Of a stretch of DNA of 51,278 bases, positions 1 to 51,278 are shown piece by piece (within the stretch, counting starts at the first letter, position 1; the number at the start of each line of letters is the position of its first letter). Under the pieces are notes generated by a model, which was given only the letters and a program-made list of their open reading frames with translations, was not told the DNA's origin and searched no databases. The position numbers and the translations under genes were made by a program. This DNA comes from Acidobacteriota bacterium (GTDB lineage: Bacteria; Acidobacteriota; Terriglobia; Bryobacterales; Bryobacteraceae): NCBI GenBank assembly GCA_016213775.1, contig JACQZR010000099.1, positions 1-51,278 on the forward strand, in the 5' to 3' direction.

Positions 1-59
1 GGGATAGGCTCTGATAAACGTCCGACATTTAATCCTCTCCTTGCGGATCATCAAGCCAC

Positions 60-1094
60 TTGGAGAGGATTCTACTCCCGGAACGGTCAAACCTGTTCAA
101 GTCTCACTGGTCGAACCAGTGGCTTACCGATTTCAGTTATGCCACGGTCTGGCCAGCAGGTGACGTAAGGCCTAACGTCTGGACAATCCGTTCGACGGAC
201 GGCCAGACGGTCGCCAACTCCGCTATTGTGAAGGCCGGCGCGAACGGTGGCATCAGCGTTTACGCCTCCGACCGGACGGACCTTCTAATCGACATTAGCG
301 GATACTACACGGACAGCACAAGCGTCATTGGACTGGCTTACTACCCGCTCGCGCCATGCCGGGTTATCGACACTCGGGCAGTGTATCGTTCGCCAGTTGG
401 TCCATTCGGGCCACCGAGCATGGGTCCACGGGAAACACGGAAGTTTCGGTTCCCGGCGACGCCATATTGCACGATACCACTGGCTTCCGCCTATTCCGTG
501 ACGATCACTGCCGCGCCGCCGGGCACACCATTGGCGTACCTGACAGCTTGGCCTGATGGAGTGAGCCAGCCGAACGTTTCGAGCATCAACTCGCCCGTTG
601 GACGCACACTTGCGAACAGCGTGATCATCCCCGCTAGCGCGGACGGAACGATAGATGTCTACGCCTACGACGCAACTGATTTCCTTGTGGACATCAACGG
701 GTATTTTGCCGCGGATAACGGGACGACCGGCCTGTTGTACTTTCCCGTGACCCAATGCCGCGCTAGCGATTCCACGGTAAGTGGCGGTGCGTTTCCGGAC
801 GATTCAACTCGCACGATCAACATCCCGGCGGCAACGAGTTGCGCCGGAATCCCAGCGAACGCGAAAGGGTACGCGATCAATGTGACTGCGCTGCCTCATG
901 GGAATTCGCTGCCGTTCCTGACTGCCTATCCCACAGGCCAGCCTCGCCCGAATGCTTCGATCCTGAATGCTTTCCAGGGTCAGGTGATCACCAATGCGGC
1001 GATCATTCCTGCGGGAACAAATGGCTCAATCGACATTTACGCCTTTCGTGGGACGGATGTCGTTGTGGAGGTGAGCGGGTACTTTGGAAGGTGA
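60..1094 (+). CDS. 5'-truncated secreted/surface beta-repeat protein
   Basis: The product has three tandem units of about 110 residues. Each carries a conserved pair of motifs: an 'A-N-S/A-A/V-I-I-P-A-G-x-N-G-S-I-D-V-Y' type strand and a 'D-x-x-V-D-I-N-G-Y-F' type ending (seen around residues 66-82, 196-212 and 325-342). I recognise this style from long extracellular proteins of Acidobacteria but cannot assign a function. No signal peptide is present. The first possible start is a TTG and the frame is closed by a stop at 30-32. The first 25-30 residues are encoded by a dispersed 55-nt repeat (85-139) that also occurs at 13724-13778, so the native N-terminus has probably been lost by rearrangement. 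The reading frame from about residue 29 onward is well conserved between units and is real coding sequence. Whether this fragment is still expressed is doubtful; it may be a pseudogene. Confidence 0.55.
   Translation: MERILLPERSNLFKSHWSNQWLTDFSYATVWPAGDVRPNVWTIRSTDGQTVANSAIVKAGANGGISVYASDRTDLLIDISGYYTDSTSVIGLAYYPLAPCRVIDTRAVYRSPVGPFGPPSMGPRETRKFRFPATPYCTIPLASAYSVTITAAPPGTPLAYLTAWPDGVSQPNVSSINSPVGRTLANSVIIPASADGTIDVYAYDATDFLVDINGYFAADNGTTGLLYFPVTQCRASDSTVSGGAFPDDSTRTINIPAATSCAGIPANAKGYAINVTALPHGNSLPFLTAYPTGQPRPNASILNAFQGQVITNAAIIPAGTNGSIDIYAFRGTDVVVEVSGYFGR
85..139 (+). repeat. Dispersed 55-nt repeat, copy A
   Basis: This 55-nt segment matches 13724-13778 without gaps (47 of 55 bases by eye) and a shorter variant at 15106-15156. 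It contains a 6-bp hairpin (CACTGG, 5-nt loop, CCAGTG). Here it forms the 5' end of the truncated surface-protein gene. Confidence 0.75.
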
Positions 1095-1412
1095 CTTCCG
1101 CGCAACTGACGTTGGGTCAAACCGTTGAAGCACACTGTTGTCCGCGAATATTCGAAACATCCGCAATGTCTCTATTGGAAGCTCGGTCGCCGAGCGAGAA
1201 GGCAACCCGCGTCTCGAAACGCCCAACTATGCTATGACGGTTCCCACTTATTCCCACTAGACTTACCGTAGAACACATAACCGGGCATGGCAACTGCCCC
1301 ACTTTTCGATCGATTCGGTGTGAATTCTGTTTCTTGGCACACAGGGAGCGGCGACAATCTGGTTGCCGCCTTGACTTCTCATGGTGATATCACTATATTT
1401 GGTTGGTAGCGC
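1095..1412. other. Intergenic region before the HigBA locus
   Basis: No coding sequence is supported here. There is a small perfect hairpin at 1181-1195 (GCTCGG/CCGAGC, 3-nt loop) without a T tract, a short direct repeat of TTCCCACT near 1241-1258, and a 10-bp palindrome at 1384-1393 just upstream of the toxin gene. Confidence 0.5.
1384..1393. promoter_or_regulatory. Palindrome upstream of higB, possible operator
   Basis: GTGATATCAC is a perfect 10-bp palindrome 20 bp upstream of the toxin start. TA operons of this type are usually autoregulated by the HTH antitoxin binding such a palindrome. That role is inferred here. Confidence 0.35.
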
Positions 1413-1781
1413 ATGATCGAAAGGCCACTTCTCAAGCCAGTGATCTGGGTCGGGTCGAGCCACGAGGACTTATGTGAGTTTCCCGATCCTGTTCAGGACC
1501 ATATCGGATATGCCTTGTACGTTGCGCAGCGAGGTGGGAAGCATCGCGACACCAAACCGCTGTCCGGCTTCGGCGGGGCCGGGGTCGTGGAAGTCGTTAA
1601 AGACTTCCGCGGCGATACGTTCCGGGCAGTGTACACCGTGCGGTTTGCCGGCGTTGTGTTTGTCCTGCATGCGTTTCCGAAGAAGTCGAAGACCGGACGC
1701 GAAACACCGCGCCACGACCTGGACCTTATCGAACAACGCCTTCGCGAGGCCGAGCGGATCGCGAACAAGAGGAACCAATGA
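1413..1781 (+). CDS. higB: HigB-like toxin, phage-derived Gp49-like family
   Basis: This 122-residue protein has the typical order of the Gp49-like/HigB family (RelE superfamily of ribosome-dependent mRNA interferases). An N-terminal segment with 'DPVQDHIGYALYVAQRGG' is followed by the core 'GVVEVVKDFRGDTFRAVYTVRF' and 'VVFVLHAFPKKSKTGRETPRHDLDLI'. The 'YxVRF...HAFxKKSKxGxxTP' signature is diagnostic. Its stop overlaps the start of the downstream HTH gene by 4 nt (ATGA), the usual translational coupling of a toxin-first HigBA operon. It probably cleaves ribosome-bound mRNA when free of antitoxin (family knowledge). Confidence 0.88.
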   Translation: MIERPLLKPVIWVGSSHEDLCEFPDPVQDHIGYALYVAQRGGKHRDTKPLSGFGGAGVVEVVKDFRGDTFRAVYTVRFAGVVFVLHAFPKKSKTGRETPRHDLDLIEQRLREAERIANKRNQ

Positions 1782-2128
1782 ACCGAAACAAAACCCCAAC
1801 CGGTAGTCAAAACGTCTTCCGGGATCTCGGCTTCCCGAACCCCGAAGAACATCTCCTGAAGGCCCACCTCGTCTACAAAATCGACACCATCCTGAAAGCC
1901 CGCAAACTCAAGCAGGTGGACGCCGGGAAGTTGTTCGGCATACCTCAACCGGACGTCTCGAAAATGCTCCGCGGCGAGTTCCGCCAGTTTTCCGTCGAAC
2001 GCCTCCTCCGGTTCCTGGTGGCGCTCGACCACGACGTGAAAATCGTCATCACGCCGCATCGCGGAAAAGAAAACCCACCGGCACTCCACGTTTCCTGGCC
2101 ACCTCAGCCTGGCATGCTAAACTTTTAA
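1778..2128 (+). CDS. higA: HigA-like antitoxin, XRE-family HTH
   Basis: This 116-residue protein contains a helix-turn-helix of the XRE type (about residues 38-90; 'KLKQVDAGKLFGIPQPDVSKMLRGEF') followed by 'RLLRFLVALDHDVKIVI', characteristic of antitoxins partnered with Gp49-like toxins. It overlaps the toxin gene by 4 nt. It is expected to neutralise the toxin and repress the operon, possibly through the palindrome at 1384-1393. The carbonic anhydrase gene begins 10 nt after its stop and could be read through from this operon. Confidence 0.87.
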   Translation: MNRNKTPTGSQNVFRDLGFPNPEEHLLKAHLVYKIDTILKARKLKQVDAGKLFGIPQPDVSKMLRGEFRQFSVERLLRFLVALDHDVKIVITPHRGKENPPALHVSWPPQPGMLNF

Positions 2129-2138
2129 GATTACCCAC

Positions 2139-2651
2139 ATGATTCGCTCCTTCCGGGGCGCGGTTCCGAAAATTGCCCCGTCCTGTTATGTAGACCCCAG
2201 CGCTCAGGTCATCGGCGATGTCACCATCGGCGAAGAGTCCAGCGTGTGGCCGAACGCCACCATTCGCGGCGACGTGCATTGGATCAGGATCGGTAACGGC
2301 ACCAGCGTCCAGGACAACTGCGTGCTTCATGTGGAAAGCGGCCAATACCCGCTCTCGATCGGCAACCGGGTCACCATCGGACACGCGGTGGTGCTGCATG
2401 GCTGCACCATTGAAGATGACACTCTCATCGGCATCGGGGCCATCGTTCTCAACAACGCCAAGGTCGGGCAGGGCTCGGTGATCGCGGCGGGGGCGCTGGT
2501 GGCCGAAGGCGTCGAAATTCCGCCCTACAGCCTGGCAATGGGAGTACCCGCGAGGGTGAAGCGCGAGATCACGCCCGACGAGCGCGAACGCTTCAAAGTG
2601 AACTCCGAACATTACATCGCCTTGAGCCGCCAGTACATGGAAGACAAGTAA
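2139..2651 (+). CDS. Gamma-class carbonic anhydrase family protein
   Basis: This is a left-handed parallel beta-helix (hexapeptide repeat) protein of 170 residues, the usual length of the YrdA/PaaY/Cam-related family. Three histidines sit in the canonical metal-ligand positions: H64 in 'NCVLH', and H82 and H87 in 'IGHAVVLHGC'. The family binds zinc or iron at trimer interfaces, and some members hydrate CO2. Many bacterial homologues have unproven activity, so the substrate is uncertain. It lies 15 nt upstream of hisS and may be cotranscribed with it. No signal peptide is present, so it is cytoplasmic. Confidence 0.9.
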   Translation: MIRSFRGAVPKIAPSCYVDPSAQVIGDVTIGEESSVWPNATIRGDVHWIRIGNGTSVQDNCVLHVESGQYPLSIGNRVTIGHAVVLHGCTIEDDTLIGIGAIVLNNAKVGQGSVIAAGALVAEGVEIPPYSLAMGVPARVKREITPDERERFKVNSEHYIALSRQYMEDK

Positions 2652-2666
2652 CAAGGAAGACCCAAA

Positions 2667-3923
2667 TTGATTCGAGCAATCAAAGGCACGCGCGATATCC
2701 TTCCACCCTCCACCAGGGTGTGGAATCACGTGGAAAGTGTCGCCCGCCGCGTGATGGAGAGCTATCACTACGGCGAGATCCGCACGCCCATCTTTGAAGA
2801 AACCGCCCTGTTCGCGCGCGGCGTCGGCGAAGAGACCGATATCGTCAGTAAGGAAATGTACACCTTCGCGGACCGCGACGAAACTTCCATCACGCTGCGT
2901 CCGGAGAACACGGCCAGCGTCATCCGCGCCTACATCGAACACCGGCTCGATCAGCTTCCGGGGCTGCAGAAGCTCTACTACATCGGGCCGATGTTTCGCC
3001 GCGAGCGGCCGCAGAAGGGCCGTTACCGGCAGTTCTCGCAAATCGGCGCGGAAGTGATCGGTTCGGAGTCGCCCGCCGTCGATGCGGAAGTGATCGAGAT
3101 GGTGATCGAGATCCTCTCGCAAAGCGGGCTCGAAGGCTTCCACCTCGTCATCAATTCCGTCGGCTGCAAGGAGTGCCGGCCCAAATTCCTCGCCACACTA
3201 CGCGAGAGGCTTCAGGACTTGAAGGGACAACTCTGCCAGGATTGCCAGCGCCGCAGCGAGACGAATCCGCTGCGTGTGCTCGACTGCAAGGTGCCGAGCG
3301 ACCAGCCCATCATCGAAACGCTTCCGTCCATCCTGGATCATCTATGCGAAGCCTGCTCGAGGCACTTCGCTGCGGTGCGTACGTTTCTGGACGACCGCGG
3401 CATCACCTACGAAGTCCGGCCGCGGCTGGTCCGCGGGCTGGACTACTACACCCGCACCACGTTTGAAGTGGTCCATGGCGCATTGGGCGCGCAGAACTCC
3501 GTGCTCGGAGGCGGCCGTTACGATGGCCTCGCCGAAGCGCTGGGGTCGAAGGTGCACTCGCCGGGCATCGGTTTTTCGATCGGCGAAGACCGCCTGGTGA
3601 TGAGTGTCGAGGAGGCGCATCCCAAGTTGCGGAGCGAAACGCTCGACCTCTTTGTTGCGCCCATGGGGGACGCCGCGCTGCGACACGTCACGGTGCTCGC
3701 GCGCGAACTGCGCCGCGAGGGCATCTCTGTGGAGATCGCCTTTGAAGGCAAACTGAAGCGTGCCATGGAGACCGCCAACAAACTGAACGCACGCTATACG
3801 CTGATAGTGGGCGACAACGAAATCGCCGCCGGAACCTACGCCTTGAAAGAGATGGCCTCCGGCGAGCAACACCCGGTAACACGGGAGCAAATATCGGAAC
3901 GATTATATGCAGGAAAGCACTGA
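2667..3923 (+). CDS. hisS: Histidyl-tRNA synthetase
   Basis: This class II aminoacyl-tRNA synthetase of 418 residues charges tRNA-His. The N-terminal '[10 protein letters not shown]', motif 2 region '[23 protein letters not shown]' (in pieces), the HisRS-specific '[12 protein letters not shown]', and motif 3 '[11 protein letters not shown]' are all present, followed by the C-terminal anticodon-binding domain (about residues 325-418). The start is a TTG at 2667, chosen because an AAGGAAGA Shine-Dalgarno lies at 2653-2660 and the protein then begins '[10 protein letters not shown]' as in other HisRS. Its 3' end overlaps aspS by 17 nt, a common hisS-aspS arrangement. Confidence 0.96.
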
Positions 3924-5706
3924 ACAACCACGTCAGATACAACTGGACTTCCTCGGCGACCTCCGCCGCACACATAGCTGCGGGGAACTCCGCGCCGCCG
4001 ACGCCGGCAAGAAGGCCCTGCTCATGGGCTGGGTCCACCGGCGCCGTGATCATGGAGGTGTCATCTTCATTAATCTGCGCGACCGCGAAGGCCTCACGCA
4101 GGTGGTGTTCCATGAGGACGTGGCCGCCGAAGTTCACTCCAAAGCTGAAGAGCTGCGCTCGGAATTCGTGATCGCGGTGGAGGGCACTGTGGTGCTGCGC
4201 GAAGCGGGCACCATCAATCCGAACATCCCGACGGGCGAGATTGAGATCACCGCGGAAACGGTGTGGGTACTGAACGAATGCCGGCCGATTCCGTTCACCA
4301 TCGACGAGTTCAGCGAAGTGGCCGAAGACGTTCGCCTGAAGTACCGCTACCTCGATTTGCGGCGGCCGCAGATGCAGCGCAACATTATCCTGCGCTCCAA
4401 GGTGTCGTTTGCCGTGCGTGAGTTCATGTACTCGCAGGGGTTTCACGAGATCGAAACGCCGTTCCTGACGAAGTCGACTCCGGAAGGCGCGCGCGATTTT
4501 CTCGTGCCCAGCCGCCTCAACAGCGGCATGTTCTACGCGCTGCCGCAATCGCCGCAGATCTTCAAGCAGATCCTGATGGTGAGCGGCTTTGACAAGTACT
4601 TTCAAATCGTCCGCTGCTTCCGTGACGAGGACCTGCGCGCCGACCGCCAGTACGAGTTCACACAGATCGACATCGAGATGTCGTATCCGCAGGAAGAGAC
4701 CGTGTTCGCCGTAGTGGAGGGCATGCTCAAGGGGATCTTTGATACGGCTGGGTTCCAGATAGAACTGCCGTTTCCGCGGTTGACGTATGCGCAGGCGATG
4801 CGATCCTATGGCATCGACAAACCGGATATGCGCATCCCGGCGTTCCACTGCGTGGAAGACATCTTCGCGGGGCAGGGTCTGACCACGGAAGGGCTGCCAC
4901 TGGTGGCCATCCGCATTCCGAACACCGGCGGCGCATCGCGCAAGGAGCGCGATGATCTGAAGGCCTACGGCACGGAGCGCGGGTTGCGCGTTTACGACGA
5001 TGCCAAACGGTTGGACCGCGACTTTCCCGAGTTGATGGCGAAGGTTCGCGAGCGCACCGGCGCCACTGAGAACGACCTGTTGCTGCTCTGCGGCTGGCCC
5101 GGCGAACCGAAGGGCCATCGCCCCGAAGAGACCGTGTTGCAGGCTTGCGGCCAACTGCGCCTGGAAGCCGCGCGCAAGTACGCCGACAAACACAAGCTGT
5201 TTGAGGGCAACGTCTTCAAATGGCTCTGGGTGACCGACTTCCCGATGTTTGAATGGGACGAGGAAGATCAACGCTGGGTAGCGGCGCATCACCCGTTCAC
5301 CTCCGTCATGGATTCGGACATTGACAAGTTGACGGCAGACCCGGCGCGGTGCCGGGCCAAGTCGTACGATGTGGTGCTCAACGGCACGGAACTGGGATCG
5401 GGCTCGATTCGTATTCACCGGCGCGACGTGCAGGCGAAAGTGTTTTCGGCTCTCGGACTCACGGACGAGGAAGCGCGGGCGAAGTTCGGCTTCCTGCTGG
5501 AAGCTCTGGAATTCGGGGCTCCGCCACATGGCGGCATCGCCCTCGGCCTCGATCGCCTCGTCATGCTTCTCGCCGGTGAGAAGTCGATTCGCGACGTGAT
5601 TCCGTTCCCCAAGACATCCAAGGGGACCGACCTGATGAGCGACGCTCCGAGCCCTGCTAACGAGAAAGCGCTTCGCGATCTGGGGATACAGCTCCGGCGG
5701 CAGTAA
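3907..5706 (+). CDS. aspS: Aspartyl-tRNA synthetase
   Basis: This 599-residue bacterial-type AspRS has an OB-fold anticodon-binding domain at the N-terminus (about residues 18-125, '[22 protein letters not shown]'). The class II catalytic core has '[18 protein letters not shown]' (motif 2) and '[19 protein letters not shown]' (motif 3), with the bacterial GAD insertion domain between them. It charges tRNA-Asp; whether it is discriminating or also charges tRNA-Asn cannot be decided by eye. The ATG at 3907 lies inside the 3' end of hisS, implying translational coupling. A double hairpin follows the stop. Confidence 0.96.
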
Positions 5707-5717
5707 GCCTCCGATTT

Positions 5718-5764
5718 GGCTGGCCTGGAAAGGCCAGCCGCGGCCAGGATTGGCCGCCCCACAA
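5718..5764 (+). repeat. Tandem-hairpin REP after aspS (possible terminator)
   Basis: Two consecutive perfect hairpins follow the aspS stop. The first has arms GGCTGGCC and GGCCAGCC (5718-5739). The second has arms GCGGCC and GGCCGC (5740-5757) followed by CCCACAA. The last 26 nt (5739-5764) recur exactly at 6499-6524 inside the next gene, so this is a repeat and not only a terminator. There is no T tract. Confidence 0.7.
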
Positions 5765-5798
5765 GAGCTGCCTGCTATACTGGCGGCGGAGTTACCGC

Positions 5799-7509
5799 AT
5801 GAATATTCGTCCGTTTGCACTAATACTCTCCTTTCTTATTCCGGCCGGCTGCTATGGCCAACTCACGCCTTCGCAAAAGGTGAGCGACTTTCAGCAAATT
5901 GCCGGGGCCTACAACAAGCGATATGCTTTTCTGGACTGGAAGAAATCGGCTTTTGGCTTCGACGCCCTGAACCTCGCACCGTGGCTTGACCGGGCATCCA
6001 ATACCGACTCTGACCTCGCATTCTTCGAAGTTGTGTCGGAGTATGTTGCTCAACTGCGGGATACGCACTCCGGGTTCTACCTGGACTCGAGCTTCTACGC
6101 GGAGCTTGGTTTCACAGTGGACCTGTACGACGGCAAGCCGCTGGTAGAGTCGATTGACAAGGAAATCCTCGATCCGGGCGCGCTGGCATTCGCGGTGGGC
6201 GACGAACTGGTTTCGATTGATGGGCGGCCCGCCGGCGAGATGATCGACGAACTGAAACGGTTTCTCGGTGATGGTAACGCAACCTCCGCGCGCCGGCTGG
6301 GGGCGTTCTTTCTTACGCTGCGAATCCAGGCCTACTATCCGCGGGCAGCGGAAATCGGCGAGTCGGCCAAACTGGTGTTTAAGACCAAGTCGGGCGCGAC
6401 GGTGAACGCCGACGTTCCGTGGCAGAAGTTCGGGCTGCCCTACATGAGCGGTGCGTCGCTGCCGGATCCCTCGGGCAGTGCCGTCTGGAAAGCCGGCACG
6501 CGGCCAGGATTGGCCGCCCCACAAAGCCGAATACTCACTGCACTGCGCACGTTCAAGGCGCAAAACCGCGAGTTCAAGGGCAAGCGGTTCTTCACCGGAA
6601 CCACCGATCTGACGCCGCTGTTCAAGCTGCCGGATGATTTCGTGGTCCACAGCGGCAACCGCCGTTTTGACACCGTGTACTCCGGCATCTTCCGCTCGGG
6701 CGTTTATCGAATCGGCTTCCTTCGCATCCCCAGCTTTGAGGATCTGAGTTTCCGCGGGATGTTGGCGCAAGAGGTGCTCGATGAGCTGACGTACCTCGCC
6801 GACACCGACGGGTTGATCATCGACCTGATGCGGAACCCAGGCGGCTACGGATGCGATGCCGAGGTTCTGGCGAGCGCGTTCTTCACCGAGCCATTCACCA
6901 GTTTGACGGCGAAGTCGCGTGTCAGTTGGACCGACCTGAGGAGCATCTCCGATGAACTGGAACTGGCCGCTTACTTTGGCGCCGAGGAGGACGAGTTGCA
7001 GGAGCTGCGCGAGTTACTGGCAGCGTACACCGAAGCTTATCAAAGCGCCGACAACTTTACGGCAGCGAGGCCGATTTGCACAGCTTCGAGCACTGTTGAG
7101 CCGTTGAAGAACCGGCAGGGCCGTCCAATCGGGTACAAGAACCCGGTGATGGTTTTGACCGATGAACTGACGGCGTCGGCGGCCGAGTTTATGGCTGCCA
7201 TTCTGCAGGACAACGGCCGGGCGGTGTTTTATGGTACGCGGACGAATGGCGCCGGCGGGTCGATTACACCGGTCTACGGCGGCGTCTATAGCGATATGTA
7301 TGGGTCGGTCACAGCGAGCCAGTTGATCCGGTCAAAGGCCGCTACGGTACAAGGTTTGCCGGCGTCGAGTTACATCGAGAACGCGGGGATACAGCCGAAC
7401 ATCGTGGATGATTATATGAAGGCCGAGAACCTCAACGGCGGAGGGAAGCCTTTTCTCGATCGGGTGTTGAAGGCGATGGCGGACTACATCAAGAGCAAGC
7501 AGCCCGCGC

Positions 7510-7529
<20 letters not shown>
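5799..7529 (+). CDS. Secreted S41-family (tail-specific protease-like) peptidase
   Basis: This 576-residue protein has an N-terminal export signal ('[18 protein letters not shown]') whose Cys could be a lipobox, although the -3 position is Pro. A PDZ-like region spans about residues 105-200. The S41 core includes '[14 protein letters not shown]' (about 338-351) and the nucleophile block '[16 protein letters not shown]' with Ser460, followed by '[11 protein letters not shown]'. It likely cleaves proteins or peptides in the periplasm or outer membrane. Residues 234-242 (TRPGLAAPQ) are encoded by a copy of the REP sequence found after aspS, an apparent in-frame insertion. Its 3' end overlaps the convergent leuS by 20 nt. 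The substrate is unknown. Confidence 0.88.
6499..6524 (+). repeat. REP copy inserted in the S41 peptidase reading frame
   Basis: These 26 nt are identical to 5739-5764 and include a GCGGCC/GGCCGC hairpin. Here they are translated as residues 234-242 of the peptidase without breaking the frame. Confidence 0.85.
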
Positions 7530-10092
<2,563 letters not shown>

Positions 10093-10544
10093 ATGTTTTA
10101 AAAGGGGGCGGACGGTGCGCGCGGAGAGTGGGTCCGCTAGAGGAGGTTCATCTCTACCATGCTACTACGGATGGCCTGTGCGCTAGTGCGAGGGTTCGGC
10201 AACCGCGGCGGGCTTGTTGCTTCGGCTGATCCTGCTTCAGTTGCGCGTACTTCTTTAATAGGGATTCAAGGTGGTCAGTTGGCTTCGATTCCGCATCAGT
10301 GACTCGTGGTTTCGTGTCGTAGGTCGGCTGGATTCCTGGTTTGCGGCTTGACGTTAGGGGTCACGGATAAACTGGATTAACCCGGATGCACACGGATAAC
10401 AAAAGGCCGTGATTCATGCAACAGGTTTGTCGTTTCCTACGAAATAGCGGACCTAACCCATTGCACCTCTGTGGTTCAGGTTTTCGACACCGATCGTTGA
10501 AAGCCTGCCCGAAAGGTTGATCGACGGCACCAGTCTCGTCCAGC
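10093..10544. other. Gene-free region upstream of leuS
   Basis: No coding sequence could be supported. It holds a short repeat-like stretch (10362-10399) with two copies of CACGGATAA separated by GGATTAACCCGGAT, a variant of a motif scattered in many environmental genomes. The leuS promoter should lie near 10093-10200, but I cannot point to clear -35/-10 boxes. Confidence 0.5.
10362..10399 (+). repeat. Short CACGGATAA direct repeat
   Basis: CACGGATAA occurs at 10362-10370 and 10391-10399 with a related GGATTAACCCGGAT between them. It is probably a degenerate non-coding dispersed repeat; no function is suggested. Confidence 0.4.
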
Positions 10545-10682
10545 AGCAGGGGCGGGCGTCACGAATTGCGCGCGGTCGTAGATGTCGATGCGGGTACCTT
10601 TGACGAGTGTCAGCGTTGGAGCCGGCGATGACGAGCAGTGGCCGTGGCGCGATCGTTTCGAGCTGGATGCAGATCCATTCGG
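10545..10682 (-). pseudogene. Relic of an alpha/beta hydrolase, C-terminal part
   Basis: On the minus strand, 10680 to 10606 translates to a segment ending 'ETIAPRPLLVIAGSNADT'. This matches the 'I-P-R-P-L-L-x-I-A-G' strand of dienelactone-hydrolase-like alpha/beta hydrolases. A +1 frame change follows at once, and 'KGTRIDIYDRAQFVTPA' appears, which resembles the 'H-I-D-L-Y-D-x-x-x-Y-V-T-P-A' catalytic-histidine region, with Arg where the His is expected. The intervening residues are missing. The piece lies just downstream of the aldo/keto reductase on the same strand, where such hydrolases are often neighbours. It is too short and broken to be functional. Confidence 0.6.
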
Positions 10683-10708
10683 AATGTCTCCGGCAGATTC
10701 TTCATCTT

Positions 10709-11713
<1,005 letters not shown>

Positions 11714-11905
11714 TTAGGCCCGCAAGGCCCGCGGCCGTTAGCCTGAACCTGCCGACTTTTAGCCTAATCCTGTCGAGGGCTAGCGAAGTGGTAATAGTCG
11801 TTCGCTCTTACTGGGCCGGCAAGCGTTCGCGGCTCACCGCTGCAAACCGGTCAGCGAGCCCGATGCGTTAGGATTTTGAACCAGATGCTATCCTGATTTC
11901 GATAC

Positions 11906-13339
11906 GTGTTCACCCGTCATCGCCGCAAACTCCGGATCGTCTTTGGAATCTCGGACGTCACCCTCATCGTCATCGCGTTCGAAGCAGCCTACCAGACGCG
12001 GCTGAATCTCAATCTCGGTGAGTGGGGTCACGCGATCTTCTTTCTCACCGCGCCCGTCAAGGCGCTTCTCATTGGGTTCTCAGCGCTCAGTTGGGTCACC
12101 CTGGGGTACTGGCTGGAGATCTACGACAAGTTGAATGCGCTGCACCCTCGAGTCATACTGCGGAACACCTTTCGCCAATGCCTGCTGGGGGCGATGACAG
12201 TGGTCCTGTTTGAGTACTCCCTCAGGCTCGACCTGAGCCGGCCGCTGGTGATCCTGTTTGCCGTTTACTCCTGGATACTGCTCTGCCTTTTCCGCCTGAA
12301 CGCCGGCTCGTTGACCGGCCTGCTGAGCCGGGAGTTCGGCGCCGCGCACTACGTCCTGCTAGTGGGGCTCGGCGAAAGCGCCCGGCGGGTTGCGGAACTG
12401 CTCGATCCGTCACTGGGCCACGGGGTCCAACTGTTGGGCTTCCTCGCCGATAGCGATGCCGGGGAGTTGCCGGATAAGGTGGAGGTGGGAGGCCGGGAGT
12501 ATCCGGCGTATCCGTTGCGGGGGCTGGCCGGCCTGTTGCGAAACCGTGTAATCGACGAGGTGATCTTCGCGGTGGAGCGGGACCGTCTGGCGGAGCTTGA
12601 GGACGTGTTCCTGCTTTGCGACGAACAGGGCGTCCGCACGCGTGTGCTGATCGATTTCTTCCCCCATGTCAACAGCGATGTCTATGTGGAGCGGCTGGGA
12701 CCTGCCCCGCTTCTTACATTCTCGGCTGCACCGCACGACGAGGTCCGGCTCTTCGTCAAACGCATCACCGACATCGTGTTGGCGGCCACGGCGCTGGTTC
12801 TGCTTTTTCCATTCCTGTTCGCGATCGCAGTGTTGATCCGGTTGACGTCGCCTGGTCCGGCGATCTTCCGCCAGATCCGCTGCGGGTTGAACGGGCGGCG
12901 TTTTGTGTTCTACAAGTTCCGATCGATGTGCGAGAATGCCGAGGGGATGAAGGACCAGGTCGCCCACCTCAGCACGCGCGAACTGGCGATGAAGATCCCA
13001 AACGACCCCCGTCTTACCTCCATTGGCCGCTGGTTGCGCCGGTTCTCCATTGACGAGTTGCCGCAATTGTGGAACGTGCTCAAAGGGGACATGTCGCTGG
13101 TGGGTCCGCGCCCGGCAATTCCGGAGGAGGTCGATCAGTACCAGGGCTGGCAGCGGCGGCGCATCCGCATGCGGCCCGGGCTGACCTGCCTGTGGGCGCT
13201 TGCGGGCCGGGACTCGGTGGACTTCGAGACCTGGATGAAAATGGATATGGAGTACCTGGACAACTGGTCTCTCACGCTCGACTGGAGGATCCTGTTCTTC
13301 ACCATACCTCGTGTGATCTCGGGTAAGGGCGCCCATTGA
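11906..13339 (+). CDS. Polyprenyl glycosylphosphotransferase (exopolysaccharide initiating enzyme)
   Basis: This 477-residue inner-membrane enzyme transfers a sugar-1-phosphate from a nucleotide sugar to undecaprenyl phosphate, the first step of polysaccharide or glycan assembly. About four hydrophobic helices occupy residues 10-115. A Rossmann-like CoA-binding/NAD-type domain follows ('YVLLVGLGESARRVAELL'), then the C-terminal bacterial sugar transferase domain from about residue 275: a membrane segment, 'GRRFVFYKFRSM', 'RFSIDELPQLWNVLKGDMS' and 'LVGPRPAIPEE'. The start codon is GTG with no strong Shine-Dalgarno, so the N-terminus is slightly uncertain. No other polysaccharide genes are adjacent, so it is an orphan in this window. 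Confidence 0.9.
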   Translation: MFTRHRRKLRIVFGISDVTLIVIAFEAAYQTRLNLNLGEWGHAIFFLTAPVKALLIGFSALSWVTLGYWLEIYDKLNALHPRVILRNTFRQCLLGAMTVVLFEYSLRLDLSRPLVILFAVYSWILLCLFRLNAGSLTGLLSREFGAAHYVLLVGLGESARRVAELLDPSLGHGVQLLGFLADSDAGELPDKVEVGGREYPAYPLRGLAGLLRNRVIDEVIFAVERDRLAELEDVFLLCDEQGVRTRVLIDFFPHVNSDVYVERLGPAPLLTFSAAPHDEVRLFVKRITDIVLAATALVLLFPFLFAIAVLIRLTSPGPAIFRQIRCGLNGRRFVFYKFRSMCENAEGMKDQVAHLSTRELAMKIPNDPRLTSIGRWLRRFSIDELPQLWNVLKGDMSLVGPRPAIPEEVDQYQGWQRRRIRMRPGLTCLWALAGRDSVDFETWMKMDMEYLDNWSLTLDWRILFFTIPRVISGKGAH

Positions 13340-13589
13340 TGCGCGGGCCTTGCGCTTCTGACCCGGGAACCAGAGCGATCTCTCGATCCGCCGAGAGCCC
13401 CCGCGAGCACCACTGGCACACCGCATACTGTGTAGTCAGACACCACCGGCAATCGGGTGGCTTGATGAGCGATGCGGCCTCAAAGGCGGTCGGGCCGTTG
13501 GTCCGGGCGTCGCACGCTGCGCGCCTGATTCCAATGTGGATACCGCCTGCCTCTTTCGGATTTCCATGTTGTCCGGACGCTCTTCTTTC

Positions 13590-13670
13590 TCACGGAGCGC
13601 AGGGAGGTCACGGAGACAGATCAGGTTGGTTTGGCTCCGTGATCTCCGTGTCCTCCGTAAGAGATATTCT
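13590..13670. repeat. Imperfect inverted repeat within DR1
   Basis: The left part 'CTCACGGAGCGCAGGGAGG' followed by TCACGGAG can pair with 'GGCTCCGTGATCTCCGTG' followed by TCCTCCGTAAGAG, making a long imperfect stem. The same structure is present in DR2 around 15007-15080. The element resembles the non-coding 'cacggaggtcacggag' repeats common in environmental genomes. Confidence 0.6.
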
Positions 13671-13723
13671 TGCTGTTGCCTCTAGAAGACCACACAGTCC
13701 TGCCGGCCCACTACTTTAGCAAG

Positions 13724-13778
13724 GGTCAAACCATTTCGAGTCTCACTGGCCGAACCAGCGGCTTACCAACTCCAGTTA
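13724..13778 (+). repeat. Dispersed 55-nt repeat, copy B
   Basis: This is the 3' tail of DR1. It matches 85-139 (47 of 55 by eye) and, more loosely, 15106-15156. Confidence 0.75.
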
Positions 13779-14040
13779 AGTTGGACTGCGAGTACGTCCT
13801 CAGACATTTCCGGCTACACCGTCTAACGGGCAACGGTATCGGGTGGGGCACACGGTGGACTGGCTGAGAGCAGTATTCCAGCGTCGCGGTGACATCGTGT
13901 TTGGCCATGTTCGTGCTGCAAGAAAAGATGTCCGGAACCGGCTTGTGGGCTGCTGCCTTCTCGTCATGACTCCTTCACTGGCCCAGACCGGGCCTGAGGT
14001 CGCACCAGATCCTCGGCGAAACCGAAGGGAGTATTGATTG
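13779..14040. other. Intergenic region before the aldolase
   Basis: No gene is supported. At 13803-13845 the plus strand reads D-I-S-G-Y-T-V and, after a one-base shift, T-G-N-G-I-G. This recalls the unit boundary of the surface-repeat protein at 60-1094 and may be a relic. A Shine-Dalgarno (GAAGGGA, 14024-14030) belongs to the downstream aldolase. Confidence 0.4.
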
Positions 14041-14829
14041 ATGAATATTCAGCAAAAGTCTTCTGCTCTAAAACGGCGGCTGGCCGCCGGCGACACTGTC
14101 TTGGGTTGCTTTCTTTCGTTGGGTTCTTCGTTGGCGAGCGAGCTGATGGGGAACGCCGGCTACGATTGGGCGCTGGTAGATCTCGAGCACGGCGCTGGGG
14201 GTGAGACCGAAGCGTTGCACCAGATGCAGGCGCTCTCGGGGACTCCCGCAGCGGCTATCGTGCGCGTCGAGTCGAACGCCAGGCAGAGAGTGCACCGCGT
14301 GCTTGACATAGGCGCGCATGGAATCATGTTTCCGCGCATCGACAGCGCGGAGGAGGCCCTGGCTGCCGCCGCCGCGATGCACTATCCACCGCTCGGGGTT
14401 CGCGGCGTCGCATTCTCCAACCGCGCATGCGAGTACGGATCGAACTTCCGGCCGTATCTCGAAGAATCAGACAAAGCACTGCTGACGATTGTTCAGATTG
14501 AGACCCGGGCGGCTGTCGAGAACGTCGACGCCATCGCGGGCACGGCTGGAGTGGATGTGCTCTTCATCGGCCCCTCGGATCTTTCGCATTCCTACGGTGT
14601 CCTGGGCCAGTTCGATCATCCGGATTTCTGCGAGGCTATCGAGCGCACGGTGGCGGCGGCGAAACGGTACCGGAAATCGCTGGGAATCCTGCTGCCGAAA
14701 CCGGGCGACTTCGCCCGCTATCACGACCTCGGCTTCCGTTTTATTGCGTCGGGTTCCGATGCCGTGTTGCTCAATAATACTGCGCGGGCGTTGGTGAAAT
14801 CGATCCGGGAGATGTGCGTTCCTGTTTAA
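14041..14829 (+). CDS. HpcH/HpaI-family class II aldolase
   Basis: This 262-residue cytosolic aldolase belongs to the family of 4-hydroxy-2-oxoheptanedioate and 2-dehydro-3-deoxyglucarate aldolases, which cleave 2-keto-3-deoxy acids to pyruvate and an aldehyde using a divalent metal. Visible hallmarks are 'YDWALVDLEHG' (catalytic His), 'HGIMFPRIDSAEEA', the metal ligands Glu in 'VQIETR' and Asp in 'FIGPSDLSHSYG', and a C-terminal 'GFRFIASGSDAVLL'. I chose ATG 14041 over the adjacent TTG because of the spacing to GAAGGGA at 14024-14030. The gene sits between the two long direct repeats DR1 and DR2, so it may behave as a mobile or deletable cassette. The substrate is unknown. Confidence 0.9.
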   Translation: MNIQQKSSALKRRLAAGDTVLGCFLSLGSSLASELMGNAGYDWALVDLEHGAGGETEALHQMQALSGTPAAAIVRVESNARQRVHRVLDIGAHGIMFPRIDSAEEALAAAAAMHYPPLGVRGVAFSNRACEYGSNFRPYLEESDKALLTIVQIETRAAVENVDAIAGTAGVDVLFIGPSDLSHSYGVLGQFDHPDFCEAIERTVAAAKRYRKSLGILLPKPGDFARYHDLGFRFIASGSDAVLLNNTARALVKSIREMCVPV

Positions 14830-14886
14830 ATCTACTCCAGTCGCCATCTCCGTCATGTACGAAATGGATCAGCCTGTATTTGTCAC

Positions 14887-15156
14887 CAGACACCACCCGG
14901 CAAGCGGGTGGCTTGATGAGTGGGGCCGCCTCGAAGGCGGTCGGGCCGTTGGTCCGGGCGTCACCTGCTTCCTTCGGATTTCCACGTTGTCCGGGCGTTT
15001 TTCTTTCTCACGGAGCGCCCGGAGGTCACGGAGACAGATCAGGTTGGTTTGGCTCCGTGATCTCCGTGTCCTCCGTGAGAGATATTCTTGCTGTTGCCTT
15101 TAGAAGAAACCTTTTCGAGTCTCACGGTCGAACTTAGTGCTTACCAATTCCAGTTA
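14887..15156 (+). repeat. Long direct repeat, copy 2 (DR2)
   Basis: This is the second copy of the element at 13437-13778, in the same orientation, on the other side of the aldolase gene. It keeps the CCACCCG/CGGGTGG hairpin (start), a CCGCC/GGCGG hairpin, the CTCACGGAG...CTCCGTGATC inverted repeat, and a degenerate form of the 55-nt tail (15106-15156). It lacks the two insertions present in copy 1. Confidence 0.85.
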
Positions 15157-15255
15157 CTCGGACATCGCGCTCTCCCGGTTGACCAAATCACTCAAGGGGA
15201 TCACCTGGTTCGGGGCGGGCGCGAGTTTGACGAGATTCGCTGGTACATCGAGCAG

Positions 15256-15297
15256 GGCGACCGGGGGGTCGCCTGCGGACCAGGGGTCCGCCCTACG
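15256..15297 (+). repeat. Tandem-hairpin REP element
   Basis: Two consecutive perfect hairpins are present: arms GGCGACC and GGTCGCC (15256-15273, 4-nt loop), then GCGGACC and GGTCCGC (15275-15291, 3-nt loop), followed by CCTAC. This double-hairpin plus CCC-AC end matches the design of the element after aspS (5718-5764). It is probably a REP-type repeat. Confidence 0.65.
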
Positions 15298-15382
15298 GTA
15301 GCCGACGTTCCTTCGAGCATCTATTACCCGAAGAGTGCAGGCCGATATGTACGTTTGGCGTACCCTCGGAGGAGAGCATTTG

Positions 15383-15607
15383 ATGATTCCATCCGCTTCC
15401 CATCCCACTTGGCGACAACTGGTTGCCGGAGAAAAGGAAGTCCGTTCTTCCAACCTGTCCTTCAACATGCTGATCTTCAACCTGAGACTCCGTTACCGCA
15501 AAGATCCGTCGCCGACAACCATGGCGAAGCTTGCGGGCGACTGCCATGCCTTCTTCGTCAAGTACGAGAAGATGCTCGAATCCGAGGCAAACGCGTTGGT
15601 GAAGTGA
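15383..15607 (+). CDS. Small protein of unknown function, first gene of sensor operon
   Basis: This 74-residue protein is predicted to be soluble and alpha-helical, with no signal peptide. I do not recognise the family. The start is ATG 15383 because a strong GGAGGAG lies at 15369-15375; a longer reading back to 15335 would overlap that site. The C-terminal half is rich in Lys/Glu and aromatic residues ('LAGDCHAFFVKYEKMLESEA'). It ends 12 nt before the FIST_C-like gene, and the histidine kinase follows without a gap, so it probably belongs to the same signalling unit. It could be a partner or regulatory subunit (inference). Confidence 0.6.
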   Translation: MIPSASHPTWRQLVAGEKEVRSSNLSFNMLIFNLRLRYRKDPSPTTMAKLAGDCHAFFVKYEKMLESEANALVK

Positions 15608-15619
15608 GGTAACCCAGTC

Positions 15620-16591
15620 ATGCTCCAGACTATTGATCGCGCCGCCGAAGCCATCGCCGCCGGAAGGCCACTTCTGCTGGCTGGTGACGAAGCAGCCTTG
15701 CGAAGGCTCCCGCGCGGGAACTGGATCGCAGGGACGATCCCCTACTTCATGGACCGGGAAGGTGGAGTGTGCTCGCGCGAACGCGTGTTCGTGACGGAGG
15801 TTTGCCAAACCTCCGGCGTTCAGATTCGCAGCTACGATGTGCAGGCCCTGCCGCGGATACTCCAGGACGCTCCGGACAATGGATTCTCCGCGCTCATCAT
15901 GCCGGCAGGCAGTCCCGTTCACACAACCTATGCACGTGATGCCGGGGATTATGAAGGCATCTTTGTGAAACCGGTGGTTGGCTGGATCGCTGGGGTACAT
16001 GTCACGGAGATCGGACAGCGCCTGCCCCAGGTGGTGAATGGTGTGACTGGTGAGTGGTGTTCCGGCGAAGCGGTGGTGATGCACGTGACATTACCGGCAG
16101 GCAAGATCGTCGAACTGGACATTGTCAATGTCTTTGAACCGGGCATGGGAGAGTCAATTTGTTTTCTCGAAACGGGGTTTGAGGCCCGCGAGTGCCTGGC
16201 GGGCGGCAAGCGGGTGAGTCTTGCGGAGTATCTGCGGTCAGTGGGAGCAGATACGCGTCTTCCGTTGACCGCGGACTACCACGGCACTGTGGTCAACGTG
16301 AGCATCCAGTCCGTGGACGATGGGTTGGACGCGGTGAGGTTCTATGCGCCGGTATTCCCAGGGATTGAGTACAAGCTCGCGTCACCGGTTCCTGATTACG
16401 TCGCGTCGTTCGAGCACGTGCTGCCTAGCAACGGAGAACCGCTGTTCGCCTGCAACTGTATTCTGAACTATCTCTATTCGGAGTTGGAAGGCAAGAAGAC
16501 CGGAGCAGTAACCGGCCCCATCACGTTTGGGGAGATTGCGCATCTTTTGCTGAACCAGACGATGGTGCGCCTGTTTGTCCGGGAGGGGTAA
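15620..16591 (+). CDS. FIST_C-like sensor protein (DUF6976-type)
   Basis: This 323-residue soluble protein has no signal peptide. Its C-terminal portion ('FACNCILNYLYSELEGKKTG', then 'GPITFGEIAHLLLNQTMVRL') closely recalls the end of FIST_C domains, which carry an N-C...G-E-I...L-N-Q-T pattern. From memory this matches the family annotated DUF6976, but that could not be searched. FIST domains are proposed small-ligand sensors that work with signalling proteins. The stop at 16589-16591 is directly followed by the GTG start of a hybrid histidine kinase, so the two are almost certainly cotranscribed and functionally linked. The ligand is unknown. The N-terminal part (1-120) contains 'GNWIAGTIPYFMDREGG', which I could not match to any family. 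Confidence 0.75.
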   Translation: MLQTIDRAAEAIAAGRPLLLAGDEAALRRLPRGNWIAGTIPYFMDREGGVCSRERVFVTEVCQTSGVQIRSYDVQALPRILQDAPDNGFSALIMPAGSPVHTTYARDAGDYEGIFVKPVVGWIAGVHVTEIGQRLPQVVNGVTGEWCSGEAVVMHVTLPAGKIVELDIVNVFEPGMGESICFLETGFEARECLAGGKRVSLAEYLRSVGADTRLPLTADYHGTVVNVSIQSVDDGLDAVRFYAPVFPGIEYKLASPVPDYVASFEHVLPSNGEPLFACNCILNYLYSELEGKKTGAVTGPITFGEIAHLLLNQTMVRLFVREG

Positions 16592-19312
16592 GTGGTACAG
16601 GTCAGCCAGGCAGATTCCATAGAGAGCCTGTGGCGCTCGACTCGATCGGGGTGCACGTTGCCCTCCGATGCCGTTTGCCAGTTGGCGGCGGTCGGCTTTG
16701 TTCAGATCTCGCCTGGATCGCGGCGTTTCCTGTCAGTGAACGCACGTGCCTGCGAGATCAGCGGCTATCCTATCGCCGAGCTTCTCACCCTGCCACCGCA
16801 GTTGCTGGTCCATCCCGAGGACCGTGATTCCATCTTCGCGCTCTACGACCGCCTGGAGCGCGGGGAGATCCCAGAGTTCTCGGCGGAGCGCAGATGGGTC
16901 CGCAAGGACGGCAAAGTGATCTGGGTGTCGGCCATCACATCGCTCGTCTCGGCACTCGACGGACGCCCGCTCTACGCACTGAGCATTATCGAGGACATCA
17001 CTTCACGGAAGGAAGCGGAGTTGGCGCTGCGTGCCAGTCAGGAGCAGTACCTGCTGATCCAGGCTGCCACTGGGGTCGCAACATGGGAATGGGAAATCGA
17101 GCGGGATCATTTTACTTGCTCGAATGACTTACTCCGGTTGTACGGCAGAAACGGCGAGCCCGGCTGGAGGACGTATGGCGGCTGGCTGGATCGGATTCAT
17201 GCTTCCGATCGGCCAACCGTGGAGACGGCGCTTCGCTCGGCACTCGATGGCGCTTGCGATTGCGACATTGAGCACCGCGTGGTGTGGCCGGACGGGAGCG
17301 TGCATTGGCTGGGATGCAAATGCAGGGTGTTTCGGAACCGGAAGGGCATAGTCTGGCGCGTGATCGGCGTAGTCCTTGACATCACCGCTCACAAGATGGC
17401 GCAGGAACAGGTGGCACGCTCCGGACAGCGCTTCAGGAGCGTGCTGGAACATTTGCCGGCCGGCGCCATCTACATGCTCGGCAGCGAGCTCCAAATCAAT
17501 CGCGCAGACGAAGTGATGCTGGGACATTCGCCCGAGGAACTTGATGCGGTCGTGCAGGTATTCGCCAGTGCGGAACAGGAGTCCGTGGCGCGCAATCGCC
17601 GCACTGCAGCCATTACGCGGAAGGATGGCAGTGAGCGAATCGTGGAGTTCAGCGGCTACACCGACGAGGATGTCCAGGTTTGGCTGCTGCACGACGTCAC
17701 AGCCCGGGAGCAGGTGAAGCTCGAGCTCGAAAAAGCGAAAGAGCTGGCGGAATCGGCCAGCCGGTCGAAAAGCGAGTTCCTGGCCAACATGAGCCACGAG
17801 ATTCGAACACCGATGAACGGCGTGCTGGGAATGACTGAGCTTCTGCTCGCGATGGAATTGGGGCCGCGGGAGCGCGAGTACGTCGGTGTGATCAAACATT
17901 CGGCGGACGCCCTCCTCACCGTGATCAATGACATCCTGGACTTCTCGAAGATCGAGGCCGGCAGGCTCGAACTCGATCCGGTTTGCTTCGATCTACGGGA
18001 AGCCGTGTTTGACGCGATCAAACCGTTGGTGCCGCGCGCCGAAGAGAAAGGTCTGGAAATGCTCTGCCGCATCGATCCGGACGCTCCACAGTACGTGGTT
18101 GGCGATCCGGTACGCTTGCGGCAGGTGTTCACGAACCTGGTGGGGAACGCCATCAAGTTCACACCTGCCGGCCACATCGAGGTGGTGGCCGGCGTCGACA
18201 GCGCAGAGGCGGACGGGTGGCGAATGAGTTTTCGTGTCTCGGACACAGGAATCGGGATACCGCCCGACAAGCAGCGCTCGATCTTCGATGCATTCACACA
18301 GGCGGACGCGTCCATCACTCGCAAGTACGGCGGCACCGGACTGGGACTTTCCATCTGTTCCCGTCTGGTTCGGATGATGGGCGGTGACCTATGGCTGGAG
18401 AGCGAGCCGGGGGTGGGGAGCATGTTCCAGTTCACTGCATGCTTCGGTGTTGCTCCAAGTAAGTCTTCCGAGCACCAACGCACCAATCTCGAGGCGCTGC
18501 GTGGCAAGCATGTGCTGGTGGTGGATGACAATGCCATCAATCGCCAGATCTTGCACGAGAACCTCGTTCACTGGGGAATGATTCCTCACCTGGCCTGCGA
18601 TGTACCCGCCGCGTTGGAGGCGATCGAGTCCGCCCGCGTCGCAAAGCAACCCTTCGCGCTGGTGATTACTGACTGCCACATGCCCGGGCAGGATGGCTTT
18701 GCCTTGGCGGAACAGATGCATGCTGACGACGGGTTGCGGGGGATTCCCGCCATCATGCTGACTTCGGGATATCCCAGCGACGAACGGTACCGCACCGATC
18801 GCCTGGCGGCACTCCTCACCAAGCCCGTGCCCGCGCAGGTACTGCTGTCCACGCTGATTGACGTCCTTCTTCCGCACGGGGAGCCCGCCGTGCCGTACGC
18901 CAGGCCGGAATCTCTGGTGCCGGCGCAATCGCGGTTGAAGGTTTTGCTGGCGGAGGACAATCACGTGAACCAGCGCGTGGGAAAAGCGCTGCTTCAGAAG
19001 CTCGGACATTCGGTGGACGTGGTGGAGAACGGACTACAGGCGTTCGATCGCGTCCAGGCTGGGGCGTACGACGTGGTTTTTATGGATGTGCAGATGCCCG
19101 AGATGGACGGGTTTGCGGCGACAAAGGCTATCCGGGCGTGGGAGATTGGTCGCGAAAAACGCGTTCCCATCATCGCGATGACAGCCCATGCAATGGTGGG
19201 CTACAAAGAGCGCTGTATCGAAGCGGGGATGGACGGCTACGTCTCGAAGCCGGTGAGCCTGGCGGGAATTGCGGAGCAGCTCGTGCACCTGGCGGCATCG
19301 CCGCAGCGTTAG
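16592..19312 (+). CDS. Hybrid sensor histidine kinase with PAS domains and two receivers
   Basis: This 906-residue soluble kinase has no transmembrane segment. In order it has PAS 1 (about 28-140, closing with 'SIIEDITSRKEAE'), PAS 2 (150-270, 'GVVLDITAHKMAQ'), a shorter PAS 3 (280-372, 'LLHDVTAREQ'), HisKA with phospho-acceptor H402 in 'NMSHEIRTPMNG', HATPase_c (N box 'FTNLVGNAIKF', 'VSDTGIGIP', 'GGTGLGLSI'), receiver 1 (D645/D646, phospho-Asp D694, K744) and receiver 2 (D832 in 'FMDVQMPEMDG', K886). Both receivers keep the essential acidic and Lys residues. No output domain is present, so a phosphorelay to a separate partner is expected. The GTG start abuts the FIST_C-like gene; that protein and the 74-aa protein are likely input partners. 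Confidence 0.92.
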   Translation: MVQVSQADSIESLWRSTRSGCTLPSDAVCQLAAVGFVQISPGSRRFLSVNARACEISGYPIAELLTLPPQLLVHPEDRDSIFALYDRLERGEIPEFSAERRWVRKDGKVIWVSAITSLVSALDGRPLYALSIIEDITSRKEAELALRASQEQYLLIQAATGVATWEWEIERDHFTCSNDLLRLYGRNGEPGWRTYGGWLDRIHASDRPTVETALRSALDGACDCDIEHRVVWPDGSVHWLGCKCRVFRNRKGIVWRVIGVVLDITAHKMAQEQVARSGQRFRSVLEHLPAGAIYMLGSELQINRADEVMLGHSPEELDAVVQVFASAEQESVARNRRTAAITRKDGSERIVEFSGYTDEDVQVWLLHDVTAREQVKLELEKAKELAESASRSKSEFLANMSHEIRTPMNGVLGMTELLLAMELGPREREYVGVIKHSADALLTVINDILDFSKIEAGRLELDPVCFDLREAVFDAIKPLVPRAEEKGLEMLCRIDPDAPQYVVGDPVRLRQVFTNLVGNAIKFTPAGHIEVVAGVDSAEADGWRMSFRVSDTGIGIPPDKQRSIFDAFTQADASITRKYGGTGLGLSICSRLVRMMGGDLWLESEPGVGSMFQFTACFGVAPSKSSEHQRTNLEALRGKHVLVVDDNAINRQILHENLVHWGMIPHLACDVPAALEAIESARVAKQPFALVITDCHMPGQDGFALAEQMHADDGLRGIPAIMLTSGYPSDERYRTDRLAALLTKPVPAQVLLSTLIDVLLPHGEPAVPYARPESLVPAQSRLKVLLAEDNHVNQRVGKALLQKLGHSVDVVENGLQAFDRVQAGAYDVVFMDVQMPEMDGFAATKAIRAWEIGREKRVPIIAMTAHAMVGYKERCIEAGMDGYVSKPVSLAGIAEQLVHLAASPQR

Positions 19313-19346
19313 TTTCGGCTCTCGTTCACGTGATACAACTGGAACA

Positions 19347-22300
19347 ATGCGCTGGAATCAATCCACTTTCGTTGCGCCACTTCTGGCGGTGTGTTCCCTG
19401 CCCTGTCTGCAGGCGAAGGTGGACTTCAGCCGGCAGGTGCGCCCCATCCTTTCCGACGCCTGCTTTGCGTGCCATGGGCCGGATGAGAAGAACCGAATGG
19501 CGGGTCTGCGGCTCGATCAGAAAGAAGGTCTGCTGCAAGTGGTGAAGGCGGGAAAACACGCCGACAGCAAATTGTTTCAGCGGATCTCACACGACGACTC
19601 CAACCGCCGCATGCCCCCGAAGAACTTCAGCCGCACGTTGAGCAAAGAACAGGTGGCACTGGTCGGCAAATGGATAGACGAAGGGGCGGAATGGCAGACG
19701 CATTGGTCGTACGCAGCGGTGAGCAGGCCCGAGCCGCCGCAAGTGAAGGCCGCGAATTGGGTGCGAAACCCGATTGACCGGTTTGTGCTCGCACGGCTGC
19801 AGAAGGAAGGGCTGAAGCCCGCGCCGGAAGCGGGCAAGGCGACGCTTTTGCGCCGCGTCACGCTCGACCTCACCGGTCTGCCGCCTACCAAAGCGGAAGT
19901 GCAGGCTTTCCTCGCTGACAAATCGCCGGATGCTTATGAACGGGTTGTCGACCGCCTTCTGGCCTCGCCGCATTACGGCGAACGCATGGCGATGCAATGG
20001 CTCGATCTGTCACGCTATGCCGACACTCACGGCTACCACATCGACTCTCATCGCGACATGTGGCCATGGCGCGATTGGGTGATCCGAGCCTTCAATACCA
20101 ACATGCGGTTCGATCAGTTCGCAGTGGCGCAACTGGCGGGCGATCTCCTGCCGAACGCCACTTCCGACCAGAAGCTGGCCACCGGTTTCAATCGCAACCA
20201 CATGATCAACTTCGAGGGTGGCGCGATTCCCGAAGAGTATCTGATGGAGTACATCGTCGATCGCGTGGAGACAACCGCGGTCACCTTCATGGGCATGACG
20301 ATGGGTTGCGCCCGCTGCCACGATCACAAATACGATCCCATCAGCCAGCGCGATTTCTACGGTTTCTACGCCTTCTTCAACAGCATCGACGAAAAAGGAC
20401 TCGACGGTAGGGAGGGCAATGCCAAGCCGATGCTGGCTCTGCCGGACGACGCGGAGAAAGCGCGACTGAAGAAACTCGAAGCCGCCATCGCCGAACGCAA
20501 AGCGCTCCTCCCCGACAAAGAAATCGACGCGGCCGTTGACGCCTGGAGCCAGCGCACCAACCTTTCCTTCGGCTCCCCCGCCGCTGCTCACTATGAGCTC
20601 GACGGCTCACTCTCCGATTCCTCCGGCAACTATCGCCACGCTCGCGCCATCCGCGGCAACTTCACCTTCTCCAGTTCGCCTGCCAACCAGGGCATCAACT
20701 TCGACGGCGAAACACAGATCGAGTGGGCCAAATCGAAAACCCCCGAGAACGGCTTCACTGCCAGCTTCTGGCTCCGCTGGGGCAACAAGCTGGAACAAGC
20801 CTTTCTGCACAAGTTCGACCCCGCCACCCAGCGCGGCATTATCATCCGCATGGAAGAAGGGTTCTCCATCGGCGACCTGAAACGCGGCACTCGTATCCAC
20901 CTCCGTGTTGCCAACCACTGGCCAGACAACGCCCTGGAAGTCCGCACGCAGAAAGCGATCGTCCAGGGCGAATGGACCCACATCACCGTCACGTACCACG
21001 CAAAACTCAACTCCGCGAACATCTACATTAACGGCAAGTCGGAACCATTGGAGGTGATCAAGGATGCGCTCAAGGGCAGCTTCGAAACGGATGTCCCATG
21101 GGGCACTGGGGACAAAAAAGTGGACTCTCCCTCGCGCGCCCAGATAGACGAACTGCGTTTCTTCGAACGCTCCGTCCGCATGGAGGAAGCCGAGGAGTTC
21201 GCCGTCGAAGCCACCCTCCGTTCGATCCTGCTCATCCCGTCCTCCAAACGCACACGCGATCAGAAGGAGCGCCTCCGCCACCACTACCTCACCAACTTCG
21301 CGATGCGCACGCAGCGTGACGCCTACGCGGGACTCGACCAGATCATCAACGCGAAAGCCAACCTCGAAAAACAGATCGTAACCAGCATGGTGATGGAGGA
21401 ATCTGAAAAGCCGCGCGACACCTTTGTACTCGCGCGTGGGGACTACCGCAACAAGACCGACAAAGTCACCGCCGCCGTCCCCGCGAGCCTCCCGCCGCTT
21501 CCCGCGGGTGTGCCCGCCAACCGCCTCGGATTGGCGCGATGGCTGGTCGACCCGTCCCATCCGCTCACCGCGCGGGTCGCAGTGAATCGCTACTGGCAGT
21601 TGTATTTTGGCGCCGGCCTGGTGGACACTTCTGAAGACTTCGGCTCGCAGGGGGCACCGCCAACGCATCCCGAATTGCTTGACTGGCTCGCCTCGCAATT
21701 TGTCGAGAGCGGTTGGGACGTCAAGGCGATGCAGCGCCTGATCGTGACATCGGCGACGTACCGTCAGACTTCGCAGGCAACTCCGTCGTTGATCGAGCGC
21801 GATCCGCAGAACCGCCTGCTGGCGCGAATGTCCCGCTTCCGGCTTCCTGCCGAAATGGTCCGTGACAATGCACTGGCGGTGAGCGGCATGCTCAACACCA
21901 GGATCGGTGGCAAGAGCGTCTTTCCGTATCAGCCGCCGGGATTGTGGGAAGAAATGGCCTACGGCGATGTCTACTCGGCCCAGACGTATCAGCAGAGCAG
22001 AGGCCCCGACCTGTACCGCCGCAGCATGTATACATTCTGGAAGCGGACGGTGCCGCCGGCGCAGATGTCGACCTTCGATGCGCCTGATCGTGAGAAGTGC
22101 GTAGCCCGCCGGGCGCGCACGAATACGCCTCTGCAGGCGCTGGTGCTGATGAACGACCCCACCTACATTGAAGCCGCTCGAACTTTGGCTGCGAAGGCAA
22201 TGGCAACCGGGAAGGACGCCAATTCGCGCGTCAGAGCCGCGTTTGAACTGGCTGCCGCAAGACCGCCGAACTCCTCCGAATTGAAACTGCTCACCAGCCT

Positions 22301-22469
22301 GGCCGCGCGCCAGCAGCGGGTCTACAAATCGCAGCCGGAGAGCGCGGCGAAGCTGCTGGCAGTGGGCGAGAGCAAGCCCGCCGCGGGTGTCGATATAGCC
22401 GAACTCGCTGCCTGGACCACCGTTGCAAGCGCCATTCTGAACCTCGACGAAGTGATTTCCAAGGAGTAA
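19347..22469 (+). CDS. Secreted cytochrome c / DUF1549 / LamG / DUF1553 protein
   Basis: This large protein (1040 residues from ATG 19347) belongs to the PSCyt1-PSCyt2-PSD1 family of Planctomycetes, Acidobacteria and Verrucomicrobia. A signal peptide ('STFVAPLLAVCSLPCLQA') precedes a haem-binding C39-x-x-C42-H43 ('CFACHG'). DUF1549 follows (about 125-330, with a second CxxCH in 'MGCARCHDHKYDP'), then a LamG/concanavalin-like domain (about 430-600), then DUF1553 (about 690-990, 'RVAVNRYWQLYFG', 'RLPAEMVRDNAL', 'TNTPLQALVLMND'). I chose the internal ATG because the upstream extension is not signal-like. The function is not established; such proteins are suspected to act in polysaccharide or redox chemistry in the periplasm. 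The next gene, 2 nt downstream, is its usual DUF1501 partner. Confidence 0.9.
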   Translation: MRWNQSTFVAPLLAVCSLPCLQAKVDFSRQVRPILSDACFACHGPDEKNRMAGLRLDQKEGLLQVVKAGKHADSKLFQRISHDDSNRRMPPKNFSRTLSKEQVALVGKWIDEGAEWQTHWSYAAVSRPEPPQVKAANWVRNPIDRFVLARLQKEGLKPAPEAGKATLLRRVTLDLTGLPPTKAEVQAFLADKSPDAYERVVDRLLASPHYGERMAMQWLDLSRYADTHGYHIDSHRDMWPWRDWVIRAFNTNMRFDQFAVAQLAGDLLPNATSDQKLATGFNRNHMINFEGGAIPEEYLMEYIVDRVETTAVTFMGMTMGCARCHDHKYDPISQRDFYGFYAFFNSIDEKGLDGREGNAKPMLALPDDAEKARLKKLEAAIAERKALLPDKEIDAAVDAWSQRTNLSFGSPAAAHYELDGSLSDSSGNYRHARAIRGNFTFSSSPANQGINFDGETQIEWAKSKTPENGFTASFWLRWGNKLEQAFLHKFDPATQRGIIIRMEEGFSIGDLKRGTRIHLRVANHWPDNALEVRTQKAIVQGEWTHITVTYHAKLNSANIYINGKSEPLEVIKDALKGSFETDVPWGTGDKKVDSPSRAQIDELRFFERSVRMEEAEEFAVEATLRSILLIPSSKRTRDQKERLRHHYLTNFAMRTQRDAYAGLDQIINAKANLEKQIVTSMVMEESEKPRDTFVLARGDYRNKTDKVTAAVPASLPPLPAGVPANRLGLARWLVDPSHPLTARVAVNRYWQLYFGAGLVDTSEDFGSQGAPPTHPELLDWLASQFVESGWDVKAMQRLIVTSATYRQTSQATPSLIERDPQNRLLARMSRFRLPAEMVRDNALAVSGMLNTRIGGKSVFPYQPPGLWEEMAYGDVYSAQTYQQSRGPDLYRRSMYTFWKRTVPPAQMSTFDAPDREKCVARRARTNTPLQALVLMNDPTYIEAARTLAAKAMATGKDANSRVRAAFELAAARPPNSSELKLLTSLAARQQRVYKSQPESAAKLLAVGESKPAAGVDIAELAAWTTVASAILNLDEVISKE

Positions 22470-22471
22470 CT

Positions 22472-23911
22472 ATGCATTCGATGGACGAACTCAAACAGGC
22501 GTTGACACGGCGTCACTTCTTCGGACTCACGAGCACGGGTCTGGGCGGGGCGGCGCTGGCGCACTTGAGCGGCGGGGCGGCGGCGGCACGCGCGGGGCTT
22601 CCGGGCATCCCGCATCATCCGCCGGCAGCGAAGCACGTAATCTATCTGCATCAATCGGGCGGGCCGTCGCAGATGGACCTCTTCGATCCGAAGCCGCAAT
22701 TAAAAAAGCATCAGGGGACGGAGTTGCCGGCGTCCGTGCGTATGGGTCAACGCATCACTGGAATGACCTCGGGGCAATCGTCGCTACCGGTGGCGTCCTC
22801 GGTATTTCAGTTCCAGCAGCACGGCCAGTCGGGCGCGTGGCTCAGTGAATTGCTGCCGCACACCGCGAAAGTGGCCGACGAGCTAACCATCATTCGCACG
22901 ATGCATACCGAGGCTATCAATCACGATCCGGCCATCACGTTCATTCAAAGCGGCAGCCAGCAGCCGGGCCGCCCCAGCATGGGCGCGTGGGTGAGCTACG
23001 GATTGGGCAGCGACAACGACAACCTGCCTGCTTTCGTTGTGCTGATTTCTCAGGCCAACGCGTTGAACGTAGACCAGCCGCTCTTCTCGCGCCTTTGGGG
23101 CAACGGATTCCTCCCGTCCAATCATCAGGGCGTGCGATTCCGCGCCGGCAGCGAGCCAGTTTTGTACCTCGACGATCCGCAGGGCATCTCGCGCGACACG
23201 CGGCGTGACATGCTCGACGTCATCGGCAAGATCAATAAGATTCGCGCCGATGCCTATCACGATCCGGAGATTGAGACGCGCATTTCGCAGTACGAGATGG
23301 CCTACCGCATGCAGACTTCAGTGCCGGATCTGATGGATCTGTCCAAGGAGCCGGAAAGCACGTTTGCAGCCTATGGTCCCGAGGCGCGGAAGCCCGGTTC
23401 GTATGCGTCGAACTGCCTGTTGGCGCGCCGGCTCGTCGAACGAGGAGTGCGCTTTGTGCAGCTTTACCACCGCGGATGGGATCAGCACAATGACCTGCCG
23501 CGCGACCTCGCATTGCAGTGCAAGGGCACGGATCAAGCGTCGGCGGCGCTGGTGGCGGATCTCAAACAGCGCGGGCTGTTGAAAGACACGTTGGTAGTCT
23601 GGGGCGGCGAGTTCGGCCGCACCACCTATTGCCAGGGCAAGCTGACCGAGACGAACTATGGGCGCGATCATCATCCCCGTTGTTTCACGATGTGGATGGC
23701 TGGAGGCGGCGTGAAGCGAGGCTTCACTATGGGTGAGACGGATGACTTCAGCTACAACATCGTGAACGACGGCGTGCATGTGCACGATCTGCAGACGACG
23801 ATTCTGCATTGCCTCGGCGTGGACCACAAGCGCCTGACGTTCAAATATCAGGGACGGCATTTCCGGCTGACGGACATTCATGGGGAGTTGGTGACGAAGG
23901 TCCTGGCTTGA
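22472..23911 (+). CDS. Tat-exported DUF1501 protein
   Basis: This 479-residue member of the DUF1501 family (alkaline phosphatase/sulfatase-like fold) begins with a twin-arginine-type signal ('TRRHFFGL' followed by a hydrophobic 'GGAALAHLSGGAAAARA'). It carries the family landmarks 'HLHQSGGPSQMDLFDPK' (as YLHQSGG...), 'HNDLPRDLALQCKGTDQA', 'VVWGGEFGRTTYCQG' and 'GRDHHPRCFTMWMAGGGVKRG'. It is translated immediately after the DUF1549/DUF1553 gene, the standard two-gene arrangement of this pair. The folded cofactor/metal-containing product is exported to the periplasm. The reaction is not known. Confidence 0.92.
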   Translation: MHSMDELKQALTRRHFFGLTSTGLGGAALAHLSGGAAAARAGLPGIPHHPPAAKHVIYLHQSGGPSQMDLFDPKPQLKKHQGTELPASVRMGQRITGMTSGQSSLPVASSVFQFQQHGQSGAWLSELLPHTAKVADELTIIRTMHTEAINHDPAITFIQSGSQQPGRPSMGAWVSYGLGSDNDNLPAFVVLISQANALNVDQPLFSRLWGNGFLPSNHQGVRFRAGSEPVLYLDDPQGISRDTRRDMLDVIGKINKIRADAYHDPEIETRISQYEMAYRMQTSVPDLMDLSKEPESTFAAYGPEARKPGSYASNCLLARRLVERGVRFVQLYHRGWDQHNDLPRDLALQCKGTDQASAALVADLKQRGLLKDTLVVWGGEFGRTTYCQGKLTETNYGRDHHPRCFTMWMAGGGVKRGFTMGETDDFSYNIVNDGVHVHDLQTTILHCLGVDHKRLTFKYQGRHFRLTDIHGELVTKVLA

Positions 23912-23941
23912 GGCTGGTCAACACGATCGCCAACGTGATTG

Positions 23942-24372
23942 ACTAGGCGTTTACGAAAGCGGACATGGACTGCGGAATTGTGGGCAGGGGGGCGGCCTGT
24001 CTGTACAAGGTATCAACGAGATCTTGTTGGACAGAAGTTCGTCATCACGGACAAGGGTTCGATCGTGACCACCGAGGCGGAACTGTGGGAATGCTCGATG
24101 CTTTTTCCGCTCCGGACACAAAGCACATCCCCTTGGAAGGCTATCGCAGAGCTCACGCAGATGCCATTGTCGAGGTGGTGCTATTCGAGCGCGAACTCAT
24201 CAAGTCCGCATTGAGGCTTTACAGTGCGCGGCCGGACAAACCCTGGAGTCTCACGGATTGCATTTCCTTCGTGGTGATGGAGCGCCGAGGGTTGAGAGAA
24301 GCACTGACGGCAGATGGTGACCTCCAGCAGGCGAATCTGAACCCGCTGTTATTCGGGGACCCGCCGCTCTGA
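23942..24372 (+). pseudogene. Frameshifted PIN-domain toxin gene
   Basis: The C-terminal half reads in one frame 'DKPWSLTDCISFVVMERRG' then 'LREALTADGDLQQANLNPLL', a characteristic end of VapC-like PIN ribonucleases (acidic residue in 'LTDC', and 'ALTAD'). The preceding piece 'IVTTEAELWE' is in another frame, and the join lies near 24090-24100, where a single-base shift would restore 'TTEAELWE-CLDAFSAPDTK'. The N-terminal 'V-D-T/A-S' strand with the first catalytic Asp is not recognisable, so the 5' end is also lost. No antitoxin gene precedes it. It is a dead toxin. Confidence 0.65.
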
Positions 24373-24483
24373 TTCTCCATCGCTCCTGTTGCCCCATATC
24401 TCGCGGCTAACTAGGCCGCCAGGCGGTTTGTCTCGCCGTCAGCTACTTTTTCCGGTCTACAATTGGAAGGGAAGAGGTCGCAA

Positions 24484-24732
24484 ATGCCCGGCTGGCAGCC
24501 ATCAGCGTACAAGGATTATCAATGGATCGTAGCCGACCCCGAACTCCTCGGGGGGAAGTTGGCAATTCGCGGCACTCGACTAGCCGTCTCTCTTATCCTG
24601 GAATGCTTGGCGAGCGGCATGTCGTTCGAAGATATTGATCAGTCGTTCGATTGCGACTTTCCACGCCAAGCCTTACCCGAAGTTCTGAAGGTCGCCTCCG
24701 AGTTCACCGATTCCTTCCATGTGGCTGCTTGA
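24484..24732 (+). CDS. DUF433-family antitoxin
   Basis: This 82-residue protein has the DUF433 signature: 'IVADPELLGGKLAIRGTRLAVSLILECLASGMSFEDI' (in parts), then the helix-turn-helix-like 'FPRQALPEVLKVASEF'. The start is ATG 24484, preceded by GGAAGGGAAGAGG (24464-24476). DUF433 proteins are the partners of DUF5615 (Mut7-C/PIN-like) toxins, and here the next gene overlaps by 14 nt and is exactly that. It likely represses the operon and neutralises the toxin (family inference). Confidence 0.85.
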   Translation: MPGWQPSAYKDYQWIVADPELLGGKLAIRGTRLAVSLILECLASGMSFEDIDQSFDCDFPRQALPEVLKVASEFTDSFHVAA

Positions 24733-25054
24733 CGCGAATATGGACGTACATCTCGTTTCCGTCCTGACGAGTTTTGAGATCTCCTGCGACACTGCTGGGA
24801 AGCGAGGATGGAAGGCCCTCTCGAACGGCGACCTCGTGCGGGCGGCTGTGGACGCAGGATTCCACTGCCTGCTCACTCGGGACCAATTGTTCGGCGAATC
24901 CGCTTCCCGTGCACTAAAGCTGTTTCCGCAATTCGCAGTCGTAGTGGTAAACGTCTCGCAGCGGCCTTGGCCCCAATATCGAGAACAATTCGTCCTCCGC
25001 TGGACAGAACGTCCAATCGAACCAGTTGCCGGCAAGTTGATCCACTGGCCATGA
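24719..25054 (+). CDS. DUF5615 PIN-like toxin
   Basis: This 111-residue PIN-fold protein of the DUF5615/VapC45-like group is probably a ribonuclease. It begins 'MWLLDANMDVHLVSVL' (first acidic residue), then 'GKRGWKALSNGDLVRAAVDAGFHCLLTRDQLF', the group-specific 'G-W-x-x-L-x-N-G-D-L-x-x-A...A-G-F...L-L-T-x-D' block. It overlaps its DUF433 antitoxin by 14 nt. A second, decayed DUF433-DUF5615 pair faces it on the other strand (25070-25545). Confidence 0.84.
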   Translation: MWLLDANMDVHLVSVLTSFEISCDTAGKRGWKALSNGDLVRAAVDAGFHCLLTRDQLFGESASRALKLFPQFAVVVVNVSQRPWPQYREQFVLRWTERPIEPVAGKLIHWP

Positions 25055-25069
25055 GCTGGCAGCATTGCT

Positions 25070-25298
25070 CCCGCAGTTAGCGGCGTTCACCGCTGCGACC
25101 ACCCGGTCGATGTAACGGTGGACAACCGGACGGCTGGAATTGCCAAGACCAACAATGGCGATCCGGCGTTCCCGGCCGCCTGGAGCAACTCTCCGTTGGC
25201 CAAACGGTCCCATCCTTCTGCTACCGCCTCTAAAATCGCATGGTCAACAAGCCACCGGGCGATGCTTCGAGGCGTCCCATGATCAAAAGAATGAGCAT
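25070..25298 (-). pseudogene. Decayed DUF5615 PIN-like toxin
   Basis: Minus strand: the start reads M-L-I-L, then a one-base loss in a T run (25280-25290) shifts into 'FDHGTPRSIARWLVDHAILEAV' and 'GWDRLANGELLQAAGNAG'. The middle part with the expected 'LLTTD' motif is missing, and another frame gives the C-terminal 'RRIAIVGLGNSSRP' and 'RYIDRVVAAVNAA'. The order matches DUF5615 proteins of the 'FDHGTPR' type. Its start overlaps the stop of the decayed DUF433 gene by 1 nt. Confidence 0.75.
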
Positions 25299-25545
25299 CA
25301 GCGGGCTTGAACTTCGTGCACCGCCTCCGGCACCTTGAGGCTGTTCGCAGCAAAGCGAAGTACAGCGTTGATCTGTTCGCGGGTGACGGCGAATTCTTCC
25401 ATGACTTCTTCCACGATCAACCGGCTTCGAGATTTTCAAACACGGTGGCCACCGGCATGCGCGTATCCTTGAACACCCACGCGCCGCTCACCTTGCCAGG
25501 GATGCTTTCCACGGCGGGACATTGAGACCAGTCAAGCTGTGCCAT
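25298..25545 (-). pseudogene. Frameshifted DUF433 antitoxin
   Basis: Minus strand: from ATG 25545, with GGAGGAG just upstream, it reads 'MAQLDWSQCPAVESIPGKV' then 'WVFKDTRMPVATVFENLEAG', a DUF433 N-terminal half, and hits a stop. One base more in the GGTTGA stretch would continue as 'LIVEEVMEEFAVTREQINAV' and on to 'VHEVQAR' at 25298. It is thus a single-base deletion mutant of a DUF433 gene. It lies 36 nt downstream of glgB on the same strand. Confidence 0.8.
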
Positions 25546-25581
25546 AAAGCATACTCCTCCCACTTTCCTGAAGGCGACGGA

Positions 25582-27786
25582 TTAATCCCTCGCCAACCCA
25601 CCCTCCGGCTCCGGCTTGAAGATCATCACCGCCAGCGGAGGCAACGTCATCATCAGACTCGCAGCACGGCCATGCCATTCCTTCAGATCGGCCTCTATGA
25701 ACCCGCTGTTCCCGGTATTGCTGCCACCAAACTGCTCCGAATCGCTATTGAACAACTCAATGTGCCGGCACGCTCGCGGTACGCCGATTCGATACCCATG
25801 CCGCGGCACCGGAGTGAAGTTGCACACGAAGAGCAGGTAGTCGTTACGGTCCGCCGCGAAGCGAAGAAACGAAATCGCCGACTGATCGACATCGCTGAAG
25901 TCCACCCAATCAAACCCGGTGTATTCGAAATCCACACAGTGCATGGCGGGCTCGCCCACATAAATCCGGTTCAGCTCGCGCATGGTGTGCTGCAACTTGT
26001 GGTGGTAATCGAAAGCCAGCAACTCCCAGCGCAGACTCACCTTCTCATTCCACTCCTCATACTGGCCGATTTCCTGGCCCATGAAGAGCAGCTTCTTGCC
26101 GGGATGCCCCCACATGTACGCTAGAAAAGCGCGCACGTTCGCAAAGCGCTGCCATTCGTCGCCGGGCATCTTGCCGATAAGCGACCGCTTGAGATGGACC
26201 ACCTCATCATGCGAAATCGGCAGCATGAAATTCTCGGAAAAGGCGTAGATCATGCTGAAAGTGATCTTGTTGTGGTGATACTTGCGGTACACGGGATCCT
26301 GGCTGAAGTACTGCAGCATGTCATGCATCCAGCCCATGTTCCACTTCATGGTGAACCCGAGACCGCCGAGATAGACAGGGCGGCACACGCCCGGATAGGA
26401 AGTGGCCTCCTCGGCGATGGAAAACGCGCCCGGCTCGCGATGCACCAGTTCGTTGAACCGCTGAAGAAACTCGATCGCCTCGAGGTTCTCGCGCCCGCCA
26501 TAGCGGTTCGGGATCCACTCGCCAGCATCGCGCGAGTAATCGAGGTAGATCATCGATGCCACCGCGTCCACGCGCAGGCCGTCGATGTGATACTGGCGCA
26601 GCCACCACAGAGCGTTCGCGAGCAGAAAAGTGCGGACCTCATGACGTCCGAAGTTGAAGATCAGCGTCCCCCAATCGAGGTGTTCCCCTTGACGCGGGTC
26701 GGCGTGCTCGTAGAGCGCCGTGCCGTCAAAGCGAGCCAGCCCATGAGAATCCCGCGGAAAGTGCGCCGGCACCCAATCGAGGATCACGCCTACGCCTTCC
26801 TGATGGCAACGGTCGACAAACGCCATGAAGTCCTCGGGTTTGCCGAAGCGCGATGTGGGCGCGTAGTAGCCTGTCACCTGATAGCCCCACGAGCCGGAGA
26901 ACGGATGCTCCATGATCGGCAGCATCTCAATGTGCGTGAACCCCATATCCTTCACGTATGGGATCAGCGTATCGGCGAGTTCGCGATACGTAAGCAGCCG
27001 GCCGCGCTCGCCGTGCAACCACGATTCGAGATGCACTTCGTACACCGAGATAGGCGCCTTGAGCCAGTCCGTTTCCCCGCGCCGCTTCATCCATTCCCGG
27101 TCGTTCCATTCGTACCGCGGAATGCCCCACACCACCGATGCTTGCAGCGGCGGGACCTCGCTATGAAACGCATAGGGATCGCTCTTCAGTTGCACGTGAC
27201 CGCCGCGATGCGTGATCGCGTACTTGTAGGCGGCCCCCCGGTGCGCCCCCGGCAGGAACAGTTCCCACACCCCACCGTTCCGAAGCCGCATCGGGTGAGC
27301 GGTCTGGTTCCAGTAGTTGAAGTCGCCGCTCACGCTGACGTTCTGGGCGCTCGGCGCCCACACCGCGAAACGCACTCCCTCCACGTCTTCGCACGTGACG
27401 ATATGCGAGCCGAGCATCCCGTATGCCTGTTCCAGCGTGCCCTCGCTATGCAGGTGAATATCGAAATCGCTAATGACCGGGGGGAAACGGTACGGATCAT
27501 CGGTAACATGCTCGACGCCATCCCCGTACACGCCCCTTACCCGGTAGCGCGCCTCCTGCCCTTCGAGACGAGCCAGAAAGAAGCCTGCGTCGTGGAGTTG
27601 CTGCATCGGGACGGGGCCGCTCTCCAGCAGCACTTCGGCCTTCAGGGCCTTCGGAAGCCATGCGCGCACTTCCCAGCAAGGAGAAGAATCCGATGAGACT
27701 GCATGCGGACCGAGGATTCGAAACGGGTCGCGGTGGTAGCCATGAATGATGGCTTCTATGTCACCAGGGTTGACGGCGGAGGTCAC
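25582..27786 (-). CDS. glgB: 1,4-alpha-glucan (glycogen) branching enzyme
   Basis: This GH13 enzyme makes alpha-1,6 branches in glycogen. It has an N-terminal segment typical of GlgB ('[18 protein letters not shown]'), a CBM48 domain ('[23 protein letters not shown]', in pieces), and the GH13 barrel. The catalytic Asp lies in '[17 protein letters not shown]', the Glu in '[13 protein letters not shown]', and the transition-state residue in '[13 protein letters not shown]'. Two GTG starts are possible (27822, giving 746 aa, or 27786, giving 734 aa). I prefer 27786 because it does not overlap the divergent deaminase start at 27796, but neither has a clear Shine-Dalgarno. No other glycogen genes are in view. 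Confidence 0.93.
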
Positions 27787-27795
27787 GAGGTTATT

Positions 27796-28740
27796 ATGGC
27801 AACAATGCCCGACTTCATTCACGATTTGTCAAAAGCGGAATTGCACGTACATCTGGAAGGCTCCATCGAGCCTGCGACTTTGCTGGAGATTGCGCCTGCC
27901 CTCTCCATCGAGGAAATCACCGCGCGCTACCGCTACGACGGCTTCATCGAGTTTCTAAAAGCCTTCGGGTGGGTGGCCATGCATCTCTCCACTCCACGAC
28001 ACTACGCAATCGCCACTCGACGATTGCTGGCGAGATTGGCGCAACAGAACGTCCGCTACGCGGAGATCACGTTGTCAGCAGGAGTGGTTCTCCGCAAGGG
28101 ACAGGATCTCGATGCGATTCACCAGGCGGTACGAGAGGCCGCATCGGAAAGCCCGGTGCGGACTGCCTGGATCTGGGATGCCGTGAGACAGTGGGGAGCG
28201 GAGCCGGCGCGGCGTGTGGCCGAAGCAGCGGTGTCGCATCGCGAAGATGGCGTAGTGGCGTTTGGATTGGGTGGCGACGAAGCTGGAGGACAGGCCCGTG
28301 ACTTTGGCAGTGTCTTCCGCTGTGCGAAGGACGGCGGCCTGCACCTGGTGTGCCATGCAGGCGAGGTTACCGATGCCGAGTCGGTGTGGCAGGCCTTGGA
28401 ATGCGGCGCCGAGCGCATTGGTCACGGCATCCGCGCCATCGACGATGATGCGTTGGTACGTCACCTTGCAGAGCGCGAGATCCCACTGGAGGTCTCCATT
28501 TCGAGCAACGTTTGCCTCCGCAACGTCACGAGTCTGGAACATCATCCCGTGCGGCGGCTCTACGATGCCGGTGTGCCGATCGTGCTCAACACCGACGATC
28601 CCCCGATGTTCCAGTCGACTCTGGAAGGCGAGTACAGAATTGCCGCGGATGCGTTTGGCTTCACCGAGGCGGAGCTGCGGGCAGTGGCCCGGAACGGCTT
28701 CCAGTATGCATTTGCGTGGCAGCCCGACTCAAAACCGTAG
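27796..28740 (+). CDS. Adenosine deaminase-family amidohydrolase
   Basis: This 314-residue cytosolic zinc enzyme of the adenosine deaminase superfamily removes the 6-amino group of a purine nucleoside or related compound. Visible ligands and catalytic residues are 'ELHVHLEGS' (H17, H19), 'CHAGEV', 'IGHGI' and 'LNTDDPPMF'. ATG 27796 is chosen because GAGG (27787-27790) precedes it. Members of this group act on adenosine, adenine or aminofutalosine (menaquinone pathway); the sequence alone does not decide. It converges with the membrane-protein gene (12-nt overlap) and diverges from glgB with about 10 bp between starts. Confidence 0.88.
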
Positions 28741-30054
28741 GAATTGCGGATCGTGCCAGCCCCACACGCGCTTTGGATCCGCATCAATGTTGGTGGGCCG
28801 GATGTTCCATTCCTGCGCCGCCACCGAGGTGGCGCCGTGGCCGTGCGTGAAGATGCTCCAGGCAACCAGCAAAGCGAACAGAACGCGCACGCTCTCCCGG
28901 TGACCCAGCCGCTCCAACATCGGCACCAGCAGCATCATCAAAACCGGCGCAGTGTCGTTGAAATAGCGCGGTCCGTAGCTGTGCCCTGGCCACCACGCTC
29001 CCGACGCCACCAGGTAGAGCAGCCACCCGGCGAACAGGTAGGGAAGCAGCGGAAACATCCAGCGCCGGCGGAATGCAATCACCCATCCCAGCAGCGATAG
29101 CAGCAGGAACGGCGAAAAGACGAACAACCCTCGCGACGGACTGATGAGATGCATCAGCAGATTTTCGGCATAGGGAAACGGCCGCACCACTGTGGTCATG
29201 GTGTAGTACGACGGCAACAGGCTGTGACGCATTGCGAGGTTGTAGGCCAGGAACGGCACGGCCACTGGCAACGACCACAGCAGAAACGCTGCAAGATGTT
29301 TGCGGTGGTGCACGGCCACAAACAGCGTAATCATCGCCACCCAGATGGCTCCTGTTGGGCGCAACGTGAAGCAGGCGGCAAGGGGCAGCGCGGCGTAAGC
29401 AACGTAGCGGCTCTCGTGCCTCGCTTTGACAAGCAGCAGAAGTGTGAGATTGAGCATCAGGATCAGCGGCCCGTGCTGATACAGGGACCGGCTCGCCGTG
29501 GACCACATCCCTGTCCCGAAGGCGAACACCACCGCGAGTGTCATGCTGATCCGCGTGGGCACGAGTTGCGCCAATACCCGTTCCATCACCAGTACGGCAA
29601 GTGCGCAGAGCAACGCTGCGCAGATCAGCTCCACCACCGCGTGTCCCGCGACAAAGTCACCAGCAAGGAAAGCCGCAACCACGGGATGGCCGCCCACGTG
29701 CAAATCCGGCAGCAACATCACCGCAAGTTTCAGCAATCCAACCAGTGGAAGAATCAGGATGGACACTGCCAGCGGATAAAAGCTATACGCATGCCCCTCC
29801 GCACAGGACGCGGGCTTCTCGTGGTACGGCACCGCACCCTCGCCCTCAGCCACGCACTCCACCGCATACCCCGCCGGCTTCGGCATGCCCGCCAGAAATT
29901 CGTCGATGTTCGTGTCGCCCCGTTCCATCAGGCTCACCGCAACTGGCACGCTCCAATACGAATCGAATGAGTTGAACGGAGGGCACACGGTGTAGATTAG
30001 CCAAACCCCCACAAATAGCAGTAATCTGGCTGACTGCATCGCAAGTTTCATCAT
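28729..30054 (-). CDS. Polytopic membrane protein, GT-C glycosyltransferase-like
   Basis: This 441-residue inner-membrane protein has about ten hydrophobic helices. The reading frame extends upstream, but ATG 30054 begins a membrane-type N-terminus ('SARLLLFVGVWLIYTVCPP'), while the extra 100 residues have no hydrophobic character. The pattern (large loop after helix 1 with 'DTNIDEFLAGM', then many helices) resembles GT39/dolichyl-phosphate-mannosyltransferase-like proteins or related unnamed membrane proteins. No catalytic motif was identified with certainty, so the enzymatic role is a guess. It overlaps the deaminase 3' end by 12 nt. Confidence 0.7.
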   Translation of the reverse strand: MMKLAMQSARLLLFVGVWLIYTVCPPFNSFDSYWSVPVAVSLMERGDTNIDEFLAGMPKPAGYAVECVAEGEGAVPYHEKPASCAEGHAYSFYPLAVSILILPLVGLLKLAVMLLPDLHVGGHPVVAAFLAGDFVAGHAVVELICAALLCALAVLVMERVLAQLVPTRISMTLAVVFAFGTGMWSTASRSLYQHGPLILMLNLTLLLLVKARHESRYVAYAALPLAACFTLRPTGAIWVAMITLFVAVHHRKHLAAFLLWSLPVAVPFLAYNLAMRHSLLPSYYTMTTVVRPFPYAENLLMHLISPSRGLFVFSPFLLLSLLGWVIAFRRRWMFPLLPYLFAGWLLYLVASGAWWPGHSYGPRYFNDTAPVLMMLLVPMLERLGHRESVRVLFALLVAWSIFTHGHGATSVAAQEWNIRPTNIDADPKRVWGWHDPQFLRF

Positions 30055-30084
30055 AGCAGCCGAAGCGTGCGCGATAATGAAGCT

Positions 30085-30342
30085 ATGAAGCGGACGCGTC
30101 GAAGCCTGCACATCACGAACCCGGCGGCGAGAGAACTGGCTGAAAAACTCAGCCGCCAGTTCAACCTTTCGTTGACCGAGGTCGTGCTCCAGGCCATGAA
30201 GGAGTATGCAGAGCGCCGGCCAAAACCGATTGATCGCGCCAAGATCGACGAGATCTGTGCGAGGATTAAAGCCCTGCCAGTCCTGGACACGCGCACCGAC
30301 GACGAGATCCTCGGATACGACGAGTTTGGACTCCCACGCTGA
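30085..30342 (+). CDS. vapB: VapB-like antitoxin
   Basis: This 85-residue protein resembles the type II antitoxins of the PSK/Rv0623 type: 'RRSLHITNPAARELAEKLSR', 'LSLTEVVLQAMKEY', and the toxin-binding tail 'IKALPVLDTRTDDEILGYDE' ending 'FGLPR', a very recognisable C-terminus. A GTG at 30067 is a possible longer start. It overlaps the toxin gene by 1 nt (TGATG). It should neutralise VapC and bind its own promoter. Confidence 0.86.
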   Translation: MKRTRRSLHITNPAARELAEKLSRQFNLSLTEVVLQAMKEYAERRPKPIDRAKIDEICARIKALPVLDTRTDDEILGYDEFGLPR

Positions 30343-30734
30343 TGGTGCTGGACACGTCAGCATTGGCTTCGATCATCTTTCAGGAGCCAACTCGCGCCAA
30401 GCTACTAGCCATTCTCGCCCCGCAGCAGGTGCGAGTCATCGCGGCAGCTACCCTGCTTGAGGCCGGGATACTCTTGCGCGCCCGGCGCGGGGATAAAGGC
30501 GTCCAGGAGTTGTACGATTTGCTTCGCCAAATGGGAATTGAAGTACTTCCTTTCGACGAAGCCCAGTCCCGCCTCGCCATCGAAGCCTTCGGCAAATTCG
30601 GGAAAGGAATGGGTCACAAAGCCCAACTCAACTTCGGCGACTGCGCGGTCTACGCTTTGGCCAAAACCCGTAACGAACCCGTCCTAGCCATAGGCGCCGA
30701 CTTCCAGCAGACCGACCTCCGCGTCCTCCCCTAG
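30342..30734 (+). CDS. vapC: VapC-like PIN-domain toxin
   Basis: This 130-residue PIN ribonuclease has the acidic residues in place: D4 ('MVLDTSAL'), E40 ('TLLEAGILL'), D100 ('NFGDCAVYALA') and D120 ('IGADFQQTDL'). Start and stop codons of the antitoxin overlap. It probably cleaves a specific RNA such as a tRNA or rRNA loop (family knowledge). Its last codons overlap the stop of the convergent hpt gene by 4 nt. Confidence 0.9.
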   Translation: MVLDTSALASIIFQEPTRAKLLAILAPQQVRVIAAATLLEAGILLRARRGDKGVQELYDLLRQMGIEVLPFDEAQSRLAIEAFGKFGKGMGHKAQLNFGDCAVYALAKTRNEPVLAIGADFQQTDLRVLP

Positions 30735-31258
30735 CCCCCAAGAACGCAGACGTCCTTCAACTGCCGGTAGTCCTCCGCATAGTCCAGTCCATAGCCCACA
30801 ACAAACTCGTCCGGTATCGTGAACCCGCTGTATTCCACCGCCACCGGACGCAACCGCCGCTCCGGCTTGTCCAGCAAAGTCGCGATCCGGATCGACCGCG
30901 GCTTGCGCTGCTGCAACACATGAATCAGGTAGCTCAGCGTCACGCCACTATCCAGGATGTCCTCGACCACCAGCAGGTCGAAGCCCTCCACCGTCACGTC
31001 CAGATCCTTCGTCAACCGGACCTCGCCGGACGACGTCTTCCCCTTCCCGTAACTGGACAGCCCGATGAAGTCCATGCGCACCGGATGGGTGACGGCCCGC
31101 GCCAGGTCCGCAAAAAACATCACCGCCCCCTTCATGACGCACAGCATGTATATCGGCCCCCCGCCGGCGTAGTCTCTATCGATTTGCGCACCGATCTCGG
31201 CAATCCGCTTTTGTATCTGCTCGGCAGAGATGAGAACCCGCAGTTTTGCTTCCGGCAT
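30731..31258 (-). CDS. hpt: Hypoxanthine phosphoribosyltransferase
   Basis: This 175-residue purine-salvage enzyme makes IMP/GMP from hypoxanthine/guanine and PRPP. The PRPP-binding motif 'LLVVEDILDSGVTLSYL' and the flexible-loop 'GLSSYGKGKTSSGEVRL' are clear, as is 'DEFVVGYGLDYAEDYR'. ATG 31258 ('MPEAKLRVLISAEQI') is chosen over the longer frame because homologues are about 175-180 residues. It is divergent from the JAMM-domain gene. Confidence 0.95.
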   Translation of the reverse strand: MPEAKLRVLISAEQIQKRIAEIGAQIDRDYAGGGPIYMLCVMKGAVMFFADLARAVTHPVRMDFIGLSSYGKGKTSSGEVRLTKDLDVTVEGFDLLVVEDILDSGVTLSYLIHVLQQRKPRSIRIATLLDKPERRLRPVAVEYSGFTIPDEFVVGYGLDYAEDYRQLKDVCVLGG

Positions 31259-31379
31259 AAAGCACTGAGTATAGTCGACGAGGTAAAGGAAAACCAGCAC
31301 TCCGCCGAAGAAGGGTTGATGAGCCACAAGACTACAAGGTGGGGTACTGGTGGTTTGTGATAAGGTCGTAGTACGCCAT

Positions 31380-33236
31380 ATGATGCCGGCGCAAAGCAAC
31401 GTCGATGCGGGCGTCTGGAACATTCCTGGCCACGCACCGGTGATAGAGTATTCCCGCCAGGTTCTGAGCGAGATTCTCACACAAGTCGTAGATGCGTATG
31501 ACACCTATCTGGCCGGCGGCTACGAAGTAGGCGGAGTCCTCTTCGGACGGCGGGACGGCAACGTTGTCCGTATCCTTGCCTCGCGTCCGTTGCCCATCAT
31601 CCCCCCGCGCCCCAGCTTCATGCTTTCGGCGAGCGATGAAAAACGTCTCCGCGAGCTCATCGCCCAGGGCGGCGCCACCTCCGATCTCGCCGGTATGGAA
31701 GCTGTCGGCTGGTATCATTCGCACACCCGCAACGAAATCTTCCTTTCCGAAGGCGACCTGGAATTGTATGACAGGTTCTTCCCCGAGCCGTGGCAGATCG
31801 CCATGGTGCTCCACCCCAGCGATGTGGAGCCTGTTCGCGTCGGCTTCTTCTTTCGCGAGGACGACGGTTATGTCCGCTCCGATCAGAGTTATCAGGAATT
31901 CGCCGTCGATGCCCCCCCGCACGATAGCACCATGCGCCGTGAGCCTCCCTGGAAGGTTCTTCCGGATGGCCGCGTCGAAGACCCGCCGCTGCCGGGGGTC
32001 GCTCCTGAAGAGTATGAACTTCCCCCAGAGCCGGATCGGGCAAGCATCTGGCAGCGAGGCGGCAAATGGCTGGCTCTGTTCATCGCGTTTCTGGCCGTCG
32101 TGGCTGGCGGAATCAGTATTTGGGTGCTGCGCCAGCACGCGCCTGCGATGGGTTTGGAAGTGACGCCGGTGGATAATGAACTGGTCATCCGCTGGAACCC
32201 CGCGAGTCCCGGTCTGGAGGACGCCAGCAGCGCTATCCTCTACATCATGGATGGCCGAAACCGGCTCGAAATCCCGGTGTTGAATGCGAAGAACCCGTTC
32301 AAAACGTACAAGCCACTCACCAGCCGCGTAAACATCCGCTTGGTGGCGCGTGTCGGCTTCGGGTCGAAAGTGGAAGAAGTGTCCACCTACCTCGCCCATC
32401 CCGATCTGGGCAAACCATCACCGGAATTGAAGCAGGCGCTGGAAGCGGAGGAAGAGGCCGGGCGCGTCGTCAATGCCCTGGAAAAGCAGTTGGAGGAAGC
32501 ACACGGCGAAACCGCCACGGTGCGCGAGGTGATCGCCGAACTGGAGCGTCAAAAAGTGGAACTCGCCGACGCGCGCAAGCGCGCACAGGAAGCGAAGCGT
32601 CGCGCATTTACCGCCCCCAAGCCCGTGCCTGCGGGCCCGGCGAAAGACCTTCCCGATGCTCCGTCGGTTGCCTTGCGGCAGGGGCAGCCCTCCCTCACGC
32701 CCCCCGTGCCAAGCGCGGAGATTCGCCTGCGTCCACCATCGGAAGCGCCGAAGCCGGCGCCCATCCCGCCGCCTTCCGTCAACCGTACACCTCCCCCTAT
32801 CACGGCATCGGCGCCGGCCAGCAGCAACCCGGTCATCCCGGCGCGTCCGGCGACAGCCACTTCCGGCCGTGTCATTTGGACTGGCGACTGGCCCAAGGAC
32901 GGTCAGCTTGTCATCCACAACGGCAAGGCTACGCGCGGATTCCTCATCGGCGACCTGCCCGGTGTTCCCGTGACCGTCAATGTGTATTCGGGCGAGATGA
33001 GCGGTAGCGGTATCAAGATCTACACCGCCAATCCAAAGCAGGTCACGGGCAAGGTAGAACCCGGCAACGCCTCCAATGGATGGCAACCCGCGCAGTACGT
33101 GCTCGATTCCAGAGCGGCGCGCGACGTGATCGTCGAACAACTTCCCACAGTGCAAGAGACCAGGAAAGTGGTGCTGCGAGCCGGAGCACGCCGTGCTCCC
33201 GTAGTGGTGATTGAATGGCGGGTGGCGCAGCCGTGA
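31380..33236 (+). CDS. Membrane-anchored JAMM/JAB-domain protein
   Basis: The product is a 618-residue protein. An N-terminal JAB/MPN metallo-isopeptidase-like domain (about 20-175) has a complete JAMM motif: E49 in 'GYEVGGVLFG', then H113-S-H115 and S123/D126 in 'WYHSHTRNEIFLSEGD' (HxHx7SxxD). A single transmembrane helix (about 230-250) is followed by a possible Fn3-like domain (258-345), a charged coiled-coil (about 355-420), a Pro/Ala-rich linker (425-515) and a C-terminal beta-rich domain ('GRVIWTGDWPKDGQLVIHNG'). The topology implies a cytoplasmic protease domain and an external tail. The family removes ubiquitin-like tags or cleaves peptides, but no E1, E2 or tag gene is adjacent. The TPR gene is coupled by a 4-nt overlap. 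Confidence 0.82.
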   Translation: MMPAQSNVDAGVWNIPGHAPVIEYSRQVLSEILTQVVDAYDTYLAGGYEVGGVLFGRRDGNVVRILASRPLPIIPPRPSFMLSASDEKRLRELIAQGGATSDLAGMEAVGWYHSHTRNEIFLSEGDLELYDRFFPEPWQIAMVLHPSDVEPVRVGFFFREDDGYVRSDQSYQEFAVDAPPHDSTMRREPPWKVLPDGRVEDPPLPGVAPEEYELPPEPDRASIWQRGGKWLALFIAFLAVVAGGISIWVLRQHAPAMGLEVTPVDNELVIRWNPASPGLEDASSAILYIMDGRNRLEIPVLNAKNPFKTYKPLTSRVNIRLVARVGFGSKVEEVSTYLAHPDLGKPSPELKQALEAEEEAGRVVNALEKQLEEAHGETATVREVIAELERQKVELADARKRAQEAKRRAFTAPKPVPAGPAKDLPDAPSVALRQGQPSLTPPVPSAEIRLRPPSEAPKPAPIPPPSVNRTPPPITASAPASSNPVIPARPATATSGRVIWTGDWPKDGQLVIHNGKATRGFLIGDLPGVPVTVNVYSGEMSGSGIKIYTANPKQVTGKVEPGNASNGWQPAQYVLDSRAARDVIVEQLPTVQETRKVVLRAGARRAPVVVIEWRVAQP

Positions 33237-34849
33237 AGCAGATGATTACGTTGTTTGTTGTAGCGGCACTTTTCACGCCGCTCCCCGCGCAGCGGCCGGA
33301 CTTCCGCAAGGCCGAAACCGTGTTTGCCCAGGCCCGCAAACTCGAGATTGCGGGGAAAGCTGCTGAGGCCATCGCGAAGTTTTCCGAAGCGATTCATTTC
33401 GCCCCCGATTTCGCCGCCGCCTATCGGCACCGCGGCAAGTTGCACGCCGCCGCAGGCAACGATAAGGAAGCCCTGCGGGATCTGGACGTCTCACTTCGCC
33501 TGCAGCCGGACGACGCCGAAGCCTATGCTGCACGAGGCGATCTTTACGTGCGGTTAAACGAGCCCGACAAAGCCATCAAGGACTTTGACGCCGCATTGCG
33601 TTTCAAACGCGAACGTCCGGAAGTATTCGCGGGCCGAGCCGCTGCCTACGGCGCTCTCCGTCAGTACCGCCGGGCGCTGGATGACTACGCGCGTGCCATT
33701 CAACTCCGGCTCGACCGTCCGGAATACTATTTCGCGCGTGGTGGAATCTTGGTTAAACTGAACCAGTACCGCGAGGCGATCGACGATTACACGCGCGCCA
33801 TAGAGTACAAGCCGGACTACGCCGACGCCTATCTCGAACGCGGCTTCACCAACGGGTTCGTTGGCGAGTTTGAAGCAGCCGTCAAGGACTTCGATGTCGC
33901 TGTCCGGATGCTGCCCCAAAGCGCGCGTGCACACGGGCTGCGCGCGGAAGCGCTACGGCAGGTGGACCAGCCCGAACCGGCCGTCGAGGAGTACACCAAG
34001 GCAATCGCGCTGGACCCAAAAAACCCTGACCTTTTCCTCGCCCGCGGATCCACATACATGCAGATGCGCAAGTTCGAGGAATCGCTCGCTGACCGCGATC
34101 AGGCCGTCAAGATCAAGCCCGAGTACGCGGAAGCCTATGTGGCCCGGGGCGGGTCCTATCATCTGCTCGGGCAGCACGACAAGGGTCTCGCGGACCGCAG
34201 CGAAGCCATTCGCCTCAAACCCGGACTTCCCGAAGCCTGGAACGCGAGGGGGAATGCCTATTACCTGCTGGGCAACTATGCAAAGTCCGTGAGTGATCTG
34301 CGCGAAGCTATACGGCTTGCCCCGAACTACGAAGAGGCGAAAAAAGTGCTCTCGTTCGCGGAGAAGAAACTCGCCGAACAAGTGGCTGCGGCGAGCGAAC
34401 CCAAGCAGGTGGCCGGCGCCGCCTCTCCAGCTTCCGCACCCGCACCTCCTGCTCCCGAGACCCCCAAACCGGAGGAAGTGGCAAAGCCGGAACCCGTGAA
34501 AGCAGAGCCGCCGAAAGTAGAGACCCCGAGAGCCGCACCGGTGCCTGCCAAACCACCCACCGTTACCAAGACGCAAGCCGCCCGCGCACTCGTTCTGGAA
34601 AAGGAAGCGCGTACACTCACCGAGAGCGGCGAACTCGCCAAAGCGATCGAAGCGCTTGGCCAGTCTCTGGAGTTGAACCCGAATTCCGCCATGGCGTGGA
34701 ACGCCCGCGGCTACACCTACCTGCGCCTCAAGAAGTATAAAGAAGCCATCGCTGATTTCGACCAGGCCATCGCCCGCCGTCCAGACTACGCCAACGCGAT
34801 CCACAACCGGTCCGTGGCCCGCGCCGCGCAACTCAAGAAGGATCGGTGA
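33233..34849 (+). CDS. Secreted TPR-repeat protein coupled to the JAMM protein
   Basis: This 538-residue protein has an N-terminal signal peptide ('MITLFVVAALFTPLPAQ'), about nine consecutive tetratricopeptide repeats (roughly 25-385; each has 'A-x-x-x-R-G' and 'A-I-x-L-x-P'), a Pro/Ala/Glu/Lys-rich low-complexity linker (about 390-455) and two further TPRs at the C-terminus. TPRs bind other proteins, so this is likely a periplasmic scaffold. The start is GTG 33233, overlapping the stop of the JAMM gene (GTGA). Tight coupling suggests the two act together, possibly through the external coiled-coil region of the JAMM protein (inference). Confidence 0.85.
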   Translation: MKQMITLFVVAALFTPLPAQRPDFRKAETVFAQARKLEIAGKAAEAIAKFSEAIHFAPDFAAAYRHRGKLHAAAGNDKEALRDLDVSLRLQPDDAEAYAARGDLYVRLNEPDKAIKDFDAALRFKRERPEVFAGRAAAYGALRQYRRALDDYARAIQLRLDRPEYYFARGGILVKLNQYREAIDDYTRAIEYKPDYADAYLERGFTNGFVGEFEAAVKDFDVAVRMLPQSARAHGLRAEALRQVDQPEPAVEEYTKAIALDPKNPDLFLARGSTYMQMRKFEESLADRDQAVKIKPEYAEAYVARGGSYHLLGQHDKGLADRSEAIRLKPGLPEAWNARGNAYYLLGNYAKSVSDLREAIRLAPNYEEAKKVLSFAEKKLAEQVAAASEPKQVAGAASPASAPAPPAPETPKPEEVAKPEPVKAEPPKVETPRAAPVPAKPPTVTKTQAARALVLEKEARTLTESGELAKAIEALGQSLELNPNSAMAWNARGYTYLRLKKYKEAIADFDQAIARRPDYANAIHNRSVARAAQLKKDR

Positions 34850-34850
34850 A

Positions 34851-36191
34851 CTAAACGGCCGCCGCCAATTCCCGCATCTTGGGCATCGCAGCCAGACTCC
34901 GCGCCAGTTCACCGGCAGTCGCCTTCGCCTGGCCAATCGCCGTGTCCCAAGTACGGTCGTGAGGGTACGCTTGTACATCGGTACACAGGTACACCCGCGT
35001 CGTTCCCACTTGCGACGGCTGCACCGATGGCACGCCCCCAAGTGGCCACACCGGCCTTGAGTATTCCTCGCGCACGACATGGCAAGCCTCCACCACGCGC
35101 GGGTCGAAGCCGGGAAACATCTCTCGCAACCCGCCGAGGGCGTAGCTGGAGATTTCCTCGTCTTCGCGCATGAACAGGTCACTCGCCGGCCTGCAATAAC
35201 GGCTTAGATGGATCACGGAACGGCCACGCGTCCACTCCCGCGGCGTCAGATTGGTCGATTCGGTCATGACCTGGAACGGTATGGACGAATCATCCAACGC
35301 ATTCCAGAATTTCCGCTGGATCTGCTGCCGCGTGATCACCACGGCGCTCACCAGCCCCTGGTACACCAACTGCGGCATCGGAACCTGTTCCTGCAGGGGA
35401 CCGGCCGCGATCTCCCGCAACCGCTGCAACGCAAGCGTCGATACGGCCGCGTCAAATCGTTCCGTCCTGCCCTCCACATTCAGGCAAACGCCATGCGGTT
35501 CGTTGAGAATCCACTGCACCCAGGCATTGTTTCGGATCACCCCACCCCGTAGTGTGACTGCCGATACCAGGCCTTCCAGCAGCTCTCGCGACCCGCCGCG
35601 TAAGTGCCCACGCTTCGCCGATTCACCGAACCAGCCTTCCCTTAACCGTCCGCGAAACCACTCCGCCGGAATTCGCGAGTAGAGATCGCCAAAGTGCGCC
35701 TGCAGCAGTGGCCGCCACAGCTTCTCAAAAATGCGTTCCCCAAATTGCGCGCGAAGGAACGGCTCCACGGGAACATGGTTGAGATAATCGGCATCGTCGC
35801 GTCGACCAAGCAACCATGACGCCCAATCAGTCCGCAAACGCCCAGCGGCGAACAGAGCTGTGCTTCGCACCCATCCCGGGCCGCTGGACAGGTTGTACTG
35901 CCGGCCCGCCCGTAGACAACCGAAGTGCGCCTGTTCCCAGCGCATGGTGCCATTCAGGTTCAACTCCCCGAGCAGAGAAAGCAGATGTTGGTCTCGTGGG
36001 GTAACACACTGCGCGAACTTCTCCACTTGGAAACCCTCATGTTCCAAACACGGCGCCGCCCCCCGGCGTTCCGATTCGAACACGACAGGGTCGTACCCGT
36101 GCTGTTGCAGAAAGTAGGCAGCGGCAAGCCCGGGAATGCCGCCTCCTAAGATAGCCACTCGCTGCCGCCGTGATTCAGTATGTAGATGCAT
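34851..36191 (-). CDS. FAD-dependent amine oxidase-like protein
   Basis: This 446-residue flavoprotein has the N-terminal dinucleotide-binding fingerprint 'VAILGGGIPGLAAAYFLQQHG' (shortened here) and 'PVVFESERRGAA', followed by the architecture of the protoporphyrinogen oxidase/desaturase superfamily. The middle contains 'FGERIFEKLWRPLLQAHFG', often seen in UDP-galactopyranose/HpnE-like members. The substrate is unknown; members oxidise amines, carotenoids or squalene precursors. It converges with the TPR gene and is divergent from the aspartyl protease. A TTTCAGG/CCTGAAA hairpin (36200-36217) lies just upstream of its start. Confidence 0.85.
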   Translation of the reverse strand: MHLHTESRRQRVAILGGGIPGLAAAYFLQQHGYDPVVFESERRGAAPCLEHEGFQVEKFAQCVTPRDQHLLSLLGELNLNGTMRWEQAHFGCLRAGRQYNLSSGPGWVRSTALFAAGRLRTDWASWLLGRRDDADYLNHVPVEPFLRAQFGERIFEKLWRPLLQAHFGDLYSRIPAEWFRGRLREGWFGESAKRGHLRGGSRELLEGLVSAVTLRGGVIRNNAWVQWILNEPHGVCLNVEGRTERFDAAVSTLALQRLREIAAGPLQEQVPMPQLVYQGLVSAVVITRQQIQRKFWNALDDSSIPFQVMTESTNLTPREWTRGRSVIHLSRYCRPASDLFMREDEEISSYALGGLREMFPGFDPRVVEACHVVREEYSRPVWPLGGVPSVQPSQVGTTRVYLCTDVQAYPHDRTWDTAIGQAKATAGELARSLAAMPKMRELAAAV

Positions 36192-36199
36192 AGGGCCTG

Positions 36200-36217
36200 T
36201 TTCAGGTTGTCCTGAAA
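36200..36217. promoter_or_regulatory. Inverted repeat upstream of the amine oxidase gene
   Basis: There is a perfect 7-bp inverted repeat (TTTCAGG and CCTGAAA, 4-nt gap) 9 bp from the start of the minus-strand gene. It is either an operator or an mRNA leader hairpin; the sequence does not say which. Confidence 0.3.
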
Positions 36218-36359
36218 AGGCGCACCCGTCAGCGGGCCGGATGTACTCTTCTATGGTGTACGGTGGTCCACCTTAGAAAACGGAGCGAACGTCCCGAGAT
36301 TGGAAACTGTAGTACTGGGCCGGAGTCGCCATGCCTCGGAACGCGCTATCGTGATCATC

Positions 36360-36695
36360 ATGGGAGTCTTCAAGACAGTATGCAAGGTTGAGAACCCCTC
36401 CAAACGAAGCCGGTCCAGCGTCGTAAAGGGGGTGCTCGTCGATTCGGGCAGTGAATACACTTGGATACCAGCCCCGATTCTCCAGGAGATAGGAGTTCAG
36501 CGCGAAAAGAAGGATTTGACCTTCGTGATGGCGAACGGGCAAACCATCACCCGCTCTGTCGGATTCGCCATCTTACGCGTGGACCAATCGTTCACGATCG
36601 ATGAAGTTGTCTTCGGAGAACCTGGAGACTTGTCGCTTCTGGGTGCAAGGACACTGGAGGGACTCGCCCTCACCGGGCCAATAGTCGCCGCTTAG
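36360..36695 (+). CDS. Retropepsin-like (clan AA) aspartyl protease
   Basis: This 111-residue single-domain protein has the catalytic triad motif 'VLVDSGSEYTWIP', corresponding to the D-T/S-G motif of retroviral-type proteases. Such proteins work as homodimers. The predicted N-terminus has no membrane anchor or signal. Start: ATG 36360; a longer TTG-initiated frame from 36300 is possible, but its extra 20 residues look unrelated. It is not clearly in an operon and its substrate is unknown. Confidence 0.75.
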   Translation: MGVFKTVCKVENPSKRSRSSVVKGVLVDSGSEYTWIPAPILQEIGVQREKKDLTFVMANGQTITRSVGFAILRVDQSFTIDEVVFGEPGDLSLLGARTLEGLALTGPIVAA

Positions 36696-37925
36696 CTACC
36701 GCTGCACAGCGCCGCCACGCCCCATGATCGGCCACACATCCACCACCTTGTCGCCTTCCACCACATAGTAGCGGTCGTACACATTCGTGCTGGTGTCCAG
36801 ATTGGAGCAGTACAGTTCCACGCGGTCGCCGAGGTTGGCTTCGTTCCCTTCAGGGAACTTCAGCACACCGTATTCCGCACCCTGGTTTTCCACCACCACA
36901 TCCGGCCGGCCCTTCATCTGATCGGTGGGCTTCAGCATCGCCTTGTTCCCGCAATCGATGGTTACCTGGCCCTTGTGGTTCTTGCTGATTACGGTGCTCA
37001 TCACAGTCAGAGCAGGAGCGAAATCAGTATACTTCTTCGGATCGCTACGGCCGCCTACCCCCATATACAGCGTGTCCATGAAGATATACGAACCCGCCTG
37101 CAGTTCGGTTAGTCCGATCTCCTTGTCGATGTTGTACGTGCCCGTGCTGCCTCCCGTGATCACCGGAACGTTCAGCCCGGCCTTCTTGCACAGCATCGCC
37201 GTCTCGACCACCGGCTCAACGTCCTTGCGCGACTTCGCCGTACGCTGCTCAAAGCCCTTGGTGTGCGAAGCGCCGCCCGAATACCCCATCACCCCACCGA
37301 ACTTCAGATTCTTTTTGGAGTCGATCTTCTGGGCCAGTTCCAGCCCCGCCTGTCCGGTGGCATGCCCCGCGCGGGTGAGCCCGGCATACAGGTCCACCAA
37401 GACCGTCAGCTTCGTCTTTGCCACGGCAGCCGCTTCGTCCAGCAGATCCACCGTCATCGGATCGTCGGCCACCATCCGGAACGTCGGTTCCTTCTGCCCC
37501 AGCACAACACCGCGCCAGATCTTGTTCTTGCCCGCCGGTTGGCACGTGTAGAGCACGCCCTTGATTCCCGCACCCACCATCAGTTCCGACTCGGCAATCG
37601 TAGCGCAGCAAATACCCGATGATCCCAGCGCCATCTGCTTCCGCGCGATATCCACTGACTTGTGAATCTTGCAGTGCGACCGGATGTCGATCCCCGTCGT
37701 CTTGCAGTGATCGGCCATCTTTTTGAGGTTGGCTTCAAAGAGCGACTTTTCAACCACCATAGACGGTGTGGGCAGGTCTTCCTTCGAGATGCCCGTGAAG
37801 TCCTTACGTGCGATCTTCGCTTCGATATCCGCATAGCGGAACGGCCGTTTGGTCAGCCCGTTGGTGTTCGCGCCCCATCCCAGTGGGGTCGAAAAAGCGG
37901 TAGCAAGCAAGGTGCGGCGTGTCAT
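36696..37925 (-). CDS. DSD1-family PLP enzyme (D-threonine aldolase/D-serine dehydratase-like)
   Basis: This 409-residue protein has a fold-III alanine-racemase-like N-terminal barrel with the PLP-lysine in 'IRSHCKIHKS' (family consensus is R-P-H-x-K-T-H-K). The C-terminal part is the D-serine dehydratase-like domain ('GDRVELYCSNLDTSTNVYDRYY') with the expected metal-binding region. The N-terminus ('TRRTLLATAFSTPLG') looks like a Tat-type or other export signal, so it may act in the periplasm on D-amino acids or hydroxy-amino acids. Its substrate is not known. It is divergent from the TonB receptor locus. Confidence 0.85.
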   Translation of the reverse strand: MTRRTLLATAFSTPLGWGANTNGLTKRPFRYADIEAKIARKDFTGISKEDLPTPSMVVEKSLFEANLKKMADHCKTTGIDIRSHCKIHKSVDIARKQMALGSSGICCATIAESELMVGAGIKGVLYTCQPAGKNKIWRGVVLGQKEPTFRMVADDPMTVDLLDEAAAVAKTKLTVLVDLYAGLTRAGHATGQAGLELAQKIDSKKNLKFGGVMGYSGGASHTKGFEQRTAKSRKDVEPVVETAMLCKKAGLNVPVITGGSTGTYNIDKEIGLTELQAGSYIFMDTLYMGVGGRSDPKKYTDFAPALTVMSTVISKNHKGQVTIDCGNKAMLKPTDQMKGRPDVVVENQGAEYGVLKFPEGNEANLGDRVELYCSNLDTSTNVYDRYYVVEGDKVVDVWPIMGRGGAVQR

Positions 37926-38274
37926 GCGTTACATCATATCCAATTTCCCGGACGCCGGCGCGCACGATTCCATTTTTCATAGCTAAAGACTGATCTGTCA
38001 ATTAATTGCAGTTAGGTAAAAAAGCTCCGCCAAGGCTGGACCTCGGCACACTTCTGCGCTAAACTAATGGAAAATTATGACGGGGTCTGCCTAACGGTTG
38101 TGATTGTGTGCGCCTTTCCAGGCGCAAAACTCCAAAGATCTGGCGGCCTCAACGTAGGAAGAATCGCCTGGCCCAATCCGGATGCGCAGCTCGCGACGGG
38201 TGCCCTCCGCAAGCCAGGCTGCCCGATTAAGGAACCCTGGTAGGCAACTGCCCGGGAATGATAAGGGGAAAGAT
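37926..38274. other. Intergenic region between the PLP enzyme and the TonB receptor
   Basis: It contains the divergent promoter zone of both genes. A 10-bp palindrome CAATTAATTG is at 37999-38008. A purine-rich Shine-Dalgarno (AAGGGGAAAG, 38263-38272) immediately precedes the receptor start. No ORF is supported. Confidence 0.5.
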
Positions 38275-41200
38275 ATGAAGCTTAGTCGCTTAACGGCTGC
38301 TTGCCTGGCCTTGTTCCTGGCTTGCATCGCCTCTTTTGCTCAATCTGATAATTCCAGCGTTTCGGGAATCGTGCACGACCCCAGCGGCGCGGTTGTCCCG
38401 AATGCGAAAGTCACTGTCAAGAACGAAGCCACCGCGTTCGAACGCGTTACCACTACGAACGATTCCGGCTTCTATACCATCACCAACGTTGCCCCTGGCT
38501 ACTACACTGTTACCGTGGAAGCGGCGGGCTTCAAGACTTTCACCAAAACCCGCAACAAGCTCGAAGCGGCTCTGCCCATAGCCGTGAACGTCGATCTCAC
38601 CGTTGGCGTTCTGGGCGAGATGATCAACGTCGAAGCCACGGTGGCTCAGTTGAACACCGAGTCCGCTACCGTAGGTAAGACCGTGGAACAGCAGCAGCTT
38701 CAGAACCTCACCTTGAACGGCCGTAACCCGCTGTTCATGGCCATGTTGAAGCCGGGCGTCCGCCGCAACGGTTCGATGACCGACTTCTCCTACGGTCTCG
38801 ATTCCGGCGGATTCACCATCAACGGCGGGCGTTCGAATGACTCGCTGATCACCTATGACGGCGCCGTCGGCATCCGTACACGCGCCAATGGAACCTCCAT
38901 CGGCACCGCCGACCTCGACACGGTTCAAGAGGTCCAGGTCCTCACCGCCAGCTATTCGGCCGAATATGGACGGTCGGGAAATGGTCAGATCCGTATCGTC
39001 ACCAAGTCCGGCACCAAGGACTTCCATGGTGTTCTCTACGAATACTTCCGCAACAACAATCTCGACGCCAATAGCTGGGACCGCAACCGCAACAACCTCG
39101 GGTTCGTGGCGCCGTTGAAATTCAACCAGTTCGGTTGGAACGTCAATGGCCCGGTCACCATTCCCGGTCTCTTCAACAAGAACCGCGAGAAGCTGTTCTT
39201 CCTGGTGAGCCAGGAATATGTCCGCCGCCGGTTTGAAGACACGCTTCAGGGCCGCGTTCCCACCCTCGCCATGCGCAGCGGGAACTTCAGCGAACTGCTG
39301 GGACCCAACGTCTACTACAGCGGCACCCGCGTCATCAACGATCCCACCAACAATACTCCGTTCGCCGGCAACATCATTCCCGCGAACCGTCTCAGTCCAA
39401 ATGGTGTTGCGTTCCTGAAGACCTACTACGAACCAAACGGTGTCTTCGGCGGCAACAACTGGTTGCGTGTGAATCCAGGCTGGCAGAACCAGCGCAAGGA
39501 CACCTTCGCGGTGGACTACAACCCGACATCGAGCCAGGTGTTCAAGTTCCGCGGCGCCAACTATAGTTACAAGGCTCTCGACACCAGCCGCGGCGGTTTC
39601 GACTACGCCATCACCGATTGGGATCGCCCCAACCAGACCGCCAGTCTGGCCCACACATGGACTCTGGGCCCGACCTCGATCAATGAAGCGATGATCTCCG
39701 GTTCCGTCGACCGGGTCCGGATCGGCATCGACCGAAAGGGCGAACGGTATCTCCGCTCGCGCGCGGGTATCAACTACCCCTACATCTTCCCCGAACGGAA
39801 GGAGATCTTCGACAAAGTACCCACCATCGAAATCCCCAACCTCGGGACGATCGACGGCGGACCGTATCCGTCGAGCTCCGCTGGCCCCATCTACCAGTTG
39901 TCCGACAACTTCACTAAGATTCGCGGCAACCACACCTTCAAGTTCGGCGTTCTCTGGGAACGCTCCGGCCAGAATGACTTCGACCAGATCAACGTCTCCG
40001 GCGTCCCCGGCGGCACCAACAACCAGAACGGCCGCTTCATCTTCAATGACATTCGTCCTGGCAACGTAGCCGGCACTGGCACCGGTATCTCCAACGCGGC
40101 AATGGGCCTTTTCTCCACTTATGCGGAAATCGGCCCACGCAGCTTCACCCCCTATCGCAGCCACATGTTCGAGTTCTTCGGGCAGGATTCCTGGCGCGTG
40201 TCCAGCCGCCTGAAACTGGAACTTGGCTTCCGCGGCACCTGGATGAACGGCTACTACAAGTCGCTCTGGGGCAACATCGCCGTGTTCCGTCCCGACAAGT
40301 ACGATGCTTCCAAGGCTGCCGTGCTCGAACGGGGCACTGGTAACCTGATCAGCGGCGACCGCTTCAACGGCGTCGTGATCCCTGGTTCGGCGTTCCCGGA
40401 TGCCGGCAGAGGCCGCGTTCCGGCCATTGACAGCGGCGAGTACAATCGCCTGCTGAGCGGTGGCAGCCCGTATCCCGTACCCAACCAGTTCAACATCACG
40501 CCCCGTATCGGCCTCGCCTACAGCATCAGTTCCCGTGACGTGATTCGCGCTGGTTTCGGCGGCTTCATCGCCCGTCCCGGCGTCTATGACAGCGTCTTCC
40601 TCGGCGGCAATCCGCCCTGGCAGCCGATGGTCTCGGTGACGAACGGTATTGCTGACAGCCCCGGCGGCGGCGCACGCACCGAGTTCCCGCAGTTCTTCAT
40701 GACGATCGATCCGGCCTACAAGATCCCGCGCAGCTACAACTGGAACTTCACCTACCAGCGGCAGATCACCGGCGATACAACCGTCGAGGTTGGCTACATC
40801 GGCACCACCGGCAACTACCTTTCCCGCGAGCGCGACCTCAATCAGCTCCCCACGGGCAGCACGTTCCGCACGGAAAATCTAGGCGCCAACGTGAACTTCC
40901 AACGGCCCTTCAAGGGCTTTGCCAACATCAACATGTTGGAGCACTCCGGCCGCAGCCGGTACAACGGTCTGCAGTTTGAGTTGAACCGCCGGTTCAGCAA
41001 GGGCCTGCTGTTCGGCTTTGCCTACACGCTGGCAAAGACGATGGACAATAACTCGGGTCCCCGCGACCCCTTCATTGACGTCTACAACCAGCAGCTCAAC
41101 TGGGGCAAGTCGGCCAATGACACGCGCCACACCGCCATCTTCAATGCGGTTTGGGAACTGCCCGTCTTCAACCAGACCACTGGTCTCAAGCGGGCCGTCC

Positions 41201-41697
41201 TGGGTGGATGGCAGCTGTCTGCCGTCAACCAGTTCCAGACCGGCGCTCCCATCACCATCGGCAACGGTGACGATTACCTCGGCATCGGTTCCACCAATAC
41301 CAAGCCGTGGAACCTCAATGGCGAGCCCGATCGCCCGAAGGAGTTCTCCCACCGCAATGCGGCAAACAACTTCACCGGAGTCACCACCTACTGGTTCAAC
41401 CCGAAGGTCAGCGGCGGCAACTGGGCCACCAAGCCGGCCAATGGCACGCTGCCCAACCAGAATCGCAACAGCATCAGCTTCAACAACGTCGGATTCCAGA
41501 ACTGGAACCTGGCCGCGTTCAAGTCGTTTCGCATCATGGAAAAGCGTTTCATCCAGTTCCGCGCCGAAGGTACAAACTGGATCAACCATCCCAACTGGGG
41601 CGGCGTGGACACCAACCCCACCTCCGTCACCTTCGGCATGGTAACCGGCAAGAGCAGCCAGCGCAACATCCTGTTGAGCCTGAAATTCGTGTTCTAA
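38275..41697 (+). CDS. Oar-like TonB-dependent receptor with carboxypeptidase-regulatory domain
   Basis: This 1140-residue outer-membrane protein has a signal peptide ('CLALFLACIASFAQ'), a carboxypeptidase-regulatory-like domain (about 22-110; 'SGIVHDPSGAVVPNAKVTVKN'), a plug domain (about 125-240) and a large beta-barrel ending 'NILLSLKFVF' with the terminal Phe for BAM recognition. This family is heavily expanded in Solibacter-like Acidobacteria and imports large substrates such as glycans or peptides. The start ATG 38275 has AAGGGGAAAG just upstream; the longer frame back to 38182 is unlikely. A strong terminator follows. No SusD-like or degradative gene is adjacent to suggest a substrate. 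Confidence 0.93.
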   Translation: MKLSRLTAACLALFLACIASFAQSDNSSVSGIVHDPSGAVVPNAKVTVKNEATAFERVTTTNDSGFYTITNVAPGYYTVTVEAAGFKTFTKTRNKLEAALPIAVNVDLTVGVLGEMINVEATVAQLNTESATVGKTVEQQQLQNLTLNGRNPLFMAMLKPGVRRNGSMTDFSYGLDSGGFTINGGRSNDSLITYDGAVGIRTRANGTSIGTADLDTVQEVQVLTASYSAEYGRSGNGQIRIVTKSGTKDFHGVLYEYFRNNNLDANSWDRNRNNLGFVAPLKFNQFGWNVNGPVTIPGLFNKNREKLFFLVSQEYVRRRFEDTLQGRVPTLAMRSGNFSELLGPNVYYSGTRVINDPTNNTPFAGNIIPANRLSPNGVAFLKTYYEPNGVFGGNNWLRVNPGWQNQRKDTFAVDYNPTSSQVFKFRGANYSYKALDTSRGGFDYAITDWDRPNQTASLAHTWTLGPTSINEAMISGSVDRVRIGIDRKGERYLRSRAGINYPYIFPERKEIFDKVPTIEIPNLGTIDGGPYPSSSAGPIYQLSDNFTKIRGNHTFKFGVLWERSGQNDFDQINVSGVPGGTNNQNGRFIFNDIRPGNVAGTGTGISNAAMGLFSTYAEIGPRSFTPYRSHMFEFFGQDSWRVSSRLKLELGFRGTWMNGYYKSLWGNIAVFRPDKYDASKAAVLERGTGNLISGDRFNGVVIPGSAFPDAGRGRVPAIDSGEYNRLLSGGSPYPVPNQFNITPRIGLAYSISSRDVIRAGFGGFIARPGVYDSVFLGGNPPWQPMVSVTNGIADSPGGGARTEFPQFFMTIDPAYKIPRSYNWNFTYQRQITGDTTVEVGYIGTTGNYLSRERDLNQLPTGSTFRTENLGANVNFQRPFKGFANINMLEHSGRSRYNGLQFELNRRFSKGLLFGFAYTLAKTMDNNSGPRDPFIDVYNQQLNWGKSANDTRHTAIFNAVWELPVFNQTTGLKRAVLGGWQLSAVNQFQTGAPITIGNGDDYLGIGSTNTKPWNLNGEPDRPKEFSHRNAANNFTGVTTYWFNPKVSGGNWATKPANGTLPNQNRNSISFNNVGFQNWNLAAFKSFRIMEKRFIQFRAEGTNWINHPNWGGVDTNPTSVTFGMVTGKSSQRNILLSLKFVF

Positions 41698-41729
41698 CAG
41701 CGACTCAACAAACCGCAGCTTAAACCATA

Positions 41730-41756
41730 CGCCCCGGGGGAGACCTCGGGGCGTTT
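41730..41756 (+). terminator. Intrinsic terminator of the TonB receptor gene
   Basis: A 10-bp GC-rich stem (CGCCCCGGGG and CCTCGGGGCG, one G-U pair) with a GAGA loop is followed by TTT, 33 nt after the receptor stop. Confidence 0.85.
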
Positions 41757-41769
41757 CGCATTTGCATGG

Positions 41770-42008
41770 TCACCGAATAATCCGCATCTCGACTCCAAGC
41801 TTAGGCAACCTCTGCCATCCGCGCTCAGCCGTGATCGCTATTCCTTCCAGCCTCTGTGCCGTCGCCAGGCAAGCCCGGTCACCAAGGGACAGTCCGTGAG
41901 ATTTCGCAAACGGGCTCAGTCTGGCCGCGGATCCATGTCGGCTCCGGGTTCATCGAAAATCAGGGCGAGTAAGGCAGATGCGTCAAGAACTTCCGGCCGG
42001 CTTTTCAC
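41770..42008 (-). pseudogene. PIN-domain toxin gene with internal deletion
   Basis: Minus strand: from GTG 42008 it reads 'VLDASALLALIFDEPGAD', the start of a VapC-type PIN domain, then a stop after a few codons. A different frame continues 'RLSPFAKSHGLSLGDRACLA' and 'AITAERGWQRLPKLG', a PIN C-terminal end with the catalytic Asp in 'LGDRACLA', up to the stop at 41770. About 80 residues between the two halves are missing, so this toxin is dead. It overlaps the intact antitoxin start-to-stop (GTGA), like a normal TA pair. Confidence 0.8.
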
Positions 42009-42262
42009 GCCTCCCCCGATTCTCGTCGCGCTTCCTCACGCCGTTCCGCGAGAAATTCATCTACTATCGAACGGCCTGGCCGCTTGTACTGCTGAAGCCG
42101 CTGTTGCAGACGCTCCAGAACAGTTTCCCTGGTCTCCACGCGCAACCCACCATCCTCCACACGTACCACGAGATCGGAATTCTGGGTGAAGCCGAGTTCG
42201 CGCCGCACCTTTAGTGGAATAACCAGTCTCCCCGCCTTGTCCATCTTTGTGGTAAACGTCAC
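42005..42262 (-). CDS. AbrB/MazE-like antitoxin
   Basis: This 85-residue SpoVT-AbrB-type DNA-binding protein has 'KMDKAGRLVIPLKVRRELGF', the swapped-hairpin signature, followed by 'RVETRETVLERLQQRLQQY' and a helical tail that would bind the toxin ('IVDEFLAERREEARRE'). It is intact, but its partner PIN toxin downstream has lost its middle. The start is a GTG with no strong Shine-Dalgarno. It may still act as a DNA-binding regulator. Confidence 0.85.
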   Translation of the reverse strand: MTFTTKMDKAGRLVIPLKVRRELGFTQNSDLVVRVEDGGLRVETRETVLERLQQRLQQYKRPGRSIVDEFLAERREEARRESGEA

Positions 42263-42341
42263 GCGCCTACCACATTAGCACCAAGATGCGGAAGGTTCCA
42301 AAAAATGGGAGGTTTGCCCGGAATGGGAACGATGCAGGTGT

Positions 42342-42635
42342 CTAAGCGTGCTTCTCCCGGCAGGCTTTGGAGCAAAAGTACACCTTCGTTCCCTTCTCCT
42401 CGGCCGAGATGGCCGCCGACGTCAGAGTGTAGGTGCCACAGGTCCGGCACGCCTTCAGTTCCCCCGCCGTTGGCACCGATTGCCGGGCCCCGGCAGTGGC
42501 AGGCGAAGGCGGTTGCTGGGACGCCGTCTCCTCCTTGAACAAATCCCCCATGCCCTTGGTGATCAAGGCCATCACCATGCGAAGGAAAGCTAAGGCGAAG
42601 ATGGTGATAACGGCGTAGAGAATTGCTCGAATCAT
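42342..42635 (-). CDS. Small membrane-anchored zinc-ribbon protein (PP0621-like)
   Basis: This 97-residue protein begins with a transmembrane segment ('AILYAVITIFALAFLRMVMAL') and ends with two cysteine pairs: 'CRTCGTY' and 'YFCSKACREKH', a TRASH/zinc-ribbon-like metal site. I recall this layout from the PP0621 family, whose function is unknown. It is preceded on the same strand by the terminator of the TPR gene, so it has its own promoter. Confidence 0.75.
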   Translation of the reverse strand: MIRAILYAVITIFALAFLRMVMALITKGMGDLFKEETASQQPPSPATAGARQSVPTAGELKACRTCGTYTLTSAAISAEEKGTKVYFCSKACREKHA

Positions 42636-42652
42636 AGTTCAGTGCCGTCAAG

Positions 42653-42683
42653 AAAAAAGGCGCCCCCCGTGCCAGGGACGCCT
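42653..42683 (-). terminator. Intrinsic terminator of the TPR gene
   Basis: On the minus strand the stem AGGCGTCCC pairs with GGGGCGCCT and is followed by six T's (42658-42653). It lies 17 nt after the stop of the 42700-43896 gene. Confidence 0.85.
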
Positions 42684-42699
42684 CCGGTTGGACAAACAG

Positions 42700-43896
42700 T
42701 TACTTCTTCTTCACGCCCTTTTTCGGAGCGGGTGAGGGATTCTTATACTCAGTGCTCACTGTCGCGGTCAGCGTCTGCAGCATGCCCTTCGCCGATTCCG
42801 CGAACGGACCATCCGGCTTCAACTCCAGGTACTTCTGAAACGCCTCGGACGTGCCGGGGGGCGGCGTCACTTTGCCGTCCGCCGTAGTGGTGGCTTTCGA
42901 GAGAAGGTAGATCCCGTACTGATACTGAGCGTCGGCGTAGTTTGGATCCGCCTCAATCGCCTTCTTGAACACCTCGCCGGCCGCCTCTGTCTGCCCCGTA
43001 TTCACCAGGACAGCCCCAAGGTTGTAGAAATACCGGCCAGCGTTCGGCTTGTCGAGATCAGCGGCCTTCGTCAACTCAACCTTCGCCTCGTCAATCTTCT
43101 TGGCCTTTACCAGCGCGAGCGCGTAGTTGTTGTGATAGGCGGCATCATCCGGCTTCAACTCGATCGCCTTGTTGTAGGCTTCCAGGCCCTTGGTCTGTAC
43201 CGTGGTCTGGTCAGCGCCCGTCTTCACCGTGGCCTGCCCCATATAGGCCTCGGCCAACTGGGCCCAAATCACATGCTGCTTGGCGTCCATCTCGGACGCC
43301 TTGGCGAACTGCTCCACGGCACCATCGAAATTTTTCCCTTTCAAGGCTTCCATGCCGAGGTTGAAGGCGTCGTTCAAAGCCTTGTTCTTCTGCATAGCGG
43401 CCGCGCGTTCCTTCATGGCTTTTTCCATTTGAGCCCGCTGTTCAGCGGACATTTCGCGCGACTCTTCCTTGGTGAGCTGGGTCTGACCACCCGACGCCGC
43501 AGCCTCGGCTCTCTTCTGCATAGCCATTTGCCTGGCTTTCTGAGCGGCGAGGTTGAAATTCACCGGGATGGGGTCGCCCAAACGGGTACGGACGCCCTTG
43601 ATTACGTCTTTGACTTTCCCATCGACCTCCAGCGTCACATTATACGAGCCGAGCGGCAGCCCGGCATGGAAAAAGTGACCCTTCTTGTCGGTGGCAGTCT
43701 GATAATTGCCTTTAATATCGGTACGTTCGATTTTGAGGCAGGCGCCCTGTGCTTTCTTGCAGTCGCCTTTGGGCATCATCTGCCCGTCTTCGCCTTTGAC
43801 ATCGCCCTCGATGGCACCGGTTTGGGCCATTGCGACGCCAGCCAGCAGCACTGTGGCCGCCGGAAGCCAAAGTAGTTTACGGAACGCGGCGTTCAT
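42700..43896 (-). CDS. Secreted TPR protein with N-terminal carboxypeptidase-regulatory-like domain
   Basis: This 398-residue protein has a signal peptide ('LLWLPAATVLLAGVAMAQ'), a Cna-B/carboxypeptidase-regulatory-like domain (about 20-110, 'KGHFFHAGLPLGSYNVTLEVDG' in pieces), a charged linker, then at least four TPRs (about 180-370, 'AIELKPDDAAYHNNYALAL', 'AIEADPNYADAQYQYGIYL'). Start ATG 43896 is chosen because GGGAGG lies 8 nt upstream. It is likely a periplasmic or cell-surface scaffold. No partner is evident. A terminator follows. Confidence 0.83.
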   Translation of the reverse strand: MNAAFRKLLWLPAATVLLAGVAMAQTGAIEGDVKGEDGQMMPKGDCKKAQGACLKIERTDIKGNYQTATDKKGHFFHAGLPLGSYNVTLEVDGKVKDVIKGVRTRLGDPIPVNFNLAAQKARQMAMQKRAEAAASGGQTQLTKEESREMSAEQRAQMEKAMKERAAAMQKNKALNDAFNLGMEALKGKNFDGAVEQFAKASEMDAKQHVIWAQLAEAYMGQATVKTGADQTTVQTKGLEAYNKAIELKPDDAAYHNNYALALVKAKKIDEAKVELTKAADLDKPNAGRYFYNLGAVLVNTGQTEAAGEVFKKAIEADPNYADAQYQYGIYLLSKATTTADGKVTPPPGTSEAFQKYLELKPDGPFAESAKGMLQTLTATVSTEYKNPSPAPKKGVKKK

Positions 43897-43965
43897 GAAC
43901 AAGCCTCCCATACATGAGACGGATACTTTCACATTCAGGATACTACAGGAGAAGGATGAAAAAGG

Positions 43966-44967
43966 CTAGTTCGAGGCGGGGACAGCGACGTTGATTTGCC
44001 GCAATCGTGCAAGGCCTAGCTTCACAGCGTCGTTGAGCGCGTTCTTCAGTGCCCCAGCGGCGGCGCCGAAGCGGGCTTCCACTCGGAGGTCTATTGCGGG
44101 GAAGTCTTCCTGGTAGCTGGGCGGATCAGGATAGCTCTCCACACCCGCCGGCCTTTTGCTGCGTGGAGAGTCAAGGCCGGAGCGGAGAATGCGTACGCTC
44201 AACCCCCCAAAGTTGCCTCTGCAGCAGTTCGAAACATGCGACACGCCATAGTTGAGATCGAAAGTGAAAACCCGGCCATCATGGGAAAGCCCGACGCCAC
44301 TATTCTTCAGCATACCTTGGCGTACGTAACCCGCCGCGATAGGGTGGCCCTTCGGAATTGCCTTGGCTCGCCTCTGGAGTTGTTCGGCATCAACGGAGAG
44401 GCGTTCCCCAGGATTCCAAACGATCTGGAACATCGTTCCTTCGCGATTCAGCGCATCTATCAAACCCGTCCCAATCGCCTCAACCGACCGCTGGCATTCA
44501 GCCGCCAGCCATTGGTCAAAAATTGGATATCCCATTCTCATCGATTCCGCGTACTTCGCCCAATCCGCGATCATGTCCTGCCGCGCCGCGGCTGTCAACT
44601 CCCCCGGCCGGACGTATGACCCGCCATATGTTCCACCCGTTAGCCGCTGCAGACCCCAGGCACAGTACTTGGCCACGTCATTTGATGGATTACTCAGGCA
44701 CTCCACCAGCACGGGCACGACTCGCGCGTCGTCGATGAGCCGGTTCTCGGAAAGGTAGTAGAGAGCCTCGGGAATGATGCTTCCCTCGAAGGGCTTGGCC
44801 AACAACTGACGAACGCACAGCCTCCTTTGGTGTGGGTTCATTCCCCTGACCAACTGCACAAACTTGAGCCTGTCTTTGTTGATTTCCGCCACGCAGTCCT
44901 GTGCCGCTGACTTACTGCTAAGCAGCGCCAGCACAGCCCCGGCCCAAAATACAGTCCCGGTTGTCAT
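43966..44967 (-). CDS. Secreted protein of unknown function
   Basis: This 333-residue protein has an N-terminal signal ('FWAGAVLALLSSKSAAQ') and is otherwise predicted soluble. I do not recognise a family. The first half contains a helical stretch that could be HEAT-like ('EALYYLSENRLIDDARVVPVLVECL', split). The C-terminal half has 'NCCRGNFGGLSVRIL'. The start is ATG 44967; a TTG at 44976 is also possible. It lies 30-40 nt downstream of the DUF2520 gene on the same strand and upstream of the TPR gene, so partial cotranscription is possible. Confidence 0.6.
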   Translation of the reverse strand: MTTGTVFWAGAVLALLSSKSAAQDCVAEINKDRLKFVQLVRGMNPHQRRLCVRQLLAKPFEGSIIPEALYYLSENRLIDDARVVPVLVECLSNPSNDVAKYCAWGLQRLTGGTYGGSYVRPGELTAAARQDMIADWAKYAESMRMGYPIFDQWLAAECQRSVEAIGTGLIDALNREGTMFQIVWNPGERLSVDAEQLQRRAKAIPKGHPIAAGYVRQGMLKNSGVGLSHDGRVFTFDLNYGVSHVSNCCRGNFGGLSVRILRSGLDSPRSKRPAGVESYPDPPSYQEDFPAIDLRVEARFGAAAGALKNALNDAVKLGLARLRQINVAVPASN

Positions 44968-45006
44968 TCGTATCAATTGACGCCGGAACGTGGGAAGGCG
45001 TGCACT

Positions 45007-45849
45007 TCAACTGGCAATGCGCGGCCGCGCGTCACTCTCAATCTCCTTCAGCCACGCCGAGTCCTTCCGGAACAGCCGCACGACATGAAGAGCGCTTTCA
45101 AAGAAATAACTCGCCAGCAGCGGATTCAGTTGGAACAGCGCCTGCACCTGCTGCCGCAACGCCTGCTGATCCTCCAACGGCAGCGGGCCGTCCCAGCCTT
45201 TTCTACCCGCCTTGTTGTACGACCGCAGGGTCTGTTGAAACAACTTGTCCGACACGAACAGCGCATCCGGCTGGCTCATTCCACACGACCGCAGTGTTTC
45301 GACACTCGCCGTCAACAGAGGCAACGCCAGCCCTGTTGCGAAATTCACCGCCGCTTCAAACAGTGGCCTGCGTCCCCGCGCCATACTCACTGCCTTCACT
45401 CCCGGCGTCTCCAGCAGCTTCCGTCCGGCGTTCATCGCACGGCGATGGCCCTCCAACACCAACACGCGGTCTTCCAGGCCACGCAGCGGCGTGATGGAAG
45501 CCGTGGCCGCGCCTAAAAATGCCAGCTTATCCAGGGCGGAACTATCGAACTTCGAATTGAGGAGCAGCACCGTCTTGGCCCGCCACCGCACCGGGCTCTC
45601 CGCCATCTCATCGACCGCAGCAGTCAATAGTTGGTCCGGCATTGACACCAATATGATGCTGCACCGGTCGAACGCGCGCCAATCCTGGTCCGGGCTCCCG
45701 GCGCCAATGGCGTTCGCGATCCGGCTGGCCAGCCGGAATGAGGTGGACCGCACCGGCCCCAACCTCTCTTCCAGTCGAGGCAGCCGCCGCAACAGTGGCA
45801 ATCTCGTGTTACCTGCTATCAGAAGCGCTATTGATTCCAATCTCTTCAT
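45007..45849 (-). CDS. Rossmann-like / DUF2520 domain protein
   Basis: This 280-residue cytosolic protein resembles the Rossmann-like plus DUF2520 family: an N-terminal nucleotide-binding half ('[19 protein letters not shown]', 'TVLLLNSKF', '[10 protein letters not shown]') and a helical C-terminal half ('[24 protein letters not shown]'). The exact reaction is not known; related proteins resemble ketopantoate-reductase-like dehydrogenases. Its first 41 nt overlap the 3' end of uvrB, so it is translated from the same transcript. Confidence 0.75.
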
Positions 45850-47827
45850 AAGCCTTCACCGCACGGAGTGACTTCACCTTATCCCGATACTGTGCCGCTT
45901 TCTCGAATTCGAAGTTGCCGGCTGCCTGACGCATCAGCCCTTCGTACTCGGCAATGGTCTTCTCGCGCTGCTCGGGCGTCAGTAGCTCCGAATCCGTATC
46001 CGCCAGCAACGGGACGGTGACATAATCAGCCTCGGCAATAGCAACCAGGCTCATGTCGATCGGTTTCACAATCGATTGCGGCGTAATATTGTTCCGCTCA
46101 TTGTATTCCATTTGAATGGCGCGTCGCCGGTTGGTTTCGTCAATAGCGCGCTTCATCGAATCGGTGAACACATCGGCGTAAAGAATCGCAACTCCGTACA
46201 GGTTTCGCGCCGCGCGTCCGATCGTCTGAATCAGCGATCCGGTGGAGCGCAGAAAGCCCTCCTTATCGGCATCCAGAATCGCCACCAGCGACACTTCGGG
46301 CAGGTCCAACCCCTCACGCAACAGGTTGACTCCCACCAGCGCGTCAAACTCGCCACGCCGCAAATCCCGCAGGATCTTCACCCGGTCCAGCGTGCTCACC
46401 TCCGAATGGAGAAAGCGGCACTTGATCCCCAACTCGGAATAATACTCGGTCAGATCCTCCGCCATCCTTTTTGTCAATGTCGTCACCAGCACCCGTTCGT
46501 TGCGCTCAATGCGCAGCCGGATTTCGTTCAGCAGATCGTCCACCTGCCCGCGGACCGGCCGCACATCCACTGGCGGATCAATCAGCCCCGTCGGCCGGAT
46601 CACCTGTTCGACGACGACACCCGCGCATTTCGTCAGCTCATACGGCCCGGGCGTCGCCGACACATACGTTACCTGGTTCACGCGGTTCTCGAATTCATCG
46701 AACGTGAGCGGACGGTTGTCCAGTGCACTCGGCAGGCGGAACCCATACGACACCAGCGTCTCCTTGCGCGACCGGTCCCCGTGAAACATCCCCTGCAACT
46801 GAGGCACCGACTGATGGCTCTCGTCCAGGAACACCAGGCTGTCATGCGGCAGGTAGTCCAACAGCGTCGGCGGTGCTTCTCCAGGCAGCCTCCCGGAAAA
46901 ATGCCGCGAATAATTCTCGATGCCGTGGCAATACCCGATCTCGCGCATCATCTCCAGATCAAACATCGTGCGCTGATACAGCCGCTGCGCCTCCACCAGC
47001 TTGCCCTTCTTCTCCAGTTCCGCCTTCCACCACGTCAACTCGGCGCGGATGCTTTCCATTGCCTGATCCCTCGTGTCCGTGCTCATCACGTAGTGCGTTT
47101 TGGGATAGATGGGCAAACGCAGGTACGTCTGCTTGATCGACCCGATGAGCGGGTCGATCTGCGACAGGCTCTCGATCTCGTCCCCCCAAAGCTCAATGCG
47201 GAATGCGTTGTCGTCGTAGGTCGGATAGATCTCGATCACATCTCCGCGCACGCGGAACGTCCCGCGCCGGAAATCACCGTCATTGCGCTCGTAGAGGATC
47301 TCCACGAGGCGCTGCGTGATCTGGTTGCGCGAGATCTTCTGACCCTTCTCCAGCATCAGCAGCATGCCGTAATACGCCTCCGGCGACCCCAGCCCGTAGA
47401 TGCAACTCACGCTTGCGATGATCACGCAATCCCGCCGTTCAAACAACGACCGCGTCGCGCTCAATCGCAGCTTGTCGAGCTCATCATTCACCGTCGATTC
47501 CTTCTCGATGTAAACATCGGAAGCAGGCACGTACGCTTCCGGCTGGTAGTAATCGTAGTAGCTGACAAAGTACTCCACTGCGTTGTGCGGAAAGAACGAC
47601 TTGAACTCGTGATAAAGCTGAGCCGCCAGCGTCTTGTTGTGCGCCATGATCAGCGCCGGCCGTTGCGTCCGTTCAATCACCTTCGCCATCGTGAACGTCT
47701 TGCCGGACCCCGTCACCCCCAACAGCACCTGATGCTGTTCCCCGTCATGCACGCCGCGGACAAGCTGATCAATCGCCGGTCCCTGATCGCCGCGCGGCTT
47801 ATAGTCAATCGCCAGTTGATAGGACAT
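45809..47827 (-). CDS. uvrB: Excinuclease ABC subunit B
   Basis: This 672-residue nucleotide-excision repair helicase-like protein locates and opens damaged DNA with UvrA and UvrC. It has the Walker A '[15 protein letters not shown]', the beta-hairpin region '[12 protein letters not shown]', '[16 protein letters not shown]', helicase motifs V-VI ('[30 protein letters not shown]', in parts, and 'QTIGRAARN') and the C-terminal UVR domain ('[20 protein letters not shown]'). The start is ATG 47827. It is divergent from the nucleotidyltransferase gene with a 40-bp gap. Confidence 0.96.
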
Positions 47828-47867
47828 CCTTCTCAGTATAGAAAGGGACTGCTACCATGTCCGTTTC

Positions 47868-48578
47868 ATGAGTTCGATTCGCAAAGCAGTGATTCTGGCC
47901 GCCGGCAAAGGCACCCGCATGGGAGATCTCACCCGGGACATCCCGAAGCCAATGCTGCCCGTAGGCGGCAAGCCGATTCTCGAACATGTCCTCGACCGCC
48001 TGCGCGCCGCCGGCGTGGGAGAAATCCTGCTCGTGGTGGGCTATTACGGCGACGAGATCCGCCGCCACTTCGCGGATTACCCGCTACCCATCGTCTTCAA
48101 AGAGCAGAAAGTGGTGAACGGAACCGGCGCCGCGGCGGGTCTTGCCAGGGATTTCGCCGGCCGCGATCCGTTCCTGCTCACCTTCGGCGACATCCTCTGC
48201 TCCGTCGCCGATTACCACGGCCTGTTCGCTGCTTTGGATGAAGCCGCCGATGGGGTTCTCGGCGCAAAGTATGTCGATGATCCGTGGCAGGGCGCGGCGA
48301 TTTATGTGGAGGACGAACGCGTCGTCCGGGTCATCGAAAAACCGCCGCGGGGCACGTCCCTTACGCATTGGAACAGCGCCGGTCTCTACGTCTTCCGCTC
48401 CGTCCTGTTCGACGAATTACGCACCGTTCCCCTCAGTGTACGCGGCGAATACGAACTCACCTCGGCGGTAGAACAGCTCATCGCGCACGGACGCACACTG
48501 CGACTCTACGGTGTTCAGGAAGGATGGCTGGACGTAGGACGTCCCGAGGATTTGCAAAAAGCCGAAGGGCTGGTATAG
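47868..48578 (+). CDS. Sugar-phosphate nucleotidyltransferase
   Basis: This 236-residue cytosolic enzyme attaches a nucleotide to a sugar-1-phosphate. The N-terminal signature 'VILAAGKGTRMGDLTRDIPKPMLPVGGKP' (split) is intact, and 'EKVV-N-G-T-G', 'WNSAGLYVF' and 'GWLDVGRPEDL' are consistent with mannose-1-phosphate guanylyltransferase or glucose-1-phosphate thymidylyl/uridylyltransferase. The specificity cannot be chosen by eye. It is shorter than two-domain GlmU-type enzymes, so it lacks the hexapeptide domain. Confidence 0.88.
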   Translation: MSSIRKAVILAAGKGTRMGDLTRDIPKPMLPVGGKPILEHVLDRLRAAGVGEILLVVGYYGDEIRRHFADYPLPIVFKEQKVVNGTGAAAGLARDFAGRDPFLLTFGDILCSVADYHGLFAALDEAADGVLGAKYVDDPWQGAAIYVEDERVVRVIEKPPRGTSLTHWNSAGLYVFRSVLFDELRTVPLSVRGEYELTSAVEQLIAHGRTLRLYGVQEGWLDVGRPEDLQKAEGLV

Positions 48579-48581
48579 AAA

Positions 48582-49025
48582 CTACTGCCCAATGATGTCG
48601 TACGTCGTTGTCCCGGCCACGCGAACTTTCTCGTACGCGGCCATCCACTCCTTGTGGTACGGGTGAGCCGTGTACTGCTTCAGCACTTCCGGGCCGCCGT
48701 TGAACCAGAAACAAGCCCCGTACTCCCGGCGCGTAACCGTGATGGGACTGGTGGCGGCCTCTCCCGCCGCTGCCTGCTTGCGCGCCGCCGCGTCGGTGGC
48801 GTTCGTTATCGTCAGCGGACCGCGAAGTTTACCCACCCAGACATGCTTGATAAACGGCATCTTCGACGGCAGGGCATCCGTGGCTTTGTAGTATGCGTCC
48901 CATTCCGCCTGGGTCGCCGTCTTGATCGGCGTGAAGGCAAAACAGTGCATCAGACCTTTTTCTCCCGCTTGTGCGAGACAGCTTCCGAACATAATGGTTG
49001 CGATGGTGATTCCAATTCTGCGCAT
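48582..49025 (-). CDS. Exported Dabb-domain (stress-responsive A/B barrel) protein
   Basis: This 147-residue protein has a signal peptide ('GITIATIMFGSCLAQAG') and then a dimeric alpha/beta-barrel domain: 'KGLMHCFAFTPIKTATQAEWDAYYKATDAL' (split), 'PFIKHVWVGK' and 'EVLKQYTAHPYHKEWMAAYEKV'. It is unusual among Dabb proteins in being exported. The function is unknown; some relatives detoxify or bind small molecules. ATG 49025 is chosen because it begins the signal peptide. Confidence 0.78.
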   Translation of the reverse strand: MRRIGITIATIMFGSCLAQAGEKGLMHCFAFTPIKTATQAEWDAYYKATDALPSKMPFIKHVWVGKLRGPLTITNATDAAARKQAAAGEAATSPITVTRREYGACFWFNGGPEVLKQYTAHPYHKEWMAAYEKVRVAGTTTYDIIGQ

Positions 49026-49078
49026 GATGAAGATTCTAGCAACTCGCATCGCAGCCACGCCCAGGCCACGTCAGCGGG

Positions 49079-49414
49079 ATGAAGGAAATGGCCTCCCCTA
49101 CCGACGACAAAACACGCCAGCTTGTGCTGACCATGCGAAACTACAGACTCCCGGACTGGACCGTCGAGCGAAGTGTCGAAGGCCTCTACACGGGCTTCAG
49201 TTTGTCGATGTCGGGTTATACGATCTTCGCGGGCGCGCTCCTGCTTATAGCCATTGCCGGCGCGGACACCAAAGCTCTCCGCCGCCTCGCCATGGTGATG
49301 GTCCTCGGCATGGCCGTCCTTACCGTGGTCTCGATGATCTACTTCATCCTTCCGCCAACCACCTTCCTGCTGCTCTCCCTGCTGCTGGCCGCCGCAAGCC
49401 TGCTGCGCGCGTGA
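49079..49414 (+). CDS. Small membrane protein of unknown function
   Basis: This 111-residue protein has an N-terminal soluble stretch then three hydrophobic helices (about 40-60, 67-90 and 92-110). I do not recognise it. The start may be ATG 49079 or ATG 49088. It lies 31 nt upstream of another membrane protein gene in the same direction and is probably cotranscribed with it. Confidence 0.6.
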   Translation: MKEMASPTDDKTRQLVLTMRNYRLPDWTVERSVEGLYTGFSLSMSGYTIFAGALLLIAIAGADTKALRRLAMVMVLGMAVLTVVSMIYFILPPTTFLLLSLLLAAASLLRA

Positions 49415-49445
49415 CAAAATCCACCCTCCATTTGCGCCTGACCCG

Positions 49446-49919
49446 GTGATGGAACACTTTCAGATTGTGGCGGCGGGATTTCGCATCGGCGGCCTCCTCA
49501 TCGGGGTCCCCAGCCTCTGCGCCGCTCTTTACTTCGGCTTCGCGCTGCTGCAAACGCAGGCCCCAGTGCAGGCCTCCGCCCCCATCCCCGGTGAATCGCA
49601 GAACCTCATCACCGTCCTCATGACCGGCGCACGACTCTTCGGCCGCGTCGCCGGCTTCCTTACCGAAATCTCGCGCGCCGTCATCATCGCAGTGCTCGGC
49701 ATAGCCACGTGCCTCACTGCCTTCTCCGCCGGAATGTACTTCACCGGACGCGGTCTCGCCGCTCATCAAGCGTGGGCCCGCATCTCAGGCATGACGATGG
49801 CATTCGTTCTGGTGGCAATGTGGCTTACCGGCCTCATGCCCATGCGCTGGGGACCCATCTCCCTCCTTCTCACGTCCGCCGCCTGCTACGCCCTTTGGGT
49901 TCTCTGGCGAATGGCCTGA
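49446..49919 (+). CDS. Membrane protein of unknown function (four helices)
   Basis: This 157-residue polytopic membrane protein has four predicted helices and a central loop rich in Ala/Pro/Gln. It has no conserved motif I can name. Start GTG 49446 or ATG 49449. It is the second gene of a small same-strand cluster that continues with larB 46 nt downstream. Confidence 0.6.
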   Translation: MMEHFQIVAAGFRIGGLLIGVPSLCAALYFGFALLQTQAPVQASAPIPGESQNLITVLMTGARLFGRVAGFLTEISRAVIIAVLGIATCLTAFSAGMYFTGRGLAAHQAWARISGMTMAFVLVAMWLTGLMPMRWGPISLLLTSAACYALWVLWRMA

Positions 49920-49965
49920 AGCTTGACCTTGCTCCACCTCGTTCGGAACAATGGGTGAGGTCAAA

Positions 49966-50712
49966 ATGGATCAGGATCAATTGCGGCAAATGCTCGAAGA
50001 CGTGCGCGCCGGAGCGCTTGATGTGGATGCGGCCCTCGCGCGAATGCGCCACATGCCGTTTGAAGATCTCGGATTCGCCAAAGTCGATCATCACCGCGCG
50101 CTGCGCCAGGGAATGCCCGAGGTGATCTTCGGCAAAGGCAAAGCGCCTGAGCACGTTGCCGCCATCGCCGAAAAGCTTCTCGATCGCAGCCGCAATCTCC
50201 TGGTCACCCGCGCCGACTCCGCTGCCATGGCCCTCCTCAAGGACCGTTTCCCCGATGGCGAGCATTTCCCCATGAGCGGAGCCTTCCGTGTCTGGCGCGA
50301 CCGCACCATGCGGGGCCGCGGCCGTATCGCCATCATCTGCGCCGGCACCAGCGATATCCCCGTCTCCGAAGAAGCCCAAATCACAGCCGAAGTGATGGGC
50401 AATGAAATCGACGTCATTCACGACGTCGGCGTCGCCGGCATTCACCGCCTTTTTCAAAACCTCGAACGCTTCTCATCCGCCAAAGCCTGCGTCGTTGTGG
50501 CCGGGATGGAGGGCGCCTTACCCAGCGCCGTCGGCGGACTGGTCTCCTGCCCCGTAATTGCCGTGCCCACCAGCGTCGGCTATGGCGCAAGCTTTCACGG
50601 ACTCGCTGCTCTTCTCGGAATGCTCAACAGTTGCTCCAGCAACGTGACGGTCGTCAACATCGACAATGGCTTCGGCGCCGGATACGTCGCCAGCCTGATC
50701 AATCGCGCCTGA
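49966..50712 (+). CDS. larB: Nickel pincer cofactor biosynthesis protein LarB
   Basis: This 248-residue protein carboxylates nicotinic acid adenine dinucleotide at the start of nickel-pincer cofactor synthesis (LarB, PurE-like family). The N-terminal helical part is followed by a PurE-like domain with '[22 protein letters not shown]', '[16 protein letters not shown]', '[17 protein letters not shown]' and '[21 protein letters not shown]', all LarB-typical. The start is ATG 49966 with GGTGAGG upstream; a start at 49951 is also possible. LarC and LarE are not next to it in this window. Confidence 0.93.
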
Positions 50713-50722
50713 GAGAATCCCA

Positions 50723-51040
50723 ATGAAGCGAATCTGTTTCCTGCTGCAAGTGAAAAGGCATCGCCTCGAAGAATACAAACAACGCCATGCCCAGGTGTGG
50801 CCGGAAATGTTGCAGGCGCTGCGCGACACCGGCTGGCACAACTACAGCCTCTTCCTCCGCGACGACGGTCTTCTCGTCGGCTACCTCGAAACGCCCGATT
50901 TCGAAGCCGCTCTCAAAGGCATGGCCGCCACGGAAATCAACGCTCGCTGGCAGACTCAAATGGCCGAGTTTTTCGACATGGGCGGCGAACACGCCGACCG
51001 CGCAATGCAGCCCCTCACTGAAGTCTTCCACCTCGACTAA
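50723..51040 (+). CDS. rhaM: L-rhamnose mutarotase
   Basis: This 105-residue protein interconverts the alpha and beta anomers of L-rhamnose. The start 'MKRICFLLQVKRHRLEEYKQRHAQVWPEML' (split), the catalytic-site 'HNYSLFLRDDGLLVGYLETPD', and 'RWQTQMAEFFDMG' fit the family, as does the length of about 104. It follows larB by 10 nt, so it is probably cotranscribed with it. No other rhamnose-catabolic gene is in the window. Confidence 0.92.
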   Translation: MKRICFLLQVKRHRLEEYKQRHAQVWPEMLQALRDTGWHNYSLFLRDDGLLVGYLETPDFEAALKGMAATEINARWQTQMAEFFDMGGEHADRAMQPLTEVFHLD

Positions 51041-51094
51041 CCGCGCCCAGCGCACGACCCTGTTGTTCGCCGCGGGCCCGGGACAACTTTTCTA

Positions 51095-51120
51095 AAAACA
51101 TTTCTATAAAGAAATGTTTT
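51095..51120. terminator. Perfect hairpin between rhaM and the partial minus-strand gene
   Basis: An 11-bp perfect inverted repeat (AAAACATTTCT and AGAAATGTTTT, 4-nt loop ATAA) lies between two convergent genes. On the minus strand it is followed by a T-rich run, so it likely terminates the minus-strand gene and perhaps rhaM. Confidence 0.65.
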
Positions 51121-51146
51121 AAACATTCCGATAGATAGGTGTACGT

Positions 51147-51278
51147 TTAGGTTGCATACTGCACCTCATCATTCAGTTGTTTAGCTTCACGCTTTTTGAT
51201 CATTTCCGGGCTCGGTGGATAGTAGAGGAATTTGTTTGTGCCATAGGCCTCACCCTGCAAAACGCCGCGATCACGCCA
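51147..51278 (-). CDS. C-terminal end of an unidentified protein (partial)
   Basis: The minus strand is open from the window edge for 43 codons to a TAA at 51147-51149. It ends with a charged tail 'MIKKREAKQLNDEVQYAT' after 'GTNKFLYYPPSPE'. The open frame, the tail composition and the terminator just downstream support a real gene end. The protein family cannot be identified from this piece. Confidence 0.6.
   Translation of the reverse strand, partial: WRDRGVLQGEAYGTNKFLYYPPSPEMIKKREAKQLNDEVQYAT

Follow-up and report, generated by a model that had tools for sequence, protein, structure and literature searches.

A conserved gene pair of a small helical protein and a DUF6976 protein of predicted FIST fold, next to a soluble hybrid kinase in an Acidobacteriota bacterium

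A 74-residue protein (dom74) and a DUF6976 protein with a predicted FIST fold are encoded by a conserved gene pair found in many bacterial groups, and in the Acidobacteriota genome considered here this pair immediately precedes the gene for a soluble hybrid histidine kinase. The conserved unit is the dom74-DUF6976 pair and not the trio that includes the kinase. The sequence-only reading of this DNA had proposed all three genes as one signalling module; the FIST-like protein with its small partner held up as a conserved pair, and the kinase only in part, being enriched beside the pair and not constant. The chances appear about even that the pair works as a FIST-fold sensor in the cytosol whose helical adaptor connects it to outputs that differ between bacteria, in this genome to a phosphorelay. 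In the genome at hand, the pair probably controls the adjacent soluble kinase.

Gene organization, kinase architecture and predicted fold

The window, i.e., the whole stretch of 51,278 nucleotides that was analysed, belongs to a draft genome of 10.96 Mb and contains the following features:

15368..15374, + strand: Shine-Dalgarno-like GGAGGAG of the 74-aa gene, seen in the sequence 8 nt ahead of the first ATG
15383..15607, + strand: dom74 (P0001), 74-aa helical partner protein, based on its open reading frame, profile recurrence and the helices in the model of a natural fusion (L039)
15620..16591, + strand: DUF6976 protein (PF22396; P0002), 323 aa, Pfam match and FIST fold by prediction, with CNC at residues 278-280
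16581..16588, + strand: Shine-Dalgarno-like GGGAGGGG of the kinase gene, seen in the sequence immediately ahead of the kinase GTG and still within the 3' end of the DUF6976 gene
16592..19312, + strand: soluble hybrid histidine kinase (P0003), 906 aa, GTG start, with two PAS, HisKA, HATPase_c and two receiver domains

The three + strand genes lie in series, and coordinates and frames agree with the tight packing initially described, namely gaps of 12 nt between dom74 and DUF6976 and of 0 nt between DUF6976 and the kinase, whose GTG directly follows the DUF6976 stop codon. A sigma-70 promoter scan of positions 14700-19700, which is uninformative for this phylum, returned none. Just upstream of the operon, direct repeats at 13446-13689 and 14897-15107 (73 and 144 nt; 88 and 93% identical) bracket an HpcH/HpaI aldolase gene (14041-14829); they may represent a repeat element or the trace of a duplication.

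P0003 combines HisKA, HATPase_c and two receivers in which the acidic pair, Asp, Thr and Lys are all in place, and Pfam detects neither Hpt nor any other output domain. Its maximum 19-residue Kyte-Doolittle mean (1.49) is too low for a usual membrane helix anywhere in the protein. The initial description of a soluble kinase with two intact receivers and without an output domain is therefore sound, whereas that of a three-PAS protein falls, since Pfam gives two PAS domains (approximately residues 30-137 and 175-266) and a separate scan of the region 269-393 yields no PAS match at E 0.01 or below. The kinase also scores well below the cut-off of the NCBIfam NahK/ErcS model (near_NosP_CTERM, 181.4 vs. 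400 bits). The only PADLOC match is to the second receiver of the kinase, with none for P0001, which lends no support to a role in anti-phage defence.

P0002 is a full-length member of DUF6976 (residues 4-320 of 323, E 8.7e-133, 442.5 bits vs. a cut-off of 27), a family listed by Pfam as of unknown function; no mention of the word DUF6976 was found in the literature searched, which left most subscription papers outside its scope. Up to E 1, the protein matches neither FIST (PF08495) nor FIST_C (PF10442) in Pfam, the DUF6976 profile matches no PDB sequence, and PF08495 itself has no match in the genome of the window. The FIST_C-like ending noticed at the outset is borne out: when the C-terminal third of DUF6976 is aligned to FIST_C, the GEI and NQT motifs are in register, and the near-invariant CNC motif places its second Cys on the FIST Cys. 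In one hhalign comparison with FIST, the probability was 78% (E 1.7e-5) over the C-terminal 131 columns only. Structure prediction assigns DUF6976 a FIST fold and not an unrelated one, and in the fold comparison the FIST domain of FBXO22 (9% identity) came clearly above enzymes of the chorismatase and cyclic amide hydrolase type.

Distribution of the dom74-DUF6976 pair and natural fusions

The 74-aa protein, described as unrecognised and as having its own ribosome-binding site, indeed matches no Pfam or NCBIfam family up to E 1. For dom74 as a whole, membership of a known Pfam family was rejected for lack of a consistent match (the best, to ING, was limited to 4 of 72 rows, E 0.0017); PDB sequences gave weak matches only (best E 0.027), and a viral fold library searched with the model of the dom74-DUF6976 fusion gave nothing below 0.001. 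Used singly against 60 relatives, the sequence found a match in one genome of the same order (G044), there also upstream of DUF6976. Of 68 loci searched with a profile seeded by it, 65 have dom74 upstream of DUF6976, a count that includes slices of the window and one duplicate. Outside the window the figure is 61 of 62 loci (L003, L004, L006, L007 and L009-L066), after exclusion of the window slices (L001, L002, L008), of L005, whose DNA is identical to L011, and of two small DUF6976 fragments without dom74 (L067, L068). These 62 include the fusion L039 and, since DUF6976 is cut by a contig end in L052, unmatched over its first 45 residues in L055 and split between two frames in L065, they are not all full intact genes. 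The distance from the dom74 stop to the start of DUF6976 homology is below 70 nt except in L014 (72 nt), L032 (129 nt) and L053 (255 nt), L039 being a fusion. The sole locus of the 62 without dom74 is L022, from Thiomargarita, where sequence reading, without a database match, places a Ser/Thr protein kinase-like gene approximately 255 nt upstream of DUF6976 (L022:4438-5745).

The co-occurrence that the sequence-only reading had proposed to look for extends to whole genomes. Among 698 of these, dom74 and DUF6976 are found with strong E-values in the identical 15, of which 11 carry dom74 by construction because the profile was built from DUF6976 loci; dom74 was found anew in G491, G501, G571 (two loci) and G624. 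DUF6976 is present in 5 of 396 sampled Acidobacteriota genomes, in 7 of 52 from the family of a Synergistaceae carrier and in 3 of 250 from the order of a Denitromonas carrier. Five weak partial dom74 matches in Acidobacteriota (E 0.004-0.008), which lie in long frames, were discounted as chance; counting them, the tally would be 10 of 396. Copy numbers agree as well: exactly one dom74 is present in every one of nine genomes traced from their loci (two of the nine are among the 15), and G571 has two dom74 and two DUF6976. Pairwise distances of the two proteins correlate (0.65, 56 loci). None of 33 canonical FIST loci, each of 3.6 kb at most and some cut by contig ends, contains dom74, the only dom74 matches in that search (L029, L035) being at loci that also carry DUF6976. 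The pairing exceeds chance, and dom74 is a real family tied to DUF6976.

Carriers include Acidobacteriaceae, Holophagales, several proteobacterial groups, Spirochaetes, Chloroflexi, Bacillota, Synergistaceae, Myxococcales, Bdellovibrionaceae and Chitinispirillales, among others, and the patchy distribution within groups suggests horizontal spread. In the Chloroflexi MAG fen_1053 the pair is present twice, with dom74 as a stand-alone protein in L015 and fused to an HTH in L059. In the second copy of G571 (L104:6413-8487), DUF6976 fills residues 219-540 of its 541-aa frame, and dom74 lies in another, long frame overlapping this one. As seen in L050 and L056, the gene downstream of the pair in Sphingomonas aquatilis is matched in size and place by a gene in a record labelled Arthrobacter sp. 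TPD3018, a label that may be wrong; the gene in L050 encodes an Nramp protein.

Fusions bring dom74 into several contexts. In L039, from Myxococcales, dom74 and DUF6976 share one open reading frame, and in the AF2 model of the product (pLDDT 94.6, pTM 0.85) the dom74 part is predicted as four helices; the same MAG (VK_bin-1538) has a partial DUF6976 without dom74 (L067:2381-2704) that looks like a remnant. Elsewhere dom74 is the C-terminal domain of other proteins, following a Cro/C1-type HTH in L059 and belonging to a hemerythrin protein in L054; Pfam scans of such fusions returned HTH, hemerythrin or no known domain. An N-terminal domain with the layout of the ISL3 transposase N-terminus precedes a single dom74 copy in loci from Rhodocyclales and other Betaproteobacteria, and three copies in tandem in Bermanella, Oleispira and a further gammaproteobacterial locus. 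From sequence comparison, this preceding domain appears weakly ISL3-like: among 14 members, Zn_ribbon_ISL3 is matched in two (best E 0.012) and HTH_Tnp_ISL3 in one (E 0.093); hhalign gave E 0.031 and 0.19 against a poor ISL3 set and, in later runs, 0.14 and 0.39 with one set and 0.002-0.008 in the other six runs. For the one ISL3 set checked by shuffling, the score was 22.7, whereas 30 column shuffles reached 18.2 at most, and the alignment with L153 and L160 is in register.

Neighbouring genes and possible modes of action

Of 61 genes that lie on the same strand as the pair and no more than 200 nt away, 9 carry kinase or receiver domains, vs. 16 of 437 other genes of the same loci (Fisher p 0.0015), in an in-house scan that includes the window and the related Synergistaceae loci, leaves out L065, L067, L068 and repeats from the same record, and misses kinases that Pfam shows in L048 and in L041 (cut by a contig end). 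By the same scan, no kinase or receiver adjoins the pair in 58 of 67 loci, 25 of the 67 having no close same-strand neighbour at all. The three-gene order is also found in a member of the Synergistaceae family (L101), where dom74 and DUF6976 precede an 899-aa hybrid kinase as in the window. Comparable orders occur in a Treponema (L054; hemerythrin-dom74, DUF6976, then two kinases), in a Spirochaetaceae (L009; MCP, CheW, dom74, DUF6976 and a REC-PAS-PAS-HisKA_2 protein) and in an Anaerolineaceae (L048; a GAF-GAF-HisKA_3 kinase after DUF6976). Five other Acidobacteriota regions (L092-L096), on the other hand, have no detected kinase or receiver beside the pair. In L038 a REC-HD_5 protein follows DUF6976, L029 has the order FIST (identified by Pfam), hybrid kinase, dom74, DUF6976, and L035 has the same layout judging by gene size and kinase matches; other pair loci adjoin transporters or metabolic genes. 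An obligate kinase is thus ruled out, and the kinase is one of several partners of the pair.

In the mechanism that we consider evenly poised, DUF6976 would be a diverged member of the FIST fold whose ligand is a small molecule or cofactor, held possibly via its near-invariant CNC motif. dom74 would dock on DUF6976 in a physical complex and relay its state to an output, which in the window would be P0003, with the pair raising or lowering autophosphorylation of the kinase and the two receivers feeding an unlinked Hpt protein and a response regulator encoded elsewhere in the genome. In other bacteria, the output would be reached by direct fusion of dom74 to a domain that binds DNA or has another role, or through chemotaxis or HD-type genes next to the pair. 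The adaptor role is read from the near-constant presence of dom74 beside DUF6976, from its fusion to that protein in L039 and from its fusions to DNA-binding and hemerythrin domains. A bolder and more tentative version makes dom74 a portable transmitter for FIST-fold sensors: it would sense in which state DUF6976 is and, depending on gene order or fusion, hand the signal to phosphorelays, chemotaxis, HD-type effectors or, directly, DNA-binding proteins.

The same pairing could have another meaning if dom74 were a folding, stability or cofactor-loading partner without a part in signalling, DUF6976 alone signalling to the kinase in a NosP-like manner. Strict pairing and fusion suit a subunit or chaperone equally well, and dom74 is absent from the 33 canonical FIST loci of up to 3.6 kb, which also counts for this view; the adaptor nevertheless fits better, because of the three tandem copies and of the C-terminal position of dom74 on DNA-binding or hemerythrin proteins, and a mere chaperone seems rather unlikely. 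An enzymatic pair is judged of nearly the same low likelihood: DUF6976 would have a fold of the chorismatase or cyclic amide hydrolase type, with dom74 as its small subunit or activator and the kinase as a mere neighbour. FBXO22 ranks clearly above these very enzymes in the fold comparison, signalling genes are enriched beside the pair, and the fused dom74 proteins scanned have HTH, hemerythrin or no domain known to Pfam.

Least likely, by a little, is that the kinase of the window is a chance neighbour and that the pair acts on something else in this genome. While the five other Acidobacteriota regions, and 58 of the 67 loci in the neighbour scan, would agree with this view, the 0-nt junction, the strong ribosome site inside the DUF6976 gene and the gene order shared with L101 and approached in L009, L048 and L054 all speak for a link between the pair and the kinase.

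Relation to known FIST systems

Systems that join a FIST protein to a soluble kinase have been described before, whereas no description seems to exist of DUF6976 and dom74 as a widespread paired cassette. If the portable-transmitter reading is true, this would be a sensor-adaptor cassette turning one ligand into different outputs across phyla, the like of which was not met in the literature consulted. The near-obligate partner and the natural fusions offer a direct route to the docking surface and the output path. The analysis also gives PF22396 a function hypothesis and defines the dom74 family, which Pfam and NCBIfam do not recognise in the window protein.

FBXO22, named above, is a eukaryotic F-box protein of ubiquitin ligase context, unlike DUF6976. 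Other parallels, as described in the available parts of the papers cited, come from bacterial signalling, where a review finds ligand binding and signal transfer by FIST-FIST_C domains little understood (PMC8846402). VpsV and the cytoplasmic hybrid kinase VpsS of Vibrio cholerae were proposed as a further FIST-kinase case (PMC4398556), and NosP with NO is reviewed as inhibiting VpsS (PMC8738867). The window resembles VpsV-VpsS in that the gene of a FIST-fold protein precedes that of a hybrid kinase without membrane segments; VpsV, however, carries a recognised FIST domain, unlike the DUF6976 of the window, and the available portion of that study names no small partner (PMC4398556). NosP, a stand-alone FIST protein, inhibits the adjacent soluble kinase NosK, and does so more with an NO donor (PMC12570481). 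The NosP-NosK(-NosR) and NosP-NahK systems thereby share with the window a stand-alone FIST-fold sensor gene beside a cytosolic kinase gene (PMC12570481, PMC8846402). By likeness to NosP and VpsV, DUF6976 may be taken as a sensor; binding of heme and NO marks the NosP-type systems, and the window protein could possibly sense heme, NO or redox state, with the CNC motif as the obvious candidate place. The window departs from the NosP systems in that its putative sensor is missed by Pfam FIST and FIST_C, its kinase lies under the cut-off of the NahK/ErcS model, and an extra, near-obligate small gene, dom74, accompanies the sensor.
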